This document shows, in pieces, positions 1-64,000 of a stretch of 64,000 nt of DNA. Positions within the stretch are counted from its first letter, which is position 1, and every line of letters starts with the position of its first letter. Origin of the DNA: Sphingobium aromaticiconvertens. GTDB lineage: Bacteria; Pseudomonadota; Alphaproteobacteria; Sphingomonadales; Sphingomonadaceae. The notes under the pieces are model-generated. The model saw nothing but the letters and a program-made list of their open reading frames with translations, had not been told where the DNA came from and searched no databases. The position numbers were made by a program, and so were the translations under genes. The stretch lies in NCBI RefSeq assembly GCF_037154075.1, contig NZ_JBANRJ010000002.1:62001-126000 (forward strand). Direction: 5' to 3'.

Positions 1-313
1 GGATCGGCCGTCGGCGCCAAGCCGAGTGTGGAACCGCATCGGCGACGACATCCAGGACCAGATCGTGGAACTGGCGCTGGAAGAGACCGATCTGAGCCCC
101 CGCGAACTGGCGGTGCGCTTCACCGACGAGAAGCGCTACTTCGTGTCGGAATCGACGGTTTACCGTCTGCTGAAGGCCCATGATCTGATCACCAGCCCGG
201 CCTATGTCGTGATCAAGGCCGCCGATCAGTTCCACACCAAGACCACCCGGCCGAACGAGATGTGGCAGACTGATTTTACCTACTTCAAGATCATCGGTTG
301 GGGCTGGATGTAC
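1..313 (+). pseudogene. IS3-family orfB fragment (internal piece, cut by IS407-type element)
   Basis: An internal piece of an IS3-family transposase B subunit. It starts before the window and stops at 313, where the IS407-type terminus begins. The same nucleotides recur at 27751-27926 and 29457-29594, in the copy that is itself split by an IS1182 element. It covers the end of the helix-turn-helix region and the first catalytic Asp region (WQTDFTYF). The rest of the integrase core is missing, so it is inactive. Confidence 0.9.
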
Positions 314-347
314 TGAGCAGCCCCCACCGGGTGGTCCGGGTAGATAG

Positions 348-1256
348 TTAGTGCATTGTCGTCTCCGCCGCCATTGCCGGGCGCAGGTGGAGCGAAGCGG
401 AACCGGAGGCCGGCAATGGCGGCGTCGCCGCTTCTGGTGCGGGTGGGCGATAGCCCAGGCTGCTATGTGGCCGGATGGTGTTGTAGTGGCGCCGCCACGC
501 CTCGATCAGCACTCTGGCCTCGGCGAGGCTGTAGAAGATCTCTCCGTTAAGCAGCTCGTCACGCAGCGAGCCATTGAAGCTCTCGTTGTAGCCGTTCTCC
601 CATGGCGAGCCTGGCGTGATGTAGAGCGTGTTCACGCCGATCTGCCCAAGCCATTTCTGGACTGCGGTGGCGATGAACTCGCTGCCGTTGTCCGATCTGA
701 TATGGTCAGGCGGGCCCCGGTCAATGAACAGCTCGGCCAGGGCCGCCAGCACATCTTCGTGGCGAAGCTGACGGGCGACCACCAGCGCCAGGCACTCGCG
801 GCTGGCCTCGTCGATGATCGTGAGGATGCGGAACTTGCGCCCGTCGTGCGTCCGTGCCTCGACAAAGTCGTACGCCCAGATGTGCCCGGGATATTCCGGC
901 CGCAGCCGAATACACGAGCCATCGTTCAACCACAGCCGACCACGTTTCGGCTGTCGCTGAGGCACCTTCAGCCCCTCGCGTCGCCAGATCCGTTCCACCC
1001 GTTTGTGGTTCACCGACCAGCCGGCCGCATGCAGCAGTGCGGTTACCCGGCGATAGCCGTAGCGCCCGTACTGCCTGGCCAGCGCGACGATGTCGTCGGT
1101 CAGCGCCTCCTCGTCATCTGCCCCACACGGCACTTTGCGCTGCGTCGACCGATGCTGCCCGAGGACGCGGCACACCCGTCGCTCGGACACATCCAGCACC
1201 TCACGCACCTGGTCGATGCACCGCCGGCGCCGTGCGGGGCTCAGAAGTTTCCCCGC
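348..1256 (-). CDS. IS407-group transposase OrfB
   Basis: DDE integrase-core transposase subunit of the IS407 group of IS3 elements. Visible marks are the HTH_21-like segment (YGRYGYRRV), the catalytic Asp in WAYDFVEA, the Asp in IRSDNGSEF, and the Glu in [10 protein letters not shown] followed by the usual LRDELLNGE and [16 protein letters not shown] tail. It is normally made as an OrfAB fusion by -1 frameshifting at the end of orfA. The two frames overlap here at 1241-1256. The reading frame is intact, but the element has lost one end, so self-mobility is unlikely. Confidence 0.85.
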
Positions 1257-1510
1257 GCCGCCTCCTGCAGGATCAGCTTGTCCAATGTCAGGTCCGAGAT
1301 CGCGCGACGCAGCCGGAGGTTCTCCTTCTCCAGATCCTTCATCCGCCGCGCCTGATCCGTCTTCAGACCACCATATTCCTTGCGCCATCGGTAATAGGTC
1401 TGCTCGCTGACTGCGATGCGCCGGCATGCCTCGGCCGTCGTGCCGCCCTGGCCCAGCATGATCTCAACCTCACGCAGCTTGCCGATGATCTCCTCGGGCT
1501 TGGGGAGCAT
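1241..1510 (-). CDS. IS407-group transposase OrfA (altered N terminus)
   Basis: Helix-turn-helix OrfA of 89 aa starting [12 protein letters not shown]. It has the DNA-binding segment [18 protein letters not shown] and a leucine-rich coiled coil ([15 protein letters not shown]) used for multimerisation. The intact relative starts [15 protein letters not shown], so the first few residues here are replaced by sequence at the junction with the neighbouring ISKra4-type unit. The frame is open further upstream to 1552, but that extension does not resemble OrfA. Confidence 0.75.
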
Positions 1511-1524
1511 GAGAAAGTTGGGGG

Positions 1525-2949
1525 TCATGCCGCCTTCCGTTCGTCCCTCCACCTCTGAAAGTCATTGGCCAACGTGCCATCAAGGGTACGGACGCGGAGT
1601 TGCACAAGCAGATGCACCCCTCTGGGCGTCCACTGCATCTGTTGCTTCTTTGCGAAGCGCTTTGCGACGACCTGGTTGACGGTCGATTCCACGAAGGCGG
1701 TCGAGACTGCTTCGCCATATCGTCGTCGCTCGCCATAGTTCGGGATCATGCTGGCATTGGCGCTGATATAGCTTTCGAACTCCCGCAAATGCTTGAGGAG
1801 ATTGCGAGCTTGCGGCGAGACCTGTGGGTGGCTCATCGGCTCGTCGGTGACATCCGGATCTGTCGCACCAAGCATTCTGGTCTCGACGTCGCCGATTAGG
1901 TCGAGAGCACGGCGCCAGTTGCCGTGCCAGAGGAAGTGCCGAACTCGCTCGAGAGTGGCGACGGCCACGTCTTTATCCGTCTCGGATGGGGGCGGCAATC
2001 CGCGCGCGATCTGCTGCATGACCGTCACCCGCATGGCGATGTGGAAATAGTCGAGGACATGCTCGGCGTTCGGCCGCATGTCCCATTGAAGATTGCGGAC
2101 GTTCCTGCCACCATCGGACATGAAGGTGATCTCACGGTCCATCCCGACGCCTTGCTCCAGCAGCAATTCATGAAGGCGACGACGCGGCCTGTCGTCATGT
2201 CCGACCACGAAGCCGAACCGGCGCGTTGGCTCGCTAATTTCGCCATCCTCGCCCGGATCGACGACGGACTTACCCACGATCACCTCGAAATTGTTCGGCC
2301 GATCGTACCATGATCGTACATAGCCTCCATCGATCCCGACAGTGACAGGCGGTCCTGGCAGCGGACCATCGGTCCAGTCCGCCTCGCAGCCTTCGATGAA
2401 ACAGCGTCGCTCGGTGCCAAGCTCGGCTTCCAAACGCTCCGCGACGCGTAGGGTGTCCTGCCGGATCGTCGTCGCGTTGATCGCGTCACCGATCGGAAGG
2501 ACGTCGGCAAGGCGTTCCGCGGTGATGCCGTAGGACGCGAGCGAAGCCCAGCGCGCCTCTAGCTCGAGAAGGTCCGGCGTGACGCGTTCGGGCAGCGCCG
2601 CCACGATCGGCGCCGCGATACCCGCTGTGGGTTTACATGTACATCGCCGGAACCTGGTACTTGGCACGGCGATCTTTCCGAACGGCGTGCGCACCATGAT
2701 CGAACGATGATCCTTGATTTGCCTTGCTGATCCGCAGCACGGACAAGCGCGCTGGCGGCGACACCAGTCGAGCGCCTGGGTCTGAACCACAGCGAGCTGC
2801 AGCGCGGCCAGCAGTCGCTTGCTCTCCGCGATCCTGAGACCGAGATCATCGATCGTAAGCGTGTCGTCGTCGCGTTCGATGACGGCGATGGATATGCCGC
2901 TGGTTGGCCTGTCGTCCGTTGCTGCGGTGAGGGTGATGGTGAAGCGCAT
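1525..2949 (-). CDS. ISKra4-family transposase
   Basis: A 474-aa transposase. The start [12 protein letters not shown] was chosen because it resembles the usual ISKra4-family N terminus; upstream in-frame residues look non-coding. It has a zinc-binding CPCCG segment near residue 80, a GIDGGYVR catalytic Asp region, a FMSDGGRNV Asp region with DYFHIAMR, and a C-terminal [23 protein letters not shown]lu region. A divergently read serine recombinase gene starts 172 bp upstream, an arrangement that suggests a two-recombinase transposon unit. Exact element ends were not identified. Confidence 0.85.
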
Positions 2950-3121
2950 GAGCTCATTCCTCCATGAAGAAGGGAACTCATTGGCCGGCACATCGGTGCC
3001 GCCGTCCGAAACCGACCGGTTACGGTCACCTACAGCTAACCCTGTCCATAAAATAGCCTTACCATCTTGCGGACACACCAATTTTACTGGACACCCCTTC
3101 CGGACAATCGAGGCCGGATCC
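2950..3121. promoter_or_regulatory. Divergent intergenic region between ISKra4-type transposase and resolvase
   Basis: This 172-bp region separates two divergent recombinase genes, so it must hold both promoters. It contains an imperfect inverted repeat (TGTCCATAAAAT near 3043 and its inverse near 3082-3093) and several GGACA motifs at 3071-3105. This would suit a res-like recombination site or a shared operator. The functional assignment is inference from position. Confidence 0.4.
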
Positions 3122-3718
3122 ATGTCACGCACCTTTGCCTATCTGCGCGTTTCGACCGTCGACCAGACGACCGACAACCAGTTGCACGAGATTGAGGCCG
3201 CTGGCTTTGCAGCGCAGCCGCGGCGGATCGTCGCCGAAACCATCTCCGGGTCGGTTGCGGCGAAAGAACGCAAGGGTTTTGCCCGGTTGCTTGACCGGCT
3301 AGAGGATGGCGACGTCCTCGTCGTCACCAAGCTCGACCGGCTCGGCCGCAACGCGATGGATGTGGCGAGCACCGTCGCCGATCTCGATCGCATGGGCGTT
3401 CGCGTCCACTGCCTGGCGCTGGGCGGCGTCGATCTCACCTCGTCGACAGGCAAGCTCACGATGGGCGTTATCAACGCGGTCGCCGAATTCGAGCGCGACC
3501 TGCTGATCGAACGCACCCAGGCCGGGCTACGCCGCGCGCGGGCGGAGGGCAAGGCCATCGGACGGCCTGCGAGCCTTACAACAGACGAGCGCGCCGAGGT
3601 CGAGCGCCGCCTTGAAAGCGGCGAAACCGTGTCCGCGCTCAGCAAGGCGTTCTCGACAAGCCGGCAGACGATCATGCGGGTACGCGATGACAGACGCGCT
3701 CAAGCCGAGCTTGCCTGA
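3122..3718 (+). CDS. Serine recombinase (resolvase/invertase family)
   Basis: A small serine recombinase of 198 aa. The catalytic Ser is S11 in YLRVSTVDQ. The conserved core [13 protein letters not shown] and the E-helix region [16 protein letters not shown] follow, and a C-terminal helix-turn-helix ([19 protein letters not shown]) fits the family length of about 180-210 aa. It probably resolves cointegrates of the adjoining ISKra4-type unit. The ATG at 3122 matches the normal resolvase N terminus. Confidence 0.9.
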
Positions 3719-3721
3719 GCA

Positions 3722-4414
3722 TCAGTCCACAGACATTGGCCGGTCCTTGCCGACAAACTCAGCCTTCAACGCGAGATTGATGGCGCGGCGATCGATGGAA
3801 TCTGGATCGTAGCGCAGCAGCGGATCATCTGGACCGTCGAACCCGGCGCGGTCAGCTGGCGTCCACTCTTCGCCGTCATCTTCCTCGCCGTCGCTGGTAT
3901 CGTTTTCATCCAGAAAGTCATCCAGGCCATTTCCCTGATCGAAGCGCAATTCATCGAGACGTTCGAGCAATCGCTCATATCCACCCGGTCCGCCGATATC
4001 CTCAGGCGGACCGGCGCGAGCACCATCGGTGCAGACCGGCCAGGGCTTGTCTGCGCTCGGTTGTTCACGCGCTTCGACGCGGATCTCGTGCTCCCAGAAA
4101 TCGCCGAAGTCGTATTCGTACATCATGCGTTGCCGCACTCGCAGCGACAGGTCGGCAAGTGTCAGTTCCCTCAGAATTTTCCCGTCCTCGACAAGGTGGT
4201 GACGCTCACCCGTCCTTTGCGTGCCGAAACGGCGCCCATGCACCTTGAAAGCATGGAGATGATAATCTTCCCAACCAAACGCGATCTGGATTACCCGGTG
4301 CAGACCAAAAAGCGTCAGATCGCTGCGAACCAGCAAGCGTCGCCAAATCATCGGCGATATATCCCGGAGGCCGACCTTCAGACGGTAAGCGACAAGCGGA
4401 GCCGGTTTCGACAT
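3722..4414 (-). CDS. Plasmid pRiA4b ORF-3-like family protein
   Basis: A 230-aa protein of the pRiA4b ORF-3-like family, recognisable from the start (YRLKVGLRDISPMIWRRLLV) and the FGWEDYHLHAF and YDFGDFWEH segments. The family is common on plasmids and near transposases; no biochemical role is established that I know of. The C-terminal third is acidic (DENDTSDGEEDDGEEW). It converges on the resolvase with a 3-bp gap and lies next to the cut 3' end of the istA at 4425, so it is probably cargo of the ISKra4-type unit. Confidence 0.8.
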   Translation of the reverse strand: MSKPAPLVAYRLKVGLRDISPMIWRRLLVRSDLTLFGLHRVIQIAFGWEDYHLHAFKVHGRRFGTQRTGERHHLVEDGKILRELTLADLSLRVRQRMMYEYDFGDFWEHEIRVEAREQPSADKPWPVCTDGARAGPPEDIGGPGGYERLLERLDELRFDQGNGLDDFLDENDTSDGEEDDGEEWTPADRAGFDGPDDPLLRYDPDSIDRRAINLALKAEFVGKDRPMSVD

Positions 4415-4424
4415 GCTCCTAAAG

Positions 4425-4938
4425 CTACCGGATCAGCACCGTCACCCCCAGCTTTTTTATGCCCCCCAAGAAGCGGCGATGATCGGCGATGACCTCGTTG
4501 CCCATCCGTACGACGATCCGGTCGGCATAGGCGCGGACCTGGACTGCACGACGCACGGCCTTGGCGGCAACCGAGTAGCGGTTCCGGTCGAAGCTGATCA
4601 GGCAGGTCCCGCTGACCGCGTGCTGCGTCTCATGGAAGCCGTCGAACGGTGCGAGCATCGGCTGTAGCGCAGGCCGTTCCAACTCCAGCGCCTGCGCGAC
4701 CGTCATCTCCTTGTGCTCGGGGTGCGCATGCATCGCTGCCCAGCGCAGGCACTCGGCCTCCAGCCAGCCGTTCAGCTCCTCCAGACTGGCGAACCGCAGC
4801 CTGGGCTTGAAGAAGCGCCCCCGTATCGTCTGCACCTGGTGCTCGACCTGACCCTTCTCCCAGCCGGCCGCCGGCGAGCACGCGGTTGGCTCGATCATAT
4901 AGTGGTCCGCCATCACCAGGAAGCGACGGTTGAACACG
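4425..4938 (-). pseudogene. istA: istA C-terminal piece
   Basis: The C-terminal part of an IS21 IstA (ATP-independent DDE transposase subunit). It contains DHYMIEPTACSPAAGWEKGQVE, where the Glu of WEKGQVE is the last catalytic acid, and the beta-barrel tail (NRYSVAAKAV). It is cut at 4938 by the intact IS21 element. TSD copies AACACG lie at 4933-4938 and 7312-7317. Removing the insertions rejoins it in frame with the two upstream pieces. Confidence 0.9.
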
Positions 4939-5085
4939 TGTCAGTGGGCGTGTAATTCTCCGCAGATGTGGGCTTTGAAAATTCCCTGATTGTTGGACGT
5001 GGTTGCCCAATGCGCCGGGGTTAACCCCGGCGCATTGGGCAACGCCAAAATCGGCGCGATGACCTCCCCATGGGAGGCGTCGCCG

Positions 5086-6381
5086 ATGATCCGACTTGGA
5101 GAAGCCATGATGATACTGGAGTTGCACCGGCAGGGCTTGTCGGTGACGGCGATTGCGCGCCGAACAGGCCGCGATCCCAAGACAGTTCGCAAATACATTG
5201 AACGCGGCGTCGAGGTGCCGGTCTATGGCCCGCGTGTGACGGGCCGGCCGAGCAAGATCGCGCCCTACATGGAGTTCCTTCGTGAACGTGTCGCGGCATT
5301 CCCCGACCTGACGGCCTCGCGACTGACCCGTGAGATCAGGGAGATGGGCTACATGGGCGCCTACACGGCAGTGAAGCGCTACCTTGCTGCGATCCGGCCC
5401 GAACATGATCCCAAGCCCTACGAGGTTCGCTTCGAGACCAAGGCCGGCGTGCAGGGCCAAGTCGACTTCGCGCGCTTTGTCGTCGAGTTCGCCGACGAGC
5501 CGGGTGTCGTGCGGATCGTCTGGCTGTTCAGCCTGGTGCTGGGCTACTCGCGCTTCATCTTTGCCCGCTATGTGCTGCACCAGGACCTGCAGACGCTGCT
5601 GCGCTGCCATATGCAGGCCTTCGAGGCGCTGGATGGCGTGCCCATCGAGATCCTCTACGACCGGATGAAGACCGCGGTCACCGGCGAGGATGACCAGGGA
5701 CACATCGTCTACAATCGCTCGCTGCTGGCGCTGGCGCAGCATTATCGCTTCCAGCCCAGAGCGTGCCGGCCATATCGCGCCAAAACGAAGGGCAAGGTCG
5801 AGCGCCCGTTCCGCTATATCCGCGAGGACTTCTTCCTGGGCCGATCCTTCCGCAACATGGAGGACCTCAACGCCCAGCTCATCGACTGGCTCGACACCGT
5901 CGCCAACGTACGCGTGCACGGGACGACCCAACGGGTGGTGGCCGAGGCCTTCGCCGAGGAGCAGGAAGAGCTGCAGCGGCTGCCAGAGCATCGCTTCAAC
6001 GCCGTCCTGAAGCTCGAGCGGCGGGTCAGCCATGACGGGCTCGTGGCGGTCGGCGGCAACTATTACAGCGTACCCGACAGGACGCGCCGGATCGTTGAGA
6101 TAGAGCAGTTGCCGGACCTGGTCCGCATCATCGACCGCGGCATCGTCGTTGCCGAGCACCCCGTGCTCGAGGGACGCCGGCAATATCGCATCGACCGGCG
6201 CCACCGCACCGGGCGGCCGCAACCGCGAACACCGGATCGGCCCATGACGATGCTCGGCCGGATCGGCGACCATGTGCCGTTGCGCTCGCTGACCGTCTAC
6301 GAGGCGATCGGCGCGAGCCTGGCGAAGCCTGTCCTGAGCGCCTGCCGCAGGCCGGCAGTCGAAGGGGAGGGGCGGCCATGA
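5086..6381 (+). CDS. istA: IS21 transposase IstA
   Basis: A 431-aa IstA. It has an N-terminal helix-turn-helix (LSVTAIARRTGRDPKTVRKYI, about residues 18-38), then an integrase core with Asp in GQVDFARF and Asp in ILYDRMKTAV. The catalytic Glu is in the KGKVERPFRYI segment. A C-terminal beta domain (VGGNYYSVPDRTRRIVEI) follows. The start MIRLGEAMMILELHRQG was chosen by family resemblance. Its stop overlaps the istB start (ATGA), so the two are translationally coupled. Confidence 0.93.
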   Translation: MIRLGEAMMILELHRQGLSVTAIARRTGRDPKTVRKYIERGVEVPVYGPRVTGRPSKIAPYMEFLRERVAAFPDLTASRLTREIREMGYMGAYTAVKRYLAAIRPEHDPKPYEVRFETKAGVQGQVDFARFVVEFADEPGVVRIVWLFSLVLGYSRFIFARYVLHQDLQTLLRCHMQAFEALDGVPIEILYDRMKTAVTGEDDQGHIVYNRSLLALAQHYRFQPRACRPYRAKTKGKVERPFRYIREDFFLGRSFRNMEDLNAQLIDWLDTVANVRVHGTTQRVVAEAFAEEQEELQRLPEHRFNAVLKLERRVSHDGLVAVGGNYYSVPDRTRRIVEIEQLPDLVRIIDRGIVVAEHPVLEGRRQYRIDRRHRTGRPQPRTPDRPMTMLGRIGDHVPLRSLTVYEAIGASLAKPVLSACRRPAVEGEGRP

Positions 6382-7235
6382 ATGCCATTGCCCCATCCAC
6401 CCGTGTCGACTCCATCCGCCGGAGCCTCGTCAGCCTCAAGATGCCCCGGGCGCTCGAGATCCTCGATGCGACCCTGCGCCGTATCGAACAGGGCCAGATC
6501 GACGGCATCGAAGCGCTCGACGAGCTGCTGGGCGAGGAGCTGTCGCTGCGCGAGAACCGGCGGATCAAGGCCGCTCTGCGCATGGCGCGCCTGCCTGTGG
6601 TGAAGACCCTGGCGGGCTACGACTTCTCGTTCCAGCCCTCGCTCGACAGGAACCGCATCCTCGCGCTCGCCGGCCTCGACTTCATAGAGCGCGCCGAGGT
6701 CGTCCACCTGCTGGGACCGCCCGGCACCGGCAAAAGCCACATTGCCACCGCACTCGCGGTCGAGGCCGTGCGCGCCGGCAAGGCGGTCTACTTCATCCCG
6801 CTCGCCGACCTCATCGCCCAACTCACCAAGGCCGAACGCGAAGGCACGCTCCGGGAGAAGATCCGCTTCCTCGCCAGGGCATCGCTGCTGGTTGTCGACG
6901 AGATCGGATACCTGCCGGTCACACCGGGTGGTGCGAACCTGTTCTTCCAGCTCGTCAACGCCCGCTACGAAAAGGGCGCCATGATCCTCACCTCCAATCG
7001 CGGCTTCGCCGAATGGGGCGAAGTGTTCGGCGATCCCGTCGTTGCCACCGCGCTGCTCGACAGGCTGCTGCACCATGCCGTGGTCATCCAGATCGAAGGT
7101 TCCAGTTATCGCATGCGTGAGCACGCCGCGCTCGTCCCCGAAAACGTCCGCGCCGGCGTCGCGTTCAATCCACCCCAAGGTAAGCGCCGCGGACGACCAC
7201 CAAAGAAAGCCAATCCCGATCCCGATTACGGCTGA
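6378..7235 (+). CDS. istB: IS21 helper ATPase IstB
   Basis: A 285-aa AAA+ ATPase that assembles on target DNA and activates IstA. Walker A is GPPGTGKSH near residue 115, Walker B is LLVVDEIGYLP, and the sensor region is MILTSNRGFAEWGEVFGD. The tail PPQGKRRGRPPKK is basic. The identical protein is encoded at 48752-49609. Confidence 0.95.
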   Translation: MNAIAPSTRVDSIRRSLVSLKMPRALEILDATLRRIEQGQIDGIEALDELLGEELSLRENRRIKAALRMARLPVVKTLAGYDFSFQPSLDRNRILALAGLDFIERAEVVHLLGPPGTGKSHIATALAVEAVRAGKAVYFIPLADLIAQLTKAEREGTLREKIRFLARASLLVVDEIGYLPVTPGGANLFFQLVNARYEKGAMILTSNRGFAEWGEVFGDPVVATALLDRLLHHAVVIQIEGSSYRMREHAALVPENVRAGVAFNPPQGKRRGRPPKKANPDPDYG

Positions 7236-7311
7236 TCACCGTCCGAACCCAGCCAACGAGGTAGGGAATTTTAAGCGCCCACTTCTGCGGAAACTTCGGT
7301 GCCCATTGACA

Positions 7312-7432
7312 AACACGCGCTCCTTGCCGACGAACACGGTCGTCACCGCGGTCTTCATGTTGTCGTAGATGCCGCGCAGCGGCACCCCTCCGAAGAAGGC
7401 GAAGCCGCGCGCATGCGCGTCGAACACCATCT
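7312..7432 (-). pseudogene. istA: istA middle piece
   Basis: A 121-bp internal piece of the interrupted istA, encoding MVFDAHARGFAFFGGVPLRG and IYDNMKTAVTTVF, which includes the second catalytic Asp. It lies between the intact IS21 (ends 7311) and the IS5 element (starts 7433). It carries one copy each of the two TSDs: AACACG at 7312-7317 and ATCT at 7429-7432. Confidence 0.9.
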
Positions 7433-8704
7433 GGGCACCCCCAATAACCCTGGCGTGATCGGGCCGGAGATGATTCACTGCGCGTGACAGGGAGGCGGCG
7501 GATGCGTCAGGCAGGATTGTTCGGTTTGTCGGATCAGCTGAAGCGGTTGTCGGACTGCGGGGATCCGCTGGAGACGATGAGCCGGGTGGTGGACTTCGAG
7601 GTGTTCCGCCCGGCGCTGGAGAGGGCGCTGGCGTACGGCGACGGCGCCAAGGGTGGTCGGCCACCCTACGATCCGGTGGCGATGTTCAAGGTGCTGATCC
7701 TGGCGGCGCAGAACACGGTGAGCGACGCGCGCATGGAGTTCCTGATCCGCGATCGGCTGAGCTGGTTACGGTTCCTGGGCTTCGACCTGGGCGCGGTCAC
7801 GCCCGACGAGAACACGATCCGGCTGTTCCGCGAGAAGCTGACCCGCGCCGGTGCGATCGACGCGCTGTTCGCCGCCTTCGACCGGCAACTGCGCGACCGC
7901 GGCTATCTGCCCATGGGAGGGCAGATCGTGGACGCGACCCTGGTGGCGGCGCCCAAGCAGCGCAACACCGCGGCCGAGAAGGAAGCGATCAAGGCGGGCA
8001 AGAGCGCAACCCAGATCTGGCCGGACCAGCCGGCCAAGGCGGCGCAGAAGGATGTCGACGCGCGCTGGACTCTGAAGTTCGCTAAGGGTCGGCCGCTGCT
8101 CGGCGGCAAGCCGGGGATCGACATCGCCATCCCGAGCTTCGGCTACAAGAGCAGCATCGCGATCTGCCGACGCTATGGCTTCATCCGCCGGGGCAAGGTC
8201 ACCGATGGCGCCCGCTTCGACGGCCGCATGCTGCGCGACGTGGTGACCAACGACAACACCGCCTCCGACGTGTGGGCGGACACCGCGTACCGCAGCCGGT
8301 CCAACGAGGCCTGGCTGAAGTCGGTCGGCCGGGTCAGCCGCGTCCACCGCAAGAAGCCCAAGGGCAAGCCGATGTCGGCACGCACTGCGCGCGCCAACGC
8401 TGCCAAGTCTACCGTCCGTGCCCGCATCGAGCATGTGTTCGCCCGCCAGAAGGATCAGATGGCGCTGTTCATCCGCACCATCGGCATCGCACGCGCCGAG
8501 ACGAAGATCACCCTCGCCAACCTCGCCTACAACATAGACCGCCTGATCTTCCACGAACGACGAGCAGCCATGGGATAGTTGCGCTCGGCGATGGTGGTCC
8601 TCGCCATCAACAGCCGGAAACACCGCCCTCACACCGGCAGTGCCATGCCAAGCTCTCCCGTGACGCCGCTATCCGCGCCCGGCGCCACGTTGATGTGGGC
8701 GCCC
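7433..8704 (+). mobile_element. Complete IS5-family element
   Basis: A 1272-bp element with terminal inverted repeats beginning GGGCACCCCCAATAAC (7433) and, read inward from 8704, GGGCGCCCACATCAAC. The direct repeat ATCT flanks it at 7429-7432 and 8705-8708. It interrupts the older istA between the first and second catalytic Asp regions. Confidence 0.92.
7502..8578 (+). CDS. IS5-family transposase
   Basis: A 358-aa DDE transposase of the IS5 group. The N-terminal DUF772-like domain runs from GGRPPYDPVAMFKVLI to TPDENTIRLFREKL. The catalytic core has GQIVDATLV (Asp), VWADTAYRS (Asp) and the C-terminal RARIEHVFARQK (Glu). The ATG at 7502 is preceded by GGGAGG six bases upstream, which favours it over an upstream in-frame GTG at 7484. 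Confidence 0.92.
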   Translation: MRQAGLFGLSDQLKRLSDCGDPLETMSRVVDFEVFRPALERALAYGDGAKGGRPPYDPVAMFKVLILAAQNTVSDARMEFLIRDRLSWLRFLGFDLGAVTPDENTIRLFREKLTRAGAIDALFAAFDRQLRDRGYLPMGGQIVDATLVAAPKQRNTAAEKEAIKAGKSATQIWPDQPAKAAQKDVDARWTLKFAKGRPLLGGKPGIDIAIPSFGYKSSIAICRRYGFIRRGKVTDGARFDGRMLRDVVTNDNTASDVWADTAYRSRSNEAWLKSVGRVSRVHRKKPKGKPMSARTARANAAKSTVRARIEHVFARQKDQMALFIRTIGIARAETKITLANLAYNIDRLIFHERRAAMG

Positions 8705-9234
8705 ATCTCCTGCGTCTCGCGCGGATACGCCCGGACGTAGACCGCGCGCGACGCACACAGCCGCACATGGGCGACCTTCACGCGCATCGGCTTGCCCGCG
8801 ATCTCCACGTCTTCATGGCTCCAGTCGAACTGGTACGCCTCGCCCTGCTTGAACAGCAGCGGGATAAACGCCGCCACGCCAGCGCCGGGGTCTTTGCGCC
8901 GCGCCTCGGCCCAGCGCGTGGCGTAGCGCCGGACCGCATCGTACGACCCTTCAAAGCCTTCGCGCAGCAACAGATCATGGATGCGCGTCATCCGTAGCCG
9001 GTCACGCCGCGGGCGCACCTCGTTCTCGGCCAGCAGCGTATCGAGACGCGCCTGATAAGGTCCAATCCGCGGCCGCGGCTGCACCGACCGATGATAGTCG
9101 AACGCGCCTTCAGGCGCCCGGATCGCCTTGCGGATTACCTTGCGCGATAGCCGCAGATCGCGCGCGATCTCCTTGATCGGCTTGCCACCGGCGTACTCAC
9201 GCCGAATCCGTACCACCGTCTCCACCACCAACAT
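8705..9234 (-). pseudogene. istA: istA N-terminal piece
   Basis: The N-terminal piece of the interrupted IS21 IstA, starting MLVVETVVRIRREYAGG. It has a helix-turn-helix (KPIKEIARDLRLSRKVIRKAI) and the first catalytic Asp in YQFDWSHEDV. It ends at the IS5 insertion. Joining 9234-8705, 7428-7312 and 4932-4425 gives 1155 nt, exactly 385 codons with stop. This confirms both insertion points and TSD lengths. Confidence 0.92.
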
Positions 9235-9361
9235 CCCGATCTCGCCGCCTGGAAATACCCAGGCCGCCGCCTAAACCATCGAAATGAGGGGGCCCTTTTG
9301 GACGCCGATCACCCCGCCACGGGGGTCCTTTTTGCACGCCGATCCACAGGAATAGATAGCG

Positions 9362-10093
9362 ATGGACCAGACGGCGACCCCTTCCCAGCCCGCATGTGGC
9401 GCAAAATCAAAAGAAGATCACCGCACAACGTTTGCTCGCCGCAAGAGAGAACGGACCAAAGCAATTTTGCTGGATTCAGTCATGGCAGTTTACGTCAAGA
9501 GAGTGAATTCGATTCAGCTCGTAATTGACGATGTAATTGTGCATGCTGGTGTATCGCGAGGCACATTCTATAAGTATTTCTCTTCTCTTGACGAAGCAAT
9601 AGTGCAAATATCCAGCAAAACTTCAGGTGAAATGGTCGATTCTTCCCTTTCGGTGTACGATCAGTTTGAAGACCCTCTCTATCGAACCGGAACGGGCCTT
9701 CAGCTCTATCTTGCTCGTGCGTTCTTTGATCATGAATGGGGAACTTTTCATGCCTACATGGCCCTGCAGGACACGGGAAATCGGCTCGTCCAATTAATGG
9801 AAGGTGACATTAGGCAAGGTATAAAAACCGGTATTTTTTCATCTGCCGATCAAACATCCGCGCTCGACTTGCTAATCGGCACGAAAATCGAGGCGATCAA
9901 GCGGATCTGTTCAGGCAGTGTCGGAAGCGATTATATCGTACAGATTACCGAAGCGGTATTTCGCGGACTGGGCGTGCCTCCTCAGCTAGCGCATGAAGCC
10001 GCCCGCAAGTGCTTTGATTTCGTGGTTGCCGAAGGTCCGGAAAAACTGAGGTGGTGGGGTTGGTCCCTGACAAATCCCGAAGGCGTTGGGTAA
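9362..10093 (+). CDS. TetR/AcrR-family transcriptional regulator
   Basis: A 243-aa TetR-type repressor. The N-terminal DNA-binding domain spans about residues 28-80 (RKRERTKAILLDSV, then IDDVIVHAGVSRGTFYKYF as the helix-turn-helix). The C-terminal helical ligand-binding domain has no named ligand. It converges on dxnI and is the only regulator at this end of the dxn block, so it could control the hydroxyquinol branch. The ATG has AGGAA eight bases upstream. The start lies only 13 bp beyond an IS21 terminus, so its original promoter has probably been replaced. Confidence 0.85.
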   Translation: MDQTATPSQPACGAKSKEDHRTTFARRKRERTKAILLDSVMAVYVKRVNSIQLVIDDVIVHAGVSRGTFYKYFSSLDEAIVQISSKTSGEMVDSSLSVYDQFEDPLYRTGTGLQLYLARAFFDHEWGTFHAYMALQDTGNRLVQLMEGDIRQGIKTGIFSSADQTSALDLLIGTKIEAIKRICSGSVGSDYIVQITEAVFRGLGVPPQLAHEAARKCFDFVVAEGPEKLRWWGWSLTNPEGVG

Positions 10094-10234
10094 CCCTTAT
10101 GTCATCCCTTCCTCTCAGGAGTTGGGGCCTCCGGCAGTCTCAGGGCGGCTCACTTCAGCCTCTCGCAATGATCCTACCAGCGTCAGCTGGTCACTGGTTC
10201 AGACGCCTTGAAGGCGACCTCCTCAAGCCGGACC
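10094..10234. other. Convergent intergenic region, TetR and dxnI
   Basis: A 141-bp gap between the ends of the TetR gene and dxnI. It contains short inverted repeats (CCAGC-GTCA-GCTGG near 10178-10191 and CGCCTT-G-AAGGCG near 10204-10216) that could act as a bidirectional terminator, although neither is followed by a good T-run. No gene is seen here. Confidence 0.4.
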
Positions 10235-11440
10235 TTAAACACGCTCCAGCAGCATTGCGATACCTTGCCCAACTCCTACGCACATGAACGCGAGCGCATA
10301 ACGACCACCAGTGCGGTGCAGTTCCTCAACTGCGGTCAACGCAAGCCGCACTCCAGACATCCCCAATGGGTGACCGAGAGCTATTGCTCCCCCATTTGGA
10401 TTAACGCGCTGATCGTATGGTTGAATTTTAAGATCACGCAGCACCGCGAGCGCTTGTGAGGCAAAGGCTTCGTTGAGTTCGATAACGTCGATATTATCGA
10501 GGCCCAAACCCGCCCGGCTAAGCACTTTGCGAGCCGCATTGACCGGCCCGATACCCATTACCCGCGGTGCGACGCCGGCTGCTGACATGGCAACCACACG
10601 GGCTCTTGGTGTAAGGCCGTTTGCCACCGCAGCGGCCTCGGACGCAATCAGCATGGCTGCAGCACCATCATTGACGCCAGATGAGTTGCCCGCGGTTACG
10701 GTGCCATCTGGGTGCACGATCGGCTTCAATCGCATCAACGATTCGATCGTCGTGTCATGTCGGGGGTGCTCATCGCGATCAATCACGATGAAATCGTCCT
10801 TTCTCTGCGGTATGCGCACCGCAACGATCTCAGCGGCGAGTCTTCCATTGACTTGCGCCACCGCCGCCTTCGCCTGGCTTGCCAGTGCGAAAGCGTCTTG
10901 CGCCTCGCGGCTGATGCCCCATTCCTTTGCCACGTTCTCACCGGTTTCGGGCATCGAGTCGACGCCGTAGGCAGACTCCATGGCCGGGTTGACGAGACGC
11001 CAGCCGATTGTCGTATCCTCGATCTTTTGGCTCCGGGAAAATGGTGCATCGGCCTTGCCCATGACAAAGGGGGCGCGGCTCATGCTTTCCACGCCGCCGG
11101 CCAGCATCAGGTCCGCGTCCCCTGCGCGGATGGAGCGGGCCGCCAGACCGACAGCGTCCAAGCCCGAACCGCACAGGCGGTTCACTGTGGTTCCGGGGAC
11201 CGCCACCGGCAGCCCTGCCAGCAGCACGGCCATTCGCGCCACGTTCCGGTTGTCTTCGCCAGCCTGGTTGGCACAGCCGAACAACACATCATCGACGCGG
11301 GACCAGTCCAGCGCCGGGTTACGAGCCTTGAGCGCAGCGAGCGGCACAGCCGCGAGGTCGTCAGGCCGGATTGACGAGAGCGCGCCGCCGAAGCGCCCGA
11401 TGGGTGTACGGACGGCATCGCAAATAAACGCCTCTGTCAT
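10235..11440 (-). CDS. dxnI: 3-oxoadipyl-CoA thiolase
   Basis: A 401-aa thiolase that cleaves 3-oxoadipyl-CoA with CoA to succinyl-CoA and acetyl-CoA, the last step of the hydroxyquinol/beta-ketoadipate branch. The N terminus [19 protein letters not shown] is typical of PcaF. The acyl-accepting Cys is in [11 protein letters not shown] (about residue 90). The active-site His is in the GHPLGMSG motif and the second Cys is in [11 protein letters not shown] near the C terminus. It overlaps dxnH by 4 nt and is the last gene of the operon. The symbol follows the RW1 dxn nomenclature by gene order; pcaF would be the generic name. Confidence 0.9.
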
Positions 11441-12099
11441 GCAACCAGGCCGCACTTGACCTGGGTAGTGTCGACAGGAGCGCCGGTTTTGGCGAGCACC
11501 TCTGCGATGATCACGCCTGGCGCCAGCTCGACCAGCGTCAGGCCGCCAGCCTTTTTGTCGCAGGCAAGCACGGCAAGATCGGTGATGATGAGATCGACAA
11601 CACCGCGACCGGTAAGCGGCAGCGTACACTTTGTCAGAATCTTCGGGTCGCCATGTTTGCTGGTGTGTTCCATTATCACGACAATGCGTTTGACCCCCGC
11701 GACGAGGTCCATAGCCCCGCCCATGCCCTTCACCATCTTCCCAGGAATGGTCCAGTTGGCGATATCGCCATTTGCCGCGACTTCCATCGCCCCCAGGACG
11801 GTCAGGTCAATATGCCCGCCGCGGATCATTGCGAAACTATCGGCCGATGAAAAGAAACTCGACGTCGGCAAGGCCGTGATCGTCTGCTTGCCCGCGTTGA
11901 TGAGGTCGGGATCGGCCTCGCCTTCGTAAGGGAACGGTCCCATGCCGAGCATGCCGTTTTCCGACTGCAAGGTTACGTCCATCCCTTCGCGAATGTAATT
12001 TGCCACCAGGGTCGGGATGCCTATGCCAAGGTTGACGTAGTAACCGCTCTTGAGTTCCTGCGCAGCCCTGGCCGCCATTTCTTCACGCGTCCAAGGCAT
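11437..12099 (-). CDS. dxnH: 3-oxoadipate CoA-transferase, beta subunit
   Basis: A 220-aa CoA-transferase family I small subunit that pairs with DxnG to move CoA from succinyl-CoA to 3-oxoadipate. It has the family features [17 protein letters not shown] and [12 protein letters not shown], where the Glu of the SENG motif forms the covalent CoA thioester. [14 protein letters not shown] and [12 protein letters not shown] follow. The start ATG overlaps the dxnG stop by 1 nt (TGATG), showing translational coupling. Confidence 0.9.
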
Positions 12100-12809
12100 C
12101 AAACAGTCTCCCGAGGGCGAGTAGTCATTTTTTCGATCCGCTTTTCGTTGATCGTCGAAACGACGATGCGGTCTACGTAGATACCGGGCGTATGGATGCA
12201 ATCGGGATCGAACGTGCCTGGCTCAACGATTTCTTCGACTTCGACTACTGTGACCTTGGCTGCGGTCGCCATGTTGGGGTTGAAATTGCGCGCAGTTTTG
12301 CGGAACATCAGGTTACCCGCCGGATCGGCGCGCCAAGCCTTGATAATCGCCAGATCGGCCCGCAGCCAGGTTTCGCGGACATAGTCCTCATCATCAAACT
12401 GTTCCACCGGCTTGCCCTCGGCGACCACAGTCCCGACCCCGGTCCGGGTGTAGAACGCCGGTATTCCTGCACCGCCGGCGCGAATCCGCTCGGCAAGCGT
12501 GCCTTGCGGATTGAGCTCGAGTTCCAGTTCGCCCGACAGGTATTGCTGCTCGAACAGTTTGTTCTCGCCGACGTAGGACGAAATCATCTTCCGTATCTGG
12601 CGCGTCTCCAAGAGCATCCATAGGCCGAAGCCATCGGCCCCGGCATTGTTGGAAATCACCGTGAGGTTATTTGCCCTCGATGCTCTGATTTCCGGAATGA
12701 GGCTCTCCGGGTTTCCCGACAGTCCGAACCCACCAGACATGATGGTCATACCGTCAAAAAGCAGGCCTTCCAGCGCTGCGCCGGGATTCGAGTAGATCTT
12801 TTTGCTCAT
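12099..12809 (-). CDS. dxnG: 3-oxoadipate CoA-transferase, alpha subunit
   Basis: A 236-aa CoA-transferase family I large subunit. Near the start is the glycine-rich signature [20 protein letters not shown]. Next come [19 protein letters not shown] and the [16 protein letters not shown] loop that contributes to CoA and acid binding. It acts with DxnH. It overlaps dxnF upstream by 4 nt and dxnH downstream by 1 nt, so the F-G-H-I genes form one tightly packed transcript. Confidence 0.9.
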
Positions 12810-13705
12810 GCAACGTGCGCCAGTACAAAGTCGTGATGAAGCTCTAGCCACTTACCGTCCATCGCCTTGCCGTCCGGCGCAGTTCCACCTTCGCGAGGTT
12901 CATAGTTGCGGATGAGCGATGACTTGACGCCGAAAACAACATCCGACGTAAGGTATTTGTCGCCCTGCGCAAAGAGGTGTGTCACCAACCTGCGATAACC
13001 CGGTGCCGTGATCATGTAGTGGACATGCTCAGGGCGAAAGGGATGACGCCCCTGGGCATCCAGCATCTTGCCGACCGGACCATCATTAGGGATGGGATAG
13101 GCCGCTGGCCTCACCGTCCACGCACGGAAGCTGCCGTCCGATTGGCTGAGGAAGCGCCCCCGCCCGGCGAGCTCCGAACGTTCCTCCAGCTTCTGCAGGT
13201 CGTAATAACCTTCGTCGTTCGAATGCCAGATATCGACCTTGGCGCCGACGATCGGTTCCCCCGCTTCATTGCGAACGGTGCCGGAAAGGTATAGCGGCAC
13301 ACCTTCGAGATAGCCGCGCATGTCAGCACCATCCTCGAAGCTGGGCGGCTCGACATAGAACGGGCCGAACACGGTGGTCTCTGTCGCCCGACCCGGCAGC
13401 CGGTGGTTAATCGCGTCCACCAGCATCGAAACACCAAGCACATCCGACAACAGGATGAACTCCTGCCGGGTATCGGTACACATGTGACCGGTCTTGGTGA
13501 GAAACTCAATCGCCGCGCCCCACTCCGCTTCAGTAGGCTCAATTTCACGGATAAATGCGTGCAGATGCCGGATCAGGGCTTCGCTGATCTGCTTGACCCT
13601 TGGATCCTTTGCGCCCGCGACACTCTGCAGGACTGTCTGCGTCAGGTTGTGCTCGTCAAAGCTGCCTGCTGCTGGAGCGGCAGCACTCTCTTCCTCAGAG
13701 GTCAT
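12806..13705 (-). CDS. dxnF: Hydroxyquinol 1,2-dioxygenase
   Basis: A 299-aa intradiol ring-cleavage dioxygenase that opens hydroxyquinol (1,2,4-trihydroxybenzene) to maleylacetate using non-haem Fe(III). An N-terminal helical dimerisation domain (to about residue 105) precedes the beta-sandwich catalytic domain (TVFGPFYVEP onward). The iron ligands are readable as Y168 (in EGYYDL), Y203 (AAYPIP), H227 and H229 (RPEHVHY). Length and spacing fit characterised hydroxyquinol dioxygenases better than catechol enzymes. It is 24 bp downstream of dxnE and overlaps dxnG. Confidence 0.93.
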   Translation of the reverse strand: MTSEEESAAAPAAGSFDEHNLTQTVLQSVAGAKDPRVKQISEALIRHLHAFIREIEPTEAEWGAAIEFLTKTGHMCTDTRQEFILLSDVLGVSMLVDAINHRLPGRATETTVFGPFYVEPPSFEDGADMRGYLEGVPLYLSGTVRNEAGEPIVGAKVDIWHSNDEGYYDLQKLEERSELAGRGRFLSQSDGSFRAWTVRPAAYPIPNDGPVGKMLDAQGRHPFRPEHVHYMITAPGYRRLVTHLFAQGDKYLTSDVVFGVKSSLIRNYEPREGGTAPDGKAMDGKWLELHHDFVLAHVA

Positions 13706-13729
13706 GGTCTTCTCCTGCGAATGTTACAT

Positions 13730-14800
13730 CTATAATACGGAGGGTAGGCTGCCGGCCCATGCATGGCTTAAAATCCGGGCGATGTCGTCTTCAACGAACG
13801 GCCTCGGGTTGGGATAAGGGGTCGCTACTGCGAGGCGTGCTGCGTCAGCAACGCCCGACTCGGGCATGCCCAGCGATGCGAGCGAAGTCGGTGCACCCAG
13901 CCTGGCGGCAAGTTGATGCAGGGCCAAGGCGGGGTCGGCATGGCCGACCGCGCGAGCCAGGCGGTTCCGCGCATCGGGCACAACCTCAAGGTTGTACGCC
14001 AGCACGTGCGGGAGCACGACGCTGTGTGTTTCTGCGTGGGGTAGATCGAATGTTCCGCCAAGCACATGACAGAGCTTGTGATGTAGCGCCATGCCGACAA
14101 GCCCAAGGCAAATGCCACACAGCCAAGCCCCTTCCAACGCATCTGACCGTGCGACCACATTCGCGGGATCATTCGCTAGCCGCGGCAATGCTCCAACAAG
14201 GGCCCGCACGCCTTCTTCGGCGATCATTGCCACGACAGGGCTGACGTTTGGTGCGTAAAGCGCTTCGGCCGCATGGGCGATGGCATTGAGGCCAGATGTC
14301 ACCGACAAGGCCACCGGCAGGCCAAGAGTCAGTTCGACATCGTAGATCACGGTTTCCGGCAAAACCTTAAGCGACCTCCGGGTGACCTTCAACCCGTTCT
14401 CGGTCTCACCGAGAATGGGAGTCACCTCGGATCCGGCATATGTCGTGGGAATGACCACTTGGGGCAAATCCGTGCGCAATGCGATCGCCTTCGCCAGTCC
14501 GATGGTGGATCCGCCGCCGATCGCGATGACACCATCAGCGCCCAATTCGCGTACCCGCGCACAGGCCTGCTCGGAAACATCCGTCGGCGTGTGCATACGC
14601 GCGCCAGAGAACAGCCCGGCGCCGTTGACCCCCAGCAGGTCGCATACCGCTAGCCCCTGTTCCGCCTGACCGGGTGTTGACAGCACCAAGGCACGCTTGA
14701 TGCCAAGCCTTTCAGCCTCTTCGGGCAAGCCGCCCAGCGTCCCGACACCGAACAGGACCCGGGACGGCAATGTCTCGTGAATGAAGCGCCCGACCGACAT
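13730..14800 (-). CDS. dxnE: Maleylacetate reductase
   Basis: A 356-aa member of the iron-containing alcohol dehydrogenase family. It reduces maleylacetate to 3-oxoadipate with NAD(P)H. The N terminus RVLFGVGTLGGLPEEAERLG and the nucleotide-binding stretch GADGVIAIGGGSTIGLAKAIAL are diagnostic. The metal or substrate histidines lie in SGLNAIAHAAEALY and the MALHHKLCHVLGG segment. Its ATG overlaps the dxnD stop (TAATG). The position between dxnD and dxnF matches the RW1 order and the biochemical sequence of steps. Confidence 0.93.
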   Translation of the reverse strand: MSVGRFIHETLPSRVLFGVGTLGGLPEEAERLGIKRALVLSTPGQAEQGLAVCDLLGVNGAGLFSGARMHTPTDVSEQACARVRELGADGVIAIGGGSTIGLAKAIALRTDLPQVVIPTTYAGSEVTPILGETENGLKVTRRSLKVLPETVIYDVELTLGLPVALSVTSGLNAIAHAAEALYAPNVSPVVAMIAEEGVRALVGALPRLANDPANVVARSDALEGAWLCGICLGLVGMALHHKLCHVLGGTFDLPHAETHSVVLPHVLAYNLEVVPDARNRLARAVGHADPALALHQLAARLGAPTSLASLGMPESGVADAARLAVATPYPNPRPFVEDDIARILSHAWAGSLPSVL

Positions 14801-16494
14801 TACAGAGCCCCAGCCTCCGTCGCGACTTGCGACGTCGACGCAACATGGCCAAGCAATTGGTCGAATACAGCGTTGGCGTCGTAGGGTTCACGATGACGCC
14901 AGCCAACGATCTGGTCGGGGCGAATGATGACGCAATCGCTTTCATACAGTGCGCGCGCTTCGCTCGTGGGCACGTCGACCACTTTAAGATCGAGGCCTCG
15001 CGCTTCCGCCGCCGCGATGAGATCGGCACCGGCACCTGCCCCGGGTACAAGCCTAAGCAGCGTCCATTCGAAGCCAAACGTGTCGTAAAGGCTGCGCCCG
15101 TCGTCCAGCCAGATGTGTGGCGGCCTCCCACCTGGGGTTGCACTTTGGATATATTCGTTGCGCGTATCTGGAGGCGCATCGCTGCCGTCGGGCACTATCA
15201 CCGCCGATCCATCATAGCGTCCGCCAAATGTTACGCCAGGGATGTTGAATTCCTTGCGCGCATGAGTGTTGAGATAGTCGCTCGCTTCTTTCCGCGCTGC
15301 CACACCTTCCGGCGAATCCTCTTCCAGTGCGGGGCTTGGAATGAAATTCCCGATCGAATCCGCAAGGCCGCGCGCATAGCCTGTATTGCGCTTGGCCAGC
15401 TTGCTTCGTTCGAATTCATAACTTGCCAAAAGTTCCGGCCCCGCCTGCCCCTTCAATATTGCGGCGAGCTTCCAGCCCAGATTAACCGCATCCTCGACTG
15501 CGGTGTTGTAACCAAGTCCGCCCGCCGGGGTGAACAAATGAGCCGCGTCGCCCGCAAGGATGACGCGGCCAGAAACCATCTGCTCGACATAAAGCGCATG
15601 CCCTGCAACCCAAGTGCCCATGTCGATGATTTCAATATCGAGCGCCATTCCCATGACTTGCTGGAAAAGTTCATGCGCACGCGCTTCATCGATCGTGGCG
15701 TCCTCGCCCGGCTTGAGCTGCGTATGGAAGGAGAATTCGTCCTTGCCGTTGACCGCTGCCAACCACGATCTGCGCTCGCGATTGAAAGCCCAGTACATCC
15801 ACGCGCGCGAAGCCTTAACCTGATCGTAGAAGTCCGGCGCGCGAAGATAGAGTGCCACCATCGTTCCACCGAAGAAGTCTCTATGGACGCCGGTCTCGCC
15901 TGCGTAACTGATCCCCAGCGCCGAGCGGACAATGCTTCGCGCGCCATCCGCTCCCACTAGGTACTCGGCCCTTATTTTCTGTTGCTTGCCGGTTGCGGCC
16001 TCTTCCACGGTCGCGCTCACGCCGTCGGCGCCCTGCTCGAAGTCGATCATGCGCCAGCCGTAGTTGACCGACGCCAACTCGCTCGCTTCGGCATGGCGGC
16101 GAAGAACCTCTTCGACATACATCTGTGGAACCCGGTGGGGCAGTTCGGCACCGGTCCACGAGCCCCCAATCTTGCGGATCGCGGCGTCAGCATCGCCCGA
16201 AGATGGCAACTGGAAGCGTGCCAGTTCTTGCTTCGAATAGCGCGTGAAGTAGGCAATATCCGTCGGATAGTCCTTCGGCAGGCCAAGAGAGCGGATTTCC
16301 TTCGAAAAGCCCAACCGGCGGTAATGCTCCATGGTCCGGGCCTGGGTTGCATTCGCTTGTGGATTTTTCGCTGTCCGCGGCTTGGCGTCTAGCAGGATTG
16401 AGGGAATCCCCCTCCGCGACAGGTCAATCGAAAGCATCAACCCGCACGGCCCGCCACCAACAATGAAAACCTTCTTCTCTGAACAAGGCAGCAT
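14800..16494 (-). CDS. dxnD: FAD-dependent aromatic monooxygenase (4-hydroxysalicylate/resorcinol hydroxylase type)
   Basis: A 564-aa single-component flavin hydroxylase of the PheA/TfdB/MhpA group. It has the FAD-binding GxGxxG at residues 13-18 (VGGGPCGLML), the DG-type segment YLVGADGARSIVRSALG, and the GD motif GRVILAGDAAHLFTPAGG. A C-terminal thioredoxin-like domain follows. It should form hydroxyquinol by (decarboxylating) hydroxylation for DxnF. The start MLPCSEKK was chosen because GAGAGGA lies about seven bases upstream. In-frame upstream starts give residues not typical of the family. The exact substrate is inferred from the neighbourhood. Confidence 0.85.
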   Translation of the reverse strand: MLPCSEKKVFIVGGGPCGLMLSIDLSRRGIPSILLDAKPRTAKNPQANATQARTMEHYRRLGFSKEIRSLGLPKDYPTDIAYFTRYSKQELARFQLPSSGDADAAIRKIGGSWTGAELPHRVPQMYVEEVLRRHAEASELASVNYGWRMIDFEQGADGVSATVEEAATGKQQKIRAEYLVGADGARSIVRSALGISYAGETGVHRDFFGGTMVALYLRAPDFYDQVKASRAWMYWAFNRERRSWLAAVNGKDEFSFHTQLKPGEDATIDEARAHELFQQVMGMALDIEIIDMGTWVAGHALYVEQMVSGRVILAGDAAHLFTPAGGLGYNTAVEDAVNLGWKLAAILKGQAGPELLASYEFERSKLAKRNTGYARGLADSIGNFIPSPALEEDSPEGVAARKEASDYLNTHARKEFNIPGVTFGGRYDGSAVIVPDGSDAPPDTRNEYIQSATPGGRPPHIWLDDGRSLYDTFGFEWTLLRLVPGAGAGADLIAAAEARGLDLKVVDVPTSEARALYESDCVIIRPDQIVGWRHREPYDANAVFDQLLGHVASTSQVATEAGAL

Positions 16495-16740
16495 CCCGAT
16501 CCTCTCGCATATCGACATTATGCGAAACCTAATCGGCCTGCTCAATTTAGTCAACCAACCTGACCATTTAATTATATGAACTCTTTTGGGGGTGATCTGC
16601 CCCTTCCCGGGGCGGGGGGGGGCAAATTATTTGGAGATTTGGCCCTTCCCGTAAGGTGGACTACAAATTCGCATTTCCGCCAAGCTCCCATTAGAGATTA
16701 CATCTTGTAATAAAAGGATAACTTTGGAGGATCGTTAAGT
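16495..16740 (-). promoter_or_regulatory. Intergenic region between fdx3 and dxnD
   Basis: A 246-bp gap in an otherwise tight minus-strand cluster, so it may contain a promoter for the dxnD-I operon. It holds a G-run (16609-16621), a GCCCC-TTCCC-GGGGC hairpin near 16598-16612, and a repeated segment (CCCTTCCCG at about 16600 and 16642). AT-rich sequence (16550-16582) lies just upstream of dxnD and is the likeliest promoter region. No gene is seen. Confidence 0.45.
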
Positions 16741-17061
16741 TCAATCAAGATTGTTGGACACCAAGAGCCTGATGCCATCAAGCTCTTGGGTCATTTTGAT
16801 TTGGCATGAAAGCCGCGCCTCCGGTGGCGCCTCGTCGCAGAAACCAAGAAGTTCTGCTTCAGAGGGGAATGCAGGAGGCAATATAGATTGCCATTCAACA
16901 GGCACACGAACCCTGCAAGTAGCACAGGCTAGACCGCCGCTGCATTCACCTAGAATTCCAGGAATGCTATTATAAAGACCTGCGTGCATCAAATCGACGC
17001 CGACATCGACGGTCGTTTCCAATTCACTTCCGTCTTCAGATACATAAATTACTTTGGGCAT
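16741..17061 (-). CDS. fdx3: [2Fe-2S] ferredoxin
   Basis: A 106-aa plant/adrenodoxin-type ferredoxin. The cluster ligands are C40, C46, C49 (CSGGLACATC) and C86 (LSCQI), giving the C-x5-C-x2-C-x36-C spacing of putidaredoxin-like electron carriers. It lies between the TonB receptor and dxnD, as fdx3 does in RW1. A ferredoxin of this type accepts electrons from a RedA2-like flavoprotein and could feed DxnA1A2. Flavin-type DxnD would not need it. The ATG at 17061 was chosen because MPKVIYVSEDG is the standard family start. Confidence 0.9.
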   Translation of the reverse strand: MPKVIYVSEDGSELETTVDVGVDLMHAGLYNSIPGILGECSGGLACATCRVRVPVEWQSILPPAFPSEAELLGFCDEAPPEARLSCQIKMTQELDGIRLLVSNNLD

Positions 17062-17188
17062 CACTATTATCTCCCATCCGAGAGATGGTGCATCAGATTG
17101 AGCTAAGGAGGATGGTCCGTTCCTATTTTTGTGCCAATGACGGAAAGCGATTCGAATACAATCGCCCCGCTCGCCTCTGCCTAACCAA

Positions 17189-19615
17189 TTAGAACTTGAG
17201 ACCAGCGCGTACACCCCAAGTGCGTGGAGGTGCTATACTACTCGATACCCATCCCTGGACGAAGGCGGAACTCTGCCCACTGCCGCCTGTATAGATCACT
17301 TCATCAGTAATGTTGCGGACATATCCACTAATGAACCAGCGATCACCAGCGGCCGTATAGGTCAACGAAGCGGAGAGATTTGCGTAGGAGCCCTGCTTTT
17401 GAATGGGAAGGAACTCGGTGAAAAGGTAGGCACTGCTGGCAAACGACAGGTCACCACCAAGGGCAACAGTTCCGCCATTCGCCATGTCAAATGACTGCGT
17501 GAACCCGGCCGATCCTGACCATTTCGGTGAGCGCACAAGTGGGAAGCCGGAGCAATCCACAGTCGCAAATCCGCCAGAATAGGTCTGGATGCAGCCAGTC
17601 CGGCCCGGTGGCACAAACTGCGTCGGCTGGGTAATCACGAAGCTATCATACTTCGAATCAACATAATCCACCGCTCCGTGAAGCGTCATGCCGTGCCACG
17701 GCCTTGCTTCAAGACTTACGCTCGCGCCCTTGATCGTCGACTTGCCCGCATTCTGCGTCAGAATCGTAACGAGGCCGGCTCCATCAAGGCCCTGTGCAGA
17801 AAGCTGCAGATTCTTATAATCCCAATAGAAGGCCTCAAGGTTGATTTGCAGCCTATTGTTTAGGAACCGATTCTTCAGTCCCACGGTATAAGCAGTGATT
17901 GTTTCCGGGGCATAGGATTGCAACTTGGTCGGGTCAGTCAAGCTAAGCGCTTGACTAAATCCTCCCGCCTTGAAACCAGTGCTGACATCGGCATAGAACA
18001 TGCTCGCAGTCGCAACATCGAATTCGATCCCGGCCTTCCACGTTACCTTATTGAAAGTGATTGCACTTCTGTAGATGGTTGGGTCAGCAGCCAGCAATCG
18101 ACAGTTCGTTCCAGGAGGGTTGGCCCCCGGAACTGGTACGTCCGGAAGGCAAGGGATCGGCGGTAGACCGGAGATAACTGGGTCTGGAATAATGACCGAT
18201 GGAGAGATCGCAGCTTGGGCCAATCTATCCGACACACGCTTGTCGCTAGTATAGCGAATTCCGCCCGTCACTCGGAATCGATCTGAAACGTTGAAGGTCA
18301 ACTGACCGAAGGCAGCAAACGCTTGCGTGGTCAACGCACCTGTCGTCCGCTGGTTCAGGATCGGCCCAGCTTGAATGGTGAAGTCGTTCGTCTGCTTTTC
18401 CTTTAAATAGTAACCGCCGGCGACCCATTTCAGGACGCCACTCTCTCCACCCAAGCGCGCTTCCAAAGTATATTGGTCAGATAATTCGCCTTTGGACCTA
18501 TTTCCAGCAGAGTCATAAACGCCGCCGACGTTATACATAAAGGATGGCTGCGACGAGAATGCCAAGGTAGAGCGACGATAGCCGGGTATGACAGTCAGCG
18601 TCGCCCAATCCAAATCGTAATCGAGCTGCATATGCCCACCAAACGTCTCGATATCCTGGAATAGCCGACTGTCGGAAGGATTCGCAATCAAGGAGGGCGG
18701 AGGCGGGCAGTTACCATTAGGTGCCGGGTTGCATCCCGCGGCCAGTGCGCCATTGAACTGAGCGGTGGCTGCGGCAATATACGCCGCGCCGGCAGCAGGA
18801 TCGGTGTTGCCTGTCCACGGCGACATTCCAGGCAACCGGCCCAGAACCGAAAAACCCGTACCGACCCCACCGCGATGGAGATAATTGAGCTGCGCGCGCA
18901 GCGACAGCCGACCGGATTTGAACCTGGCCTGGAACCGCACCGCCTCACGATCATCGTCGTCCCCACCGTTCGAGAGATAGCCGTTTCTGCGGTTTAAACT
19001 GTAGGACAGTCGAAATGCGCCATCATCGCTCGCAGGAACGTTAAAGGCGCCTTCAATGCCATACTGGTCATAATCGCCCAGGTTTACTTCAGCATAGCCC
19101 GAAAATTCACCAAGGACGGGGGCCACAGTAATCAGATTGACGGCACCGCCGCTCGCATTTCTGCCGTAGAGCGTTCCTTGCGGTCCCTTCAACACTTCGA
19201 CACGCTGCAGATCAAAGAAGTTGCCAGAAATGTCTTGGGGGCGAGAAATGACAACGCCATCGAGGCTGGTCGCTATAGCTGAATTCGAAGTTGCCGTGAC
19301 ACCGTAATCGCCAACGCCACGAATATAAATCATACTGCTCGTGCCTCCAGAAATCTGGAGACCCGGGGCAAGCTTCGCCAAGCTGCCTGCATCCGTGACA
19401 CCGGCTGAACGCAACTGATCGCCGCCAAACGCGACAATGGACAGCGCTGCCTTCTGGGTACTTTCCTCGCGGCGCTGTGCAGTGACGACGATATCCTGAA
19501 TGCCTTCATTTTGGCTCGGCTCACTGACTTCGGTTTTCGCACCTGCCTGTGCAAACACCGGTGACGAAACAGTCAAAGCCACAAGGCTTGCGCCGATAAA
19601 CATACGAGCTTTCAT
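17189..19615 (-). CDS. dxnC: TonB-dependent outer-membrane receptor
   Basis: An 808-aa TonB-dependent receptor. Signal peptide MKARMFIGASLVALTVSS ends near AQA at residues 22-24. The TonB box region is IQDIVVTAQRREEST. The plug domain runs to about residue 165 (LAKLAPGLQISGG, VEVLKGPQGTLYGRNASGG). A 22-strand barrel follows, ending in the terminal aromatic GVRAGLKF. It probably takes up the aromatic substrate or a product across the outer membrane. RBS-like GGGGAGGA lies about 8-9 bases before the ATG. It is separated from dxnB by an IS5-family element, so its expression may now be independent of dxnA1A2B. Confidence 0.92.
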   Translation of the reverse strand: MKARMFIGASLVALTVSSPVFAQAGAKTEVSEPSQNEGIQDIVVTAQRREESTQKAALSIVAFGGDQLRSAGVTDAGSLAKLAPGLQISGGTSSMIYIRGVGDYGVTATSNSAIATSLDGVVISRPQDISGNFFDLQRVEVLKGPQGTLYGRNASGGAVNLITVAPVLGEFSGYAEVNLGDYDQYGIEGAFNVPASDDGAFRLSYSLNRRNGYLSNGGDDDDREAVRFQARFKSGRLSLRAQLNYLHRGGVGTGFSVLGRLPGMSPWTGNTDPAAGAAYIAAATAQFNGALAAGCNPAPNGNCPPPPSLIANPSDSRLFQDIETFGGHMQLDYDLDWATLTVIPGYRRSTLAFSSQPSFMYNVGGVYDSAGNRSKGELSDQYTLEARLGGESGVLKWVAGGYYLKEKQTNDFTIQAGPILNQRTTGALTTQAFAAFGQLTFNVSDRFRVTGGIRYTSDKRVSDRLAQAAISPSVIIPDPVISGLPPIPCLPDVPVPGANPPGTNCRLLAADPTIYRSAITFNKVTWKAGIEFDVATASMFYADVSTGFKAGGFSQALSLTDPTKLQSYAPETITAYTVGLKNRFLNNRLQINLEAFYWDYKNLQLSAQGLDGAGLVTILTQNAGKSTIKGASVSLEARPWHGMTLHGAVDYVDSKYDSFVITQPTQFVPPGRTGCIQTYSGGFATVDCSGFPLVRSPKWSGSAGFTQSFDMANGGTVALGGDLSFASSAYLFTEFLPIQKQGSYANLSASLTYTAAGDRWFISGYVRNITDEVIYTGGSGQSSAFVQGWVSSSIAPPRTWGVRAGLKF

Positions 19616-19837
19616 TATTTTAATCCTCCCCTTCTTGCCGATCTAGGTTCTGTCGCCGCGGCGAAAACCGAACTGAATCGGCGTAAAAACAACCTGTCCA
19701 CCGACCCTCTTATGTTGGGGGTCAAACGGATCGGAACTCGTGAAATTTCTTAGCGGCATGCTAGGGTCAGGACCTGTTAAATTGCTTGCGCATTGGGTGA
19801 TGGGTTGATTCAATAGCAGCGTTAGGAGGCGCTGCCG

Positions 19838-20206
19838 ATGGATGTTCCGTTTCTGCTGAGTGAGGCGCAGATGCGCCGGATCGAGCCGTATTTTCCCTTG
19901 TCTCATGGGGTGCCAAGAGTGGATGATCGGCGGATAGTGTCTGGGATCATTTACGTCATCAAGCACGGGCTGATGTGGCGCGACGCGCCCAAGGAGTATG
20001 GCCCACACAAGACGATCTACAATCGTTTCATCCGCTGGAGCAGGCTCGGCGTGTTCAACAAAATCTTCGCTGGCTTGGCAGCAAAGGGCGGCAAGCCCGA
20101 CCAGTTGATGATCGATGCAACCCACCTGAAAGCACACCGGACGGCGGCAAGCCTGCTTAAAAAGGGGATGTTCCCCGACGTATCGGACGCACCAAAGGCG
20201 GCCTGA
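19838..20206 (+). CDS. IS427-group transposase, first reading frame
   Basis: A 122-aa N-terminal frame of an IS5-family transposase. It has the DUF4096-type start (LLSEAQMRRIEPYFP), DDRRIVSGIIYVIKHGLMWRDAP and the catalytic Asp in QLMIDATHLKAHRTA. The protein is completed from the next frame, probably by programmed frameshifting in the A-rich segment TTAAAAAGGGG at about 20157-20167. Confidence 0.9.
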   Translation: MDVPFLLSEAQMRRIEPYFPLSHGVPRVDDRRIVSGIIYVIKHGLMWRDAPKEYGPHKTIYNRFIRWSRLGVFNKIFAGLAAKGGKPDQLMIDATHLKAHRTAASLLKKGMFPDVSDAPKAA

Positions 20207-20598
20207 ACTCCAAGCTACATGCCGTATGCGATGGCAAAGGCCGACCGCTCATCATGCTGCTCAGTGAAGGGCAGATGAGCGATTATAAGGGCGCTGCACT
20301 GATGATCGATGCCTTCCCGAAGGCAAAGGTCCTGCTGGGCGACAAGGGCTATGACGCCGACTGGTTCCGCGCGGCACTGGCCGACCGCAAGATCACGGCC
20401 TGCATCCCGTCAAAGGGGAACCGGAAAGTGCCCATTCCACACGACACGGCGCTCTATAGACAGCGGCACAAAGTCGAGAATATGTTCGGCAGGATCAAGG
20501 ACTGGCGGCGCATCCACACGCGCTACGATCGTTGCGCCCATACCTTCATGTCCGCCATCTGCATCGCCGCGACCGTTATATTCTGGATCAATCAATGA
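20170..20598 (+). CDS. IS427-group transposase, second reading frame
   Basis: The C-terminal frame of the same transposase, readable from GRTKGGLNSKLHAVCDGKG. It contains the second catalytic Asp in LLGDKGYDADWFR and the Glu in RHKVENMFGRIKDWRR. It is not an independent gene; it needs the frameshift from the first frame. Confidence 0.85.
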   Translation, partial: VPRRIGRTKGGLNSKLHAVCDGKGRPLIMLLSEGQMSDYKGAALMIDAFPKAKVLLGDKGYDADWFRAALADRKITACIPSKGNRKVPIPHDTALYRQRHKVENMFGRIKDWRRIHTRYDRCAHTFMSAICIAATVIFWINQ

Positions 20599-20607
20599 GT
20601 CCTGACC

Positions 20608-21444
20608 CTAGAATTTCCGAGCGAAAAAGGCTGAAGTAATATGAGCAAATGCAACCGGATGCTCGATCATTGCCCAGTGCCCGCAGTGGGGGAGTATGAC
20701 GCCGGTTGAATTGGTTAGGAGAGAGAGGAATTTATAGGCGTGTTCGGGTGGGACAACCTTGTCAGCCTTCCCGTTAACCACAAGGGTCCGGTGCTGGACC
20801 TCGGCAATTTTCTCATCCTCGATCCACAGGCCGGATCGCGCTACAAGCGCCTTGAAGGTAGCGCTGAGGGCCTTGGCATAGGCAGGCCGCTGTGACAGTT
20901 CGAGCCTGTATCGCACCATGTCTGGGTCCGGAATGTAGTGATCATTGGTCAACGCTGCGACGACACGTTCCATGCCGGCGTAAGTGAAGTCGTATTCTGT
21001 CAGCGGCGCAACCCCGCCGCCCATCGAGCGGTCGACCCCAGCGCTACCCATCAGGACCATGTCACCGACGAGGTCGGGGCGGCGTATGGCGGTAGCCAGT
21101 GTGGTGCGCCCGCCCATGGAATTGCCGATGATATCCACGGGACCGGTTGCTTCGACCAGATTCATGGCCTCGATAAAGGCGATTAGCTGATCAACGCGAC
21201 ACTCCAGACCATAATCGAATCCTTCCGGATCGGGTGCATCGCTATAGCCAAAACCGACCATATCGAGGGCTATTACCCTGCGGTCCTTTGCCAGTAGTGG
21301 CATGCACAATTTTTCCCAGTTTCCGCGGGCGTCCGCGCCAGCACCGCCGCCGTGGATAAGGATCAGTGGCTTGCCCTCACCCATCTCGATGTAATGCGTG
21401 CGGTATCCACAAGTTGCGATGAAATTGCTGGGTAGCTGGGTCAT
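20608..21444 (-). CDS. dxnB: Meta-cleavage product (HOPDA-type) hydrolase
   Basis: A 278-aa alpha/beta hydrolase that splits the C-C bond of the ring-fission product of trihydroxybiphenyl or trihydroxydiphenyl ether. It would yield salicylate (or catechol) and a dienoate. The oxyanion-hole segment is HGGGAGADARGNW. The catalytic triad reads S109 (GNSMGG), D228 (NGKADKVVP) and H256 (CGHWAMIEHP). The ATG at 21444 has GAGGA about six bases upstream, which favours it over an in-frame GTG 12 bp earlier. The TAG stop coincides with the TA duplicated by the adjacent IS5-family element. Confidence 0.92.
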   Translation of the reverse strand: MTQLPSNFIATCGYRTHYIEMGEGKPLILIHGGGAGADARGNWEKLCMPLLAKDRRVIALDMVGFGYSDAPDPEGFDYGLECRVDQLIAFIEAMNLVEATGPVDIIGNSMGGRTTLATAIRRPDLVGDMVLMGSAGVDRSMGGGVAPLTEYDFTYAGMERVVAALTNDHYIPDPDMVRYRLELSQRPAYAKALSATFKALVARSGLWIEDEKIAEVQHRTLVVNGKADKVVPPEHAYKFLSLLTNSTGVILPHCGHWAMIEHPVAFAHITSAFFARKF

Positions 21445-21716
21445 TTCTATCCTCACTTCGCGGGCGACTTATTCTGCGCCCTGATTGAATATTGTTCATC
21501 TTTCGGCCGCTAACTCTCGAATGAATTGAGCGAGCGTCATCCCTCTGCCGACGGAAATCTGTGCATCTAACCTCAACTGCAGAATAGGCAAAATATGGAT
21601 TTCGATGTGTGGCTTGGCTCAAAGCTTTCTTTTTAGTCAGTTCAATTATCCAATAATATTCCACCACGGTTTTTCAAACACAATATTGGAAATATTTTTG
21701 CTCCTAGTACCTGTAA
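21445..21716 (-). promoter_or_regulatory. AT-rich intergenic region between dxnA2 and dxnB
   Basis: A 272-bp AT-rich gap within the dxn cluster. It contains an inverted repeat (CCAATAATATT at 21650-21660 and AATATTGG at 21682-21689) with a T-rich flank. This could terminate or process the dxnA1A2 message, and dxnB would then need its own promoter in the same gap. No gene is seen. Confidence 0.4.
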
Positions 21717-22256
21717 TTACAGGAAGGTTGAGATGCCGGATCCCGGGAGCACGGCGTGATCGAGGTAGACGGTTCGCCTGGCGAGTCTGAATCCTAGCGG
21801 CCCATCGCTGCGTCGGACGAGATCATGGCGGTAGCCGATCAGCGGCGGATAGACTTTTTCGAGGCGAGAGCGGGTGAAGGCGATGTTGCTGTAGGCTTCA
21901 TATTCACCCGCGACATCGGTTTCGCGCACGCGGACATTGGTGACGGCGGTACGCTGGTACATCGGGGGGTTTTCCACCCAGGTGCGGTGATCGTAGAGCT
22001 TCTTGACGCGCATTCCGAGCGATTTATAATTGTCGTCGAAGTGAGCGCCTTTCGATAGCGGCAGGAACTGCTTGTCGATATCCTTCAGGATCCGCACCTC
22101 GCGCGCGGGGACAGCATAGTGGATGTCCTCGGCGATCAGGGCGTACCAGTCTTCGAAGCGCCGTTCGGCGAGGAGTGCGGCTTCCTCGTACAAGAACTGT
22201 TCGACTTCCCACTGGATCCGGAGCCGATCATCGGTGGTCTTAACCTGAGAGCTCAT
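21717..22256 (-). CDS. dxnA2: Angular aromatic-ring-hydroxylating dioxygenase, small (beta) subunit
   Basis: A 179-aa beta subunit (SnoaL-like fold) of a Rieske non-haem iron oxygenase. It has the family pattern [33 protein letters not shown] and the C-terminal region [24 protein letters not shown]. It has no catalytic centre of its own; it builds the alpha3beta3 assembly with DxnA1. Its ATG overlaps the dxnA1 stop by 4 nt. Confidence 0.92.
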
Positions 22257-23560
22257 GCTTCATCTCCCGCCAGCATGTCCTGCCAATGTGAGTAGAAGGC
22301 TCGGCCGCCTTCTTCGGAATAGACATCATTGATCGTCCCAGGATAGTCCGGGTTCGGCCCACCCTTGCCCAGCCCAAGCGCCATGTTGAGATGTGTTTGG
22401 CGGGCGATATACCCCTCGCTCACGCCGCGCTGGCACATTGCCACGTTTTCCGCATCATCCTGTTCGAGCAGGCCAGACGCGTTAAAGGCCAGCGTACAAC
22501 CGCGAACGACCGCGTCCTTGACTTCCTGCGGCATATTCCGATCGACGATCACATAGTTCCAGACCTCGGTCTTATGCGGACCGCGCGGCTGCCAGACGCG
22601 CAGATAATGAGCGGCACGATTGAGCGAAAAATTCGGGAACACCGTCATCACCAACGTTCCCATATGATCGGTGCGGATGTCACCCAATCGCTCCCGCATG
22701 ATGTCTCGCCCGGGTCCATAATAGTATTCAGGGGCCGGGTGCGGTGGAAACTGTTGCAACATCGCAGCGTCGCCGTCGTTCATATTCTTGAAGAAACCCG
22801 ACGATGCATGGCCGAGTTTTGGAAGGGCAAATTGATGTCCTTGCTCGCCTGGATGCAAGATATGTTCATACGAGCGAGGAGGCGATCCTTCGGGTGCGAG
22901 TGCGGCAAAGCCAGAGAAATGCGAAACTGCCACATGGAGATGATCGGTTGCGTGCTGTTCGGCCTGCCACTTCCAATTCGCGGAGGAGATGTTCCGCTGA
23001 GGACCAATGAGTTCGACCCCGCCTTCGTTAGCGTCGAGGAAGGCGTCGAGGTACCATGTCGCCTCACCCAGTGAACTCAACAGGTCGGGCGCATCGGCGC
23101 GCCAGTTGCCGAAAATCAGCCCCTTGTAGGTCTCGACGCGCGGGACACGCGGCGCCCCCCATTCGGATTTGTCGATAGTGTAGTTCGCCTCGTGCGGCAT
23201 GCTCACCAGTCCGCCGGCATTATTGAACACCCAGCCATGATAGCTGCAGCGGAACGATTTGGCGTTGCCGCGGTCCGCAAGGCACAGGCGGTTGCCGCGG
23301 TGACGGCACTGATTGAGGAACGCAGCGAACGAACCATCCCCCTGACGACTGAGGATCACCGAATCCTCACCCATGGTGGTGGTGATATAGTCACCGAACT
23401 TCGGAATTTGGCTCTCGTGGCCGAGAAACAGCCAGGATCGCGCAAAGATCCGCTCCATCTCAAGATCGTAAACCGCCTGATCCGAATAAGCACTAGCCTT
23501 CAGCACACCAGTGTCGCGATCAAATAGATCAGCAACGTCAACTGCATTTCTCTTTGCCAT
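22253..23560 (-). CDS. dxnA1: Angular aromatic-ring-hydroxylating dioxygenase, large (alpha) subunit
   Basis: A 435-aa Rieske oxygenase alpha subunit, expected to place two oxygens at the angular carbon pair of dibenzofuran or dibenzo-p-dioxin. The Rieske ligands are C85, H87, C105 and H108 (CRHRGNRL and CSYHGW). The mononuclear iron site has D206-x2-H209-x4-H214, with a third carboxylate in the EQDDAEN segment. It heads the minus-strand dxn cluster. Gene order with dxnA2, dxnB, a TonB receptor, ferredoxin and the hydroxyquinol genes matches RW1 dxnA1. The angular regiochemistry is inferred from that match. Confidence 0.9.
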
Positions 23561-23913
23561 GCAACCTCTCCTGCATCCTGCGCCCGACTGAATTGAGCAA
23601 ACACCTTACGCCAGTGCGCCCCGCGACCTCGTCAGCGCCAAACGGGTCCCGGTCCCCTTCATCGTCCGACGTTATGGAGCTGTCAACAGCATTTTCGTCC
23701 CTTAGGGAGTTTTATGAAAGGCATCCTCGTGAGATATGCATCGTATATCATGCTTTATCAGTCTCTTAATGAATCTAGCGCCAGAATTCATCATCGTCGT
23801 ACGATAGCACGGAATGAGTTTTAATTGGAATTCGGGCAGTTGGCTTGCGATGCTTTCGTTCGCCAGCGGTTGCCGTACGCTCTCACGTGAATCAATGAGG
23901 TCGCTAAATTCTT
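23561..23913 (-). promoter_or_regulatory. dxnA1 upstream region with candidate operator
   Basis: A 353-bp region upstream of dxnA1 that must contain its promoter unless the IS5-family element at 23917 supplies one. GAGAGG precedes the dxnA1 ATG. The inverted repeat GATAT-N7-ATATC lies at 23733-23749, about 180 bp upstream of the gene, and is a candidate regulator-binding site. A GntR gene lies beyond the IS. No gene is seen here. Confidence 0.45.
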
Positions 23914-23916
23914 TAA

Positions 23917-24820
23917 GAGGCCGTTTCGAAAGGGGTTGAGCGGCCGAGGTTCATGTGATTCCGGGAGTTTGCAGACATCTCGGAGACAGGCATGTGGACC
24001 CCGGCCACCCGCGCGCAGCATACGCGCGTGGCGAAGCGATACCAGACGGATTTGAGTGATGCGGAGTGGCGATTGATCGCCGCATTTCTGCCCGAGGCAC
24101 GTTCGACCGGGCGACGGCGGGAATGGCCGATGCGCGAGATCGTGAACGCCATATTCTATGTGCTGCGCGGCGGGATCGCCTGGCGACTGTTGCCGAAAGA
24201 CTTTCCTCCGTGGCAGACAGTCTACCGCTGGTTTGCCCTGTTGCGCGACGAAGCAGTGTTCGAGCGAATGAACCATGCTCTGGTGATGACCGACCGCGAA
24301 CGGACGGGGCGCGAGGCCAGCCCGAGCGCGGCCATTATCGACAGTCAGAGCGTCAAGACCACGGAAAGCGGCGGCCCACGGGGCTATGACGCCGGCAAGA
24401 AGATCAAGGGGCGCAAGCGACATGCCCTGGTCGATACCGATGGCAGGGCGCTGCTGGTCGAACCTCACACCGCCGATGTCCAGGATCGTGATGGCGGTGG
24501 TGCAGTGCTGCAAATATCACGCGGCCTGTTCCCGTTCATCGAGAAGGTCTGGGCCGATGGCGGCTACAACCATGAGCGCGTCACGCAGGCTACCAGCATC
24601 ACCGTTGAAATCGTCAGCAAAATCACCGGGCAGACCGGCTTCGTCGTCCTGCCAAGGCGCTGGGTCGTTGAACGCTTCTTCGCATGGATCAACCGAAATC
24701 GCCGTCTCGCCAAGGACGTCGAGGCAACCCTCAAGTCCGCCGCAGCATTCCTCTACGCCGCCGCTGCCATGCTCATGATCCGCAGACTGGCGCGATCAGC
24801 GTGAGTTTCGAAACCGACTC
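23917..24820 (+). mobile_element. IS5-family (IS1031-group) element
   Basis: A 904-bp element with inverted ends GAGGCCGTTTCGAAA (23917) and, inward from 24820, GAGTCGGTTTCGAAA. It is flanked by the 3-bp TSD TAA (23914-23916 and 24821-24823), the TNA pattern of the IS1031 group. It lies between dxnA1 and the GntR gene. Confidence 0.93.
23992..24804 (+). CDS. IS1031-group transposase
   Basis: A 270-aa IS5-family DDE transposase. It has the N-terminal DUF4096 domain (YQTDLSDAEWRLIAAFLPE, WRLLPKDFPPWQTVY), SAAIIDSQSVKTTESGG with the first Asp, KVWADGGYNHE with the second Asp, and RRWVVERFFAWINRNRRL with the catalytic Glu. It appears full length and intact. Confidence 0.93.
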   Translation: MWTPATRAQHTRVAKRYQTDLSDAEWRLIAAFLPEARSTGRRREWPMREIVNAIFYVLRGGIAWRLLPKDFPPWQTVYRWFALLRDEAVFERMNHALVMTDRERTGREASPSAAIIDSQSVKTTESGGPRGYDAGKKIKGRKRHALVDTDGRALLVEPHTADVQDRDGGGAVLQISRGLFPFIEKVWADGGYNHERVTQATSITVEIVSKITGQTGFVVLPRRWVVERFFAWINRNRRLAKDVEATLKSAAAFLYAAAAMLMIRRLARSA

Positions 24821-24823
24821 TAA

Positions 24824-25331
24824 GACATATTCCTGCTATAATTCCGATGGTTATGTGGCAATATATATGCAGGTTCTTACCATTGCGAATGGGGCCCAGA
24901 CTGATTCCACGGGTATCTGGAATGGCGCCTGCGCATAGGGAAGCTAGGGAAACGCGTGGCAAATACATATATATATGTCGGACAAAAGGCATTTTTCGCC
25001 GCAAAATAACGCGTGAAAGCACCCCTTCGGCGCGTGAGGCACGCGCTTGTAAAACCTACATACCTTTCTTCAAACAGCCGTGCATCTATACATATACGCC
25101 CGCGGCTGAGCGCGGGGGTTTCCAACGTTGCCTGTGACGCAGCTGGTAAATTAATATGCTAATCCAAATCGTTAGCCTCTCACGAGTGTCAAAAATTCTG
25201 GTAAATTGCGCGCGCCTTTGCCTATCCGGACAAACCAACGGTATCCTTCGTCATGGGCGGGCTTATTCCGCTCACTTGACTCTGCCACGATTTATGTCCT
25301 ACGATTTTAGGGAAGCTGCAATGGTGAATGT
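24824..25331. other. 508-bp intergenic region without a recognisable gene
   Basis: This region is less GC-rich than its surroundings. It includes AT runs (ATACATATATATATG near 24963-24977), a CCCGCG-GCTGAG-CGCGGG stem followed by GGTTTCC at about 25099-25122, and short direct repeats. An open frame at 24847-25137 has a composition unlike a protein of this organism. The last 150 bp should carry the promoter of the GntR gene; a small RNA is possible but unproven. Confidence 0.4.
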
Positions 25332-26135
25332 ATGAGCGGAAGGCAAGCAAGTGGAAAATTGGACAATGATGCCGCTGCCAAGCGTTCGGTCGCGAGTATC
25401 GCTTATGATGTGATTTCGAGCAGGATTGCATCGGGGGAGTACAGCGCGAACGAACGGTTGATCGAAGCGCAACTTGTTAAGGAGCTCCGAGTTAGTCGCG
25501 GCGCGGTGCGTGAGGCGATGAACAGGCTTGCATCCGATGGTTTGATAGAGATCGAGCTGAACAAGGGTGCTTCGATTCGCGCTATCACACGCGGGGATCT
25601 CTCGGATTTTCTCCAGGTCAGGGCAGTTTTTGAATCCTTCGCTGCACACAGGGCTGCGGAACGGGTTAACGAACCGGGTGTGCGTGAAGCGGTTCTCGCA
25701 TTGCTCGATCAGTGCTCTATGCTCGAAGCGCATCCATCGCCCGAGGGTATGGTCGAACATGACACCAGTTTCCACTCAACGGTTATGGATCTTTCGGGAA
25801 GTTTCGTCATGTCAACGGAATGGCGCAAGCTCCGGCGATCAAGGTATCGCAAAAGATTCCTCAAATTATTGTCGACCAACGAAATATTGATGTCGATTTC
25901 ACAACACCGGGAGATCCTCTTCGCGATACTCGATGGTGATTCGGATCTAGCCGGTAGCTTTGCTACGAAGCATGTCCGCCTTACGAATAGTCGCATCCAA
26001 CGCATGTCCAATGATCAGTTCGAGGCCATATACAACTCGACTGGACCTCAATTCATTCCGAGTGAAAGACCAACATCGGCGACGGCGCTCAACTCGAAGG
26101 ACCAGTCTAGGCCTTCCCTCGTCAACGTAGCGTGA
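25332..26135 (+). CDS. GntR-family (FadR/FCD type) transcriptional regulator
   Basis: A 267-aa regulator. The winged helix-turn-helix spans about residues 15-85 (SIAYDVISSRIASGEYSANERLIEAQLVKEL, SRGAVREAMNRLASDGLIEI). A C-terminal FCD helical domain follows, with the characteristic metal/ligand histidine region (EHDTSFHSTVMDLSG and the later QHREILFAILDGD). It lies 82 bp upstream of dbfB on the same strand and faces away from dxnA1, so it is the best local candidate to regulate dbfB and possibly dxnA1A2. The effector is unknown. Confidence 0.88.
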   Translation: MSGRQASGKLDNDAAAKRSVASIAYDVISSRIASGEYSANERLIEAQLVKELRVSRGAVREAMNRLASDGLIEIELNKGASIRAITRGDLSDFLQVRAVFESFAAHRAAERVNEPGVREAVLALLDQCSMLEAHPSPEGMVEHDTSFHSTVMDLSGSFVMSTEWRKLRRSRYRKRFLKLLSTNEILMSISQHREILFAILDGDSDLAGSFATKHVRLTNSRIQRMSNDQFEAIYNSTGPQFIPSERPTSATALNSKDQSRPSLVNVA

Positions 26136-26217
26136 CTTCAATCGCCTTTAGTCAATCGGACAAATTGTAAAACAGTTAAGCCACAATTGTTTTTGGAGCA
26201 AAAGGAGAGTTATCGTC

Positions 26218-27102
26218 ATGTCAGTAAAACAACTTGGCTACCTTATTTTTGAATGTAGGGCTGATGTTCTGGAGCAAATGGTAGTCGTATACCAAGATAT
26301 CATCGGTGCTGTGGTGGAGCGTGATGAAGGCGGACGCGCTCTTGTTCGCCTTGATGGCCGACCTTTCCGTATCAGGCTCGATCCTGGCCCCGCAAACCGC
26401 CTTGCGGCGATCGGTTGGAATGTAGACCCTAGTGATCTGGCGGCGATAGCGGAACAGGTGGAGAAGGCATGTTATTCGGTCGTAACGGCTGATGCGGAAC
26501 TGGCCGCAGATCGCGCGGCCGCCCAAGTTCGACAGTTCGCCGATAACGATGGCTTTACCCATGAACTGTATGTCGAATCGTCGTTTCCCACCGACCCTGT
26601 GCTCGAGTCTCTATTCGTCTGTGGTGAAGAAGCGAACGGCATCTTCGGCTTGGGGCACCTCGTAGTGATCGTGGCTGATCGGGCGAAGACTCAATCTTTT
26701 TTCACTGATGTTCTGGGCTTCGGACTCAGTGATCGGGTAACTTGGCCTGAAGCCGACATCTTCTTCCTTCACTGCAACCAGCGTCATCACACCGTTGCAC
26801 TTTCGGCACCGGCGCTCGGTCTTAAGCCAGGTATGGTTCATCATCTGATGCTAGAAGCCAAGAGCAAAGAGCAGGTTGATCGCGCGTTCGCAGCGGTCAA
26901 GCGCTTGGGCTATGATGTCCTCATGACAATTGGCCAGCACTCCAATGATAAGGTCTACTCCTTCTACATGATGGCACCGGCTGGTTTTGCAGTTGAGTTG
27001 GGCTTTGGTGGCCAGGTGATTGGAGATTTGGAAAGTTGGCATGTTGGATTCTATGACGCACCGAGCATTTGGGGCCACGAGTTGCAGTTGCCGGCGCATT
27101 GA
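26218..27102 (+). CDS. dbfB: 2,2',3-trihydroxybiphenyl 1,2-dioxygenase (extradiol)
   Basis: A 294-aa two-domain type I extradiol dioxygenase (vicinal oxygen chelate fold) that meta-cleaves 2,2',3-trihydroxybiphenyl, the spontaneous product of angular dibenzofuran dioxygenation. The Fe(II) ligands in the C-terminal domain read H147 (GLGHLVVIV), H209 (MVHHLMLEA) and E260 (AVELGFGG). The size of about 32 kDa agrees with the monomeric DbfB described from RW1. An AAAGGAGAG RBS lies just upstream. It has its own position away from the dxn operon, directly downstream of the GntR gene. Confidence 0.92.
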   Translation: MSVKQLGYLIFECRADVLEQMVVVYQDIIGAVVERDEGGRALVRLDGRPFRIRLDPGPANRLAAIGWNVDPSDLAAIAEQVEKACYSVVTADAELAADRAAAQVRQFADNDGFTHELYVESSFPTDPVLESLFVCGEEANGIFGLGHLVVIVADRAKTQSFFTDVLGFGLSDRVTWPEADIFFLHCNQRHHTVALSAPALGLKPGMVHHLMLEAKSKEQVDRAFAAVKRLGYDVLMTIGQHSNDKVYSFYMMAPAGFAVELGFGGQVIGDLESWHVGFYDAPSIWGHELQLPAH

Positions 27103-27212
27103 ATTATTAAGGCCATACACCTAACATTGTCCGCCGTCAGCGCCAATGGCACAGATTTGAGGTTGTGATTTAAGGAGGATTTGGGCTTCGTCGTAGTGAC
27201 GAAGGAACGAAG

Positions 27213-27599
27213 ATGAAGCCCAAATCCTCCTTGAAAAAATCGGCGCCGAAGGCCCCAGCTGAGCGGGTGGTGAAGGACATACGGCGTGCGACGCGCCGGC
27301 ACTTCTCTGCAGAGGACAAAATCAGGATCGTGCTGGAGGGGCTGCGCGGCGAAGACAGTATCGCCGAGCTGTGCCGCAAGGAAGGCATCGCCCAGAGCCT
27401 GTATTACACCTGGTCGAAGGAGTTCATGGAAGCGGGCAAGCGTCGTCTGGCCGGCGATACCGCCCGAGCTGCGACCACCGGCGAGGTGCACGACCTGCGC
27501 CGCGAAACCCGTGCCCTGAAGGAATGCGTGGCCGACCTGACGCTGGAAAACCGTCTGCTCAAAAAAAGCATGATCGCGGATGGGGGCGACGACGAATGA
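27213..27599 (+). CDS. IS3-family transposase OrfA
   Basis: A 128-aa OrfA. It has a helix-turn-helix (RHFSAEDKIRIVLEGLRGEDSIAELCRKEGIAQSLYYTW, residues about 30-68) and a coiled coil (VHDLRRETRALKECVADLTLENRLLKKS). It overlaps orfB by 3 nt, allowing coupling or frameshift fusion. Confidence 0.9.
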   Translation: MKPKSSLKKSAPKAPAERVVKDIRRATRRHFSAEDKIRIVLEGLRGEDSIAELCRKEGIAQSLYYTWSKEFMEAGKRRLAGDTARAATTGEVHDLRRETRALKECVADLTLENRLLKKSMIADGGDDE

Positions 27600-27926
27600 G
27601 GTATCCCGCATCTGAGAAGCTCGAGATCATCAGGATCGTCGAGCAGTCGCATCTGCCCGCCAAGCGGACGCTGGATAAGCTCGGTATCGCCCGCCGGACG
27701 TTCTACCGCTGGTATGATCGCTACCTTGAAGGCGGGCCGGAGGCGCTGGAGGATCGGCCGTCGGCGCCAAGCCGAGTGTGGAACCGCATCGGCGACGACA
27801 TCCAGGACCAGATCGTGGAACTGGCGCTGGAAGAGACCGATCTGAGCCCCCGCGAACTGGCGGTGCGCTTCACCGACGAGAAGCGCTACTTCGTGTCGGA
27901 ATCGACGGTTTACCGTCTGCTGAAGG
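27597..27926 (+). pseudogene. IS3-family orfB, N-terminal half
   Basis: The first 110 codons of OrfB, starting MRYPASEKLEIIRIVEQS and ending VYRLLK, where the IS1182 element begins. It contains two helix-turn-helix segments (RTLDKLGIARRTFYRWYDRY and LSPRELAVRFTDEKRYFVSESTVYRLL). It continues at 29456. Confidence 0.9.
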
Positions 27927-29455
27927 GCGTATTCTGTTGAAGAAGTCAGCTGCGAGACCGTTTGACTGCGCTTCGCGATGGACGCGAGCGACGTCCTTTG
28001 CCGATCAGGCCGGTGCGGGCCTGGCCATCGGGATGATCTTTGCCATTTTGCGGAGGTTCTGTGCCGCTGCGGCGAGGTGGAACTCGTCTCTTGCGCCATT
28101 GGGGCCGCGCAGGCGCAAGCGATCCAGCTTCAGGATGCGCTTGAGGTGGGCGAACAGCATCTCGACCTTCTTGCGCTGGCGACGTGAGACGAGATACGCG
28201 TCGGTGGTGGCGATGTCGCGGGCCAGATCGCGCGCGCCTTCGTGGATCGATCGGGTGACCTTGCGAGCGGGCATGTTGGGCGTGCATCGCTGGCGCAGAG
28301 CACAGCTCTGGCAGTCCTGCTGACGCGCGCGGTAGCGGATCGAACCGTCCTTATCGACGCGATCACGGGGCGTGCTGAAGTTGCGGTTGGAACGCCGTAG
28401 GCGGTTGCCGACCGGGCAGATGTAGCTGTCGTCATCATGGTCATAGACGAAGTCGGCGCGCTCGAAGCTGCCGTCAGTCCGAGCGGACTTGTCGAACACC
28501 GGAATATGCGGCTCGATGCTCATCTCTTCGACCAGCCAGGCCAGGTTGGGGGCAGAGCCATAGGCGGTATCGGCCACGAGGCGCTCGGGCCAGATGCCGA
28601 AGCGATCCTGCGTTCGCTCGATCATCCTGCGCTGGGCGGTCACCTCCGCCTGCCGCACCGAGGTGGTCGCCTCGACATCGACGATGACCGCATGATCGAG
28701 GTCGATCAGATAGTTGGTGCTGTAGGCGTAAAAGGCCGCCTCGCGCGTGGCGGCGGTCCAGCGCGAGGCTGGATCGGTGAGATTGATCCGCTTGGGTGTC
28801 ACCGGCGTTGCACCGCCGAACGCCGCATCGTCCAGCACGTCCAGATACTCAGCGACCGCACGACCGACCGCTTCCGGCGGCAAGCCCTCTTCACCCGGCA
28901 CCGACCGTTGCCGGTGGACATCCGCCCGGATCAGGCTCGCATCGACCGCAAAGCCTTCGCCGCCGACCAGTCCTTCGGCCATGCAGCGCGCCACCGTCAT
29001 CTCGAACAGTTGCCGCAGCAGATCGCTGTCGCGGAAGCGTCCATGCCGGTTCTTCGAGAACGTCGAGTGATCGGGCACGTCGCCCTCCAGCCCCAGCCGG
29101 CAGAACCAGCGATAGGCGAGGTTGAGATGCACCTCGTCACACAGCCGTCGCTCCGACCGGATGCCCATGCAATAGCCGATGATCAGCATCCGGATCATCA
29201 ACTCTGGGTCGATCGATGGCCGACCCGTCTCGCTATAATAAGGCCGCAGGTGCTCGCGGATATCCGACAGGTCCACGAACCGGTCGATCGAGCGTAGCAG
29301 ATGATCCGGCGGCACATGCCGCTCCAGATTGAAGCTGTAGAACAGCGCTTCCTGCGCCACCGTCCGCTCGCCCATCATCGGATCATCTCCGCTCGCCTAT
29401 GCAGAGTGAATCAGACCTTCAGCGCCACTTCAAGCGCAAGTTTTTCAACAAAATA
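27927..29455 (-). mobile_element. IS1182-family element
   Basis: An element of about 1.53 kb. Its edges share TATTCTGTTGAAGAA and, inward from the other end, TATTTTGTTGAAAAA. Comparison with the uninterrupted orfB at 1-313 places the junctions at CTGAAGG (27926) and AGGCCCATG (29455). The target duplication is at most 2-3 bp, so the exact ends are uncertain by a few bases. Confidence 0.82.
28005..29378 (-). CDS. IS1182-family transposase
   Basis: A 457-aa transposase. It has an N-terminal DUF772 domain (VPPDHLLRSIDRFVDLSDIREHLRPYYSETGRPSIDPELMIRM, YRWFCRLGLEGDVPDHSTFSKNR), then FAVDASLIRADV (Asp) and LVADTAYGSAPNLAWLV (Asp). A Cys-rich CPVGN...CQSCALRQRC segment and the C-terminal RRQRKKVEMLFAHLKRIL (Glu) complete it. 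The frame is intact. Confidence 0.92.
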   Translation of the reverse strand: MMGERTVAQEALFYSFNLERHVPPDHLLRSIDRFVDLSDIREHLRPYYSETGRPSIDPELMIRMLIIGYCMGIRSERRLCDEVHLNLAYRWFCRLGLEGDVPDHSTFSKNRHGRFRDSDLLRQLFEMTVARCMAEGLVGGEGFAVDASLIRADVHRQRSVPGEEGLPPEAVGRAVAEYLDVLDDAAFGGATPVTPKRINLTDPASRWTAATREAAFYAYSTNYLIDLDHAVIVDVEATTSVRQAEVTAQRRMIERTQDRFGIWPERLVADTAYGSAPNLAWLVEEMSIEPHIPVFDKSARTDGSFERADFVYDHDDDSYICPVGNRLRRSNRNFSTPRDRVDKDGSIRYRARQQDCQSCALRQRCTPNMPARKVTRSIHEGARDLARDIATTDAYLVSRRQRKKVEMLFAHLKRILKLDRLRLRGPNGARDEFHLAAAAQNLRKMAKIIPMARPAPA

Positions 29456-30107
29456 GGCCCATGATCTGATCACCAGCCCGGCCTATGTCGTGATCAAGGC
29501 CGCCGATCAGTTCCACACCAAGACCACCCGGCCGAACGAGATGTGGCAGACTGATTTTACCTACTTCAAGATCATCGGTTGGGGCTGGATGTACCTGTCG
29601 ACCGTGCTCGACGACTTCTCGCGCTACATCATTGCCTGGAAGCTGTGCACCAACATGCGAGCCGAGGACGTGACCGACACGCTGGACCTCGCGCTCAAGG
29701 CCTCGAGCTTGGACAGCGCCACCGTGCTGCACAAGCCCAGGCTGCTCAGCGATAACGGCCCCAGCTACATCGCGGGCGAACTGGCGGAATATATCGAGGC
29801 CCGGAAAATGAGCCATGTGCGCGGCGCTCCGATGCATCCCCAGACCCAGGGCAAGATCGAACGCTGGCACCAGACCCTGAAAAACCGCATCCTGCTGGAA
29901 AATTACTTCCTGCCCGGCGACCTCGAAGCCCAGATCGAGGCCTTCGTCGAGCACTACAACCACCAGCGTTACCACGAGAGCCTGAACAACGTGACGCCCG
30001 CCGATGCCTACTTAGGCAGGGCGCCGGCGATCATCCAACAGCGTGAAAGGATCAAGCGACAGACCTTCGAACATCGGCGCTTGCAACACCGCAAGCTCGC
30101 CGACTAA
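29456..30107 (+). pseudogene. IS3-family orfB, C-terminal half
   Basis: The continuation of OrfB from AHDLITSPAYVV to the stop. It carries the DDE core: WQTDFTYFKIIGW (Asp), LLSDNGPSYIAGEL (Asp), QTQGKIERWHQTLKNR (Glu), and the tail HRRLQHRKLAD. The frame is whole once the IS1182 insertion is removed. Confidence 0.9.
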
Positions 30108-30234
30108 CATCAACCCCCAGACGAGGCCCGCACTCCGCTAATCTACGCCGAGAGTTGTGCCGAATGTTCTGACGACGGACAAGAGCACACTCAAGACCGG
30201 TCACTCACCGTCCAGACAAGGTGGGACCCGCCGG

Positions 30235-31792
30235 CTTGCGATTACCCATAAGTTTCGAGCCCCACGCCGATCTGAATGTCGGCAAGTCGACGTAGGCCGC
30301 GCCAGACGACAGTGTTACCTGGGGGCGGGTCTGAAGATCTTGCGAGATAACCGCCGAGACGGGCCAGTTTGGTGAGATAGAGCTGGATCGTGCCCCTCTT
30401 TGCTCGGCGATTTCCGCTATCGCCAACAAGACGATCAAGGATGTTGATCTCCGATGTGGTGAACGCGATTGCCGGACTGGCGTCTGGTGCGGCGCGAGCC
30501 ATCATGGTCATCCATAATACACGCCAGCTGACGATGCAGAAGAGCGCCACTAGGTTGGCAAGCCGATCGGCCGTGCGCAGCCTGGCGTCTTCGGCACGGC
30601 ATCCAGACTTCAGGACCTTGTGGAAGACTTCGATCTTCCAGCGCATGGCGTACCAGCGGATTTTCTCGATCGCCTCTTCCAGACTGCTAACCTCCAGATC
30701 GGTAACCAGCTTCCACAGGACTGGCTTTCGACCCGGCGGAGCGCCGACTTCCGAAGCATGGATCACTGTCAGATCGAGTGCCGGGTACCGCTTCTGCTTT
30801 CCGATCGGCGGGCGGACGAGGATCCGTTTATACTGGATGTCGAGGGTTACCTGCTCGACGGTATCGTTGTCGCCCCGGACTTCGATGCTGTGCGTACCGG
30901 CGCTCGGTTCTTCGCGCATTTCGCTCTTTACGGTGTGATCGCCGTTGCCTGCCAATCGGTCAACGACGGTGCGGACGACGAAGTGCGTTCCTAGGTCCTT
31001 GGCGAGGCAGTAGAGTTCGTAGATGTCGCTTTCCCGATCACCCACGTGGACACAGCGGTCGGGCTGTCCCAGCAAAGTCATCGATTGACGCAGATTGTCC
31101 AGCCAGCGCACGCTCTCTTTTGCTTCTATCGGAACCCGGGTCGGATTGATCTTACGCTTGAGTTGAGCAGTGCCCTTGAACTTGTCGCGGTTCCAAAACT
31201 TTACCGCAGCAAGCCCCAAAGGTAGACCGTCCTCAGTCACGACCAGGCTCGAATGCATCAGTATTCCACAAACCGTGTGGTGACGGAGTCGGCCAGCCTT
31301 ATCGCGACCGCTGTTGACGCTCTTGGTAAAACCGACAGCATGTGAATTGCGGCGCTGATATGTGAACTCCGTCGTATCCTGGAGCACCAAGATGGGACCA
31401 TCCGTCACCGCGAAACGCTGTCTGGTCGCATCAAAGTGGCCGGCCAGGATATCCCCTTCTTCAACCTTGGGGTTGGAAAAGAACCGATATGCTGCCTTGG
31501 TGCTTGCCCAGTCCTGACATGCCAGGGGAATCGTTCCTCCCATTCGGTCACTCAGTCGACAAAGCAGATCTCCGCATCGGCGCCCAAGACGCGCGTCACT
31601 GAACGCACTCTCATCGATCTCGCAGTGGGACCAATGCTCTTCCAGAGAGGGCAGTTTTTCGCCTTTGGTCTGCACAGGGCACCTCACGAACACACCATGG
31701 TGCTCGTGAATGAATCATAAGCGACTCATCCGATTCAACAATTTTCAACAACGACTTGATAAGTGATTCAAATACTTATGGGTAATCGTAAG
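30235..31792 (-). mobile_element. IS4-family (IS50-like) element
   Basis: A 1558-bp element with inverted ends CTTGCGATTACCCATAAGT (30235) and CTTACGATTACCCATAAGT read inward from 31792. It is flanked by a perfect 9-bp TSD, ACCCGCCGG (30226-30234 and 31793-31801), the length expected for IS50-type elements. It lies beside an IS256 remnant. Confidence 0.95.
30242..31693 (-). CDS. IS4-family transposase (Tn5 transposase-like)
   Basis: A 483-aa transposase of the Tn5/IS50 type. It has the N-terminal DNA-binding domain (FSDARLGRRCGDLL, LACQDWASTKAAYRFFSNPKV) and the catalytic core with Asp in ILVLQDTTEFTY and Asp in CVHVGDRESDIYEL. The Y-(2)-R-(3)-E-(6)-K signature is YAMRWKIEVFHKVLKSG. The frame is intact and nearly fills the element. 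Confidence 0.94.
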   Translation of the reverse strand: MFVRCPVQTKGEKLPSLEEHWSHCEIDESAFSDARLGRRCGDLLCRLSDRMGGTIPLACQDWASTKAAYRFFSNPKVEEGDILAGHFDATRQRFAVTDGPILVLQDTTEFTYQRRNSHAVGFTKSVNSGRDKAGRLRHHTVCGILMHSSLVVTEDGLPLGLAAVKFWNRDKFKGTAQLKRKINPTRVPIEAKESVRWLDNLRQSMTLLGQPDRCVHVGDRESDIYELYCLAKDLGTHFVVRTVVDRLAGNGDHTVKSEMREEPSAGTHSIEVRGDNDTVEQVTLDIQYKRILVRPPIGKQKRYPALDLTVIHASEVGAPPGRKPVLWKLVTDLEVSSLEEAIEKIRWYAMRWKIEVFHKVLKSGCRAEDARLRTADRLANLVALFCIVSWRVLWMTMMARAAPDASPAIAFTTSEINILDRLVGDSGNRRAKRGTIQLYLTKLARLGGYLARSSDPPPGNTVVWRGLRRLADIQIGVGLETYG

Positions 31793-31805
31793 ACCCGCCG
31801 GAGGG

Positions 31806-31975
31806 TTACAGAGAATCGAGCAGACCACCCTGCTCAAACGCCGCGCTGGCGGCTCCGCCTGCCAGCAGTTGGTCCAGTAGCTCGTTAGGAATCGCAGACT
31901 CTTTGCGTCGGGACATAGTGGGACTCCTTTTTACCCATTATGCCCGCCCACACACGGAAATCCTGACAGTCCCGA
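31806..31975 (-). pseudogene. IS256-family remnant (transposase N terminus and end)
   Basis: On the minus strand an ATG at 31918 opens MSRRKESAIPNELLDQL and continues LAGGAASAAFEQGGLLDSL, the characteristic N terminus of IS256-family transposases. It stops after about 36 codons at the edge of the IS4 duplication. The segment GGGACTGTCAGGATTTCCG, read inward from 31975, looks like the matching IS256 terminus. The rest of the element is gone. Confidence 0.75.
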
Positions 31976-32237
31976 GGGCATCGCGCCTGCGGACGCCACG
32001 GTTGCTATCCACGCCTCATCGAAGCCACCGGAATGCGACCGCCCGAGGACTCAGGTGGACCTTGGGGTTATACCTAGAAACTGGAAGCACTCGCAGATCC
32101 GGCCCATGACTATCATGAGGAGGCGCTCGATGCCTTGGGCGACGACCATGATCCCAACGCCCAGCCTGACATCGACATGACCCACTCCCGCTTCGCAGTG
32201 CTGGCGAAGAAATGGGCGCCGCGCACGTGGAAGGTCA
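31976..32237 (+). pseudogene. Unrecognised gene fragment between IS elements
   Basis: A 262-bp relic bounded by the IS256 remnant and the IS407-type element. One frame on the + strand reads KLEALADPAHDYHEEALDAL and then GDDHDPNAQPDIDMTHSRF, continuing to WAPRTWKVM, where it is cut at 32237. It looks like true coding sequence but I do not recognise the family. No start or stop of the original gene remains. Confidence 0.4.
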
Positions 32238-32271
32238 TGACCGGCCCCCACCGAGTGGTCCGAGCGGATTG

Positions 32272-33177
32272 TTAGTGCATTGACGCCTCCATCTCCAGTG
32301 TTGGCCGTAGGTGGAGCGAAGCGGAACCGGAGGGCGACACTGGAGATGGAACGGCCTCCGGCGCGGGCGGTCGATACCCGAGCGAGCTATGCGGCCGGAC
32401 GGTGTTGTAATGTCGCCGCCACGCTTCGATCAGGATCCGGGCCTCGGCTAGCGAGTAGAAGATCTCGCCGTTGAGCAGTTCATCGCGCAGCGACCCGTTG
32501 AACGATTCACAATAGCCATTTTCCCATGGCGATCCGGGCGCAATGCAGAGCGTCTTCACGCCGACCTTGGCCAGCCATTCTTGTACCGCCGTAGCGATAA
32601 ACTCCGGGCCATTGTCGGATCTGATATGCGCTGGTGGCCCGCGCGTGACGAACAGTTCGGCCAGCGCCGCCAGCACATCGTCGCTCTTAAGCTTGCGCGC
32701 CACGGGCAACGCCATGCACTCCCGGCTCGCCTCGTCGATGATCGACAGGATACGGTATTTACGCCCATCGTGCGTCCGCCCCTCAACAAAGTCGTAGGAC
32801 CAGACATGGCCAGGATACTCGGGCCGAAGCCGGATGCACGATCCGTCGTTCAGCCACAGCCGCCCGCGCTTCGGCTGCCTTTGCGGCACCTTGAGCCCCT
32901 CGCGTCGCCAGATGCGCTCGACCCGCTTGCGGTTCACATGCCACCCCGCATCGCGCAGCAACGCCGTCACCCGGCGATAGCCATAACGACCATATTGCCG
33001 CGCCAGCGCAATGATATCCTCGGTGAGAGCCGCTTCGTCATCTGCCCCGCGAGGCGCTTTGCGCTGTGTCGATCGGTATTGCCCGAGCACACGGCACAGC
33101 CGCCGCTCGGACACCGGCATCATCGTTCTGATGTGGTCGATACAGCGCCTGCGACGCGCGGGGCTCAGAAGTTTCCC
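32272..33177 (-). CDS. IS407-group transposase OrfB
   Basis: An integrase-core subunit. It has [35 protein letters not shown] with the first Asp, [19 protein letters not shown] with the second Asp, and [17 protein letters not shown] with the Glu. The C terminus [19 protein letters not shown] is family-typical. The frame extends back to overlap orfA, consistent with an OrfAB fusion by -1 frameshifting. Confidence 0.92.
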   Translation of the reverse strand, partial: GKLLSPARRRRCIDHIRTMMPVSERRLCRVLGQYRSTQRKAPRGADDEAALTEDIIALARQYGRYGYRRVTALLRDAGWHVNRKRVERIWRREGLKVPQRQPKRGRLWLNDGSCIRLRPEYPGHVWSYDFVEGRTHDGRKYRILSIIDEASRECMALPVARKLKSDDVLAALAELFVTRGPPAHIRSDNGPEFIATAVQEWLAKVGVKTLCIAPGSPWENGYCESFNGSLRDELLNGEIFYSLAEARILIEAWRRHYNTVRPHSSLGYRPPAPEAVPSPVSPSGSASLHLRPTLEMEASMH

Positions 33178-33443
33178 CGGGCGGCCTCCTGCAGGATTAG
33201 CTTGTCGAGCGTCAGATCCGAGATCGCGCGGCGAAGCCGCACATTCTCTTTCTCCAGGTCCTTCATCCGACGCGCCTGATCGGTCTTCAGGCCACCATAT
33301 TCCTTACGCCACCGGTAATAGGTCTGCTCGCTGACCGCGATCCGCCGACACGCCTCCGCAGTCGTGGCGCCCTGCGCCAGCACAACCTCAGCTTCACGCA
33401 GCTTGCCAATGATCTCTTCCGGGCGATGCTTCTTGCTCGGCAT
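33165..33443 (-). CDS. IS407-group transposase OrfA
   Basis: A 92-aa OrfA starting [20 protein letters not shown]. It has the helix-turn-helix [22 protein letters not shown] and the leucine-zipper-like [25 protein letters not shown]. Complete. Confidence 0.92.
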   Translation of the reverse strand: MPSKKHRPEEIIGKLREAEVVLAQGATTAEACRRIAVSEQTYYRWRKEYGGLKTDQARRMKDLEKENVRLRRAISDLTLDKLILQEAARGNF

Positions 33444-33638
33444 TCCTTGTCTCCTTCGTCATCCAAAATATCATCAATTTTGGACCACTCAGAAGGGGGC
33501 AGATCAGTCAAATAGCCTGCGTCAACGCCGCCTTCCGTCGGCGCTTACAATCATCATGTGAGGCCGGACATATGAAAGCAACCGCTCAAAACCCGTCCCG
33601 ACAAAAGGCCGTTGCCAAGGGCGCGGCACATATCAAAC

Positions 33639-34092
33639 TCAGACTAGGAATCTTCCACCGTCACATATGATTCTAGTTCCGGTTGTCGCTCTGAGATGTG
33701 TCACACAAGCCAATACAGTTCGCGCCACGTCCTCCGGCTCGATCACGCGCTTGAGCGGTGTCATCTCGGCTAGTTTTTCCAGAGCTGCCCTGTCGCGCCC
33801 GGCGACGAAGTCGGTCGCAACCGCTCCAGGCGATACCGCGAGCACACGTATCTCGGGACCAAGCGCTGATGCCAATGACATGGTCATGGTATCTAGCGCA
33901 CCCTTCGACGCGCAATAACCAATATTGCTGCCGCGACCGGTAAATCCGGAAATGGAAGAGATATTGACAATTACGCCGTCGCCGCTCGCTCTCAGCATGG
34001 GCACAAAAGCTCTGATCGTTGCAAATGGTCCTTGCACATTGCTGGCCATAATTTGATCAAAAAGGTCATCATCAAGGTTAGCGTCCGCGCTC
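33639..34092 (-). pseudogene. Short-chain dehydrogenase, C-terminal fragment
   Basis: The C-terminal two-thirds of a short-chain dehydrogenase/reductase, readable from SADANLDDDLFDQIMASNVQ. It has the Ser of the catalytic tetrad in IVNISSISGFTG, the YxxxK motif in YCASKGAL, SPGAVATDF, and the C-terminal end GTRIICDGGRFLV. It lacks the Rossmann cofactor-binding N terminus. It is cut by the IS256-family element at 34093. It may or may not belong to the same gene as the N-terminal pieces at 35485-35736 and 40467-40545. Confidence 0.8.
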
Positions 34093-34122
34093 GTGGTGTA
34101 ATTTCTGGTGTAGATTGAGATG

Positions 34123-34158
34123 ATCGCATGGGGTGGGGCATGCCCCACCCCATGCGAT
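34123..34158. repeat. 36-bp perfect palindrome near the IS256 left end
   Basis: Two 18-bp arms, ATCGCATGGGGTGGGGCA and its exact inverse, meet with no spacer between 34140 and 34141. The palindrome lies 79 bp before the transposase start, so it could extrude as a cruciform or fold in the leader RNA. Confidence 0.85.
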
Positions 34159-34236
34159 TTCGATCTCGGTGGCCACCGGGCTCATCGGTAAGGTGGAGTT
34201 ACCACACTTCACACGCCCACCGAGGAGTTGATCCCG

Positions 34237-35448
34237 ATGACCGACGACAGACTACCGCTTGCCGAGCTGATGGCGAAGACTGGAGATGGAGATTTCCTGC
34301 GCACGATCGCCGAGAGCGTATTACAGATCATCATGGAGGCCGACGTCGATGGCCTGGTCGGCGCTAGCCGACACGAGCGCTCCGGCGACCGGACGACCTG
34401 GCGGAACGGCTACCGCGACCGCAGCCTCGATACCCGGCTCGGCACGCTCAACCTGAGGATTCCCAAGCTACGGACCGGCGCCTACTTCCCTGGCTTCCTG
34501 GAACCCAGGAAGACCGTCGAGAAGGCGCTGGTCGCGGTGATCCAGGAGGCGTGGATCGCCGGCGTCAGCACCCGGCGTGTCGACGAGCTGGTGCAGGCCA
34601 TGGGCATGACCGGCATCTCCAAATCCTCGGTGTCCAAGCTGTGCAAGGATATCGACGAACGTGTCCATGCCTTCCTTAAGCGGCCGCTCACCGGCGACTG
34701 GCCCTACCTCTGGCTCGATGCTACCTACCTCAAGGTGCGCGAGGGCGGGCGGATCGTCAGTGTCGCCGCGATAATAGCCGTTGCCGTCAACACCGAGGGC
34801 AAGCGCGAAATCGTTGGCCTTCACATTGGACCCTCCGAAGCCGAGCCATTCTGGTCGAGCTTCCTCAAGGACCTCGCACGCCGCGGACTGACCGGCGTGA
34901 AGCTGGTCATCTCCGATGCCCACGAGGGCCTCAAGGCAGCGATCACTCGCGTGCTCAGCGCCACCTGGCAGCGGTGCCGCGTCCACTTCATGCGCAATGC
35001 CCTGGCCTACGTGCCCAAGGGCCAGAACACCGTCGTCGCCGCTGCCATCCGCCAGGTCTTCCTCCAGCCCGACCATGCCGCCGCGACACAGGTCTGGCGC
35101 CAGGTCGCCGACCAGTTGCGTACCCGCTGGCCAAAGCTCGGCGCCTGCATGGACGATGCCGAGCACGACGTGCTGGCCTACATGACCTTCCCCGAGCAGC
35201 ACCGCGTCAAATTACATTCCACCAATCCACTGGAACGCCTGAACAAGGAAGTGAAGCGCCGCGCCGATGTCGTCGGCATCTTCCCGAACGAGGATAGCAT
35301 CATCCGCCTCGTCGGCGCCGTCCTGCTGGAGCAGAATGACGAATACCAGCTCCAGCACCGCTACATGCAGATCGAGGGCATGGCCGCCCTTGCTACACCA
35401 ATGATCGAGGAGGCACAGCCGCTACAGATTACACCCAAGGCCGCCTGA
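34237..35448 (+). CDS. IS256-family transposase
   Basis: A 403-aa Mutator-type transposase. The DDE residues lie in YLWLDATYLKVREGG (Asp), LVISDAHEGLKAAI (Asp) and HSTNPLERLNKEVKRRADV (Glu). The family segment WQRCRVHFMRNALAYVPK is present. The ATG at 34237 with GAGGAG nine bases upstream was preferred to a TTG at 34228. Confidence 0.92.
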   Translation: MTDDRLPLAELMAKTGDGDFLRTIAESVLQIIMEADVDGLVGASRHERSGDRTTWRNGYRDRSLDTRLGTLNLRIPKLRTGAYFPGFLEPRKTVEKALVAVIQEAWIAGVSTRRVDELVQAMGMTGISKSSVSKLCKDIDERVHAFLKRPLTGDWPYLWLDATYLKVREGGRIVSVAAIIAVAVNTEGKREIVGLHIGPSEAEPFWSSFLKDLARRGLTGVKLVISDAHEGLKAAITRVLSATWQRCRVHFMRNALAYVPKGQNTVVAAAIRQVFLQPDHAAATQVWRQVADQLRTRWPKLGACMDDAEHDVLAYMTFPEQHRVKLHSTNPLERLNKEVKRRADVVGIFPNEDSIIRLVGAVLLEQNDEYQLQHRYMQIEGMAALATPMIEEAQPLQITPKAA

Positions 35449-35484
35449 AAATGCAGCCCGCTGGCCACACCCAATTCTACACCA

Positions 35485-35741
35485 CATTGACGGACGCGAC
35501 CTCATCAAGCGCGTCGAGGTTCGCATGCGGAACTGGCCGGGTAGTACCCGCCGAATTCACCAGAATGTCCGCCCTGCCATGCGTCGCCTCAACCGTCAGG
35601 GCGGCAACGCGCACCGAGTCCGGGTCATCGATGGCGATCGCAAATATCGAATGGCCGCCGCCCGGAAGCGATGCTCGCAAGGTGTCCGCACGCTCAGCCC
35701 CGGTGTTATATCCAATGGCCACCGTTGCACCGGCCTCAGCC
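35485..35741 (-). pseudogene. Short-chain dehydrogenase, N-terminal part, second piece
   Basis: Encodes VAIGYNTGAERADTLRASL, the LTVEATHGRADILVNSAGTT region with the NAG-type motif, then RPVPHANLDALDEVASVNV up to the IS256 junction. It joins in frame to 40467-40545 once the IS21 element is removed: 31 codons precede VAIGYN, with one CAGCC copy retained. Confidence 0.85.
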
Positions 35742-35815
35742 TGTCAGGCGAACTGAGAAACTGACCCCCTGCCGAATCCGAGAACTGACCCCTTCGGCTG
35801 AAGAGGGAAAGACAG

Positions 35816-37102
35816 ATGACGACTGTGATCACAGAGTTTCCTGCACGGACATTGGCTGTGCAGGGAGAGGAGATGCTTCAACCCGACGAGGTGGCCGCGA
35901 TGGTGCGGTTGCATGAGCTTGGTTGGGGAGCCAAGCGGCTGTCGAAGGAGTTCGGCTGCGCGCGCAACACGGTACGGCGCTATCTCCGCGCCGGCGGCGT
36001 TGTACCATTCGCGAAGCCGGCGCGTAAATCGGCGTTCGACGGGCTCGACGACTGGCTGCGCGAGCGCTTTTTTCGGCATGGCGGCAATGCCGATGTCGTG
36101 CGCCAGGAGCTGGCGAGCGAGCACGGGATCGTGATCGGCCTGCGGTCGGTCGAGCTTCGGGTTCAGCGCTGGCGACGTGAGCTGAAGGCGCAGAAGCGGG
36201 CCACAGTGCGCTTCGAGACGCGGCCGGGGCATCAGCTACAAATCGACTTTGGCGAGTCCAAAGTGTGGATCGGCGACGAGCGTGTGCGGGTGCATCTGTT
36301 CGTGGCGACGCTGGGCTACTCGCGCCGGATGCACATCCGCCCCTCGATCCGCGAGCGCCAGGTGGACTGGTTCGAAGGCATGGAAGGCGCGTTCCTGCGG
36401 TTCGGCGGCGTGCCGGCGGAAATCCTGTTCGACAACGCCAGGGCGCTGGTCGAGCATCATGACGCGGCGACGCGGGAAGTGCGGTTCAACGGCCGGCTCC
36501 ACGCCTTTGCCCGCTATTGGGGCTTCTCGCCGAGAGCTTGCGCGCCGTACCGGGCGCGCACCAAGGGCAAGGACGAACGCGGCGTCGGGTACGTGAAGCG
36601 CAACGCCATTGCCGGCCGCCGCTTCGCCAGCTGGGGCGCCTTCGTCGCGCACCTCGAGCAATGGAACCGCGAGATTGCCGACGTACGTGTGCACGGGACG
36701 ACCGGCGAACTGCCGCTCGTCCGCTTCGCCGACGAAGCCGCCGCCCTGCGTCCGCTCGGTGGCCGTGCTCCGTTCGGCCAGCTGCGCGACCTGGTTCGCA
36801 AGGTGCGGCCCGACTGTGCCATCGACCTCGACACCAACAGCTACTCGGTACCCTGGCGCCTGGTCGGCGAGACCGTGCAGGTCGTGGTCCTCGCCGGTCG
36901 CGTCATCGTGCGCCATGCTGGCGAGGTCGTGGCCGACCATCCCGTGTGCGACGGGCGTCGGCAGCGGGTGGTCGATCGGGCTCATCTTGCGGGTCTGGTG
37001 GGCACCGGTCCCTTCCGCGTGACGGCATCGCCGCCGACGCCACCGCCGGCCTTGCTGCGCCCCCTCGCCGAGTATGAAGCCGTGGTCGGAGGGGGTTGGT
37101 GA
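35816..37102 (+). CDS. istA: IS21 transposase IstA (second type)
   Basis: An IstA of 428 aa at most, starting near MTTVITEFPARTLAVQGEEM. It has a helix-turn-helix (LGWGAKRLSKEFGCARNTVRRYL) and integrase core LQIDFGESKVWI (Asp), EILFDNARALVEHHD (Asp) and TKGKDERGVGYVKRN (Glu). The beta domain DTNSYSVPWRLVGETVQVVV follows. A later start at MLQPDEVAAMVRLHELG (35873) is possible. Its stop overlaps the istB ATG. Confidence 0.9.
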   Translation: MTTVITEFPARTLAVQGEEMLQPDEVAAMVRLHELGWGAKRLSKEFGCARNTVRRYLRAGGVVPFAKPARKSAFDGLDDWLRERFFRHGGNADVVRQELASEHGIVIGLRSVELRVQRWRRELKAQKRATVRFETRPGHQLQIDFGESKVWIGDERVRVHLFVATLGYSRRMHIRPSIRERQVDWFEGMEGAFLRFGGVPAEILFDNARALVEHHDAATREVRFNGRLHAFARYWGFSPRACAPYRARTKGKDERGVGYVKRNAIAGRRFASWGAFVAHLEQWNREIADVRVHGTTGELPLVRFADEAAALRPLGGRAPFGQLRDLVRKVRPDCAIDLDTNSYSVPWRLVGETVQVVVLAGRVIVRHAGEVVADHPVCDGRRQRVVDRAHLAGLVGTGPFRVTASPPTPPPALLRPLAEYEAVVGGGW

Positions 37103-37824
37103 TGGCGGAAATCGATCATGAAGCGCTGGTAGCGATGTTGGACCGGCTGAAGCTCTCGGCGATCCGGGACCAGCTCGACACGCTGCTCGACGAGGCGGCG
37201 CGCTCGAAGATGACCCTGCGCGAAGCGCTGGCGTTCTTCGTCTCCCGCGAGATCGCGCGGCGCGACGAGCGCCGTATCTCCATGGCGAGCAAGCTCGCCC
37301 AGTTCCCGTTCGTACGCGAGATCGACGGCTTCGAGTTCGACGCGCAGCCTTCGCTCGACCCTGGCCAGATCCGGGAGCTGGCGACGTGCCGGTGGATCGC
37401 CCACGGCGACACGACGTTGCTCCTCGGGCCTCCGGGAACCGGCAAGACGCACCTCGCCGTGGCCTTGGGGCGGGAAGCGATCCGGCAGAACTACTCGGTC
37501 CAGTTCGTCACCGCGGCGACGTTGGTGGCAATGCTCGCCAAGGCGCACGACGACGGATCACTCGACAAGCAGTTGACGCAGCTTGCCCGGCCCAAGCTGT
37601 TGATCATCGACGAACTCGGCTATCTGCCGTTCGAAGCCAACGCCGCCCATCTGTTCTTCCAGCTGGTATCGCGCCGCTACGAGAAAGGCTCGATCCTGAT
37701 CACGTCGAACCGGTCAGTTGGGGAATGGGGCGGCGTCTTCGGCGATCCGGTCGTGGCCACGGCAATCCTGGATCGGCTGCTTCACCACTCGACCGTGATC
37801 ACCATCCGCGGCGACAGCTACCGA
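37102..37824 (+). pseudogene. istB: IS21 istB (second type), N-terminal 241 codons
   Basis: A helper ATPase. It has Walker A LLGPPGTGKTHLAVAL, Walker B LLIIDELGYLPFEA and ILITSNRSVGEWGGVFGD. It reads in frame to GDSYR, where IS66 begins at 37825, and continues at 40336. Removal of IS66 and one TSD gives a 266-aa protein. Confidence 0.92.
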
Positions 37825-37900
37825 GTAAGCGGGGTCTGGCGACCGCCTTGCGCAGCGCCCATTAGCCGGGATGATTGCCGCTCTTTAAGCGGGGTGGCCG

Positions 37901-38344
37901 GTGTCGGACGAGATTGAAGGTTCAGCGAGCAGCGCAGCGACTACTCATACGAGCGGTCGTATGAGTAGTCGGATAGAGATCGTTAGCCGGGTGTCAGGCC
38001 GGCGGCGCTGGACGGTAGAGCAGAAGCTGGCCGTGCTGCAGGATGCATTCGGCCCGGAGGGCTGCGTGCGCGCGGCCTGTGAACGCCATGACGTCGGCAG
38101 CGGCTCGATCTACACATGGCGGCGACAGGCGATGTCCGGTGAGCTCGCCGGGGTGCGCAAGTCGATCAAGCCTGCCTTTGCGGAGGTGCAGATCAGCGAT
38201 CAACTGGCCTTGCCTGGGCCAACGGTCGCAGCACGCAGCGAGGGAGTGATCGGCATCGAGCTGCCGTCTGGCATCAGGGTGAACGTGGACGCCACCGTCG
38301 ATGCCGATGCCCTGTCGCGGGTGATCGGCGTCCTGACGCAATGA
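37901..38344 (+). CDS. tnpA: IS66 TnpA
   Basis: A 147-aa IS66 accessory protein with the helix-turn-helix RRRWTVEQKLAVLQDAFGPEGCVRAACERHDVGSGSIYTWRRQ. The start used here is GTG. An internal ATG at 37961 (MSSRIEIVSRV) is the alternative and lies inside a 13-bp-stem hairpin. Its stop overlaps the tnpB ATG (ATGA). Confidence 0.88.
   Translation: MSDEIEGSASSAATTHTSGRMSSRIEIVSRVSGRRRWTVEQKLAVLQDAFGPEGCVRAACERHDVGSGSIYTWRRQAMSGELAGVRKSIKPAFAEVQISDQLALPGPTVAARSEGVIGIELPSGIRVNVDATVDADALSRVIGVLTQ
37940..37969 (+). promoter_or_regulatory. Hairpin over the internal tnpA start
   Basis: A perfect 13-bp stem (ACTACTCATACGA and its inverse) with a 4-nt GCGG loop. The 3' arm contains the ATG at 37961. It could mask that start in mRNA or act as an operator in DNA. 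Confidence 0.6.
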
Positions 38345-38688
38345 TCCCGCTGCCGCCCTCAACGCGGATATTCCTGGCCTGCGGCGCAACAGATATGCGT
38401 AAGGGTTTTGACGGCCTGGCTGTGATGACGCAGCAAGTTCTGGAGCAGAGCCCGCATTCCGGTGCGCTGTTCGCCTTTCGAGGGAAGCGCGGTGATCTGG
38501 TAAAGCTGCTCTGGTATGACGGTCAGGGCATGTGCCTTTTCTCCAAGCGGATGGACCGAGGCCGGTTCATTTGGCCATCGACCAAGACCGGTTCGGTGGT
38601 GATGACGGCGGCCCAGCTTTCCATGCTTCTGGAAGGCATCGACTGGCGGCGGCCGGAACGCACTTTCACCCCGTCACTCGCGGGCTAA
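38341..38688 (+). CDS. tnpB: IS66 TnpB
   Basis: A 115-aa IS66 Orf2-like protein with the signature IFLACGATDMRKGFDGLAV, then GALFAFRGKRGDLVKLLWYDGQGMCLF and the C-terminal RFIWP. It is needed for IS66 transposition; its molecular role is not settled. Confidence 0.95.
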   Translation: MIPLPPSTRIFLACGATDMRKGFDGLAVMTQQVLEQSPHSGALFAFRGKRGDLVKLLWYDGQGMCLFSKRMDRGRFIWPSTKTGSVVMTAAQLSMLLEGIDWRRPERTFTPSLAG

Positions 38689-38748
38689 AACGCCCATTTT
38701 CCGGCGCTTTTTCTGGCATTGCGGCGTCTGTTCCGCTATAGGGTCGCG

Positions 38749-40302
38749 GTGTCGGACGCAGGCCTTTCCACCGCTGATAAAGACGCTCGGATCGCCGAGC
38801 TCGAAGCTGCTTTGGCGGCCGCCCACGCCGATATTTCTGCCCGCGACATCCTGATCGACACGCTGCGCGTGCAGATCGCGCGCCTCAAGCGGATGCAGTT
38901 CGGCAAGTCGTCCGAGAAGCTCGACACTCAGATCGCACAGCTTGAGCTTGCGCTCGAAGAGCTCGAAGGCGAGGCCATCGTCGCCGCCGCCCGCCGGGCC
39001 GATCCGGCAGAGGTTGATCGGCCGTCGCCTGTTCGTGCGCTGCCTGCTCATCTGCCGCGGGAGGAGCAGCGGATCGAGCCCGAACAGGACAGTTGCACCT
39101 GTCCAGATTGCGGCGGAGCGCTGCGGCCTCTGGGGCAGGATAGCGACGAGATGCTCGATGCCGTGCCAGTGCAATGGCGTGTCGTTCGGACCATCCGGCC
39201 CAAGTATAGCTGCCGGTCCTGCGAGAAGATCGTCCAGGCGCCCGTGCCGGTAAAGGCGATAGCGCGCGGCAAGGCGACCTTCGGCACGCTGGCCCACGTT
39301 GTCGTCTCCAAGTTCGACCATCATCTGCCGCTTTACCGCCAGGCCGAGATCATGGCTGCGCAGGGGGTCGAGATCGACCGATCGACACTGGCGGGCTGGG
39401 TAGGACAGGCATCCGTGCTGCTCGACCCGATCGTCAGTCGCATTCGCGAGGTGGGCCTCACCGCCTCAAAGATCCATACCGACGATACGCCTGTTCCCAT
39501 GCTTGATCCGGGCCGGGGCAAGACGGCCACCGGCAGGCTTTGGGCTTACGCCGTCGATGATCGTGGCTCGGGCGCTACGACCCCCTCGCTCGTCTGGTAT
39601 GAGTTCACCACCGATCGCACCGGTGCGCATCCCCAGCGTCAGCTGGCCAACTTCGCCGGCTACCTGCAGGCTGATGGTTACGCCGGTTATGACAAGCTCT
39701 ACGACACGAACCGCGTCACCGAGGTTGCTTGCTGGGCGCATTTCCGGCGGAAGATATTCGACATCCACGCCACCAAGCCGACGCCGCTCACCACCGACCT
39801 GCTAGAACGCATCGGCCAACTCTATGAGATCGAGGCAGAGGTTCAAGGCCAGCAACCCGAGATCCGCCGACGAAGCCGGCACGACCGCACTCAGCCGTTG
39901 ATCGATGAGCTGCGGCAAGCACTTGACGATGCCCTGCGCCGCCTCTCGCCCAAGTCCGAGATGGCGAAAGCGATCGCCTATGGCCGCAAGCGCTGGGTGG
40001 CGCTCACGCGCTTCCTCGATGATGGGCGTCTGGAGATCGATAACAACATTGCGGAGCGTGCCATGCGATGCGTGGCCTTGGGCCGTAAAAACTGGCTGTT
40101 CGCCGGATCAAAGGCAGGCGGCGATCGGGCGGCCGCCATCTACTCCGTTATCGAAACCGCAAAGCTCAACGGCCTCGAACCACAGGCCTATATTGCCGAC
40201 GTTATCGCCAAGATCGCCGGCAACTGGCCTGCCGCTCGCTGTTATGAACTCATGCCGTGGAATTGGCGACCAGATCAGCAACCGATCGCCGAAGCCGCCT
40301 GA
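38749..40302 (+). CDS. tnpC: IS66 TnpC transposase
   Basis: A transposase of about 517 aa. It has an N-terminal coiled coil (KDARIAELEAALAAAHADISARD), a zinc-binding CTCPDCGGAL and YSCRSCEKIV pair, DDE residues in IHTDDTPVPMLDPG (Asp) and YLQADGYAGYDKLY (Asp), and the C-terminal LEIDNNIAERAMRCVALGRKNWLF (Glu). A GTG start at 38749 was chosen; an in-frame TTG lies 30 bp upstream. Confidence 0.92.
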   Translation: MSDAGLSTADKDARIAELEAALAAAHADISARDILIDTLRVQIARLKRMQFGKSSEKLDTQIAQLELALEELEGEAIVAAARRADPAEVDRPSPVRALPAHLPREEQRIEPEQDSCTCPDCGGALRPLGQDSDEMLDAVPVQWRVVRTIRPKYSCRSCEKIVQAPVPVKAIARGKATFGTLAHVVVSKFDHHLPLYRQAEIMAAQGVEIDRSTLAGWVGQASVLLDPIVSRIREVGLTASKIHTDDTPVPMLDPGRGKTATGRLWAYAVDDRGSGATTPSLVWYEFTTDRTGAHPQRQLANFAGYLQADGYAGYDKLYDTNRVTEVACWAHFRRKIFDIHATKPTPLTTDLLERIGQLYEIEAEVQGQQPEIRRRSRHDRTQPLIDELRQALDDALRRLSPKSEMAKAIAYGRKRWVALTRFLDDGRLEIDNNIAERAMRCVALGRKNWLFAGSKAGGDRAAAIYSVIETAKLNGLEPQAYIADVIAKIAGNWPAARCYELMPWNWRPDQQPIAEAA

Positions 40303-40335
40303 TCTGCGGCCTCCAGCCCACGCTTACGCTACCGA

Positions 40336-40413
40336 CTTCGCGAAAAGCGTAGATCCGGCCTTCTGCAGAAGGCCGGATCTACGCTTGAGACCACCGAAAC
40401 CACGGCGCAATGA
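40336..40413 (+). pseudogene. istB: IS21 istB (second type), C-terminal 25 codons
   Basis: The continuation of istB after IS66, reading LREKRRSGLLQKAGSTL then ETTETTAQ and stop. It restores the normal IstB ending DSYRLREKR. Most of this segment is part of a 42-bp perfect palindrome. Confidence 0.88.
40345..40386. repeat. 42-bp perfect palindrome in the istB 3' end
   Basis: Two 21-bp arms, AAGCGTAGATCCGGCCTTCTG and its exact inverse, abut without spacer. They encode KRRSGLLQKAGST inside IstB. On the RNA this forms a very stable hairpin close to the istB stop. Confidence 0.9.
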
Positions 40414-40466
40414 AGGGGGCAGTTCTTCAGTTCGCCCAAGGGGTCAAATCTTCGGTTCGGTTGACA

Positions 40467-40545
40467 CAGCCAGCATCCTGACACTCGCGGCACCGATCCC
40501 GCTGCTACCACCCACAACCACAGCCACCCGGCCCGACAGGTCCAT
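40467..40545 (-). pseudogene. Short-chain dehydrogenase, first 26 codons
   Basis: The N terminus of an SDR: start ATG at 40545, MDLSGRVAVVVGGSSGIGAA then SVRMLA, which includes the cofactor-binding GGSSGIG motif. It is broken by the IS21 insertion and continues at 35736. It lies 158 bp downstream of redA2 in the same orientation, so it was probably in the same transcript. Confidence 0.88.
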
Positions 40546-40605
40546 AATCACACCCAAGTTCCGTCCCCTCGATCCCATCCAGAATTCCATTGGTGTCATC
40601 TGGTA

Positions 40606-40633
40606 GGGGCCACCGGAACAGGGGCCACCGGAA
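40606..40633. repeat. Short tandem repeat downstream of redA2
   Basis: The 13-bp unit GGGGCCACCGGAA occurs at 40606-40618 and 40621-40633, separated by 2 bp, in the gap between redA2 and the SDR start. No function is assigned. Confidence 0.7.
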
Positions 40634-40703
40634 ATTTGTCGCTCTCTCCAAGACGCTTTGCCAACACTCTTCTGTGGCGTCTCCCTGCTCCAATAGCCAG
40701 ATT

Positions 40704-41933
40704 CTAGACCGGGATCAGATCCTTAAGCGCCAGACCGGTATCAACAAGCTGCTCCGGGCTGACGCAAACATTCGCCTCGACCAGCTTGCGGCCCTGCACG
40801 TAATCTTTGACCATGTTCACGCAGTCTAGTGCAATTACTCGTCCCTGTTTGAGGTACAGCACCGAGAAGCTTCGCACCGCGGGATCACCGCGAACCACTG
40901 TTTGATCGTAGCCTAATGAGAGCCCCGCGGTTTGCAGGCGCAGGTCATATTGATTGGACCAAAACCATGGAAAGGCTCGGTACGGCTGGGGATCGCCGCA
41001 GATTGTCTTGGCTACGCAACTTGCTTGATCGTTGGCATTCTGCACCGATTCAACGCGCAACACCCTACCATCGGCGAAGCTGCACGAAAAAGAAGCGCAA
41101 TCACCGATGGCGAAGACATCCGGCAAAGAGGTGCGGCAATATTCATCGACCGTGACACCCCCGTCTCCAGCTGCGCCAGCCTCTATCAGCGGCGCTACGG
41201 CTGGTACAATCCCAATGCCGACAATCACTGCCTGTGCGGGCAAGACACTGCCGTCTCCCAGCCGCACCCCTGTAACTGATTCCTGCCCTTCCAGGGCTGC
41301 CACCGTAATGCCGGTCCGCAGATCGACACCATGTCCTCGGTGTTCATTCTCGTAGAAAGTGGAGAGTTCAGTCCCAGCAACGCGCGCCAGAACCCTCGGC
41401 ATCGCTTCAAGTAAGGTAACATGGCAATTCAACTTGGTCAGAACGGCAGCAGCTTCGAGGCCGATGTAGCCGCCGCCGACGACAACGACCTGCGTCAAAC
41501 CGCGATCGATTTCAGCCATCAGCCTGTCGCAATCGGCTCGAGTTCGGATGGCGTGTACACCTGAAAGCTCCGCTCCAGGGCAAGCCAGCTTGCGCGGATC
41601 ACCACCCGTGGCCCAAACAAGCTGGCCGTAAGCGAAGGCTGAACCGTCCGAAAGCGTGAGGACCTTGGAACCGGGGTCAACAGCACTCACCTCAATACCT
41701 AGAGTGAGATGAATGTCTTTTTCGCGCCAAAATTCCGGGGGGCGTATGTAGAGGCGCTCAAACGATTTCTCTCTGGAGAAATATTCTTTGGAAAGCGGTG
41801 GCCGTTCGTAGGGCACTTCGTTTTCGCGACCGACCAACGCGATCGAGCCTTCGTACCCAGCCTGACGGAGCGCAATTGCGCACTGGGCACCGGCATGGCC
41901 AGCTCCAACGATGACAACGTCCGCTGATCTCAC
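40704..41933 (-). CDS. redA2: NAD(P)H-dependent ferredoxin reductase of the dioxygenase system
   Basis: A 409-aa FAD-containing putidaredoxin-reductase type flavoprotein that passes electrons from NADH to a [2Fe-2S] ferredoxin. The FAD motif is [16 protein letters not shown] (G10-G15). The second Rossmann motif is [17 protein letters not shown] (about residues 149-165), and [11 protein letters not shown] is the FAD-ribityl-binding end. The C-terminal dimerisation domain is typical of the family. It matches RedA2, described as the class-I P450-type reductase of the RW1 dioxin dioxygenase. The start is GTG with AGGAAAG upstream. The symbol rests on family and context. Confidence 0.85.
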
Positions 41934-42018
41934 CCTACTTTCCTTCTCTTCCAGAACCTGCCCTCCTTAGCGACAAAACCACTCAAAAGCTAGTGCCCTA
42001 GGCAGATTGGCCGTGTGG

Positions 42019-42909
42019 CTATCCGAGCAGCGGGAGGCCCATGATCTCACGCGCCTCATCAGGGGTAGCTGGCTCGAGCCCCAATTCACGGATGATGCGC
42101 ACGATCCGATCGACCTGCTGCACATTCGTCGCGAGTTGCCCGCGCTCGTAATAAAGATTGTCTTCGAGGCCGACACGTACATGCCCGCCCAGTAGCAACG
42201 AAAGAACTCCTGCATTGAGCTGGGCCGGCCCGACCGCACTTACGTTGAATAACGAGCCTTCAGGCAGGATATCAACCATTTGCTGCAGAATCTTCGGCGA
42301 GTAAGGCAATGCGCCTTGGAATTGGTTGACGCCAAGCACGACATTTATGAAATAAGGCGCTTTGTCGAGCCCTTCCTTGATGCAAGCAACGACATCCTGG
42401 AGCAGATGCGTCGGGCTGAACACTTCCCATTCGGGCTTGATGCCCTTTTCCTGCATCTTGATCGCCAGTTCGCGACAGCGCGACGGCGACGTATTCATCA
42501 ATATCTCTTTGCCATCGAAAGAAGCAACGATGGTTGTGGGATCCAGCGTGCACATTTCTGCGCCAGCTTCGATCCCTTTGATGCGCTCTTCCCAAAGAAT
42601 TTCCCAATAGCCGTTGGCCGCCTGGCGCACCATATCGCCATGAACGCCGCCGCCAGTCGAATTGTTGAGAACAATGTTGCAGTGCGAGCGAATGCGCTCA
42701 TTGATGTCACGGTAGATGGCGGGATTGCAGGTTGCCCCGTCGTCTTCTGGCCTTCGCGCATGAACCGCAACGACGCTCGCACCAGCATTATAGCAGCGGT
42801 ACACGTCATCGGCAATTTCCTGGGGCTGTGTTGGAAGCGCAGGATTCTGCGACTTGAGCGCCATCCCGCCGGTTGGCGCGACTGTGACAATAACTTTGCG
42901 TGCAGCCAC
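42019..42909 (-). CDS. BKACE family protein (3-keto-5-aminohexanoate cleavage-like, DUF849)
   Basis: A 296-aa zinc-dependent beta-keto acid cleavage enzyme. BKACEs condense a beta-keto acid with acetyl-CoA and split it. It has [11 protein letters not shown] at the start (usually IxxAxTG), the metal His region [33 protein letters not shown] and the C-terminal EARE motif. The start is GTG with GGAGAGG upstream. The substrate cannot be read from the sequence; in this setting 3-oxoadipate or a C5/C6 beta-keto acid are reasonable guesses. It follows redA2 with an 85-bp gap on the same strand. Confidence 0.82.
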
Positions 42910-42946
42910 TTAGCCTCTCCTTGAAACCAGTTACACCCCTTAAGGG

Positions 42947-43126
42947 TGTCCGTCGTCAGAACATTCGGCACAACTCTCGGCGTAGATTAGCGGAGTGCGG
43001 GCCTCGTCTGGGGGTTGATGTTAGTCGGCGAGCTTGCGGTGTTGCAAGCGCCGATGTTCGAAGGTCTGTCGCTTGATCCTTTCACGCTGTTGGATGATCG
43101 CCGGCGCCCTGCCTAAGTAGGCATCG
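42947..43126 (-). mobile_element. IS3-family remnant (3' end of orfB and terminus)
   Basis: The same nucleotides as 30002-30181, inverted: terminus TGTCCGTCGTCAG at 42947, the untranslated tail, and the last 35 codons of orfB (ADAYLGRAPAIIQQRERIK to the stop). It is fused to the ppdK fragment, which now ends on the orfB stop at 43021. Confidence 0.92.
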
Positions 43127-43737
43127 GCGGGGAAGGGCTGGCCATGAGTGTCCTCAACAAGCTTCTTGTAGCATTGAACAAGTGCTTGCCAGTCCTGTGC
43201 GGTCATTTCTAGGTCATTGGTATAGCCAAAATGTTCCTTGATGATTTCGAGCGCTTCCTCGAACAGGTGGTGATCGAGGCCGAGGACGACGTCGGAATAC
43301 ATCTGGATGAAGCGGCGATAGGAGTCCCAGGCAAAGCGGTCGTCGCCCGAGGTTTTCGCGAGGCCGAGCACGGTCTGATCGTTGAGGCCGAGGTTGAGCA
43401 CGGTGTCCATCATGCCGGGCATCGAGACGCGGGCGCCGGAGCGTACCGAGACGAGCAGCGGATCGGACGCGTCGCCAAACTTCTTGCCGACGGCCGTTTC
43501 GATGTGGGCGAGCGCGGCGGCGACTTCGGCGTGGAGCGAATCGGAGAAGTTGGCGCATTCCTTCAGGTAGCGGCCGCATTCCTCGGTGGTAATGGTAAAG
43601 CCGGGGGGGACAGGTAGGCCGATGCCGGCCATTTCCGCGAGGTTTGAGCCCTTGCCGCCGACGATGGTCTTGTCGCGGCTGCGTGGATCACTGCAGCGCT
43701 CTCCACCGCCGAAGCGGAATACGCTTTTCGTCGTCAT
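43021..43737 (-). pseudogene. ppdK: ppdK N-terminal fragment fused to an IS3 orfB tail
   Basis: The first ~204 residues of pyruvate phosphate dikinase followed by 34 residues of IS3 OrfB in the same frame. The PPDK part has VFRFGGG, the ATP-grasp signature IVGGKGSNLAEMAGIGLPVP, and LLVSVRSGARVSMPGMMDTV. The full enzyme is near 880 aa, so the swivelling phosphohistidine and pyruvate domains are missing and it cannot interconvert pyruvate and PEP. The start overlaps the aldolase stop by 4 nt, so ppdK was once the next gene of the lower meta-pathway operon. Confidence 0.9.
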
Positions 43738-44759
43738 CGCGCTTTTACCATGTCCAGCGCGATATCGACGATCATGTCTTCCTGTCCGCCAACCATCTTG
43801 CGGCGGCCCACTTCGGCCAGGATCGAACGGGTATCCACACCGTAATCGCTACTGGCCTTTTCCGCGTGACGCAGGAAGCTGGAATAGACCCCGGCATAGC
43901 CCAGCGTCAGCGTCTCGCGGTCGACACGGACGGGGCGGTCCTGCAACGGACGGACAAGATCCTCGGCCGCATCCATCAGTGCGAACAAGTCGCAACCGTG
44001 GTTCCAGCCCATCCGGTCGGCAGCGGCGATAAACACTTCGAGCGGGGCATTGCCCGCGCCAGCGCCCATCCCGGCCAGGCTGGCATCGACCCGGACCACA
44101 CCGTTCTGCACCGCCACGATCGAGTTGGCGACGCCCAAGCTGAGGTTATGGTGAGCGTGAACACCACGCTGGGTCTCGGGTTTGAGAACCCGGTCATAGG
44201 CCTGGCAACGCGCGGCGTATTCATCCATGTTCATCGCCCCGCCGCTGTCGGTGACGTAGACGCAGTGTGCCCCGTAGCTTTCCATCAGCAGCGCTTGCTC
44301 AGCAAGCGCCTCGGGATCGATCATGTGGCTCATCATCAGGAAGCCCGAGACATCCATGCCGAGATTGCGGGCGGCCTCGATATGCTGCTTGCTGACATCG
44401 GCCTCGGTGCAGTGCGTCGCGATGCGGACCGAGCGCACACCCATCTCGTAAGCGTGCTTCAGATCGTGGACCGTGCCGATACCCGGCAGCAGCAGTGTGG
44501 TGAGCACCGAATGCTCGAGCACTTCGGCAACTGCGCCGATCCAGTCCCAGTCGGTGTAGGCACCAAAGCCGTAGTTGAAGCTTGAGCCCTGCAGGCCGTC
44601 GCCATGCGCGACCTCGATCGCATCGACCTTGGCCCGGTCGAGTGCGCGGGCGATCGCCTGGACATGATCGAGGCCATACTGGTGGCGGATCGCATGCATC
44701 CCGTCGCGCAGGGTGACGTCTTGAATATAGAGCTTTTGCATGTTGGGATCGAAACTCAT
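43734..44759 (-). CDS. dmpG: 4-hydroxy-2-oxovalerate aldolase
   Basis: A 341-aa class II (Mn2+) aldolase of the BphI/DmpG/MhpE family. It cleaves 4-hydroxy-2-oxopentanoate to pyruvate and acetaldehyde. The HMGL-like TIM barrel has the catalytic R18/D19 in DVTLRDG and H22. [10 protein letters not shown] follows, then the metal-binding [12 protein letters not shown]. The C-terminal communication domain ([25 protein letters not shown]) channels acetaldehyde to the dehydrogenase. It overlaps the dehydrogenase gene by 4 nt, consistent with a stable enzyme complex. Confidence 0.94.
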
Positions 44760-45697
44760 GTCGTGGCTCCTTCATGCATGCGGGCAGCGATCTTCTCGGC
44801 GGTTTTCATCGCCGCCGAGGTCATGATGTCGAGGTTGCCGGCATAGGACGGCAGGTAGTGAGCCGCGCCTTCGACCTCAAGGAACACCGAGACCTTGAGC
44901 CCGGTGTATTCGCCGTCCATCTCCGGGATCTGCAGAGGGCGGTTGGAGCCGATGTGCTCGAACTGCACCGCCTGCTTGAGCCGGTAGCCCGGGACATAGC
45001 TCTGCACTTCGGCAACCATGTCGTGAATGCTCTGGCGGATCGCCTCCTGGTCGGCATCCTCGCACAGACAATAGACCGTATCGCGCATGATCAGCGGCGG
45101 TTCGGCCGGGTTGAGGATGATGATCGCCTTGCCGCGCGTTGCCCCGCCGACATCCATGATCGCCTGGCTGGTGGTCTCGGTGAACTCGTCGATGTTGGCA
45201 CGGGTACCGGGGCCAGCACTCTTCGAGGCGATCGAGGCGATGATCTCGCCGTAGTGAACCTTGGCCACCCGGTTCACCGCCGCGACGATCGGGATCGTCG
45301 CCTGCCCGCCGCAAGTCACCATGTTGACGTTGAGCGCATCGAGGCACTTGTCACCGTTGACCGGTGGGATCACGTAGGGCCCGATGGCTGCCGGGGTGAG
45401 GTCGATCATCCGCTTGCCCGCCGCCAGCACCAGTTCGCTGTTACGTTTGTGTGCCCCGGCACTGGTCGCGTCGAAGACGATCTCGACATCGGCAAATTCG
45501 GGCATGGCGAGCAGGCCATCGATCCCCTTATGCGTGGTCGCCACCCCCATCCGTGCGGCGCGGGCCAGCCCGTCGCTGGCGGGATCAATCCCTACCATCA
45601 CGCCCATCTCGAGCACTTCTGACAGGCGCATCACCTTGATCATAAGGTCGGTGCCGATGTTGCCCGAGCCGATGATCGCAACCTTTTTCTTGCCCAT
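44756..45697 (-). CDS. dmpF: Acetaldehyde dehydrogenase (acylating)
   Basis: A 313-aa CoA-acylating aldehyde dehydrogenase (BphJ/DmpF/MhpF) converting acetaldehyde, NAD+ and CoA to acetyl-CoA. The N-terminal Rossmann motif is [13 protein letters not shown], the catalytic Cys is C129 in [12 protein letters not shown], and [17 protein letters not shown] and ILNPAEPP are family-specific. It is translationally coupled to the aldolase and starts 2 bp after the hydratase stop. Confidence 0.94.
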
Positions 45698-45699
45698 GG

Positions 45700-46482
45700 T
45701 CAGGCTCCGGCGAATGTGAAGGAACAGGTTCCGATCCCGGAGATTTCGGCACGGACTTCGACGCCTGGCTTCAGCGAAACCATCGGGCCGAGAGCCCCAG
45801 CGAGAAGAATATCGCCGGCCTTAAGCGGCTCGCCCCGTTCGGCTAGCGTCCGAGCCAGCCACGCGGCTGCATTGAGCGGATTACCGAGCGCCGCAGATCC
45901 GACGCCTGTGGACGCGACCTCTCCGCTCACGGTCATAGCCATCTTGGCGCCTTCCAGATCTAGATCTGCGAGGGGTAGACCTTCACCAGCCAGCACAAAA
46001 AAGGCCGAGGAGCCGTTGTCGGCAACGGTGTCCGCGAAAGTGATCTTCCAGTCGGCAATTCTGCTGTCGACGATCTCGATCGCGGCATGCACCGTGGCGA
46101 CGGCAGCGGCTACCTCGGCAGGGGTGGAGAGTGGTGAGAGAAGGTCGCCCCCAAGCACAAAGGCGATTTCCGCCTCTGCCTTGGCTTGGATACATTTGCT
46201 CGGATCGAGTGTTCCTCCATCCGGCACACGCATGTCTTCGAACAGGACGCCAAAGTCCGGCTGGTCGACGCCCAGCTGTTTCTGTACAGCCTCGGCCGTG
46301 AGTCCTGCCTTGCGTCCCACGATCCGGCGACCCTGGCTTTCCCAGAACCGCGTGTTGATTTCTTGCACAGCATAAGCGCCAATCGCGTCGGTCGGCTCGA
46401 GATAATCGCGCAGCGGCGCGAGCGGGGCCTTTGAATAAGCATCACGGAGTAACCGAGCAGCAGTTTGCAATTGTGGATTCAT
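45700..46482 (-). CDS. dmpE: 2-oxopent-4-enoate (2-hydroxypenta-2,4-dienoate) hydratase
   Basis: A 260-aa member of the BphH/DmpE/MhpD hydratase family, adding water to 2-hydroxypenta-2,4-dienoate to give 4-hydroxy-2-oxovalerate. It has [25 protein letters not shown], the metal-binding acids in [12 protein letters not shown] and IEIVDSRI, and the ending [15 protein letters not shown]. The substrate is the C5 acid released by DxnB from the dibenzofuran meta-cleavage product. It is the first gene of the operon. ATG 46482 was chosen by the conserved N-terminal helix; an upstream in-frame extension is not family-like. Confidence 0.92.
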
Positions 46483-46585
46483 GGCGCTCTCCTTGCCAGA
46501 GGCACTAGCGCATTGGCTCCGCAACGTCAGCATGCATTGACGAACATCTCTTGATAATTGAGAGTAAATCGCACATGTTCGGCTA
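46483..46585. promoter_or_regulatory. Divergent promoter region, lower meta operon and IclR gene
   Basis: A 103-bp gap between the divergently read hydratase and IclR genes, a typical arrangement for a local regulator acting on an adjacent catabolic operon. AT-rich stretches (46548-46574) suit promoters for the IclR gene. No clear operator could be picked by eye. Confidence 0.5.
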
Positions 46586-47371
46586 ATGACTACCAGGCAA
46601 TCATCGACCTTGGCTAAAGGGCTGAGGCTCCTGCATGCCATCGTTTGCGACGGTGGGCATTCGACGCTGACCGAGCTCGCCCGGCAGGAAGCAATACCGC
46701 TTGCCACCGCACACCGGCTTGCCGCGACGCTCGAGGAGGAGGGGTATGTCGACCGTTTGACACGGGGATGCTTTTTGCCCGGACGAGTGCTGATTGATCT
46801 TCAGTTGGCTCGGCCAGATCCAACGCAGCGACTCGCCTCACGCCTCCGGCGCCCGCTCGGACGGCTTGCGAGACGGCATCGGGTCCTGCTGCATTTCGGC
46901 ATTTTGGAAGACGGTATGGTAACGTACCTGGTCAAAGAGAATGGCGGAGAGGTCGATCTGTTCACCGCGGAAAGCATGCAACTCGAAGCCTACTGCTCGG
47001 CAATTGGGAAAGTGCTGCTTGCGGCTTTACCGTCTAAGCAGCTGGACAACTATCTGCGAGCGGGGCCATTTGTCGCTCTCACCCCCAACACCATAACCAA
47101 TCCGGACGCGATTCGTGGTGAACTGGAAGTTGTCCGGGAAGCCGGCTTGGCGTTTGATCGGCACGAAATAAGAGAGGACCTTTACTGCTTTGCCATTCCG
47201 GTCTCCGGCCCTGACGGCAATGTCATCGGCGCGTTGTCGTCGAGCTTCATGGGCTCGGCGCCGCCAGCGGCGCTGTTCCGACAATTGCATCGATCATTGA
47301 GACGGCTCGCGGCCGATGTTGCCCACGAAGCCCCCGCACAATCGTCTGGGTTCAGAGCCGACCTTGGTTGA
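46586..47371 (+). CDS. IclR-family transcriptional regulator
   Basis: A 261-aa IclR-type regulator. The N-terminal winged helix-turn-helix spans about residues 7-70 (STLAKGLRLLHAIVCDGGHSTLTELARQEAIPLATAHRLAATLEEEGYV). The C-terminal effector domain has YCSAIGKVLLAALP, EVVREAGLAFDRHEIREDLYCFAIPV and GNVIGALSSSF. It is divergent from the hydratase-dehydrogenase-aldolase operon, so it probably controls it in response to a pathway intermediate. Confidence 0.9.
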   Translation: MTTRQSSTLAKGLRLLHAIVCDGGHSTLTELARQEAIPLATAHRLAATLEEEGYVDRLTRGCFLPGRVLIDLQLARPDPTQRLASRLRRPLGRLARRHRVLLHFGILEDGMVTYLVKENGGEVDLFTAESMQLEAYCSAIGKVLLAALPSKQLDNYLRAGPFVALTPNTITNPDAIRGELEVVREAGLAFDRHEIREDLYCFAIPVSGPDGNVIGALSSSFMGSAPPAALFRQLHRSLRRLAADVAHEAPAQSSGFRADLG

Positions 47372-48284
47372 GACGCTGGTTATCGGGGCGGGAGCAATCG
47401 GGAGCTTTGTTGCGGCACGATTGCATCGCGCCGGCAACGAGGTCACGCTGCTCGCGCGCGGGCGGCGCCTTGATCAGTTGCGAAGGGAGGGGCTGCGGAT
47501 TGCCTCTGCAAGCGGGTTCGAGACGGTCCAGATTCCGGCTCTCGAATGGGATCAACTCGAGGGGTGGCCGCGCCAGTCCATCATTTGCACCAAGACCTGC
47601 GATCTGCCGCACGTTCTGGATCGGCTGCGCATCCTGCCGGGGGCGTCAGGCAGGATAGTGACGTTGCAAAACGGAGTAGAAGCGCCGGACCAGGCAGCGC
47701 GAAGCTTGTCCGATTCGACTATCCTCGCTGGGCGCGTCCATGGATTTTTCGAGCTTCGCGAGGGCACGGTCCGGCACGTTGGGGTCGATCCGGATATTTT
47801 GCTGGGCCGAACGGCAGGACCGGACGAACGGGCCGTCGACCAGGTTGTTCAGCAACTCAAAGCTGCAGGAATAGCAAGTGCTGTCGCCCAAGACATTCGT
47901 GTCGAACTATGGCGCAAATTGCTGCTCGCAGCATCGCTTGGCGGAGTAGCGAGTTACCTGCGCATACCGGCAGGAAGCGTGATGTTGAGCCCTTGCTCCG
48001 CGGCGATGTTGCGCAGAGCCATGGCCGAGGTATCTGCGCTTGCGCGGGTTTCGGGAATTGATCTGCCTTCGGACTGCGTCGACCGCACACTTATTTTTAC
48101 GGCAAAGTTCCCTCCCGACGCAACAACTTCGCTCCAGCGCGATCTCATGGCTGGGCGAACGAGCGAGTACGATGCTCTGGTGGGGGCGGTGGTTCGCCTC
48201 GCCCGTTCCCGAAACGTGCCGGTTCCGACGTTTCTGGAAATTGATCGCGCGTTGTTCTCAGCTGGATTTGGCAATCGCACCTGA
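47316..48284 (+). CDS. ApbA/PanE-family (2-dehydropantoate 2-reductase-like) oxidoreductase
   Basis: An NADP-dependent 2-keto acid reductase-like protein of 322 aa if the ATG at 47316 is used. The Rossmann start LVIGAGAIGSFVAARLHRAGNEVTLLAR is clear. The C-terminal ketopantoate-reductase helix domain has the Lys in VELWRKLLLAASLGG. The frame overlaps the IclR gene by 56 nt; a TTG at 47364 would give an 8-nt overlap and a more typical N terminus. PanE for pantothenate is unlikely on a catabolic plasmid. A role in reducing a branched or keto-acid side product is a guess. Confidence 0.8.
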   Translation: MLPTKPPHNRLGSEPTLVETLVIGAGAIGSFVAARLHRAGNEVTLLARGRRLDQLRREGLRIASASGFETVQIPALEWDQLEGWPRQSIICTKTCDLPHVLDRLRILPGASGRIVTLQNGVEAPDQAARSLSDSTILAGRVHGFFELREGTVRHVGVDPDILLGRTAGPDERAVDQVVQQLKAAGIASAVAQDIRVELWRKLLLAASLGGVASYLRIPAGSVMLSPCSAAMLRRAMAEVSALARVSGIDLPSDCVDRTLIFTAKFPPDATTSLQRDLMAGRTSEYDALVGAVVRLARSRNVPVPTFLEIDRALFSAGFGNRT

Positions 48285-48316
48285 TCGCCTGTTCGTTTTC
48301 CCTCTCGCCAGACGCA

Positions 48317-48675
48317 TCAGACAGGTTCAGCTAGCCTTGCTAGTGCGTATTCGACAATCGCGGTTTGCTCCTCGACGGGAGCCCGCGCCTGTTCGAGCTG
48401 GCCGATCTTGACCGAGCTCGAGACCACCAGGCGGCAGCGCCATTCGCGCCGCTCAGTATATGCCTGGAGCGTCTCTTCGACCGGTAGCCCCCGAGTGAAT
48501 TCCTCGGCCAGGACCAGCGCGTCTTCCACCGCGATCCCCGCGCCTGATGCGAGCTGTGGGGTAGTCGGATGTGCGGCATCGCCAATCAGCAATACCCGGC
48601 CGCGGTGCCATGGTGTCTCCATTTCGAAGCCCTCTAGCGGGCGCACGTTGACATAGGCACCGGGCACCAGGTTGG
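48317..48675 (-). pseudogene. FAD-dependent monooxygenase, C-terminal fragment
   Basis: The last ~120 residues of a PHBH-fold flavin monooxygenase, with the GD motif GRVLLIGDAAHPTTPQLASGAG and IAVEDALVLAEEF. Its N-terminal FAD-binding part is missing because the IS21 copy starts at 48676. It is unrelated in detail to DxnD (shorter tail, no thioredoxin-like domain). Confidence 0.88.
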
Positions 48676-50194
48676 TGTCAATGGGCACCGAAGTTTCCGC
48701 AGAAGTGGGCGCTTAAAATTCCCTACCTCGTTGGCTGGGTTCGGACGGTGATCAGCCGTAATCGGGATCGGGATTGGCTTTCTTTGGTGGTCGTCCGCGG
48801 CGCTTACCTTGGGGTGGATTGAACGCGACGCCGGCGCGGACGTTTTCGGGGACGAGCGCGGCGTGCTCACGCATGCGATAACTGGAACCTTCGATCTGGA
48901 TGACCACGGCATGGTGCAGCAGCCTGTCGAGCAGCGCGGTGGCAACGACGGGATCGCCGAACACTTCGCCCCATTCGGCGAAGCCGCGATTGGAGGTGAG
49001 GATCATGGCGCCCTTTTCGTAGCGGGCGTTGACGAGCTGGAAGAACAGGTTCGCACCACCCGGTGTGACCGGCAGGTATCCGATCTCGTCGACAACCAGC
49101 AGCGATGCCCTGGCGAGGAAGCGGATCTTCTCCCGGAGCGTGCCTTCGCGTTCGGCCTTGGTGAGTTGGGCGATGAGGTCGGCGAGCGGGATGAAGTAGA
49201 CCGCCTTGCCGGCGCGCACGGCCTCGACCGCGAGTGCGGTGGCAATGTGGCTTTTGCCGGTGCCGGGCGGTCCCAGCAGGTGGACGACCTCGGCGCGCTC
49301 TATGAAGTCGAGGCCGGCGAGCGCGAGGATGCGGTTCCTGTCGAGCGAGGGCTGGAACGAGAAGTCGTAGCCCGCCAGGGTCTTCACCACAGGCAGGCGC
49401 GCCATGCGCAGAGCGGCCTTGATCCGCCGGTTCTCGCGCAGCGACAGCTCCTCGCCCAGCAGCTCGTCGAGCGCTTCGATGCCGTCGATCTGGCCCTGTT
49501 CGATACGGCGCAGGGTCGCATCGAGGATCTCGAGCGCCCGGGGCATCTTGAGGCTGACGAGGCTCCGGCGGATGGAGTCGACACGGGTGGATGGGGCAAT
49601 GGCATTCATGGCCGCCCCTCCCCTTCGACTGCCGGCCTGCGGCAGGCGCTCAGGACAGGCTTCGCCAGGCTCGCGCCGATCGCCTCGTAGACGGTCAGCG
49701 AGCGCAACGGCACATGGTCGCCGATCCGGCCGAGCATCGTCATGGGCCGATCCGGTGTTCGCGGTTGCGGCCGCCCGGTGCGGTGGCGCCGGTCGATGCG
49801 ATATTGCCGGCGTCCCTCGAGCACGGGGTGCTCGGCAACGACGATGCCGCGGTCGATGATGCGGACCAGGTCCGGCAACTGCTCTATCTCAACGATCCGG
49901 CGCGTCCTGTCGGGTACGCTGTAATAGTTGCCGCCGACCGCCACGAGCCCGTCATGGCTGACCCGCCGCTCGAGCTTCAGGACGGCGTTGAAGCGATGCT
50001 CTGGCAGCCGCTGCAGCTCTTCCTGCTCCTCGGCGAAGGCCTCGGCCACCACCCGTTGGGTCGTCCCGTGCACGCGTACGTTGGCGACGGTGTCGAGCCA
50101 GTCGATGAGCTGGGCGTTGAGGTCCTCCATGTTGCGGAAGGATCGGCCCAGGAAGAAGTCCTCGCGGATATAGCGGAACGGGCGCTCGACCTTG
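48676..50194 (-). mobile_element. Truncated IS21-family element (copy B, inverted)
   Basis: 1519 bp matching positions 5793-7311 of copy A in inverted orientation. It has the terminal TGTCAATGGGC at 48676, all of istB and the C-terminal part of istA. It stops at 50194 inside the istA KGKVERP codons, where Tn3-type tnpA begins. The 5' third of istA and the left end are absent. Confidence 0.93.
48752..49609 (-). CDS. istB: IS21 helper ATPase IstB (copy B)
   Basis: A 285-aa IstB with the same protein sequence as copy A (Walker A GPPGTGKSH, Walker B VVDEIGYLP). It overlaps the istA 3' end by 4 nt. It is probably functional as an ATPase, but its partner istA here is truncated and fused. Confidence 0.95.
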   Translation of the reverse strand: MNAIAPSTRVDSIRRSLVSLKMPRALEILDATLRRIEQGQIDGIEALDELLGEELSLRENRRIKAALRMARLPVVKTLAGYDFSFQPSLDRNRILALAGLDFIERAEVVHLLGPPGTGKSHIATALAVEAVRAGKAVYFIPLADLIAQLTKAEREGTLREKIRFLARASLLVVDEIGYLPVTPGGANLFFQLVNARYEKGAMILTSNRGFAEWGEVFGDPVVATALLDRLLHHAVVIQIEGSSYRMREHAALVPENVRAGVAFNPPQGKRRGRPPKKANPDPDYG

Positions 50195-51084
50195 ACATCG
50201 TCGCCGGCCGTCGCCTCCAGCGTCCTGACGAAGGCAAGGAGCGTGGCCGCGCGCCGATCGTTTGGAAGCCGTGCAACCGCCTGCGCCTTTGCCGCCGCCG
50301 CGAAGCGGGCGAGCGCCACGATTTTACCTGGCGGCAGACGATCCGTTTGCGGGAGGCCGTTGGTGATCACGCGGATCTCTTCCAGGCGCGTGAGCGCACG
50401 GCTGATTTCGCGGCCACTCTGGATATACGGGCCGTCGCGCAGGCGATCGAGCGGACTCTGGCGCCCGCCATCGGGGACCGCGACGAGCTCGTCGAGGCTC
50501 GCCCGTTGCTCAGGCGTCATCGCCTCGATCAACAGGCGGTGCAGATGCGAGTTTGCGCGCGTCCGAACCCTGGCCACGGCGCGCTCGAGCACCGAGAGCC
50601 CCGGTAGCAGCACCTTGGCTTCAAGCAGCCATGCAACCGCGCGGTCGAACAGCGCCGAGGGGCGGTCGGCGCCGGTCCAGCACAACGCATATAGAAAGCG
50701 ATTGAGGCGGAACGCGATTCCAAAGTCGGCGAAGGCGCGGTAGCCGTAGCGCTCGCGGATGCGGGGACCATGCCGCCAACGGCCCGCGCTTTTCGCGTAG
50801 ACCGTCAAGAGTTCGGCCGAGCCAGTGATCGACAACTGGTCGGCGGCGAAGCGCACGGCCGAGACCGGCGCCACGGCAGGATCTTCGAGCAAGGTCCCGA
50901 GGAAGCGCAGCGAGCCAAGCTGAACCGCAACGCCAAGTCGGTTGTGGTCGCCGCGGTGCTCGGCCACGAACGCGCGATCGGTGTCGTCGAGGTGGAAATA
51001 GCGAGCGAGCTGGTCCGGTGTGGGTTCGCCGGCGAACCGGCCATATTCGCGGGTTTGGCTGTCGGTAAGGAAGCCGACCGGCAC
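49606..51084 (-). pseudogene. In-frame chimera: Tn3-family TnpA N terminus joined to IstA C terminus
   Basis: A continuous 492-codon frame. Residues 1-296 are the N-terminal DUF4158 region of a Tn3-family TnpA (MPVGFLTDSQTREYGRFAG, FHLDDTDRAFVAEHRGD, LTRLEEIRVITNGLP). Residues 297-492 are the C-terminal third of IS21 IstA from KVERPFRYIREDFF onward. The TnpA DDE domain and IstA's first two catalytic Asp are both missing, so neither activity can remain. The chimera would still be translated from the tnpA start, 3 bp after tnpR. Confidence 0.9.
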
Positions 51085-51087
51085 GGA

Positions 51088-51714
51088 TCAGGCCTGTTGC
51101 GCCCGAGCGGAACCCCTCGTCGTCGGTTTACCGAGAAGTTCCGTCGCCTGTTCCCGTGGCTGGCCTTTGGCGTCAACGTAGGCATAGAGCGTCGACAACG
51201 ACATCCCGAGCTGGGCGGCGACATCGCGCGCAGCATTGTCGCGGTCGGCCATCATGGCCATCGCTGCTTTGAGCTTCTGCTTTGTCATCACACGCGGACG
51301 CCCGCCGGCGCGACCTCGCGCGCGGGCCGCCGCCAGCCCCGCCATGGTCCGTTCGTGAATGAGGTCACGCTCAAACTCGGCGAGCGTCGCGAAGATGCCG
51401 AATGCGAGCCTGCCGGTCGCCGTGGTTGTGTCCACGTCGCCGGTCAGCACCTTGAGCCCGACCCCGCGTTTCTGCAGGTCGCTGACCAGGCCGACGACAT
51501 GCGTCAGCGAGCGGCCGATGCGATCGAGCTTCCATACAACGAGAGCGTCGCCATCTCGGGCGACGTCGAGCGCCTTGGCCAGGCCGAGACGCTCGGTCGC
51601 CCGCCCAGAACAGACGTCGTCATAGATCCGCTCGCATCCAGCCCGTTCCAGGGCATCGCGCTGGAGGTCGAGGTTCTGCTCCCCGGTCGATACGCGCATG
51701 TAGCCGATCAGCAT
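51088..51714 (-). CDS. tnpR: Tn3-family resolvase TnpR
   Basis: A 208-aa serine resolvase. The catalytic Ser is in MLIGYMRVSTGEQNL. LVVWKLDRIGRSL and FGIFATLAEFERDLIHERT are typical of the catalytic core. The C-terminal helix-turn-helix is NAARDVAAQLGMSLSTLYAYV. It precedes the truncated tnpA in the same direction, the layout of many Tn3 relatives. Confidence 0.93.
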   Translation of the reverse strand: MLIGYMRVSTGEQNLDLQRDALERAGCERIYDDVCSGRATERLGLAKALDVARDGDALVVWKLDRIGRSLTHVVGLVSDLQKRGVGLKVLTGDVDTTTATGRLAFGIFATLAEFERDLIHERTMAGLAAARARGRAGGRPRVMTKQKLKAAMAMMADRDNAARDVAAQLGMSLSTLYAYVDAKGQPREQATELLGKPTTRGSARAQQA

Positions 51715-52120
51715 GTCCGCCCCCTGTGCAGCAACCTAAGCTGAACAGGGTTTATCGGCTACAGGTTTCTGGACGGGTTTTTGGGAAGAATGAGAAGGCT
51801 TCAGCGCCACCACGGCGCCAGCGATCGCCTTCGCACCAAACCCGGGTTTGTTGGAAAGGCAAATCGGCCCAGGCGGCCTTATGTAGGTTTTCTGTTCCGT
51901 TGCTACTCAGACCCCTATTTCGCTGTGATCACGCAAAATCTCCTCGCATGCCGGCGGCGCGCGAGTTCATTCACGCTGCGCTACTCCAGCAACGGCATTG
52001 AAGATCGAATCGACGATGTCGAGAAATAAAGTGCCCCGACGGTTTGCAAAGCAGGGACCGCCGGGGGATACCCAGTTCATATGGCGCAAGGGTGCCTAAA
52101 AATCAAGTGAAAAGGTTCCC
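51715..52120. other. Region upstream of tnpR, possible res site and short open frames
   Basis: About 400 bp between tnpR and the HEPN gene. The first ~150 bp upstream of tnpR should hold the res site and tnpR promoter; no 38-bp Tn3 end could be identified. A + strand frame ends at 52029 (SFTLRYSSNGIEDRIDDVEK) and looks partly coding. It overlaps a 27-codon frame starting ATG at 52017 (MSRNKVPRRFAKQGPPGDTQ, stop at 52100). Both may be relics of a gene cut by the transposon. Confidence 0.4.
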
Positions 52121-52798
52121 GTGCCAACATTCGTTCATGCCTTGTCCGCTGACCGCTTCGACACTTATCTGAAGTGGGCCGGAGCCGATCAGACGCTCGC
52201 AGAGCGCCTGTACACCTATAATGTGCAGCTTTCCGCAGCCCTCTATGGCCCTCTACACATGCTCGAGGTCGTGCTGCGTAACATGGCGGACGCGCAGCTT
52301 GCGGCGCAACATGGCGCCGCCTGGATCGACGATCCTGCGATCCTTGTGACGAACTATCAGACGGGCGCAATCGCAAAAGCACGGCAAACGCTGCAGAAAG
52401 ACGGGAAGGCAGCGACCCGTCCGCAGATCGTAGCGGAGTTGAACTTCGGCTTCTGGGCGTCACTCTTCGGCCCCAAGTCACACCACCTCTGGCAAAGCCT
52501 GCGACCCATCTTTCAGGCCAAAGGCGTACAGCGCGGTGTGATCGCGCGGGACTTGCGCGACCTGCGTATATTGCGCAACCGCGTCGCCCACTATGAACCC
52601 ATCATCGCGCTTCCGCTCGCGCAGCGCTATGCGAGTATCACGACCTTGACGGGCTGGCTGTCTCCAAGCGCCGCGACATGGATCGCCAAGTATTCGACAT
52701 GGCCGACACTTTATCCGGCCGTACCCATCCTTGTGCCCGACCCTGCATCTGGAGATTTGCTGGTGGCGCCAGCGGCGCTACCCTTTCTCCCTGCATGA
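52121..52798 (+). CDS. HEPN-type Abi-2-like family protein
   Basis: A 225-aa protein resembling the Abi_2 (AbiD/AbiF) abortive-infection family. The key feature is R152-x4-H157 in ILRNRVAHYEPI, the HEPN ribonuclease motif, near the end of a helical domain. Earlier conserved parts are LYTYNVQLSAALYGPLHMLEVVLRN and LNFGFWASLFG. By analogy it may cleave RNA and arrest growth on phage infection. GTG start, AAGG seven bases upstream. It ends 21 bp inside the 3' end of the convergent DUF6088 pseudogene. Function is inferred from the motif. Confidence 0.8.
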   Translation: MPTFVHALSADRFDTYLKWAGADQTLAERLYTYNVQLSAALYGPLHMLEVVLRNMADAQLAAQHGAAWIDDPAILVTNYQTGAIAKARQTLQKDGKAATRPQIVAELNFGFWASLFGPKSHHLWQSLRPIFQAKGVQRGVIARDLRDLRILRNRVAHYEPIIALPLAQRYASITTLTGWLSPSAATWIAKYSTWPTLYPAVPILVPDPASGDLLVAPAALPFLPA

Positions 52799-53411
52799 CC
52801 TATCTCTCCGCGACGCCTGGATCTTGAGGACAATGTCGCCCATCCAGCCCGGCATGGCCGAGCGGGCCGCGACCAGCGCGCGCGTACCGGCATCGTCGAG
52901 GCGCGCGGCGAAGCGCCCGATCGCATCCGCGTCGATATTGCCCTTCCCTAGATGCGCGAGCGCCTGGACGATCGCATTCACAGACTCCGGCGCGTCGAGC
53001 ACCGGCGCGCGGCTGTGCTTCAAGGTAACGCTGCGGCCGCCAGCCTCGGCGGTGCGGGTGCGGCCGCTGGTGGCGTAGCTCGCCCGGGCGGGCACCTGCG
53101 TCGAGAGACCAAGGCTATTAGGCCGCCGCCGCTCCCGACGGCGCGAGCGCATCGCCGCTCTGCGCAGAGAGCGCTTGGGCCACCTGCCCGGGATCCGGGC
53201 TCAGGGCACCAAGCTTGTCATGCTGGCGGGGATAGTCGTAGAGACCGCGGCCGATCCGGCGGATGTCACCGGCATGCGCGAGACGCGACAGCGCCATGTC
53301 GACCGAGCCGCGCGTACCGAAGTCGACGAACTGCTTGGGCGTAAACACCCAGCCACGGCCCTTGCCGCGCACACGCTTCATAATCCGATCAGCCACCGCA
53401 GACATGTCCAA
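52778..53411 (-). pseudogene. DUF6088/AbiEi-like antitoxin-type gene, frameshifted
   Basis: The first frame starts MDMSAVADRIMKRVRGKGRG and has a winged-helix N terminus (FTPKQFVDFGTRGSVDMALSRLAHAGDIRRIGRGLYDYP). It stops at 53118 after SGAAAA. The coding sense continues one base later in another frame (NSLGLSTQVPARASYATSG to 52778), so a single extra T at about 53120 breaks the gene. Such proteins are type IV antitoxin-like regulators, usually paired with a nucleotidyltransferase, which is not seen here. Confidence 0.82.
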
Positions 53412-53550
53412 GCTCCGGTCTGTTAGATAATAGCACGGTTTTTTCTAACAAGCTATGACCACAGAAAGCGCCAGTTCCCTCGAATTTCCAAGACATTCTA
53501 GCACATGTTAGTGGGAGCATCCCTTCGCAAGATCAACCGCCCCATGCGAA

Positions 53551-54657
53551 TCAACGCTCCCGCCCACGCTCCGGCGCTGGCCGCTCGGGACCAGCTTCAC
53601 CCTCCAGCTGGCGCGCCGGCTGTGTCGCTTGCCGCCCCTGCATCATCTCGCGGGCCAGGGCCAGACGTCGGGAGACCGCCGGCGGCATAGCCGCCAGGAA
53701 ACCCGCAATTTCGTCGGAAAGCGCCTGGTCGTCGGCCTCGCCGGTACGTGCAAGCGCCACCGCCGCCTCCGCATAAGCACCGCGTATCTGCTTCTGGCGA
53801 ACCAGCGCCATCACGTCTTGCGGCCGCCGTTCCTCATCGCGCGCGTGCGCAAAGACCCGGGCGCGCAGCACGTTGAGTTCATCCATATTGAGCCGGCGCC
53901 CCTCCTGACCGATCCGAGCATCGAGATGCAGCGCTGCTGAGCGCACACGCTTTTGGACGTGACCGCGTGCGCGTCTGGGCGTCGCCTCAGCCGCGATGCC
54001 GCGCGCACGTAGCTCATGCGCGAATGTCTCTCGCATATGATGGAGGTCGGCCTTGCGCGGATTGAACCGCGTGCCGTCCGCACCTTCGGTGGCCACCGTC
54101 AGATGGACATGCGGATGATCGGTATCTGTGTGGAGCGCCAGCATATAGGCGTGATTGTCCTCGAACAGGATCCGGGCGAACGCCTGGGCGGCATCCTGCA
54201 GCGCCTCGGGATCGGTCGAGCCACCGGGCATGGAGAGGACCAGCGACAGCGAAGTCGGCCGGTCGCGGCCATGCTCGTTCATCGCCTCGTCGAGCATGGC
54301 CCAGTCCTGCGCGATCTCCTTCAGCCGCTTGGGATCATCAATGATCTCGCCTTCGCTTGAGCGCACCGCAAGCTTCCCGTGCCGCGCAACATAGCCGAAA
54401 TGCTCAGATAGATGATGCGCGCCATATTGCTTGCCCGAGACCTTGACCATGACCTCCGGGGCCTTGCGCACGATCCGCTCGAGCTTGGCCCGAGCCTCGG
54501 CCTGGCTCAGCGGCGTGGCGCGCCCCTGCCCTCCCAGGCCTAGCCCACCTCGCCCGACGCGGACATAGGCCCCCCGCAGTGTCCGTTTCCCGCCAGTGGG
54601 CGGCCGCCATGCCTCCATGAGGCTGGGCAGCGGCAGGATGCCCTCCTCCTCAAGCAT
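53551..54657 (-). CDS. Relaxase/mobilisation nuclease
   Basis: A 368-aa relaxase of the MobP/VirD2-like type. It has the three-His motif LALHTDTDHPHVHLTV (H176, H181, H183, H185) and candidate nicking tyrosines Y78 (GKQYGAHHL) and Y89 (HFGYVARHG). The C-terminal half is basic and helical. It would nick oriT and pilot the plasmid strand during conjugation. Start MLEEEGILPLPS overlaps the mobC stop by 8 nt. Conjugation genes for a mating channel are not in the window. Confidence 0.88.
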   Translation of the reverse strand: MLEEEGILPLPSLMEAWRPPTGGKRTLRGAYVRVGRGGLGLGGQGRATPLSQAEARAKLERIVRKAPEVMVKVSGKQYGAHHLSEHFGYVARHGKLAVRSSEGEIIDDPKRLKEIAQDWAMLDEAMNEHGRDRPTSLSLVLSMPGGSTDPEALQDAAQAFARILFEDNHAYMLALHTDTDHPHVHLTVATEGADGTRFNPRKADLHHMRETFAHELRARGIAAEATPRRARGHVQKRVRSAALHLDARIGQEGRRLNMDELNVLRARVFAHARDEERRPQDVMALVRQKQIRGAYAEAAVALARTGEADDQALSDEIAGFLAAMPPAVSRRLALAREMMQGRQATQPARQLEGEAGPERPAPERGRER

Positions 54658-55186
54658 CGAGGCTGTCCCAATAGGCAAGATCGCCCTTGAGCGCGGCGCC
54701 GAGACCGGCAAGCGCCGTCCGGATTTCCGCCCGGAAGCTTGCCACCCGCGCCGCCTCGCGCGCGACATCGAGCCCGGATTCGACCATCACCGAAGCATTG
54801 AGCGCCCGCGTTGCCTGATTGAGATTGATGCCGATCCGGTTGAGCTCGCGCCACGCCTGAGCCACTGCCGCCCGCTCTTCAAGCGGCAGCGGTGCCGCCG
54901 AATGCAAGCGGCAGCGCACCAGCCTCGTCACCCAGTCGGTTCGCTTCATACCCAAAGCATCGGCCTTGGCATCCAGCGCTGCAATTTCCGCATCGGTCAG
55001 CCGGATCTCAAACCGCCGTGTTGCTCGCTCCCGCCGGCGGACTGGCCCCGACCTCTCGCCCTCCTCCGCGTCCACTGCATTCATGACGAGGCGCCGCAGC
55101 AAAACTGAGCGGCCACCGGCGCTCTCCGCCACAGCATCGAAGCGCTGGGCGATGTCATCGTCGAGACGGAAGGTGAAGACGGGCAT
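54650..55186 (-). CDS. mobC: MobC-like relaxosome accessory protein
   Basis: A 178-aa protein with an N-terminal ribbon-helix-helix-like start (FTFRLDDDIAQRFDAVAESAGGRSVLLRRLV). A second RHH-like segment follows (FEIRLTDAEIAALDAKADALGMKRTDWVTRLV), then the MobC region WRELNRIGINLNQATRALN. It binds near oriT and recruits the relaxase. It is the first gene of a two-gene minus-strand mobilisation operon. Confidence 0.85.
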   Translation of the reverse strand: MPVFTFRLDDDIAQRFDAVAESAGGRSVLLRRLVMNAVDAEEGERSGPVRRRERATRRFEIRLTDAEIAALDAKADALGMKRTDWVTRLVRCRLHSAAPLPLEERAAVAQAWRELNRIGINLNQATRALNASVMVESGLDVAREAARVASFRAEIRTALAGLGAALKGDLAYWDSLDA

Positions 55187-55258
55187 GCATCAAAGGCTAT
55201 TGTCATACATCCCCGGCGTCACGCCTATCCGGCCCTCACCTAATTTGAACCTTCTACT

Positions 55259-55274
55259 GTCTGCTCAAGCAGAC
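55259..55274. promoter_or_regulatory. Candidate ParB-binding site, copy 1
   Basis: GTCTGCTCAAGCAGAC: 7-bp inverted arms around CA. The same 16-mer recurs at 57922-57937 on the other side of the par operon. Two identical palindromes flanking parAB are what partition centromeres often look like; binding is not shown. Confidence 0.55.
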
Positions 55275-55344
55275 TCGGAGCCTTCCTTCGAATCATCGCC
55301 TCCCCGGCTGCGTACGCAAGCCGAAAATGCCCTGCGAAATGAAA

Positions 55345-55378
55345 ATGGCGGCATCCCTGGAAGAAGGGATGCCGCCAT
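55345..55378 (-). terminator. Rho-independent terminator of the par operon
   Basis: A 14-bp perfect stem (ATGGCGGCATCCCT and its inverse) with a 6-nt loop. On the minus strand it is followed by TTTTCATTT. It lies 62 bp after the zinc-ribbon gene that ends the minus-strand par operon. Confidence 0.75.
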
Positions 55379-55440
55379 CATTCTATCTGAAAAATCGATT
55401 TCTCTACGCGGAGTGAGGGGTTCTGGTGGTTGGTCTCGCG

Positions 55441-55680
55441 CTAGGCATCATTGGCCGACGTTGGCGGGTTCGCCTCGTCGATCAGGCGTTGAATGGCCGC
55501 GATCGGAGTATCGTCCTCAAGACGGATCATCGCACCGCACGAACAGGCCGCGGCCTTCTGCAACCGTATCTGGCTGAAGGGCACGTTGAGAATTGCCCCG
55601 CATTTTGGGCAATCCACCTGCGCACAGATATCGTCCATCTCACCGGCCATCGGTAATCCTGACTTTCCAAAGCGACTCAT
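55441..55680 (-). CDS. Small zinc-ribbon protein
   Basis: A 79-aa protein from the first ATG, or 69 aa from MAGEMDDICAQ at 55650, which has AGGA upstream and is the likelier start. Two CxxC/CxC pairs, CPKCG and CSCG, spaced about 20 residues, suggest a zinc ribbon. It is the last gene of the par operon (32 bp after parB). Function unknown; nucleic-acid binding or a link to transcription is plausible. Confidence 0.7.
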   Translation of the reverse strand: MSRFGKSGLPMAGEMDDICAQVDCPKCGAILNVPFSQIRLQKAAACSCGAMIRLEDDTPIAAIQRLIDEANPPTSANDA

Positions 55681-55712
55681 CGACCTCAGCTCGCCACTCT
55701 ACCCTAATCGCG

Positions 55713-56609
55713 TCAATCGAACGACAGGTCGGATGATGCCACCTCATCTTCGTCACCGTCATCGAACACGACACGGACCCGATCGGGCAGCACCAGTCGG
55801 GCAGATCTGGTGCCAACCATGACCTTGAACGGGCTCGGCTGTAACGATGCCGATGACCGCCCTGCCCTGCCCACCCGCTTTCCAGGCACTGGCTCGACTG
55901 GCCCGGCGGCGGGCGCGGCCTTTGCAGACGGCGCCCCTGTTTCAGCCGGCACTTTGAGCGAGGTGACGAACTTCGTGCCTTCCGCAAGCGTCACGCCCCG
56001 CTCGCCGAATCCCCTGACGAAGTCGCGAACCTCCAGCGGGTGTTTTCGTGCAGCCCGGTGCAAATCGTACAGAACCCGGATCGGGGCCTTGTCGATTGCG
56101 TCGCGCAGATATGGCTCCATCTCGCCATAAGCGGCGTAGAGCGAGACGAACTGCTTCGAACGGCCGAGCGCCTTGGCGATCTCGGCCTGGTTCTTTCCAT
56201 CGGCCAGCATGCGCTCGACGCCCAAAGCGAGCTCGCGCGACGAGAGGCTGGCGCGCTGGTCATTCTCGACGATCTGGTCGGCAAGGACATCGGCCCCCTC
56301 CCCCGCATCCACCACGATCGCGGGGATGGTTTTCTTCCCCGCTGCGAGCGAGGCGCGGTAACGCCGCTCACCCATCCGGATGACATGCTTGCCATCTCCA
56401 TTCTTGGGACGGACGATAATCGGCTGCAGCACGCCGCGCGCCTCGATCGAAGCCGCAAGCTCCGCCATCTCGGCTTCATCGAAATGCGTGCGGGGATTGC
56501 CGGGATCGGGCGTCAGCCAGTCGAGCGGCAGTTCCTCGACGCGGCGCGCACTTTCGTGCGCGCCTACCAGCATCCCGAATTCCTCGGCCCGTTGGTCGAA
56601 CTTTCCCAT
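55713..56609 (-). CDS. parB: ParB-family partition protein
   Basis: A 298-aa centromere-binding protein. The ParB/Srx domain includes NPRTHFDEAEMAELAASIEARGVLQPIIVRP and the nucleotide-binding GERRYRASLAAGK. The helix-turn-helix is NQAEIAKALGRSKQFVSLYAAYGEM, followed by a C-terminal dimerisation region. Its ATG overlaps the parA stop by 1 nt. Candidate target palindromes lie at 55259 and 57922. Confidence 0.93.
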   Translation of the reverse strand: MGKFDQRAEEFGMLVGAHESARRVEELPLDWLTPDPGNPRTHFDEAEMAELAASIEARGVLQPIIVRPKNGDGKHVIRMGERRYRASLAAGKKTIPAIVVDAGEGADVLADQIVENDQRASLSSRELALGVERMLADGKNQAEIAKALGRSKQFVSLYAAYGEMEPYLRDAIDKAPIRVLYDLHRAARKHPLEVRDFVRGFGERGVTLAEGTKFVTSLKVPAETGAPSAKAAPAAGPVEPVPGKRVGRAGRSSASLQPSPFKVMVGTRSARLVLPDRVRVVFDDGDEDEVASSDLSFD

Positions 56610-57373
56610 CAGGCCGGCTCCTTGGTCCTGGTATCAACCCGACGTTCCACCTCGGCGAGGATCGTGCGGATCTCCTCGGAGGCCGCCTTGGCGCCGCTCC
56701 CCTTCTCGTGCCAGACCGCGTGATGGTTCTCGGCCGAATGTTTGTAGGTCGGCCGCGCCTTCACGAAGGCCGGGAACATCATCGTCGGGCCAACGGCGTG
56801 CGCGAGCTTCACCGCATTCTCCATCTCGCGCTTGTCGAAGGCGTTGACCATCGACGGCAGCAGCCCAAGGAAATTGACCTTGCGGCCGCCGCGCGCGGCT
56901 TCGGCCTTCTTGAGCGCGGTCAGCAGCATCTTGGCGCACTCGATCGAATCCTCGGCAACCTGGACCGGCGCGATCACCTCGTCGGCAACCGCCATCGCGC
57001 TCAAGGTCAGTTCATCCCACTTGGGTCCGGTGTCGATGACGCAATAATCGAAATGCTTGGGCAGCCCCCGGAAGCGCCCGATGAAGTCGAGTACGTCTGC
57101 GGCCGCCTTGACCATTTGCAGGCGCGGGTCGGCGCCGAACACGGTGATGCCGGGTGCATCTTCAAGCACGAGCTTGGCCTCGGGATCGAACAGGTCGGCC
57201 GAGAACCAGCCATTGCGCTCTTTGGCGAGGCGACGCGTCGAGCTGCCCTGCGGATCGAGATCGATATACGCGACGCGGCGCCCCGCCTGCTCGGCGAGAT
57301 ACCAGGCGAGATGGGTCGCGAGGAAGGTTTTGCCGACGCCGCCTTTCAGGAGACTGATCACGATGGTTTTCAC
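56609..57373 (-). CDS. parA: ParA-family partition ATPase
   Basis: A 254-aa deviant Walker ATPase. It has KGGVGKTFLATHLAW (Walker A, residues 10-16), VAYIDLDPQGSS (A'), and FDYCVIDTGPKWDELTLSAM (Walker B). It is short, lacking the N-terminal helix-turn-helix of type Ia ParA, so it resembles type Ib or orphan MinD-like forms. Start is GTG at 57373 with GGAAGA upstream. It drives plasmid segregation with ParB. Confidence 0.93.
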   Translation of the reverse strand: MKTIVISLLKGGVGKTFLATHLAWYLAEQAGRRVAYIDLDPQGSSTRRLAKERNGWFSADLFDPEAKLVLEDAPGITVFGADPRLQMVKAAADVLDFIGRFRGLPKHFDYCVIDTGPKWDELTLSAMAVADEVIAPVQVAEDSIECAKMLLTALKKAEAARGGRKVNFLGLLPSMVNAFDKREMENAVKLAHAVGPTMMFPAFVKARPTYKHSAENHHAVWHEKGSGAKAASEEIRTILAEVERRVDTRTKEPA

Positions 57374-57401
57374 GAAGATCTTCCGTCCTGGGCAACCGCG
57401 C

Positions 57402-57578
57402 TCAATAGTCGTCGCCGCCGTTGCGAAGGTTGCGCTCATAATGGTCCCGCGCCGACCAGTCGCCGCGCGCGCCGAATCTGGGTCCGACGTAGCGGAACAG
57501 GTAGACGGTCAGCGCGAAGCAGGCGAACGCAAACAGGATCGCGTGATCGGGATGGCGCGAAAAATACTCAGCCATCAT
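57402..57578 (-). CDS. Small single-pass membrane protein in the par operon
   Basis: A 58-aa protein with one hydrophobic segment (AILFAFACFALTVYLF, about residues 13-28) and a charged C terminus (RGDWSARDHYERNLRNGGDDY). A good RBS (AAGGAGA) lies before tandem ATGs at 57578 and 57575. It overlaps the upstream ribbon-helix-helix gene by 11 nt and precedes parA by 28 bp. No family recognised. Confidence 0.7.
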   Translation of the reverse strand: MMAEYFSRHPDHAILFAFACFALTVYLFRYVGPRFGARGDWSARDHYERNLRNGGDDY

Positions 57579-57831
57579 CTGTCTCCTTGAGAAGCGCGGG
57601 CCGTGGCTGGCGGCCGCGCCGATCACGAAGCTCCTCATCAGGGACATCGAGACCATAGGTTTGCTTGAGCGCGTTCATGATCAGCGCTCGCAGCGTGATA
57701 TTGCCCTGATCCAAGGCGAGGCGCGCGATCGTGGCGTGCATCTTCGGGGTCACGCGAAGCTGCAAAAAGGCTGAGCGCCGGTCTTCGCTCCCTTGCCCCT
57801 CCATCGCCACAGGCGTCCTCTCCTCCATCAT
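57568..57831 (-). CDS. Small DNA-binding protein, probable ribbon-helix-helix
   Basis: An 87-aa protein with SAFLQLRVTPKMHATIARLALDQ as a likely RHH strand and helix, then NITLRALIMNALKQTYG. It heads the par operon, 24 bp downstream of a 24-bp perfect palindrome, so it probably autoregulates the operon, as small RHH partners often do. No catalytic features. Confidence 0.75.
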   Translation of the reverse strand: MMEERTPVAMEGQGSEDRRSAFLQLRVTPKMHATIARLALDQGNITLRALIMNALKQTYGLDVPDEELRDRRGRQPRPALLKETDDG

Positions 57832-57855
57832 GACAAGGACATCGGGCTATGCTTC

Positions 57856-57879
57856 CATTGTATTGAATTCAATACAATG
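57856..57879. promoter_or_regulatory. 24-bp perfect palindrome upstream of the par operon
   Basis: Arms CATTGTATTGAA and its exact inverse meet without spacer, 25 bp before the start of the RHH gene. AT-rich in a GC-rich setting, it probably overlaps the operon promoter and is the natural operator for the RHH protein or ParB. Confidence 0.8.
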
Positions 57880-57921
57880 TCGGCGGACGGATGGTTTTTC
57901 GCGATCACCGTCGGGGCCGGA

Positions 57922-57937
57922 GTCTGCTCAAGCAGAC
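57922..57937. promoter_or_regulatory. Candidate ParB-binding site, copy 2
   Basis: The second copy of GTCTGCTCAAGCAGAC, here with extended arms (AGTCTGCT-CA-AGCAGACT, 57921-57938). It lies between the par operon promoter and the 3' end of the DUF7673 gene. Confidence 0.55.
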
Positions 57938-57956
57938 TTTCCCACCGCAGCTGGCT

Positions 57957-58256
57957 TCAGTCCTCGGCGGGCGCGGCCAAACGCCAGCGCTCTACCAGCG
58001 CGATGATCCGGTCATCATAGCCCAATTGGTCGGGGTAGATCGCGCCATGATGGCCGCCCAGATAGAGGAAGACCAGCCCCATATCGGCGGCGACCGCGTG
58101 ATCGACGCCGAACAGATCGGCAAGGTCGAAGCCGCCATTGTCGGTAGCGTTCCACCAGGCGAGCAGGAAGTTGGCGGCCCGGCGGGACTGTCCTGAGTAG
58201 GACTCGGCGAGTTTGAACAGGCGTTCGAGCGCCTCGAAAACGGGCGGTTGGGTCAT
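57957..58256 (-). CDS. DUF7673-like plasmid protein
   Basis: A 99-aa acidic protein starting MTQPPVFEALERLFKLAESY. Conserved parts are SGQSRRAANFLLAWWNATDNGGFDLADLFGVD and the helix around DMGLVFLYLGG. It resembles the DUF7673 family, frequent on sphingomonad plasmids, with no known function. ATG 58256 has GAGGAG eight bases upstream; an in-frame upstream start lacks an RBS. It follows the DUF3768 gene by 53 bp. Confidence 0.75.
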   Translation of the reverse strand: MTQPPVFEALERLFKLAESYSGQSRRAANFLLAWWNATDNGGFDLADLFGVDHAVAADMGLVFLYLGGHHGAIYPDQLGYDDRIIALVERWRLAAPAED

Positions 58257-58309
58257 ATGCGACTCCTCGAAAAAGCTGTTGGCCCCGACATGGTCGGGGC
58301 CAATATATC

Positions 58310-58702
58310 TCAATATTCGCTCGTTAGAAGGATCGTCAGCACGCGCGTGGTGACCTGGCTGTCGGCAGGATCGGGCGAGCCAAAATCGAGCGTGCGATCA
58401 TAATAATCGATCTTCCAGTACAGCGCGGCACCCCGGAATTCGAACCGCCCGAAATCGCGCTCGCCGTGCGGATCAACGTCGGGACCAAAATCGTCATAGT
58501 CGCGGATGGTGCGCAGCAGTTCTGCCTGGGCATGGAAGTTGCGGAACAGGCTGACGTCGCCGATCAGCTCCTGGACACCAATGGTCATCACCACACGATT
58601 GTGGCCGGGCAGGGTGAGGTTCTGCCGGAGGGCATCGTTGAGGCGGGCGATGGTCGCGATGCGATCCGACGCTGGGGCAGGGGAGGCGTTTTGATCGGGC
58701 AT
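58310..58702 (-). CDS. DUF3768 domain-containing protein
   Basis: A 130-aa protein with the DUF3768 core: RIATIARLNDALRQNL, NRVVMTIGVQELIGD, FGPDVDPHGERDFGRFEF and ALYWKIDYYDRTLDFGSPDPAD. Common on alphaproteobacterial plasmids; function unknown. It ends in VTTRVLTILLTSEY, as family members usually do. Confidence 0.85.
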   Translation of the reverse strand: MPDQNASPAPASDRIATIARLNDALRQNLTLPGHNRVVMTIGVQELIGDVSLFRNFHAQAELLRTIRDYDDFGPDVDPHGERDFGRFEFRGAALYWKIDYYDRTLDFGSPDPADSQVTTRVLTILLTSEY

Positions 58703-59021
58703 GATGTACGATCCTGTGTTTTTCGACAAACCCCGCCGATCGGGGTCTTTCAACAGGGACCGGCGCGCCGGGGCACAGCAGGTTTGCGCACCCGCAGGGT
58801 CGAAACGGCAGAGGAGAAGCCCGGCTACGGGCTTGCGCGCACCTGCGCCTCGGCAAGGACCGGACATGGTGACGATCCCGTCGTCTCGGCGGCTGCGAAC
58901 ACCTGGCCATCACGTTCCCGAGCAGGATGCTGGACCAGTCGCGATGAAGCGGACTATCGTCGACAAGATGACCGCCGCGCTCCACATTCTCTGGCCGACC
59001 TGGACGAGGACCGTCGGTGCC

Positions 59022-59330
59022 ATGAGCAAGCGCAATATCCTCGTGCGCAGCCACTGCCGCCGCTGCGGCGCGCTGATGCGGGTCGATCCGGCCGATCTGG
59101 TCGCGCGATACGGGGCAGGGCATTCGCTCATCGACACCCAGGAACGCTGCCGGATGGTCGCCTGCGATGGCGCGGCCTATTATCTCGCGGCCCTAACCTA
59201 TGGCGCGCCGTGGCGCGTCCTGCTCGACGATCCGGTGTTGAAAGAGGGTCTTGAGGGCCGACCGCCGGCCGTTACCGGCCGGAGCCTGCAGGTTTGCGGA
59301 CAAGCGACGGTGTTGGACGTCAGCCCCTAG
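59022..59330 (+). CDS. Small zinc-ribbon-like hypothetical protein
   Basis: A 102-aa protein from MSKRNILVRSHCRRCGALMRV; an upstream ATG at 58944 would add 26 residues. It has CRRCG and a later ERCRMVAC pair that may bind zinc. It is divergent from the DUF3768 gene. No assigned function. Confidence 0.6.
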   Translation: MSKRNILVRSHCRRCGALMRVDPADLVARYGAGHSLIDTQERCRMVACDGAAYYLAALTYGAPWRVLLDDPVLKEGLEGRPPAVTGRSLQVCGQATVLDVSP

Positions 59331-59397
59331 CGATCAGCCCTTATAAACGCTATCTTGGTATCAGCAGAATCGCATCAGGCCTGAAGGAGGGCAGTAT

Positions 59398-59706
59398 ATG
59401 GCGACAAACGCAGTTATTCAGCCCACGACGGGCAAGATCAAGTCGCGGCGGGTCCGCTTCGGCAGCGTAACGATAACCGCCCCAGCGCCGTCGTCGGCGC
59501 TCGTCCAGCACAATATCGAGCTCAGCACGCAGGCCCTTGAGCGTGTGGCGAAGCGCTTGGCCAAGCCGGGCGTGACGCTCCGTGCGAAAAAGGACGTGCC
59601 GCTCTACTCGCTCGATAGCGATAATCCCGACGTGATGATCCGTAAGCTGAACGGCAAGACCGAACGCGGCCAGCTGGTTGACGGTAGCTTCAAGGCGATC
59701 GATTGA
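59398..59706 (+). CDS. Partner (putative antitoxin) of a zeta-type kinase
   Basis: A 102-aa basic protein (KIKSRRVRFGSVTITAP, LSTQALERVAKRLAKPGVTL, then a C-terminal MIRKLNGKTERGQLVDGSFKAID). It overlaps the zeta-type toxin gene by 4 nt, the layout of a toxin-antitoxin pair. It does not resemble the three-helix epsilon antitoxin. GGAGGG lies about ten bases before the ATG. The antitoxin role is inferred from position. Confidence 0.7.
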   Translation: MATNAVIQPTTGKIKSRRVRFGSVTITAPAPSSALVQHNIELSTQALERVAKRLAKPGVTLRAKKDVPLYSLDSDNPDVMIRKLNGKTERGQLVDGSFKAID

Positions 59707-60440
59707 CCTCTGCGATCGAGGCGATCCGACAGGTTCGCCAGACACAGGAAAAGCGTAAGAAACCGCTCGCGATCGTGCTCGCTGGCCATAATGGTTCGGG
59801 CAAATCGACATTGTGGCGCCGTAGCCTCGCCGATGAATTGCAGATGCCGTTGGTCAATGCCGACCGCATGATGCTGTCGATCCTGCCCGAGCAGGCGAGC
59901 GACGGCGCGCTCCCGTCCTGGGCGGCGACACTGCGCGATACCGATCAGAGCTGGATGAAGGTGTCGCAGCAGGGCGTACAAGCCTTTGTCGGTCATGCGA
60001 TGAACGCGAAGGTACCATTCGCAATGGAAACGGTGTTTTCCCACTGGCAGGCGCTGGGCGACGGCACCTTCGAATCCAAGATCGACCAGATTCGCCAGAT
60101 GCAGACGGCGGGGTATTTCGTTCTCCTGATCTTTGTGGGACTGGCGAGCGTCGAGCTCTCGATCGGCCGTGTCCAGACGCGGGTTCAGGAAAATGGCCAT
60201 GCGGTGCCCGAGAATAAATTGCGCGAGCGGTTCCCGCGGACCCAGATGGCGATCGCCGAAGCGATAAAGGTCGCCGACGCCTCCTTGCTCGCGGATAACA
60301 GCCGGACGCCGGCACAGGCCTTCACCGTCTGCCGGGTCCAGATCGAGGAGCGCGAGATCTTTGACCTAAGGGCCGGCGAGAGAACCACCCCGAGCGTGAT
60401 CTCGCGCTGGCTCGAGATCGTCAGCCCCCGTGTCGGCTGA
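59703..60440 (+). CDS. Zeta-toxin-like P-loop kinase
   Basis: A 245-aa zeta-toxin family protein. Walker A is AGHNGSGKSTLWRR (near residue 27). NADRMML and VPFAMETVFSH match the zeta substrate-binding and catalytic parts. LLIFVGLASVELSIGRVQTRVQENGHAVP is the LID/arginine region typical of the family. Zeta enzymes phosphorylate UDP-N-acetylglucosamine (or another small target) and stop growth. The likely start is TTG (4-nt overlap with the partner gene), as no upstream-proximal ATG exists. Confidence 0.85.
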   Translation: MTSAIEAIRQVRQTQEKRKKPLAIVLAGHNGSGKSTLWRRSLADELQMPLVNADRMMLSILPEQASDGALPSWAATLRDTDQSWMKVSQQGVQAFVGHAMNAKVPFAMETVFSHWQALGDGTFESKIDQIRQMQTAGYFVLLIFVGLASVELSIGRVQTRVQENGHAVPENKLRERFPRTQMAIAEAIKVADASLLADNSRTPAQAFTVCRVQIEEREIFDLRAGERTTPSVISRWLEIVSPRVG

Positions 60441-60505
60441 GCGATAGCCCCCGCGGCAGGGATCGCGACCCGCATGGGCCGAGACCCGGAACGGGGCTCG
60501 GGGCG

Positions 60506-61066
60506 TCAGCCTAGAGCCCGGTCCGGTGCAACCGGAGCCGCCTGACCCTGCTCCAGCGTACCAAAAAGTCGCTCCAGCACCATGTCCAGGCTCACCAGTT
60601 TCTCGAACTTGCTGATCCTGATCGTCCGATGGTTTGGCCGTTCAGCCTTCTCGCCCTGCGCATTTCCCTTGGCATGCTTGGCGATCATGTTCCGGCTGAT
60701 ATCGGGCAAGGGTTCACCCGGCTTGCCGCCAAACCAGAGATAGTGGTCGAACAGCAGATCTGGCGTCACCACGATCCACAATATGCACCCGCTCGGCTTA
60801 TCCATCAGCTTGAGGTTGATCTTCACCTCATCGGTCTTGCCGCCCAGCGTCTTGGTCTTGAACTGGATATGGCGGGTGACGCGGTGATAGCTCATCACCA
60901 GATCATAACCGCCGGCATCGAACTCGGATCGCAGCACCTCGACGTCCGTTACACCCAGCTGCCAGAGCCGGCGCAGCGCTTCGCCCACGAAGACATGCTC
61001 GACGATACGTTCGCGCAGCGTCGAGTTGATATAATGCGGACTGGCTTGTTCGGTCAGGTCATCCAA
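60506..61066 (-). CDS. Hypothetical protein with a PD-(D/E)XK-like nuclease pattern
   Basis: A 186-aa protein. The stretch VLRSEFDAGGYDLVMSYHRVTRHIQFKTKTLGGKTDEV fits a restriction-endonuclease-like core: an acidic residue, GYDLV with Asp, then a strand with Q-x-K (IQFKTK). A C-terminal helical part follows. No family name is certain. It converges on the zeta-type toxin gene, and the 54-aa membrane protein gene lies upstream on the same strand. A role in DNA defence or maintenance is inference. Confidence 0.6.
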   Translation of the reverse strand: MDDLTEQASPHYINSTLRERIVEHVFVGEALRRLWQLGVTDVEVLRSEFDAGGYDLVMSYHRVTRHIQFKTKTLGGKTDEVKINLKLMDKPSGCILWIVVTPDLLFDHYLWFGGKPGEPLPDISRNMIAKHAKGNAQGEKAERPNHRTIRISKFEKLVSLDMVLERLFGTLEQGQAAPVAPDRALG

Positions 61067-61086
61067 ATGCGATCTCGCGGGAGAAG

Positions 61087-61110
61087 GGGCGGGGGCGCAG
61101 CCCCCGCCCG
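61087..61110 (-). terminator. GC-rich hairpin after the small membrane protein gene
   Basis: A 10-bp stem (GGGCGGGGGC and inverse) with a 3-4 nt loop lies just after the 61115 stop on the minus strand. It is followed by only a weak pyrimidine run (CTTCTCC), so it may terminate poorly or attenuate transcription into the nuclease-like gene. Confidence 0.5.
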
Positions 61111-61114
61111 AGGG

Positions 61115-61279
61115 TCAGGCGAAAGGATCATATTCGTTGATGACGGATACGTCGCCGTCGAAGTCGTCGGCGGTGATAACCGCGAACTGCGTTCCGATCG
61201 CGATGACCATCGTTACGACCATGAGGCTTTTCGAGAGGCTGAGTGCGCTTCTGCGGGCGATCCGGATGTCGGTGAACAT
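61115..61279 (-). CDS. 54-aa membrane microprotein
   Basis: Starts MFTDIRIARRSALSLSKSLM and continues VVTMVIAIGTQFAVITADDF, ending INEYDPFA. A clear RBS (AAGGAGC) lies seven bases upstream. There is one hydrophobic helix (about residues 20-36) after a basic N terminus, so it is a plausible small inner-membrane or exported peptide. No family recognised. Confidence 0.6.
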   Translation of the reverse strand: MFTDIRIARRSALSLSKSLMVVTMVIAIGTQFAVITADDFDGDVSVINEYDPFA

Positions 61280-61581
61280 ATCGAGGCTCCTTCAGATGCC
61301 GGCGGGTTCATCCCCGCTCGACTGGCGCCCGAAGTGTTGGTCTCGTGGCCGCGATCATCTTTTGGCGGCACGGCAAAAGGCCGTAGCGAAGCGTGCGGAC
61401 CCTTTACGGGTTGATCGCATTAGGCCGCGGGAGCGACCAAGGATTGCGCCTCAAAGAGCGGGGTGAAGCTGCCGGCATGGGGGTGGCGCTGTTCCACCGT
61501 GCTGATCCCAAATCGACATCATCCGACCCCAGGCCATCGTTCGTATCTTGTTCCACGAAACGCGCGCGCTACTGTCCCGCG

Positions 61582-61989
61582 ATGACCTGGCTGCGCTTCC
61601 CATCTTCGATCTGCCTGCTCCTGATGAGCAGCGTTGCCTGCAGCACATCCGCCGGCGCCGAGACCGGGCAGGTCCGCTATGTGACGGATGGCGACACGTT
61701 TCGTCTGGTGAGCGGCGAGCGCATCAGGATCGCCAATATCGACGCGCCCGAGATTCATGCGCGCCAGGCAAAATGCCGGCTCGAAATCGAACGCGGCGAA
61801 GCCGCATCCGAACGCGCCCGCGCACTTCTCGATGGCAAGGTCGTGACGTTCGAGCGGGTAGGGCACAGCTATAACCGGACGGTCGCGCGCGTCCGCGTCG
61901 ACGGCCGGGATCTGGGCGAGGCTCTCATTGCCATGGGCGTCGCGCGACCATGGCTTCGCCGTCATCCCAAACCCGACTGGTGTTCCTGA
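61582..61989 (+). CDS. Secreted thermonuclease-like protein (SNase domain)
   Basis: A 135-aa protein with an N-terminal signal (MTWLRFPSSICLLLMSSVACS), possibly a lipobox at SVAC. A staphylococcal-nuclease domain follows: VRYVTDGDTFRLVSGERIRIANIDAPEIHA (metal and catalytic residues), GKVVTFERVGHSYNRTVARVRVDGRDLGEALIAMGVARPW. Complete and usual for plasmid-borne SNase proteins of alphaproteobacteria. It would act on extracellular or periplasmic nucleic acid. Confidence 0.88.
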   Translation: MTWLRFPSSICLLLMSSVACSTSAGAETGQVRYVTDGDTFRLVSGERIRIANIDAPEIHARQAKCRLEIERGEAASERARALLDGKVVTFERVGHSYNRTVARVRVDGRDLGEALIAMGVARPWLRRHPKPDWCS

Positions 61990-62002
61990 TGGATTGCCAA
62001 TT

Positions 62003-62434
62003 CTAGGGCGAGGAAGGTCCCACCTTCACAAGTGTCGCTGGGTCCGCGGCACCGTCGAACCACCGATCGAGCGCCGCGACAAAGAGCGGGCCTCCGCCCG
62101 CTTCGGCGAACAGGGTCAGGCAGGAGCGGAGCTTCATCGCATCGACCTCGCCGAACACCGCGATCGCGGACGTCCCAATCAGATCCTGCAGCGCGCCGAC
62201 ACAATCGCGAAGTCGGAGCCCAAGAAGGGGATGCGCCAGATAGGCGCGCGCTTCGGTCAGCGATCCGATGGCATAGCGCCGCGCCATGTCGCTGGTGCCG
62301 AGACCGGCGATCTGCGGAAAGATGAACCACATCCAATGACTGCGCTTGGCGCCGCGCCGGATCTCGGCGAGCGCTGTGTCATAGGTCGTCGCCTGTGCCG
62401 TCACGAATCGGTCGAGGTGGAAATCCGCAGCCAT
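62003..62434 (-). CDS. DUF1810 family protein
   Basis: A 143-aa protein with DUF1810 marks: DRFVTAQATTYDTALAEIRRGAKRSHWMWFIFPQIAGLG, ARRYAIGSLTEARAYLAHPLLGLRLRDC and the FGEVDAMKLRSCLTLF segment. Such proteins resemble calpastatin-like YbiA/NADAR neighbours; function unknown. ATG 62434 has GGAGAG upstream; in-frame sequence before it is not conserved. It converges on the SNase gene with a 13-bp gap. Confidence 0.88.
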   Translation of the reverse strand: MAADFHLDRFVTAQATTYDTALAEIRRGAKRSHWMWFIFPQIAGLGTSDMARRYAIGSLTEARAYLAHPLLGLRLRDCVGALQDLIGTSAIAVFGEVDAMKLRSCLTLFAEAGGGPLFVAALDRWFDGAADPATLVKVGPSSP

Positions 62435-62623
62435 CACTCTCCCATATCCTCCTGGCACCCAGGACGCGTCGCTTCGCACAATTTTTTTGCGGCCAGCAAA
62501 AGCCCGGCGGAGGCCGTTATCCACCGCCGGAGGCAAAGTCGATACGCCCCCAACGCTTGACTCTCGGGCGGACTGAATAGAACAAATAGCGAACTAATCA
62601 ACCGCCCGAGTCTTTTGAATGTT

Positions 62624-63355
62624 ATGCGCGAAGCCAGCGTCATCGAAAATCTGCGAGCGCGCATCGCGCAGATCGAAGGCGTGGGCGCCCGCCATGGATC
62701 GATTCCGTTCGGGCTGGAGGCTATCGACGCCAGGCTGCCGGGCGGCGGCATAGCGAGTGGCGCGCTGCATGAAGTCGCCGGCAGTCCCGATCTTGCCGAC
62801 GATGCGAGCGCGACGATCTTTCTCGCCGGAATCCTGGCGCGGGTGGAAGGCCCGGTCCTCTGGTGCCTGCGGTGGCGCGACCTGTTCGCGCCCGCGCTCC
62901 ATCTCGCGGGGCTCCACCCCGATCGCGTAATCTATGTCGAGGCGGGCAGCGACGCGAATGTCCTGCTCGCCATGGAGGAATGCCTGCGCCATCCCGGCCT
63001 TGGCGGCGTGGTTGGCGAGGTCACCAAATATAGCACCACGGCATCGAAGCGGCTCCAGCTCGCCGCCGAGGGATCAGGCGTCGCCGCCTTCGTTTTTCGG
63101 CGCGCGTCCAAGCCCGAGCAGGCCGCCGAGGGAACCGCCGCTGTCACGCGGTGGCGGATAACAGCCAGCCCCAGCGAAGATCTCGGCATCCCGAGCCTCG
63201 GCCGCGCGCGCTGGCACGTCGAGCTGGAGCGGGTGCGCGGGGGGAATCCGCACGCATGGATAGTGGAGGGCTGCGATGCGACGGGTCGTATCGGTCTACC
63301 TGCCGCACTGGTCGACAGACCGGCTGCGGCGGCAGACCGCCAAGTCGCCGCCTGA
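62624..63355 (+). CDS. imuA: ImuA (translesion mutagenesis cassette protein)
   Basis: A 243-aa RecA/SulA-like protein of the ImuA family: SIPFGLEAIDARLPGGGIASGALHEVAG and ALLAMEE-type helices (NVLLAMEECLRHPGLGGVVGEV), then RWHVELERVRGGNPHAWIVEG. It works with ImuB and DnaE2 in damage-induced mutagenesis. ATG 62624 chosen; a TTG nine bases earlier is possible. Overlaps imuB by 80 nt. Confidence 0.88.
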   Translation: MREASVIENLRARIAQIEGVGARHGSIPFGLEAIDARLPGGGIASGALHEVAGSPDLADDASATIFLAGILARVEGPVLWCLRWRDLFAPALHLAGLHPDRVIYVEAGSDANVLLAMEECLRHPGLGGVVGEVTKYSTTASKRLQLAAEGSGVAAFVFRRASKPEQAAEGTAAVTRWRITASPSEDLGIPSLGRARWHVELERVRGGNPHAWIVEGCDATGRIGLPAALVDRPAAAADRQVAA

Positions 63356-64000
63356 CCGGCGCGACACACCAACCCCTACACGCCCGCTCGTCACGGCGAT
63401 CCCCGATCATGGCCGGCGTATCGTCGCGGCGGTCGATGCCGGCGCACGCGCGCTCGGCATTGCGGCCGGCATGACCATCACCAAGGCGCGCTCGTTCGCG
63501 CCGGAGCTCGACGTCGTCGACGCGCAACCTGAAGCCGATGTCGAGGGATTGCGCCGCCTGGCGCTATGGGCGGGCCAGCGATACTCGCCGATCGTCGCGC
63601 CCGATGCACCTGACGGTCTGTGGCTCGACATTACCGGCTGCGCCGCCCTGTTCAGCACCGAGGCGGCCTTGCTCAAGGATCTCCACCGCCGCGTGGCCGC
63701 CTTCGGCGTATCGGTCCAGATCGCCGTGGCCGACACCGCGGGCTGTGCCCATGCGGTAGCGCGGCATGTTCCCGCCGGTCGGCCGGTGACGATCGAACCT
63801 AGTGATCATCGTAAAGCGATCGCACTCCTTCCTATAGCGGCGCTGCGGCTCGAAGCCGATGTCGTTGAGGGACTGCGAAAGCTCGGCTTCGAACGTGTCG
63901 AGCAATTGATCGGCGCTCCGCGCGGGCCGCTCGCCAAGCGGTTCGGCCGCAGCCTGCACCGCCGGCTCGATCAGGCGCTCGGCGCTGTGGCCGAACCGAT
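63276..64000 (+). CDS. imuB: ImuB (Y-family polymerase-like), partial at window end
   Basis: The first 241 codons: MRRVVSVYLPHWSTDRLRRQ, RALGIAAGMTITKARSFAPEL and DGLWLDITGCAALFSTEAALLKDLHRRVAAFGVSVQIAVADTAG. Like other ImuB proteins it keeps the Y-family fold but lacks the full catalytic acids of an active polymerase, acting as a clamp-binding hub. RBS GGAGGG lies six bases before the ATG. The gene runs off the window; dnaE2 is expected next. Confidence 0.9.
   Translation, partial: MRRVVSVYLPHWSTDRLRRQTAKSPPDRRDTPTPTRPLVTAIPDHGRRIVAAVDAGARALGIAAGMTITKARSFAPELDVVDAQPEADVEGLRRLALWAGQRYSPIVAPDAPDGLWLDITGCAALFSTEAALLKDLHRRVAAFGVSVQIAVADTAGCAHAVARHVPAGRPVTIEPSDHRKAIALLPIAALRLEADVVEGLRKLGFERVEQLIGAPRGPLAKRFGRSLHRRLDQALGAVAEP

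Follow-up and report, generated by a model that had tools for sequence, protein, structure and literature searches.

A lower meta-pathway operon in the stretch of DNA analysed here (64 kb, called the window throughout) ends in a truncated gene for pyruvate, phosphate dikinase (PPDK). Is this ppdK piece what remains of a working member of the operon, or did it come to lie behind the aldolase gene dmpG in some other way, and could its product still matter to the cell?

The ppdK remnant and its joint with an IS3 element

Adjacent genes for the aldolase and an acylating acetaldehyde dehydrogenase place the operon in the lower meta-pathway (Table 1). The DmpG reaction releases pyruvate and acetaldehyde. 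The hydratase-like gene is annotated in RW1 as 4-oxalocrotonate decarboxylase, and it reaches neither model's cut-off. Relatives of the divergent iclR gene are also found at loci L049, L053-L055 and others, and a ketopantoate-reductase-family gene recurs beside ppdK/dmpG clusters (window 47316-48284, L059:5657-6604, L045:11653-12666). IS elements are numerous in this region.

Table 1. Window coordinates of the operon, its neighbours and the two IS ends
Feature	Position	Strand	Basis
ferredoxin reductase redA2 (Swit_4920)	40704..41933	-	domain match, RW1 annotation; name from PMC3425912
BKACE-family gene directly behind IS end (Swit_4921)	42019..42909	-	domain match, RW1 annotation
IS3 right end, ISSsp2 group (final 185 bp of 1523 bp, with the terminal repeat and the 35 C-terminal transposase codons)	42947..43131	-	alignment to complete copies
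ppdK remnant, first 203 codons (part of ATP-grasp domain)	43129..43737	-	profile and structure matches
ATGA overlap, ppdK start on dmpG stop codon	43734..43737	-	sequence
dmpG, 4-hydroxy-2-oxovalerate aldolase (Swit_4923 in RW1)	43734..44759	-	TIGR03217, E 1.5e-172, above cut-off
dmpF, acylating acetaldehyde dehydrogenase	44756..45697	-	domain match
2-keto-4-pentenoate hydratase-like gene	45700..46482	-	best NCBIfam NF008461 hydratase, under cut-off
IclR-type regulator, divergent	46586..47371	+	domain match
identical IS right end elsewhere in the window	29997..30181	+	self-comparison of window

The open reading frame called behind dmpG (43021..43737, minus strand) encodes 238 amino acids. Residues 4-207 match positions 2-199 of the 865-position PPDK model TIGR01828 (E 1.5e-77), and solved PPDK structures are matched as well, with E values down to 1e-57. 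The score of 261 bits falls below the curated cut-off of 843 bits, so the ORF is not a full-length member of this family. PPDK_N is the one domain present, and this match is partial, with the ATP-grasp domain cut; a domain search of the ORF found neither the phosphohistidine domain (PF00391) nor the PEP-binding domain (PF02896). A protein that lacks the phosphohistidine and PEP/pyruvate domains cannot work as a PPDK, and the product should be inactive.

As the first-pass annotation had stated, ppdK starts inside the aldolase stop codon, the four nucleotides ATGA being common to the two genes. After 203 codons the truncated gene continues in frame into the end of an IS3 transposase. The overlapping stop and start make dmpG-ppdK a candidate for translational coupling. 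The transposase part comprises 35 residues, not the 34 initially counted.

The IS3 cap itself was confirmed by comparison with other copies. Positions 42947-43131 are 100% identical to window positions 30181-29997, without a mismatch in 185 bp, and 17 further copies of this tail occur in the genome at 89% identity. Alignment of 10 of the 17 delimits an element of 1523 bp (TGTCCG...CGGACA), outside of which the flanks differ, and in these 10 copies the right end corresponds to the base at window position 42947, which fixes the terminus of the cap. The transposase C-terminus and the terminal repeat are placed as in complete copies, which assigns the fragment to the ISSsp2 group of IS3; pCAR3 carries a related element under the name IS3-like ISSsp2. 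The left end of the junction element is lost. The second ISSsp2-group copy (window 27751-30181) is itself broken by another insertion at 27927-29454, and window positions 1-313 carry an uninterrupted version of the stretch broken there.

How the two parts were joined had been attributed to a 12-nt microhomology, CCCGCCGATGCC. This motif is IS sequence and is absent from all 86 distinct ppdK stretches (99 loci). In register, the bases common to the ppdK stretches and the joint number two in 81/86, three in 4/86 and four in 1/86. We therefore rejected joining driven by 12 nt of microhomology at this site: relatives match the joint in register by 2-4 bases only. Illegitimate deletions ordinarily show joints of this kind, with 2-4 bp shared.

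The same locus on plasmid pSWIT02 of strain RW1

The window lies on a contig of 191,523 bp. Comparison with the first 50 kb of pSWIT02 of Rhizorhabdus wittichii RW1 gave five long blocks of 99.87-100% identity, which add up to about 45 kb of the window (10226-58187). The matching stretch includes the dxnA1A2, dbfB and redA2 regions. Because the window genome and RW1 are placed in different genera (g1 and g97), identity of this degree points to recent plasmid transfer. At window positions 40069-40076, RW1 has ∼2.6 kb of extra sequence with a serine recombinase gene (Swit_4918); the extra sequence sits inside an IS66 transposase gene that is intact in the window, and 8 bp are common to both flanking blocks.

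The ppdK/IS junction is the same on pSWIT02, where the ORF is Swit_4922, annotated as 'Pyruvate, phosphate dikinase'. For the RW1 annotation, our analysis means that Swit_4922 should be read as a stump rather than as a PPDK. Table 1 of PMC3425912 lists the cluster 4922-4925 with values for Swit_4923 (dmpG) only, namely 11.47-fold for dibenzofuran versus PHE and 0.13 for salicylate versus dibenzofuran. According to the same source, transposon insertions hit all of Swit_4923-4925, and these genes thus seem non-essential for that growth. Induction of Swit_4923-4925 is reported in PMC4911050. The available text of PMC3425912 and PMC4911050 does not discuss Swit_4922, and the former does not describe it as a truncated PPDK.

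These data bear on the idea that the 238-residue chimera has been retained as a functional protein, e.g. to act as a small ATP-grasp fragment or to regulate either PPDK or the aldolase. The frame stays open across the junction, the codon pattern is still ppdK-like (see below), and the gene directly upstream, dmpG, is induced on dibenzofuran (PMC3425912). Nevertheless, the frame would be kept by chance in 1/3 of cases, the partial PPDK_N match means that the ATP-grasp domain itself is cut, and, among the matches listed, the 275-codon frame is common to the RW1 copy only. We regard a functional chimera as very improbable.

An intact dmpG-ppdK operon and the origin of the remnant

The first-pass annotation had proposed a search of sphingomonad genomes for intact dmpG-ppdK operons, reasoning that, if no genome held an intact ppdK next to dmpG, the piece would have arrived by rearrangement. 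One such operon exists, in the Novosphingobium MAG HKST-UBA127 (L059; JAGREL010000263, a contig of 8.8 kb). The gene order is hydratase (78% identical), dmpF (88%), dmpG (91%), ppdK and a ketopantoate-reductase-family gene. The L059 ppdK encodes 908 amino acids with all three PPDK domains and scores 1349 bits against TIGR01828, above the 843-bit cut-off. With the ORFs as listed, 157 bp separate dmpG from ppdK, and hence the 4-nt overlap is not common to the window and L059.

This layout is very rare. L059 is the one locus among 80 named dmpG loci with ppdK behind dmpG, and none of the 80 loci in a second set has it (<1000 bp of sequence follows dmpG in 3/80 and 4/80 of these loci, respectively). 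The second set consists of the best 80 of the 128 matches listed, after the window's and the RW1 pSWIT02 copies, and includes another dmpG of the window genome as well as two chromosomal ones from RW1. The sets overlap by ten identical genes and together contain 148 distinct dmpG genes, one of which is followed by ppdK. These counts led us to reject a frequent dmpG-ppdK layout, and the intact version is no more than a candidate for the ancestral arrangement expected earlier. A search of the open-access literature found nothing on the dmpG-ppdK pairing.

At other loci, dmpG is followed, for example, by a ketopantoate reductase relative (L049, L230, L258) or by a redA2-like reductase gene (L085, L241; 2.1 kb behind in L252). 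In L241 (3111-4340) and L085 (9095-10303), both from other sphingomonads, the redA2-like gene codes for a ferredoxin reductase and immediately follows dmpG, so redA2 may once have been part of the operon, with ppdK, the IS element and the BKACE-family gene coming in between later.

Three ppdK searches placed the gene beside glyS at 28/29, 27/28 and 29/29 loci (84/86 in all; 75/76 distinct genes). An intact chromosomal ppdK next to glyS is present in both the window genome (G000) and RW1. That of the window genome is 67% identical to the remnant, and the remnant reaches at best 78% identity to the other sphingomonad PPDKs compared. No glyS-linked ppdK was found among the matches in the L059 MAG, which may be incomplete. 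A second ppdK candidate in that genome (L330, a 55% match), the start of which is unlike PPDK by eye, was left out of the counts.

In the tree, the remnant occupies a long branch, and its grouping with Novosphingobium genes is weak (87/78 support). The L059 gene is not placed as its sister; holding the two together lowers the log-likelihood by 10.1 (p-AU 0.27), and the tree thus neither supports nor rejects a single lineage. The codon pattern of the remnant, (pos1+2)/pos3, is 0.81, within the 5-95% range of other ppdK pairs (0.53-1.07; 2475 pairs of other rows with similar third-position divergence). Judged from this pattern, the truncation looks recent relative to the divergence of the remnant.

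It is conceivable that ppdK was already truncated on arrival, a rearrangement having brought a stray piece of its N-terminal part next to dmpG in a lineage that never had a working dmpG-ppdK operon. The occurrence of the layout in 1/148 distinct dmpG genes, the IS-dense region and the lack of support for a single clade of the remnant and L059 (p-AU 0.27) would all fit such an origin. A random junction would hardly produce a fragment whose first codon is precisely the ppdK start and overlaps dmpG by ATGA, however, and the sole ragged end is the IS side. Together with the intact operon in L059, these features make arrival as a stump unlikely.

We favor, as the probable explanation, a rare operon variant in which PPDK was added to a pyruvate-releasing aldolase and which has decayed here through a deletion between ppdK and the IS element. 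On a plasmid, a lower meta-pathway operon of the order hydratase - dmpF - dmpG would have gained ppdK behind dmpG, with the ATGA overlap. A deletion would then have fused ppdK codon 203 to the interior of a downstream IS3 element, removing ∼685 ppdK codons, 1338 bp of the IS and anything between, and leaving the IS end as a cap. In the intact state, PPDK made from the same message would turn aldolase-derived pyruvate into PEP, providing a local gluconeogenic entry. The 238-residue product is presumably inactive, and the cell has the chromosomal glyS-linked ppdK. Several findings count against this explanation, namely the rarity of the layout, the small MAG contig that carries the L059 operon and its lack of an overlap, the absence of a sister grouping, and the 5/9 displaced lineages without an aldolase described below.

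Displaced ppdK genes and comparison with known operons

We termed a ppdK copy displaced when it does not lie behind glyS. Nine displaced lineages were seen, a count that leaves out TomTYG64, whose match has the same length and identity as that of RC1, and plasmid records outside the sphingomonads. An aldolase-family gene lies within two genes of ppdK in 4/9 lineages (window/RW1, L059, pLA3 and the pNL1 type), compared to 0/86 loci of the three ppdK searches; numbers are small and sampling is uneven here, with flanks of 7-8 kb for most displaced copies versus 1.5 kb for the 86 loci. For window/RW1 and L059, the neighbour is dmpG. On pLA3, ppdK is two genes after a NahE-type protein (trans-o-hydroxybenzylidenepyruvate hydratase-aldolase match, E 6e-110). 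The pNL1 type (pNL1, pF2, p4, S. fuliginis KK22 p1) has a full-length ppdK and then a DHDPS-family gene; DHDPS-family genes need not release pyruvate.

No aldolase was found nearby in the other five lineages. Dioxygenase pieces are near the NBWT7 copy, and a dioxygenase beta subunit, an alcohol dehydrogenase and a transporter (by eye) are near that of G294; the CFD-2 gene spans the start of its record. The remaining two, like the window copy, are broken (3/9 displaced lineages), so loss recurs as well. A plasmid of Sphingobium sp. YC-XJ3 carries a ppdK stump of ∼142 codons that ends beside IS6100 (L042:8009-8497). On pTomRC1a of Sphingobium sp. RC1, a decayed ppdK (L333:6935-10398) retains residues 4-175 in two frames and the last 35 residues. 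This stump has CoA-transferase genes on one side and, on the other, a PEP carboxylase gene that it directly precedes, and the locus is possibly a former pyruvate-PEP-oxaloacetate unit. In Sphingobium sp. PNB, a displaced full-length ppdK is found among aromatic-degradation genes, and in the text available from PMC4048848 the authors state that its role could not be determined.

Ordinary decay without metabolic meaning would be another account, with ppdK in catabolic clusters a neutral and transient passenger. It agrees with the presence of ppdK behind 1/148 distinct dmpG genes, with the nearly constant presence of the glyS-linked copy, and with stumps in 3/9 displaced lineages. Against it stands the proximity to an aldolase-family gene (4/9 versus 0/86, with small n and unequal flanks), as does the RC1 stump, whose immediate neighbour, a PEP carboxylase gene, likewise belongs to the pyruvate/PEP node. 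We consider a passenger role quite possible, though short of probable.

A broader proposal is that recruitment of a second PPDK to genes feeding the pyruvate/PEP node is a recurrent event on the catabolic plasmids of sphingomonads, giving a portable 'aromatic-to-PEP' module that is repeatedly lost, the window being a broken example on a dioxin-degradation plasmid. The partners would be DmpG (L059, window), a NahE-type aldolase (pLA3), a DHDPS-family protein (pNL1 type) and PEP carboxylase (RC1). We offer this tentatively and would not yet count on it.

Growth on aromatics yields pyruvate, acetyl-CoA and TCA acids, and sugars must be made from these. Recruitment of PPDK for gluconeogenesis is plausible from the gene order of L059; neither expression nor enzyme measurements came to light for a complete ppdK in a catabolic cluster. 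Placing ppdK in a catabolic operon would put the gluconeogenic step on the plasmid, and the central metabolism of a new host would need no adjusting. The recruitment idea can be tested on the intact operon of L059 and on the clusters of pLA3 and pNL1.

Set beside known systems, the window operon is a rare variant in decayed form rather than a system of a new kind. The Swit_4922-4925 cluster of RW1 is the same DNA, junction included. The chromosomal glyQS-ppdK encodes the same enzyme family as the remnant and differs by its linkage to glyS. In pNL1-type clusters, as in the window, a displaced ppdK lies among aromatic-degradation genes, but there it is full-length, and its linked partners are a ring-hydroxylating dioxygenase and a member of the DHDPS family instead of dmpG. 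Lower meta operons of the dmp/xyl/bph type (dmpE-dmpF-dmpG) show the same order of hydratase, acetaldehyde dehydrogenase and aldolase, from the same families, whereas the window operon then continues with a truncated ppdK that overlaps dmpG at ATGA.
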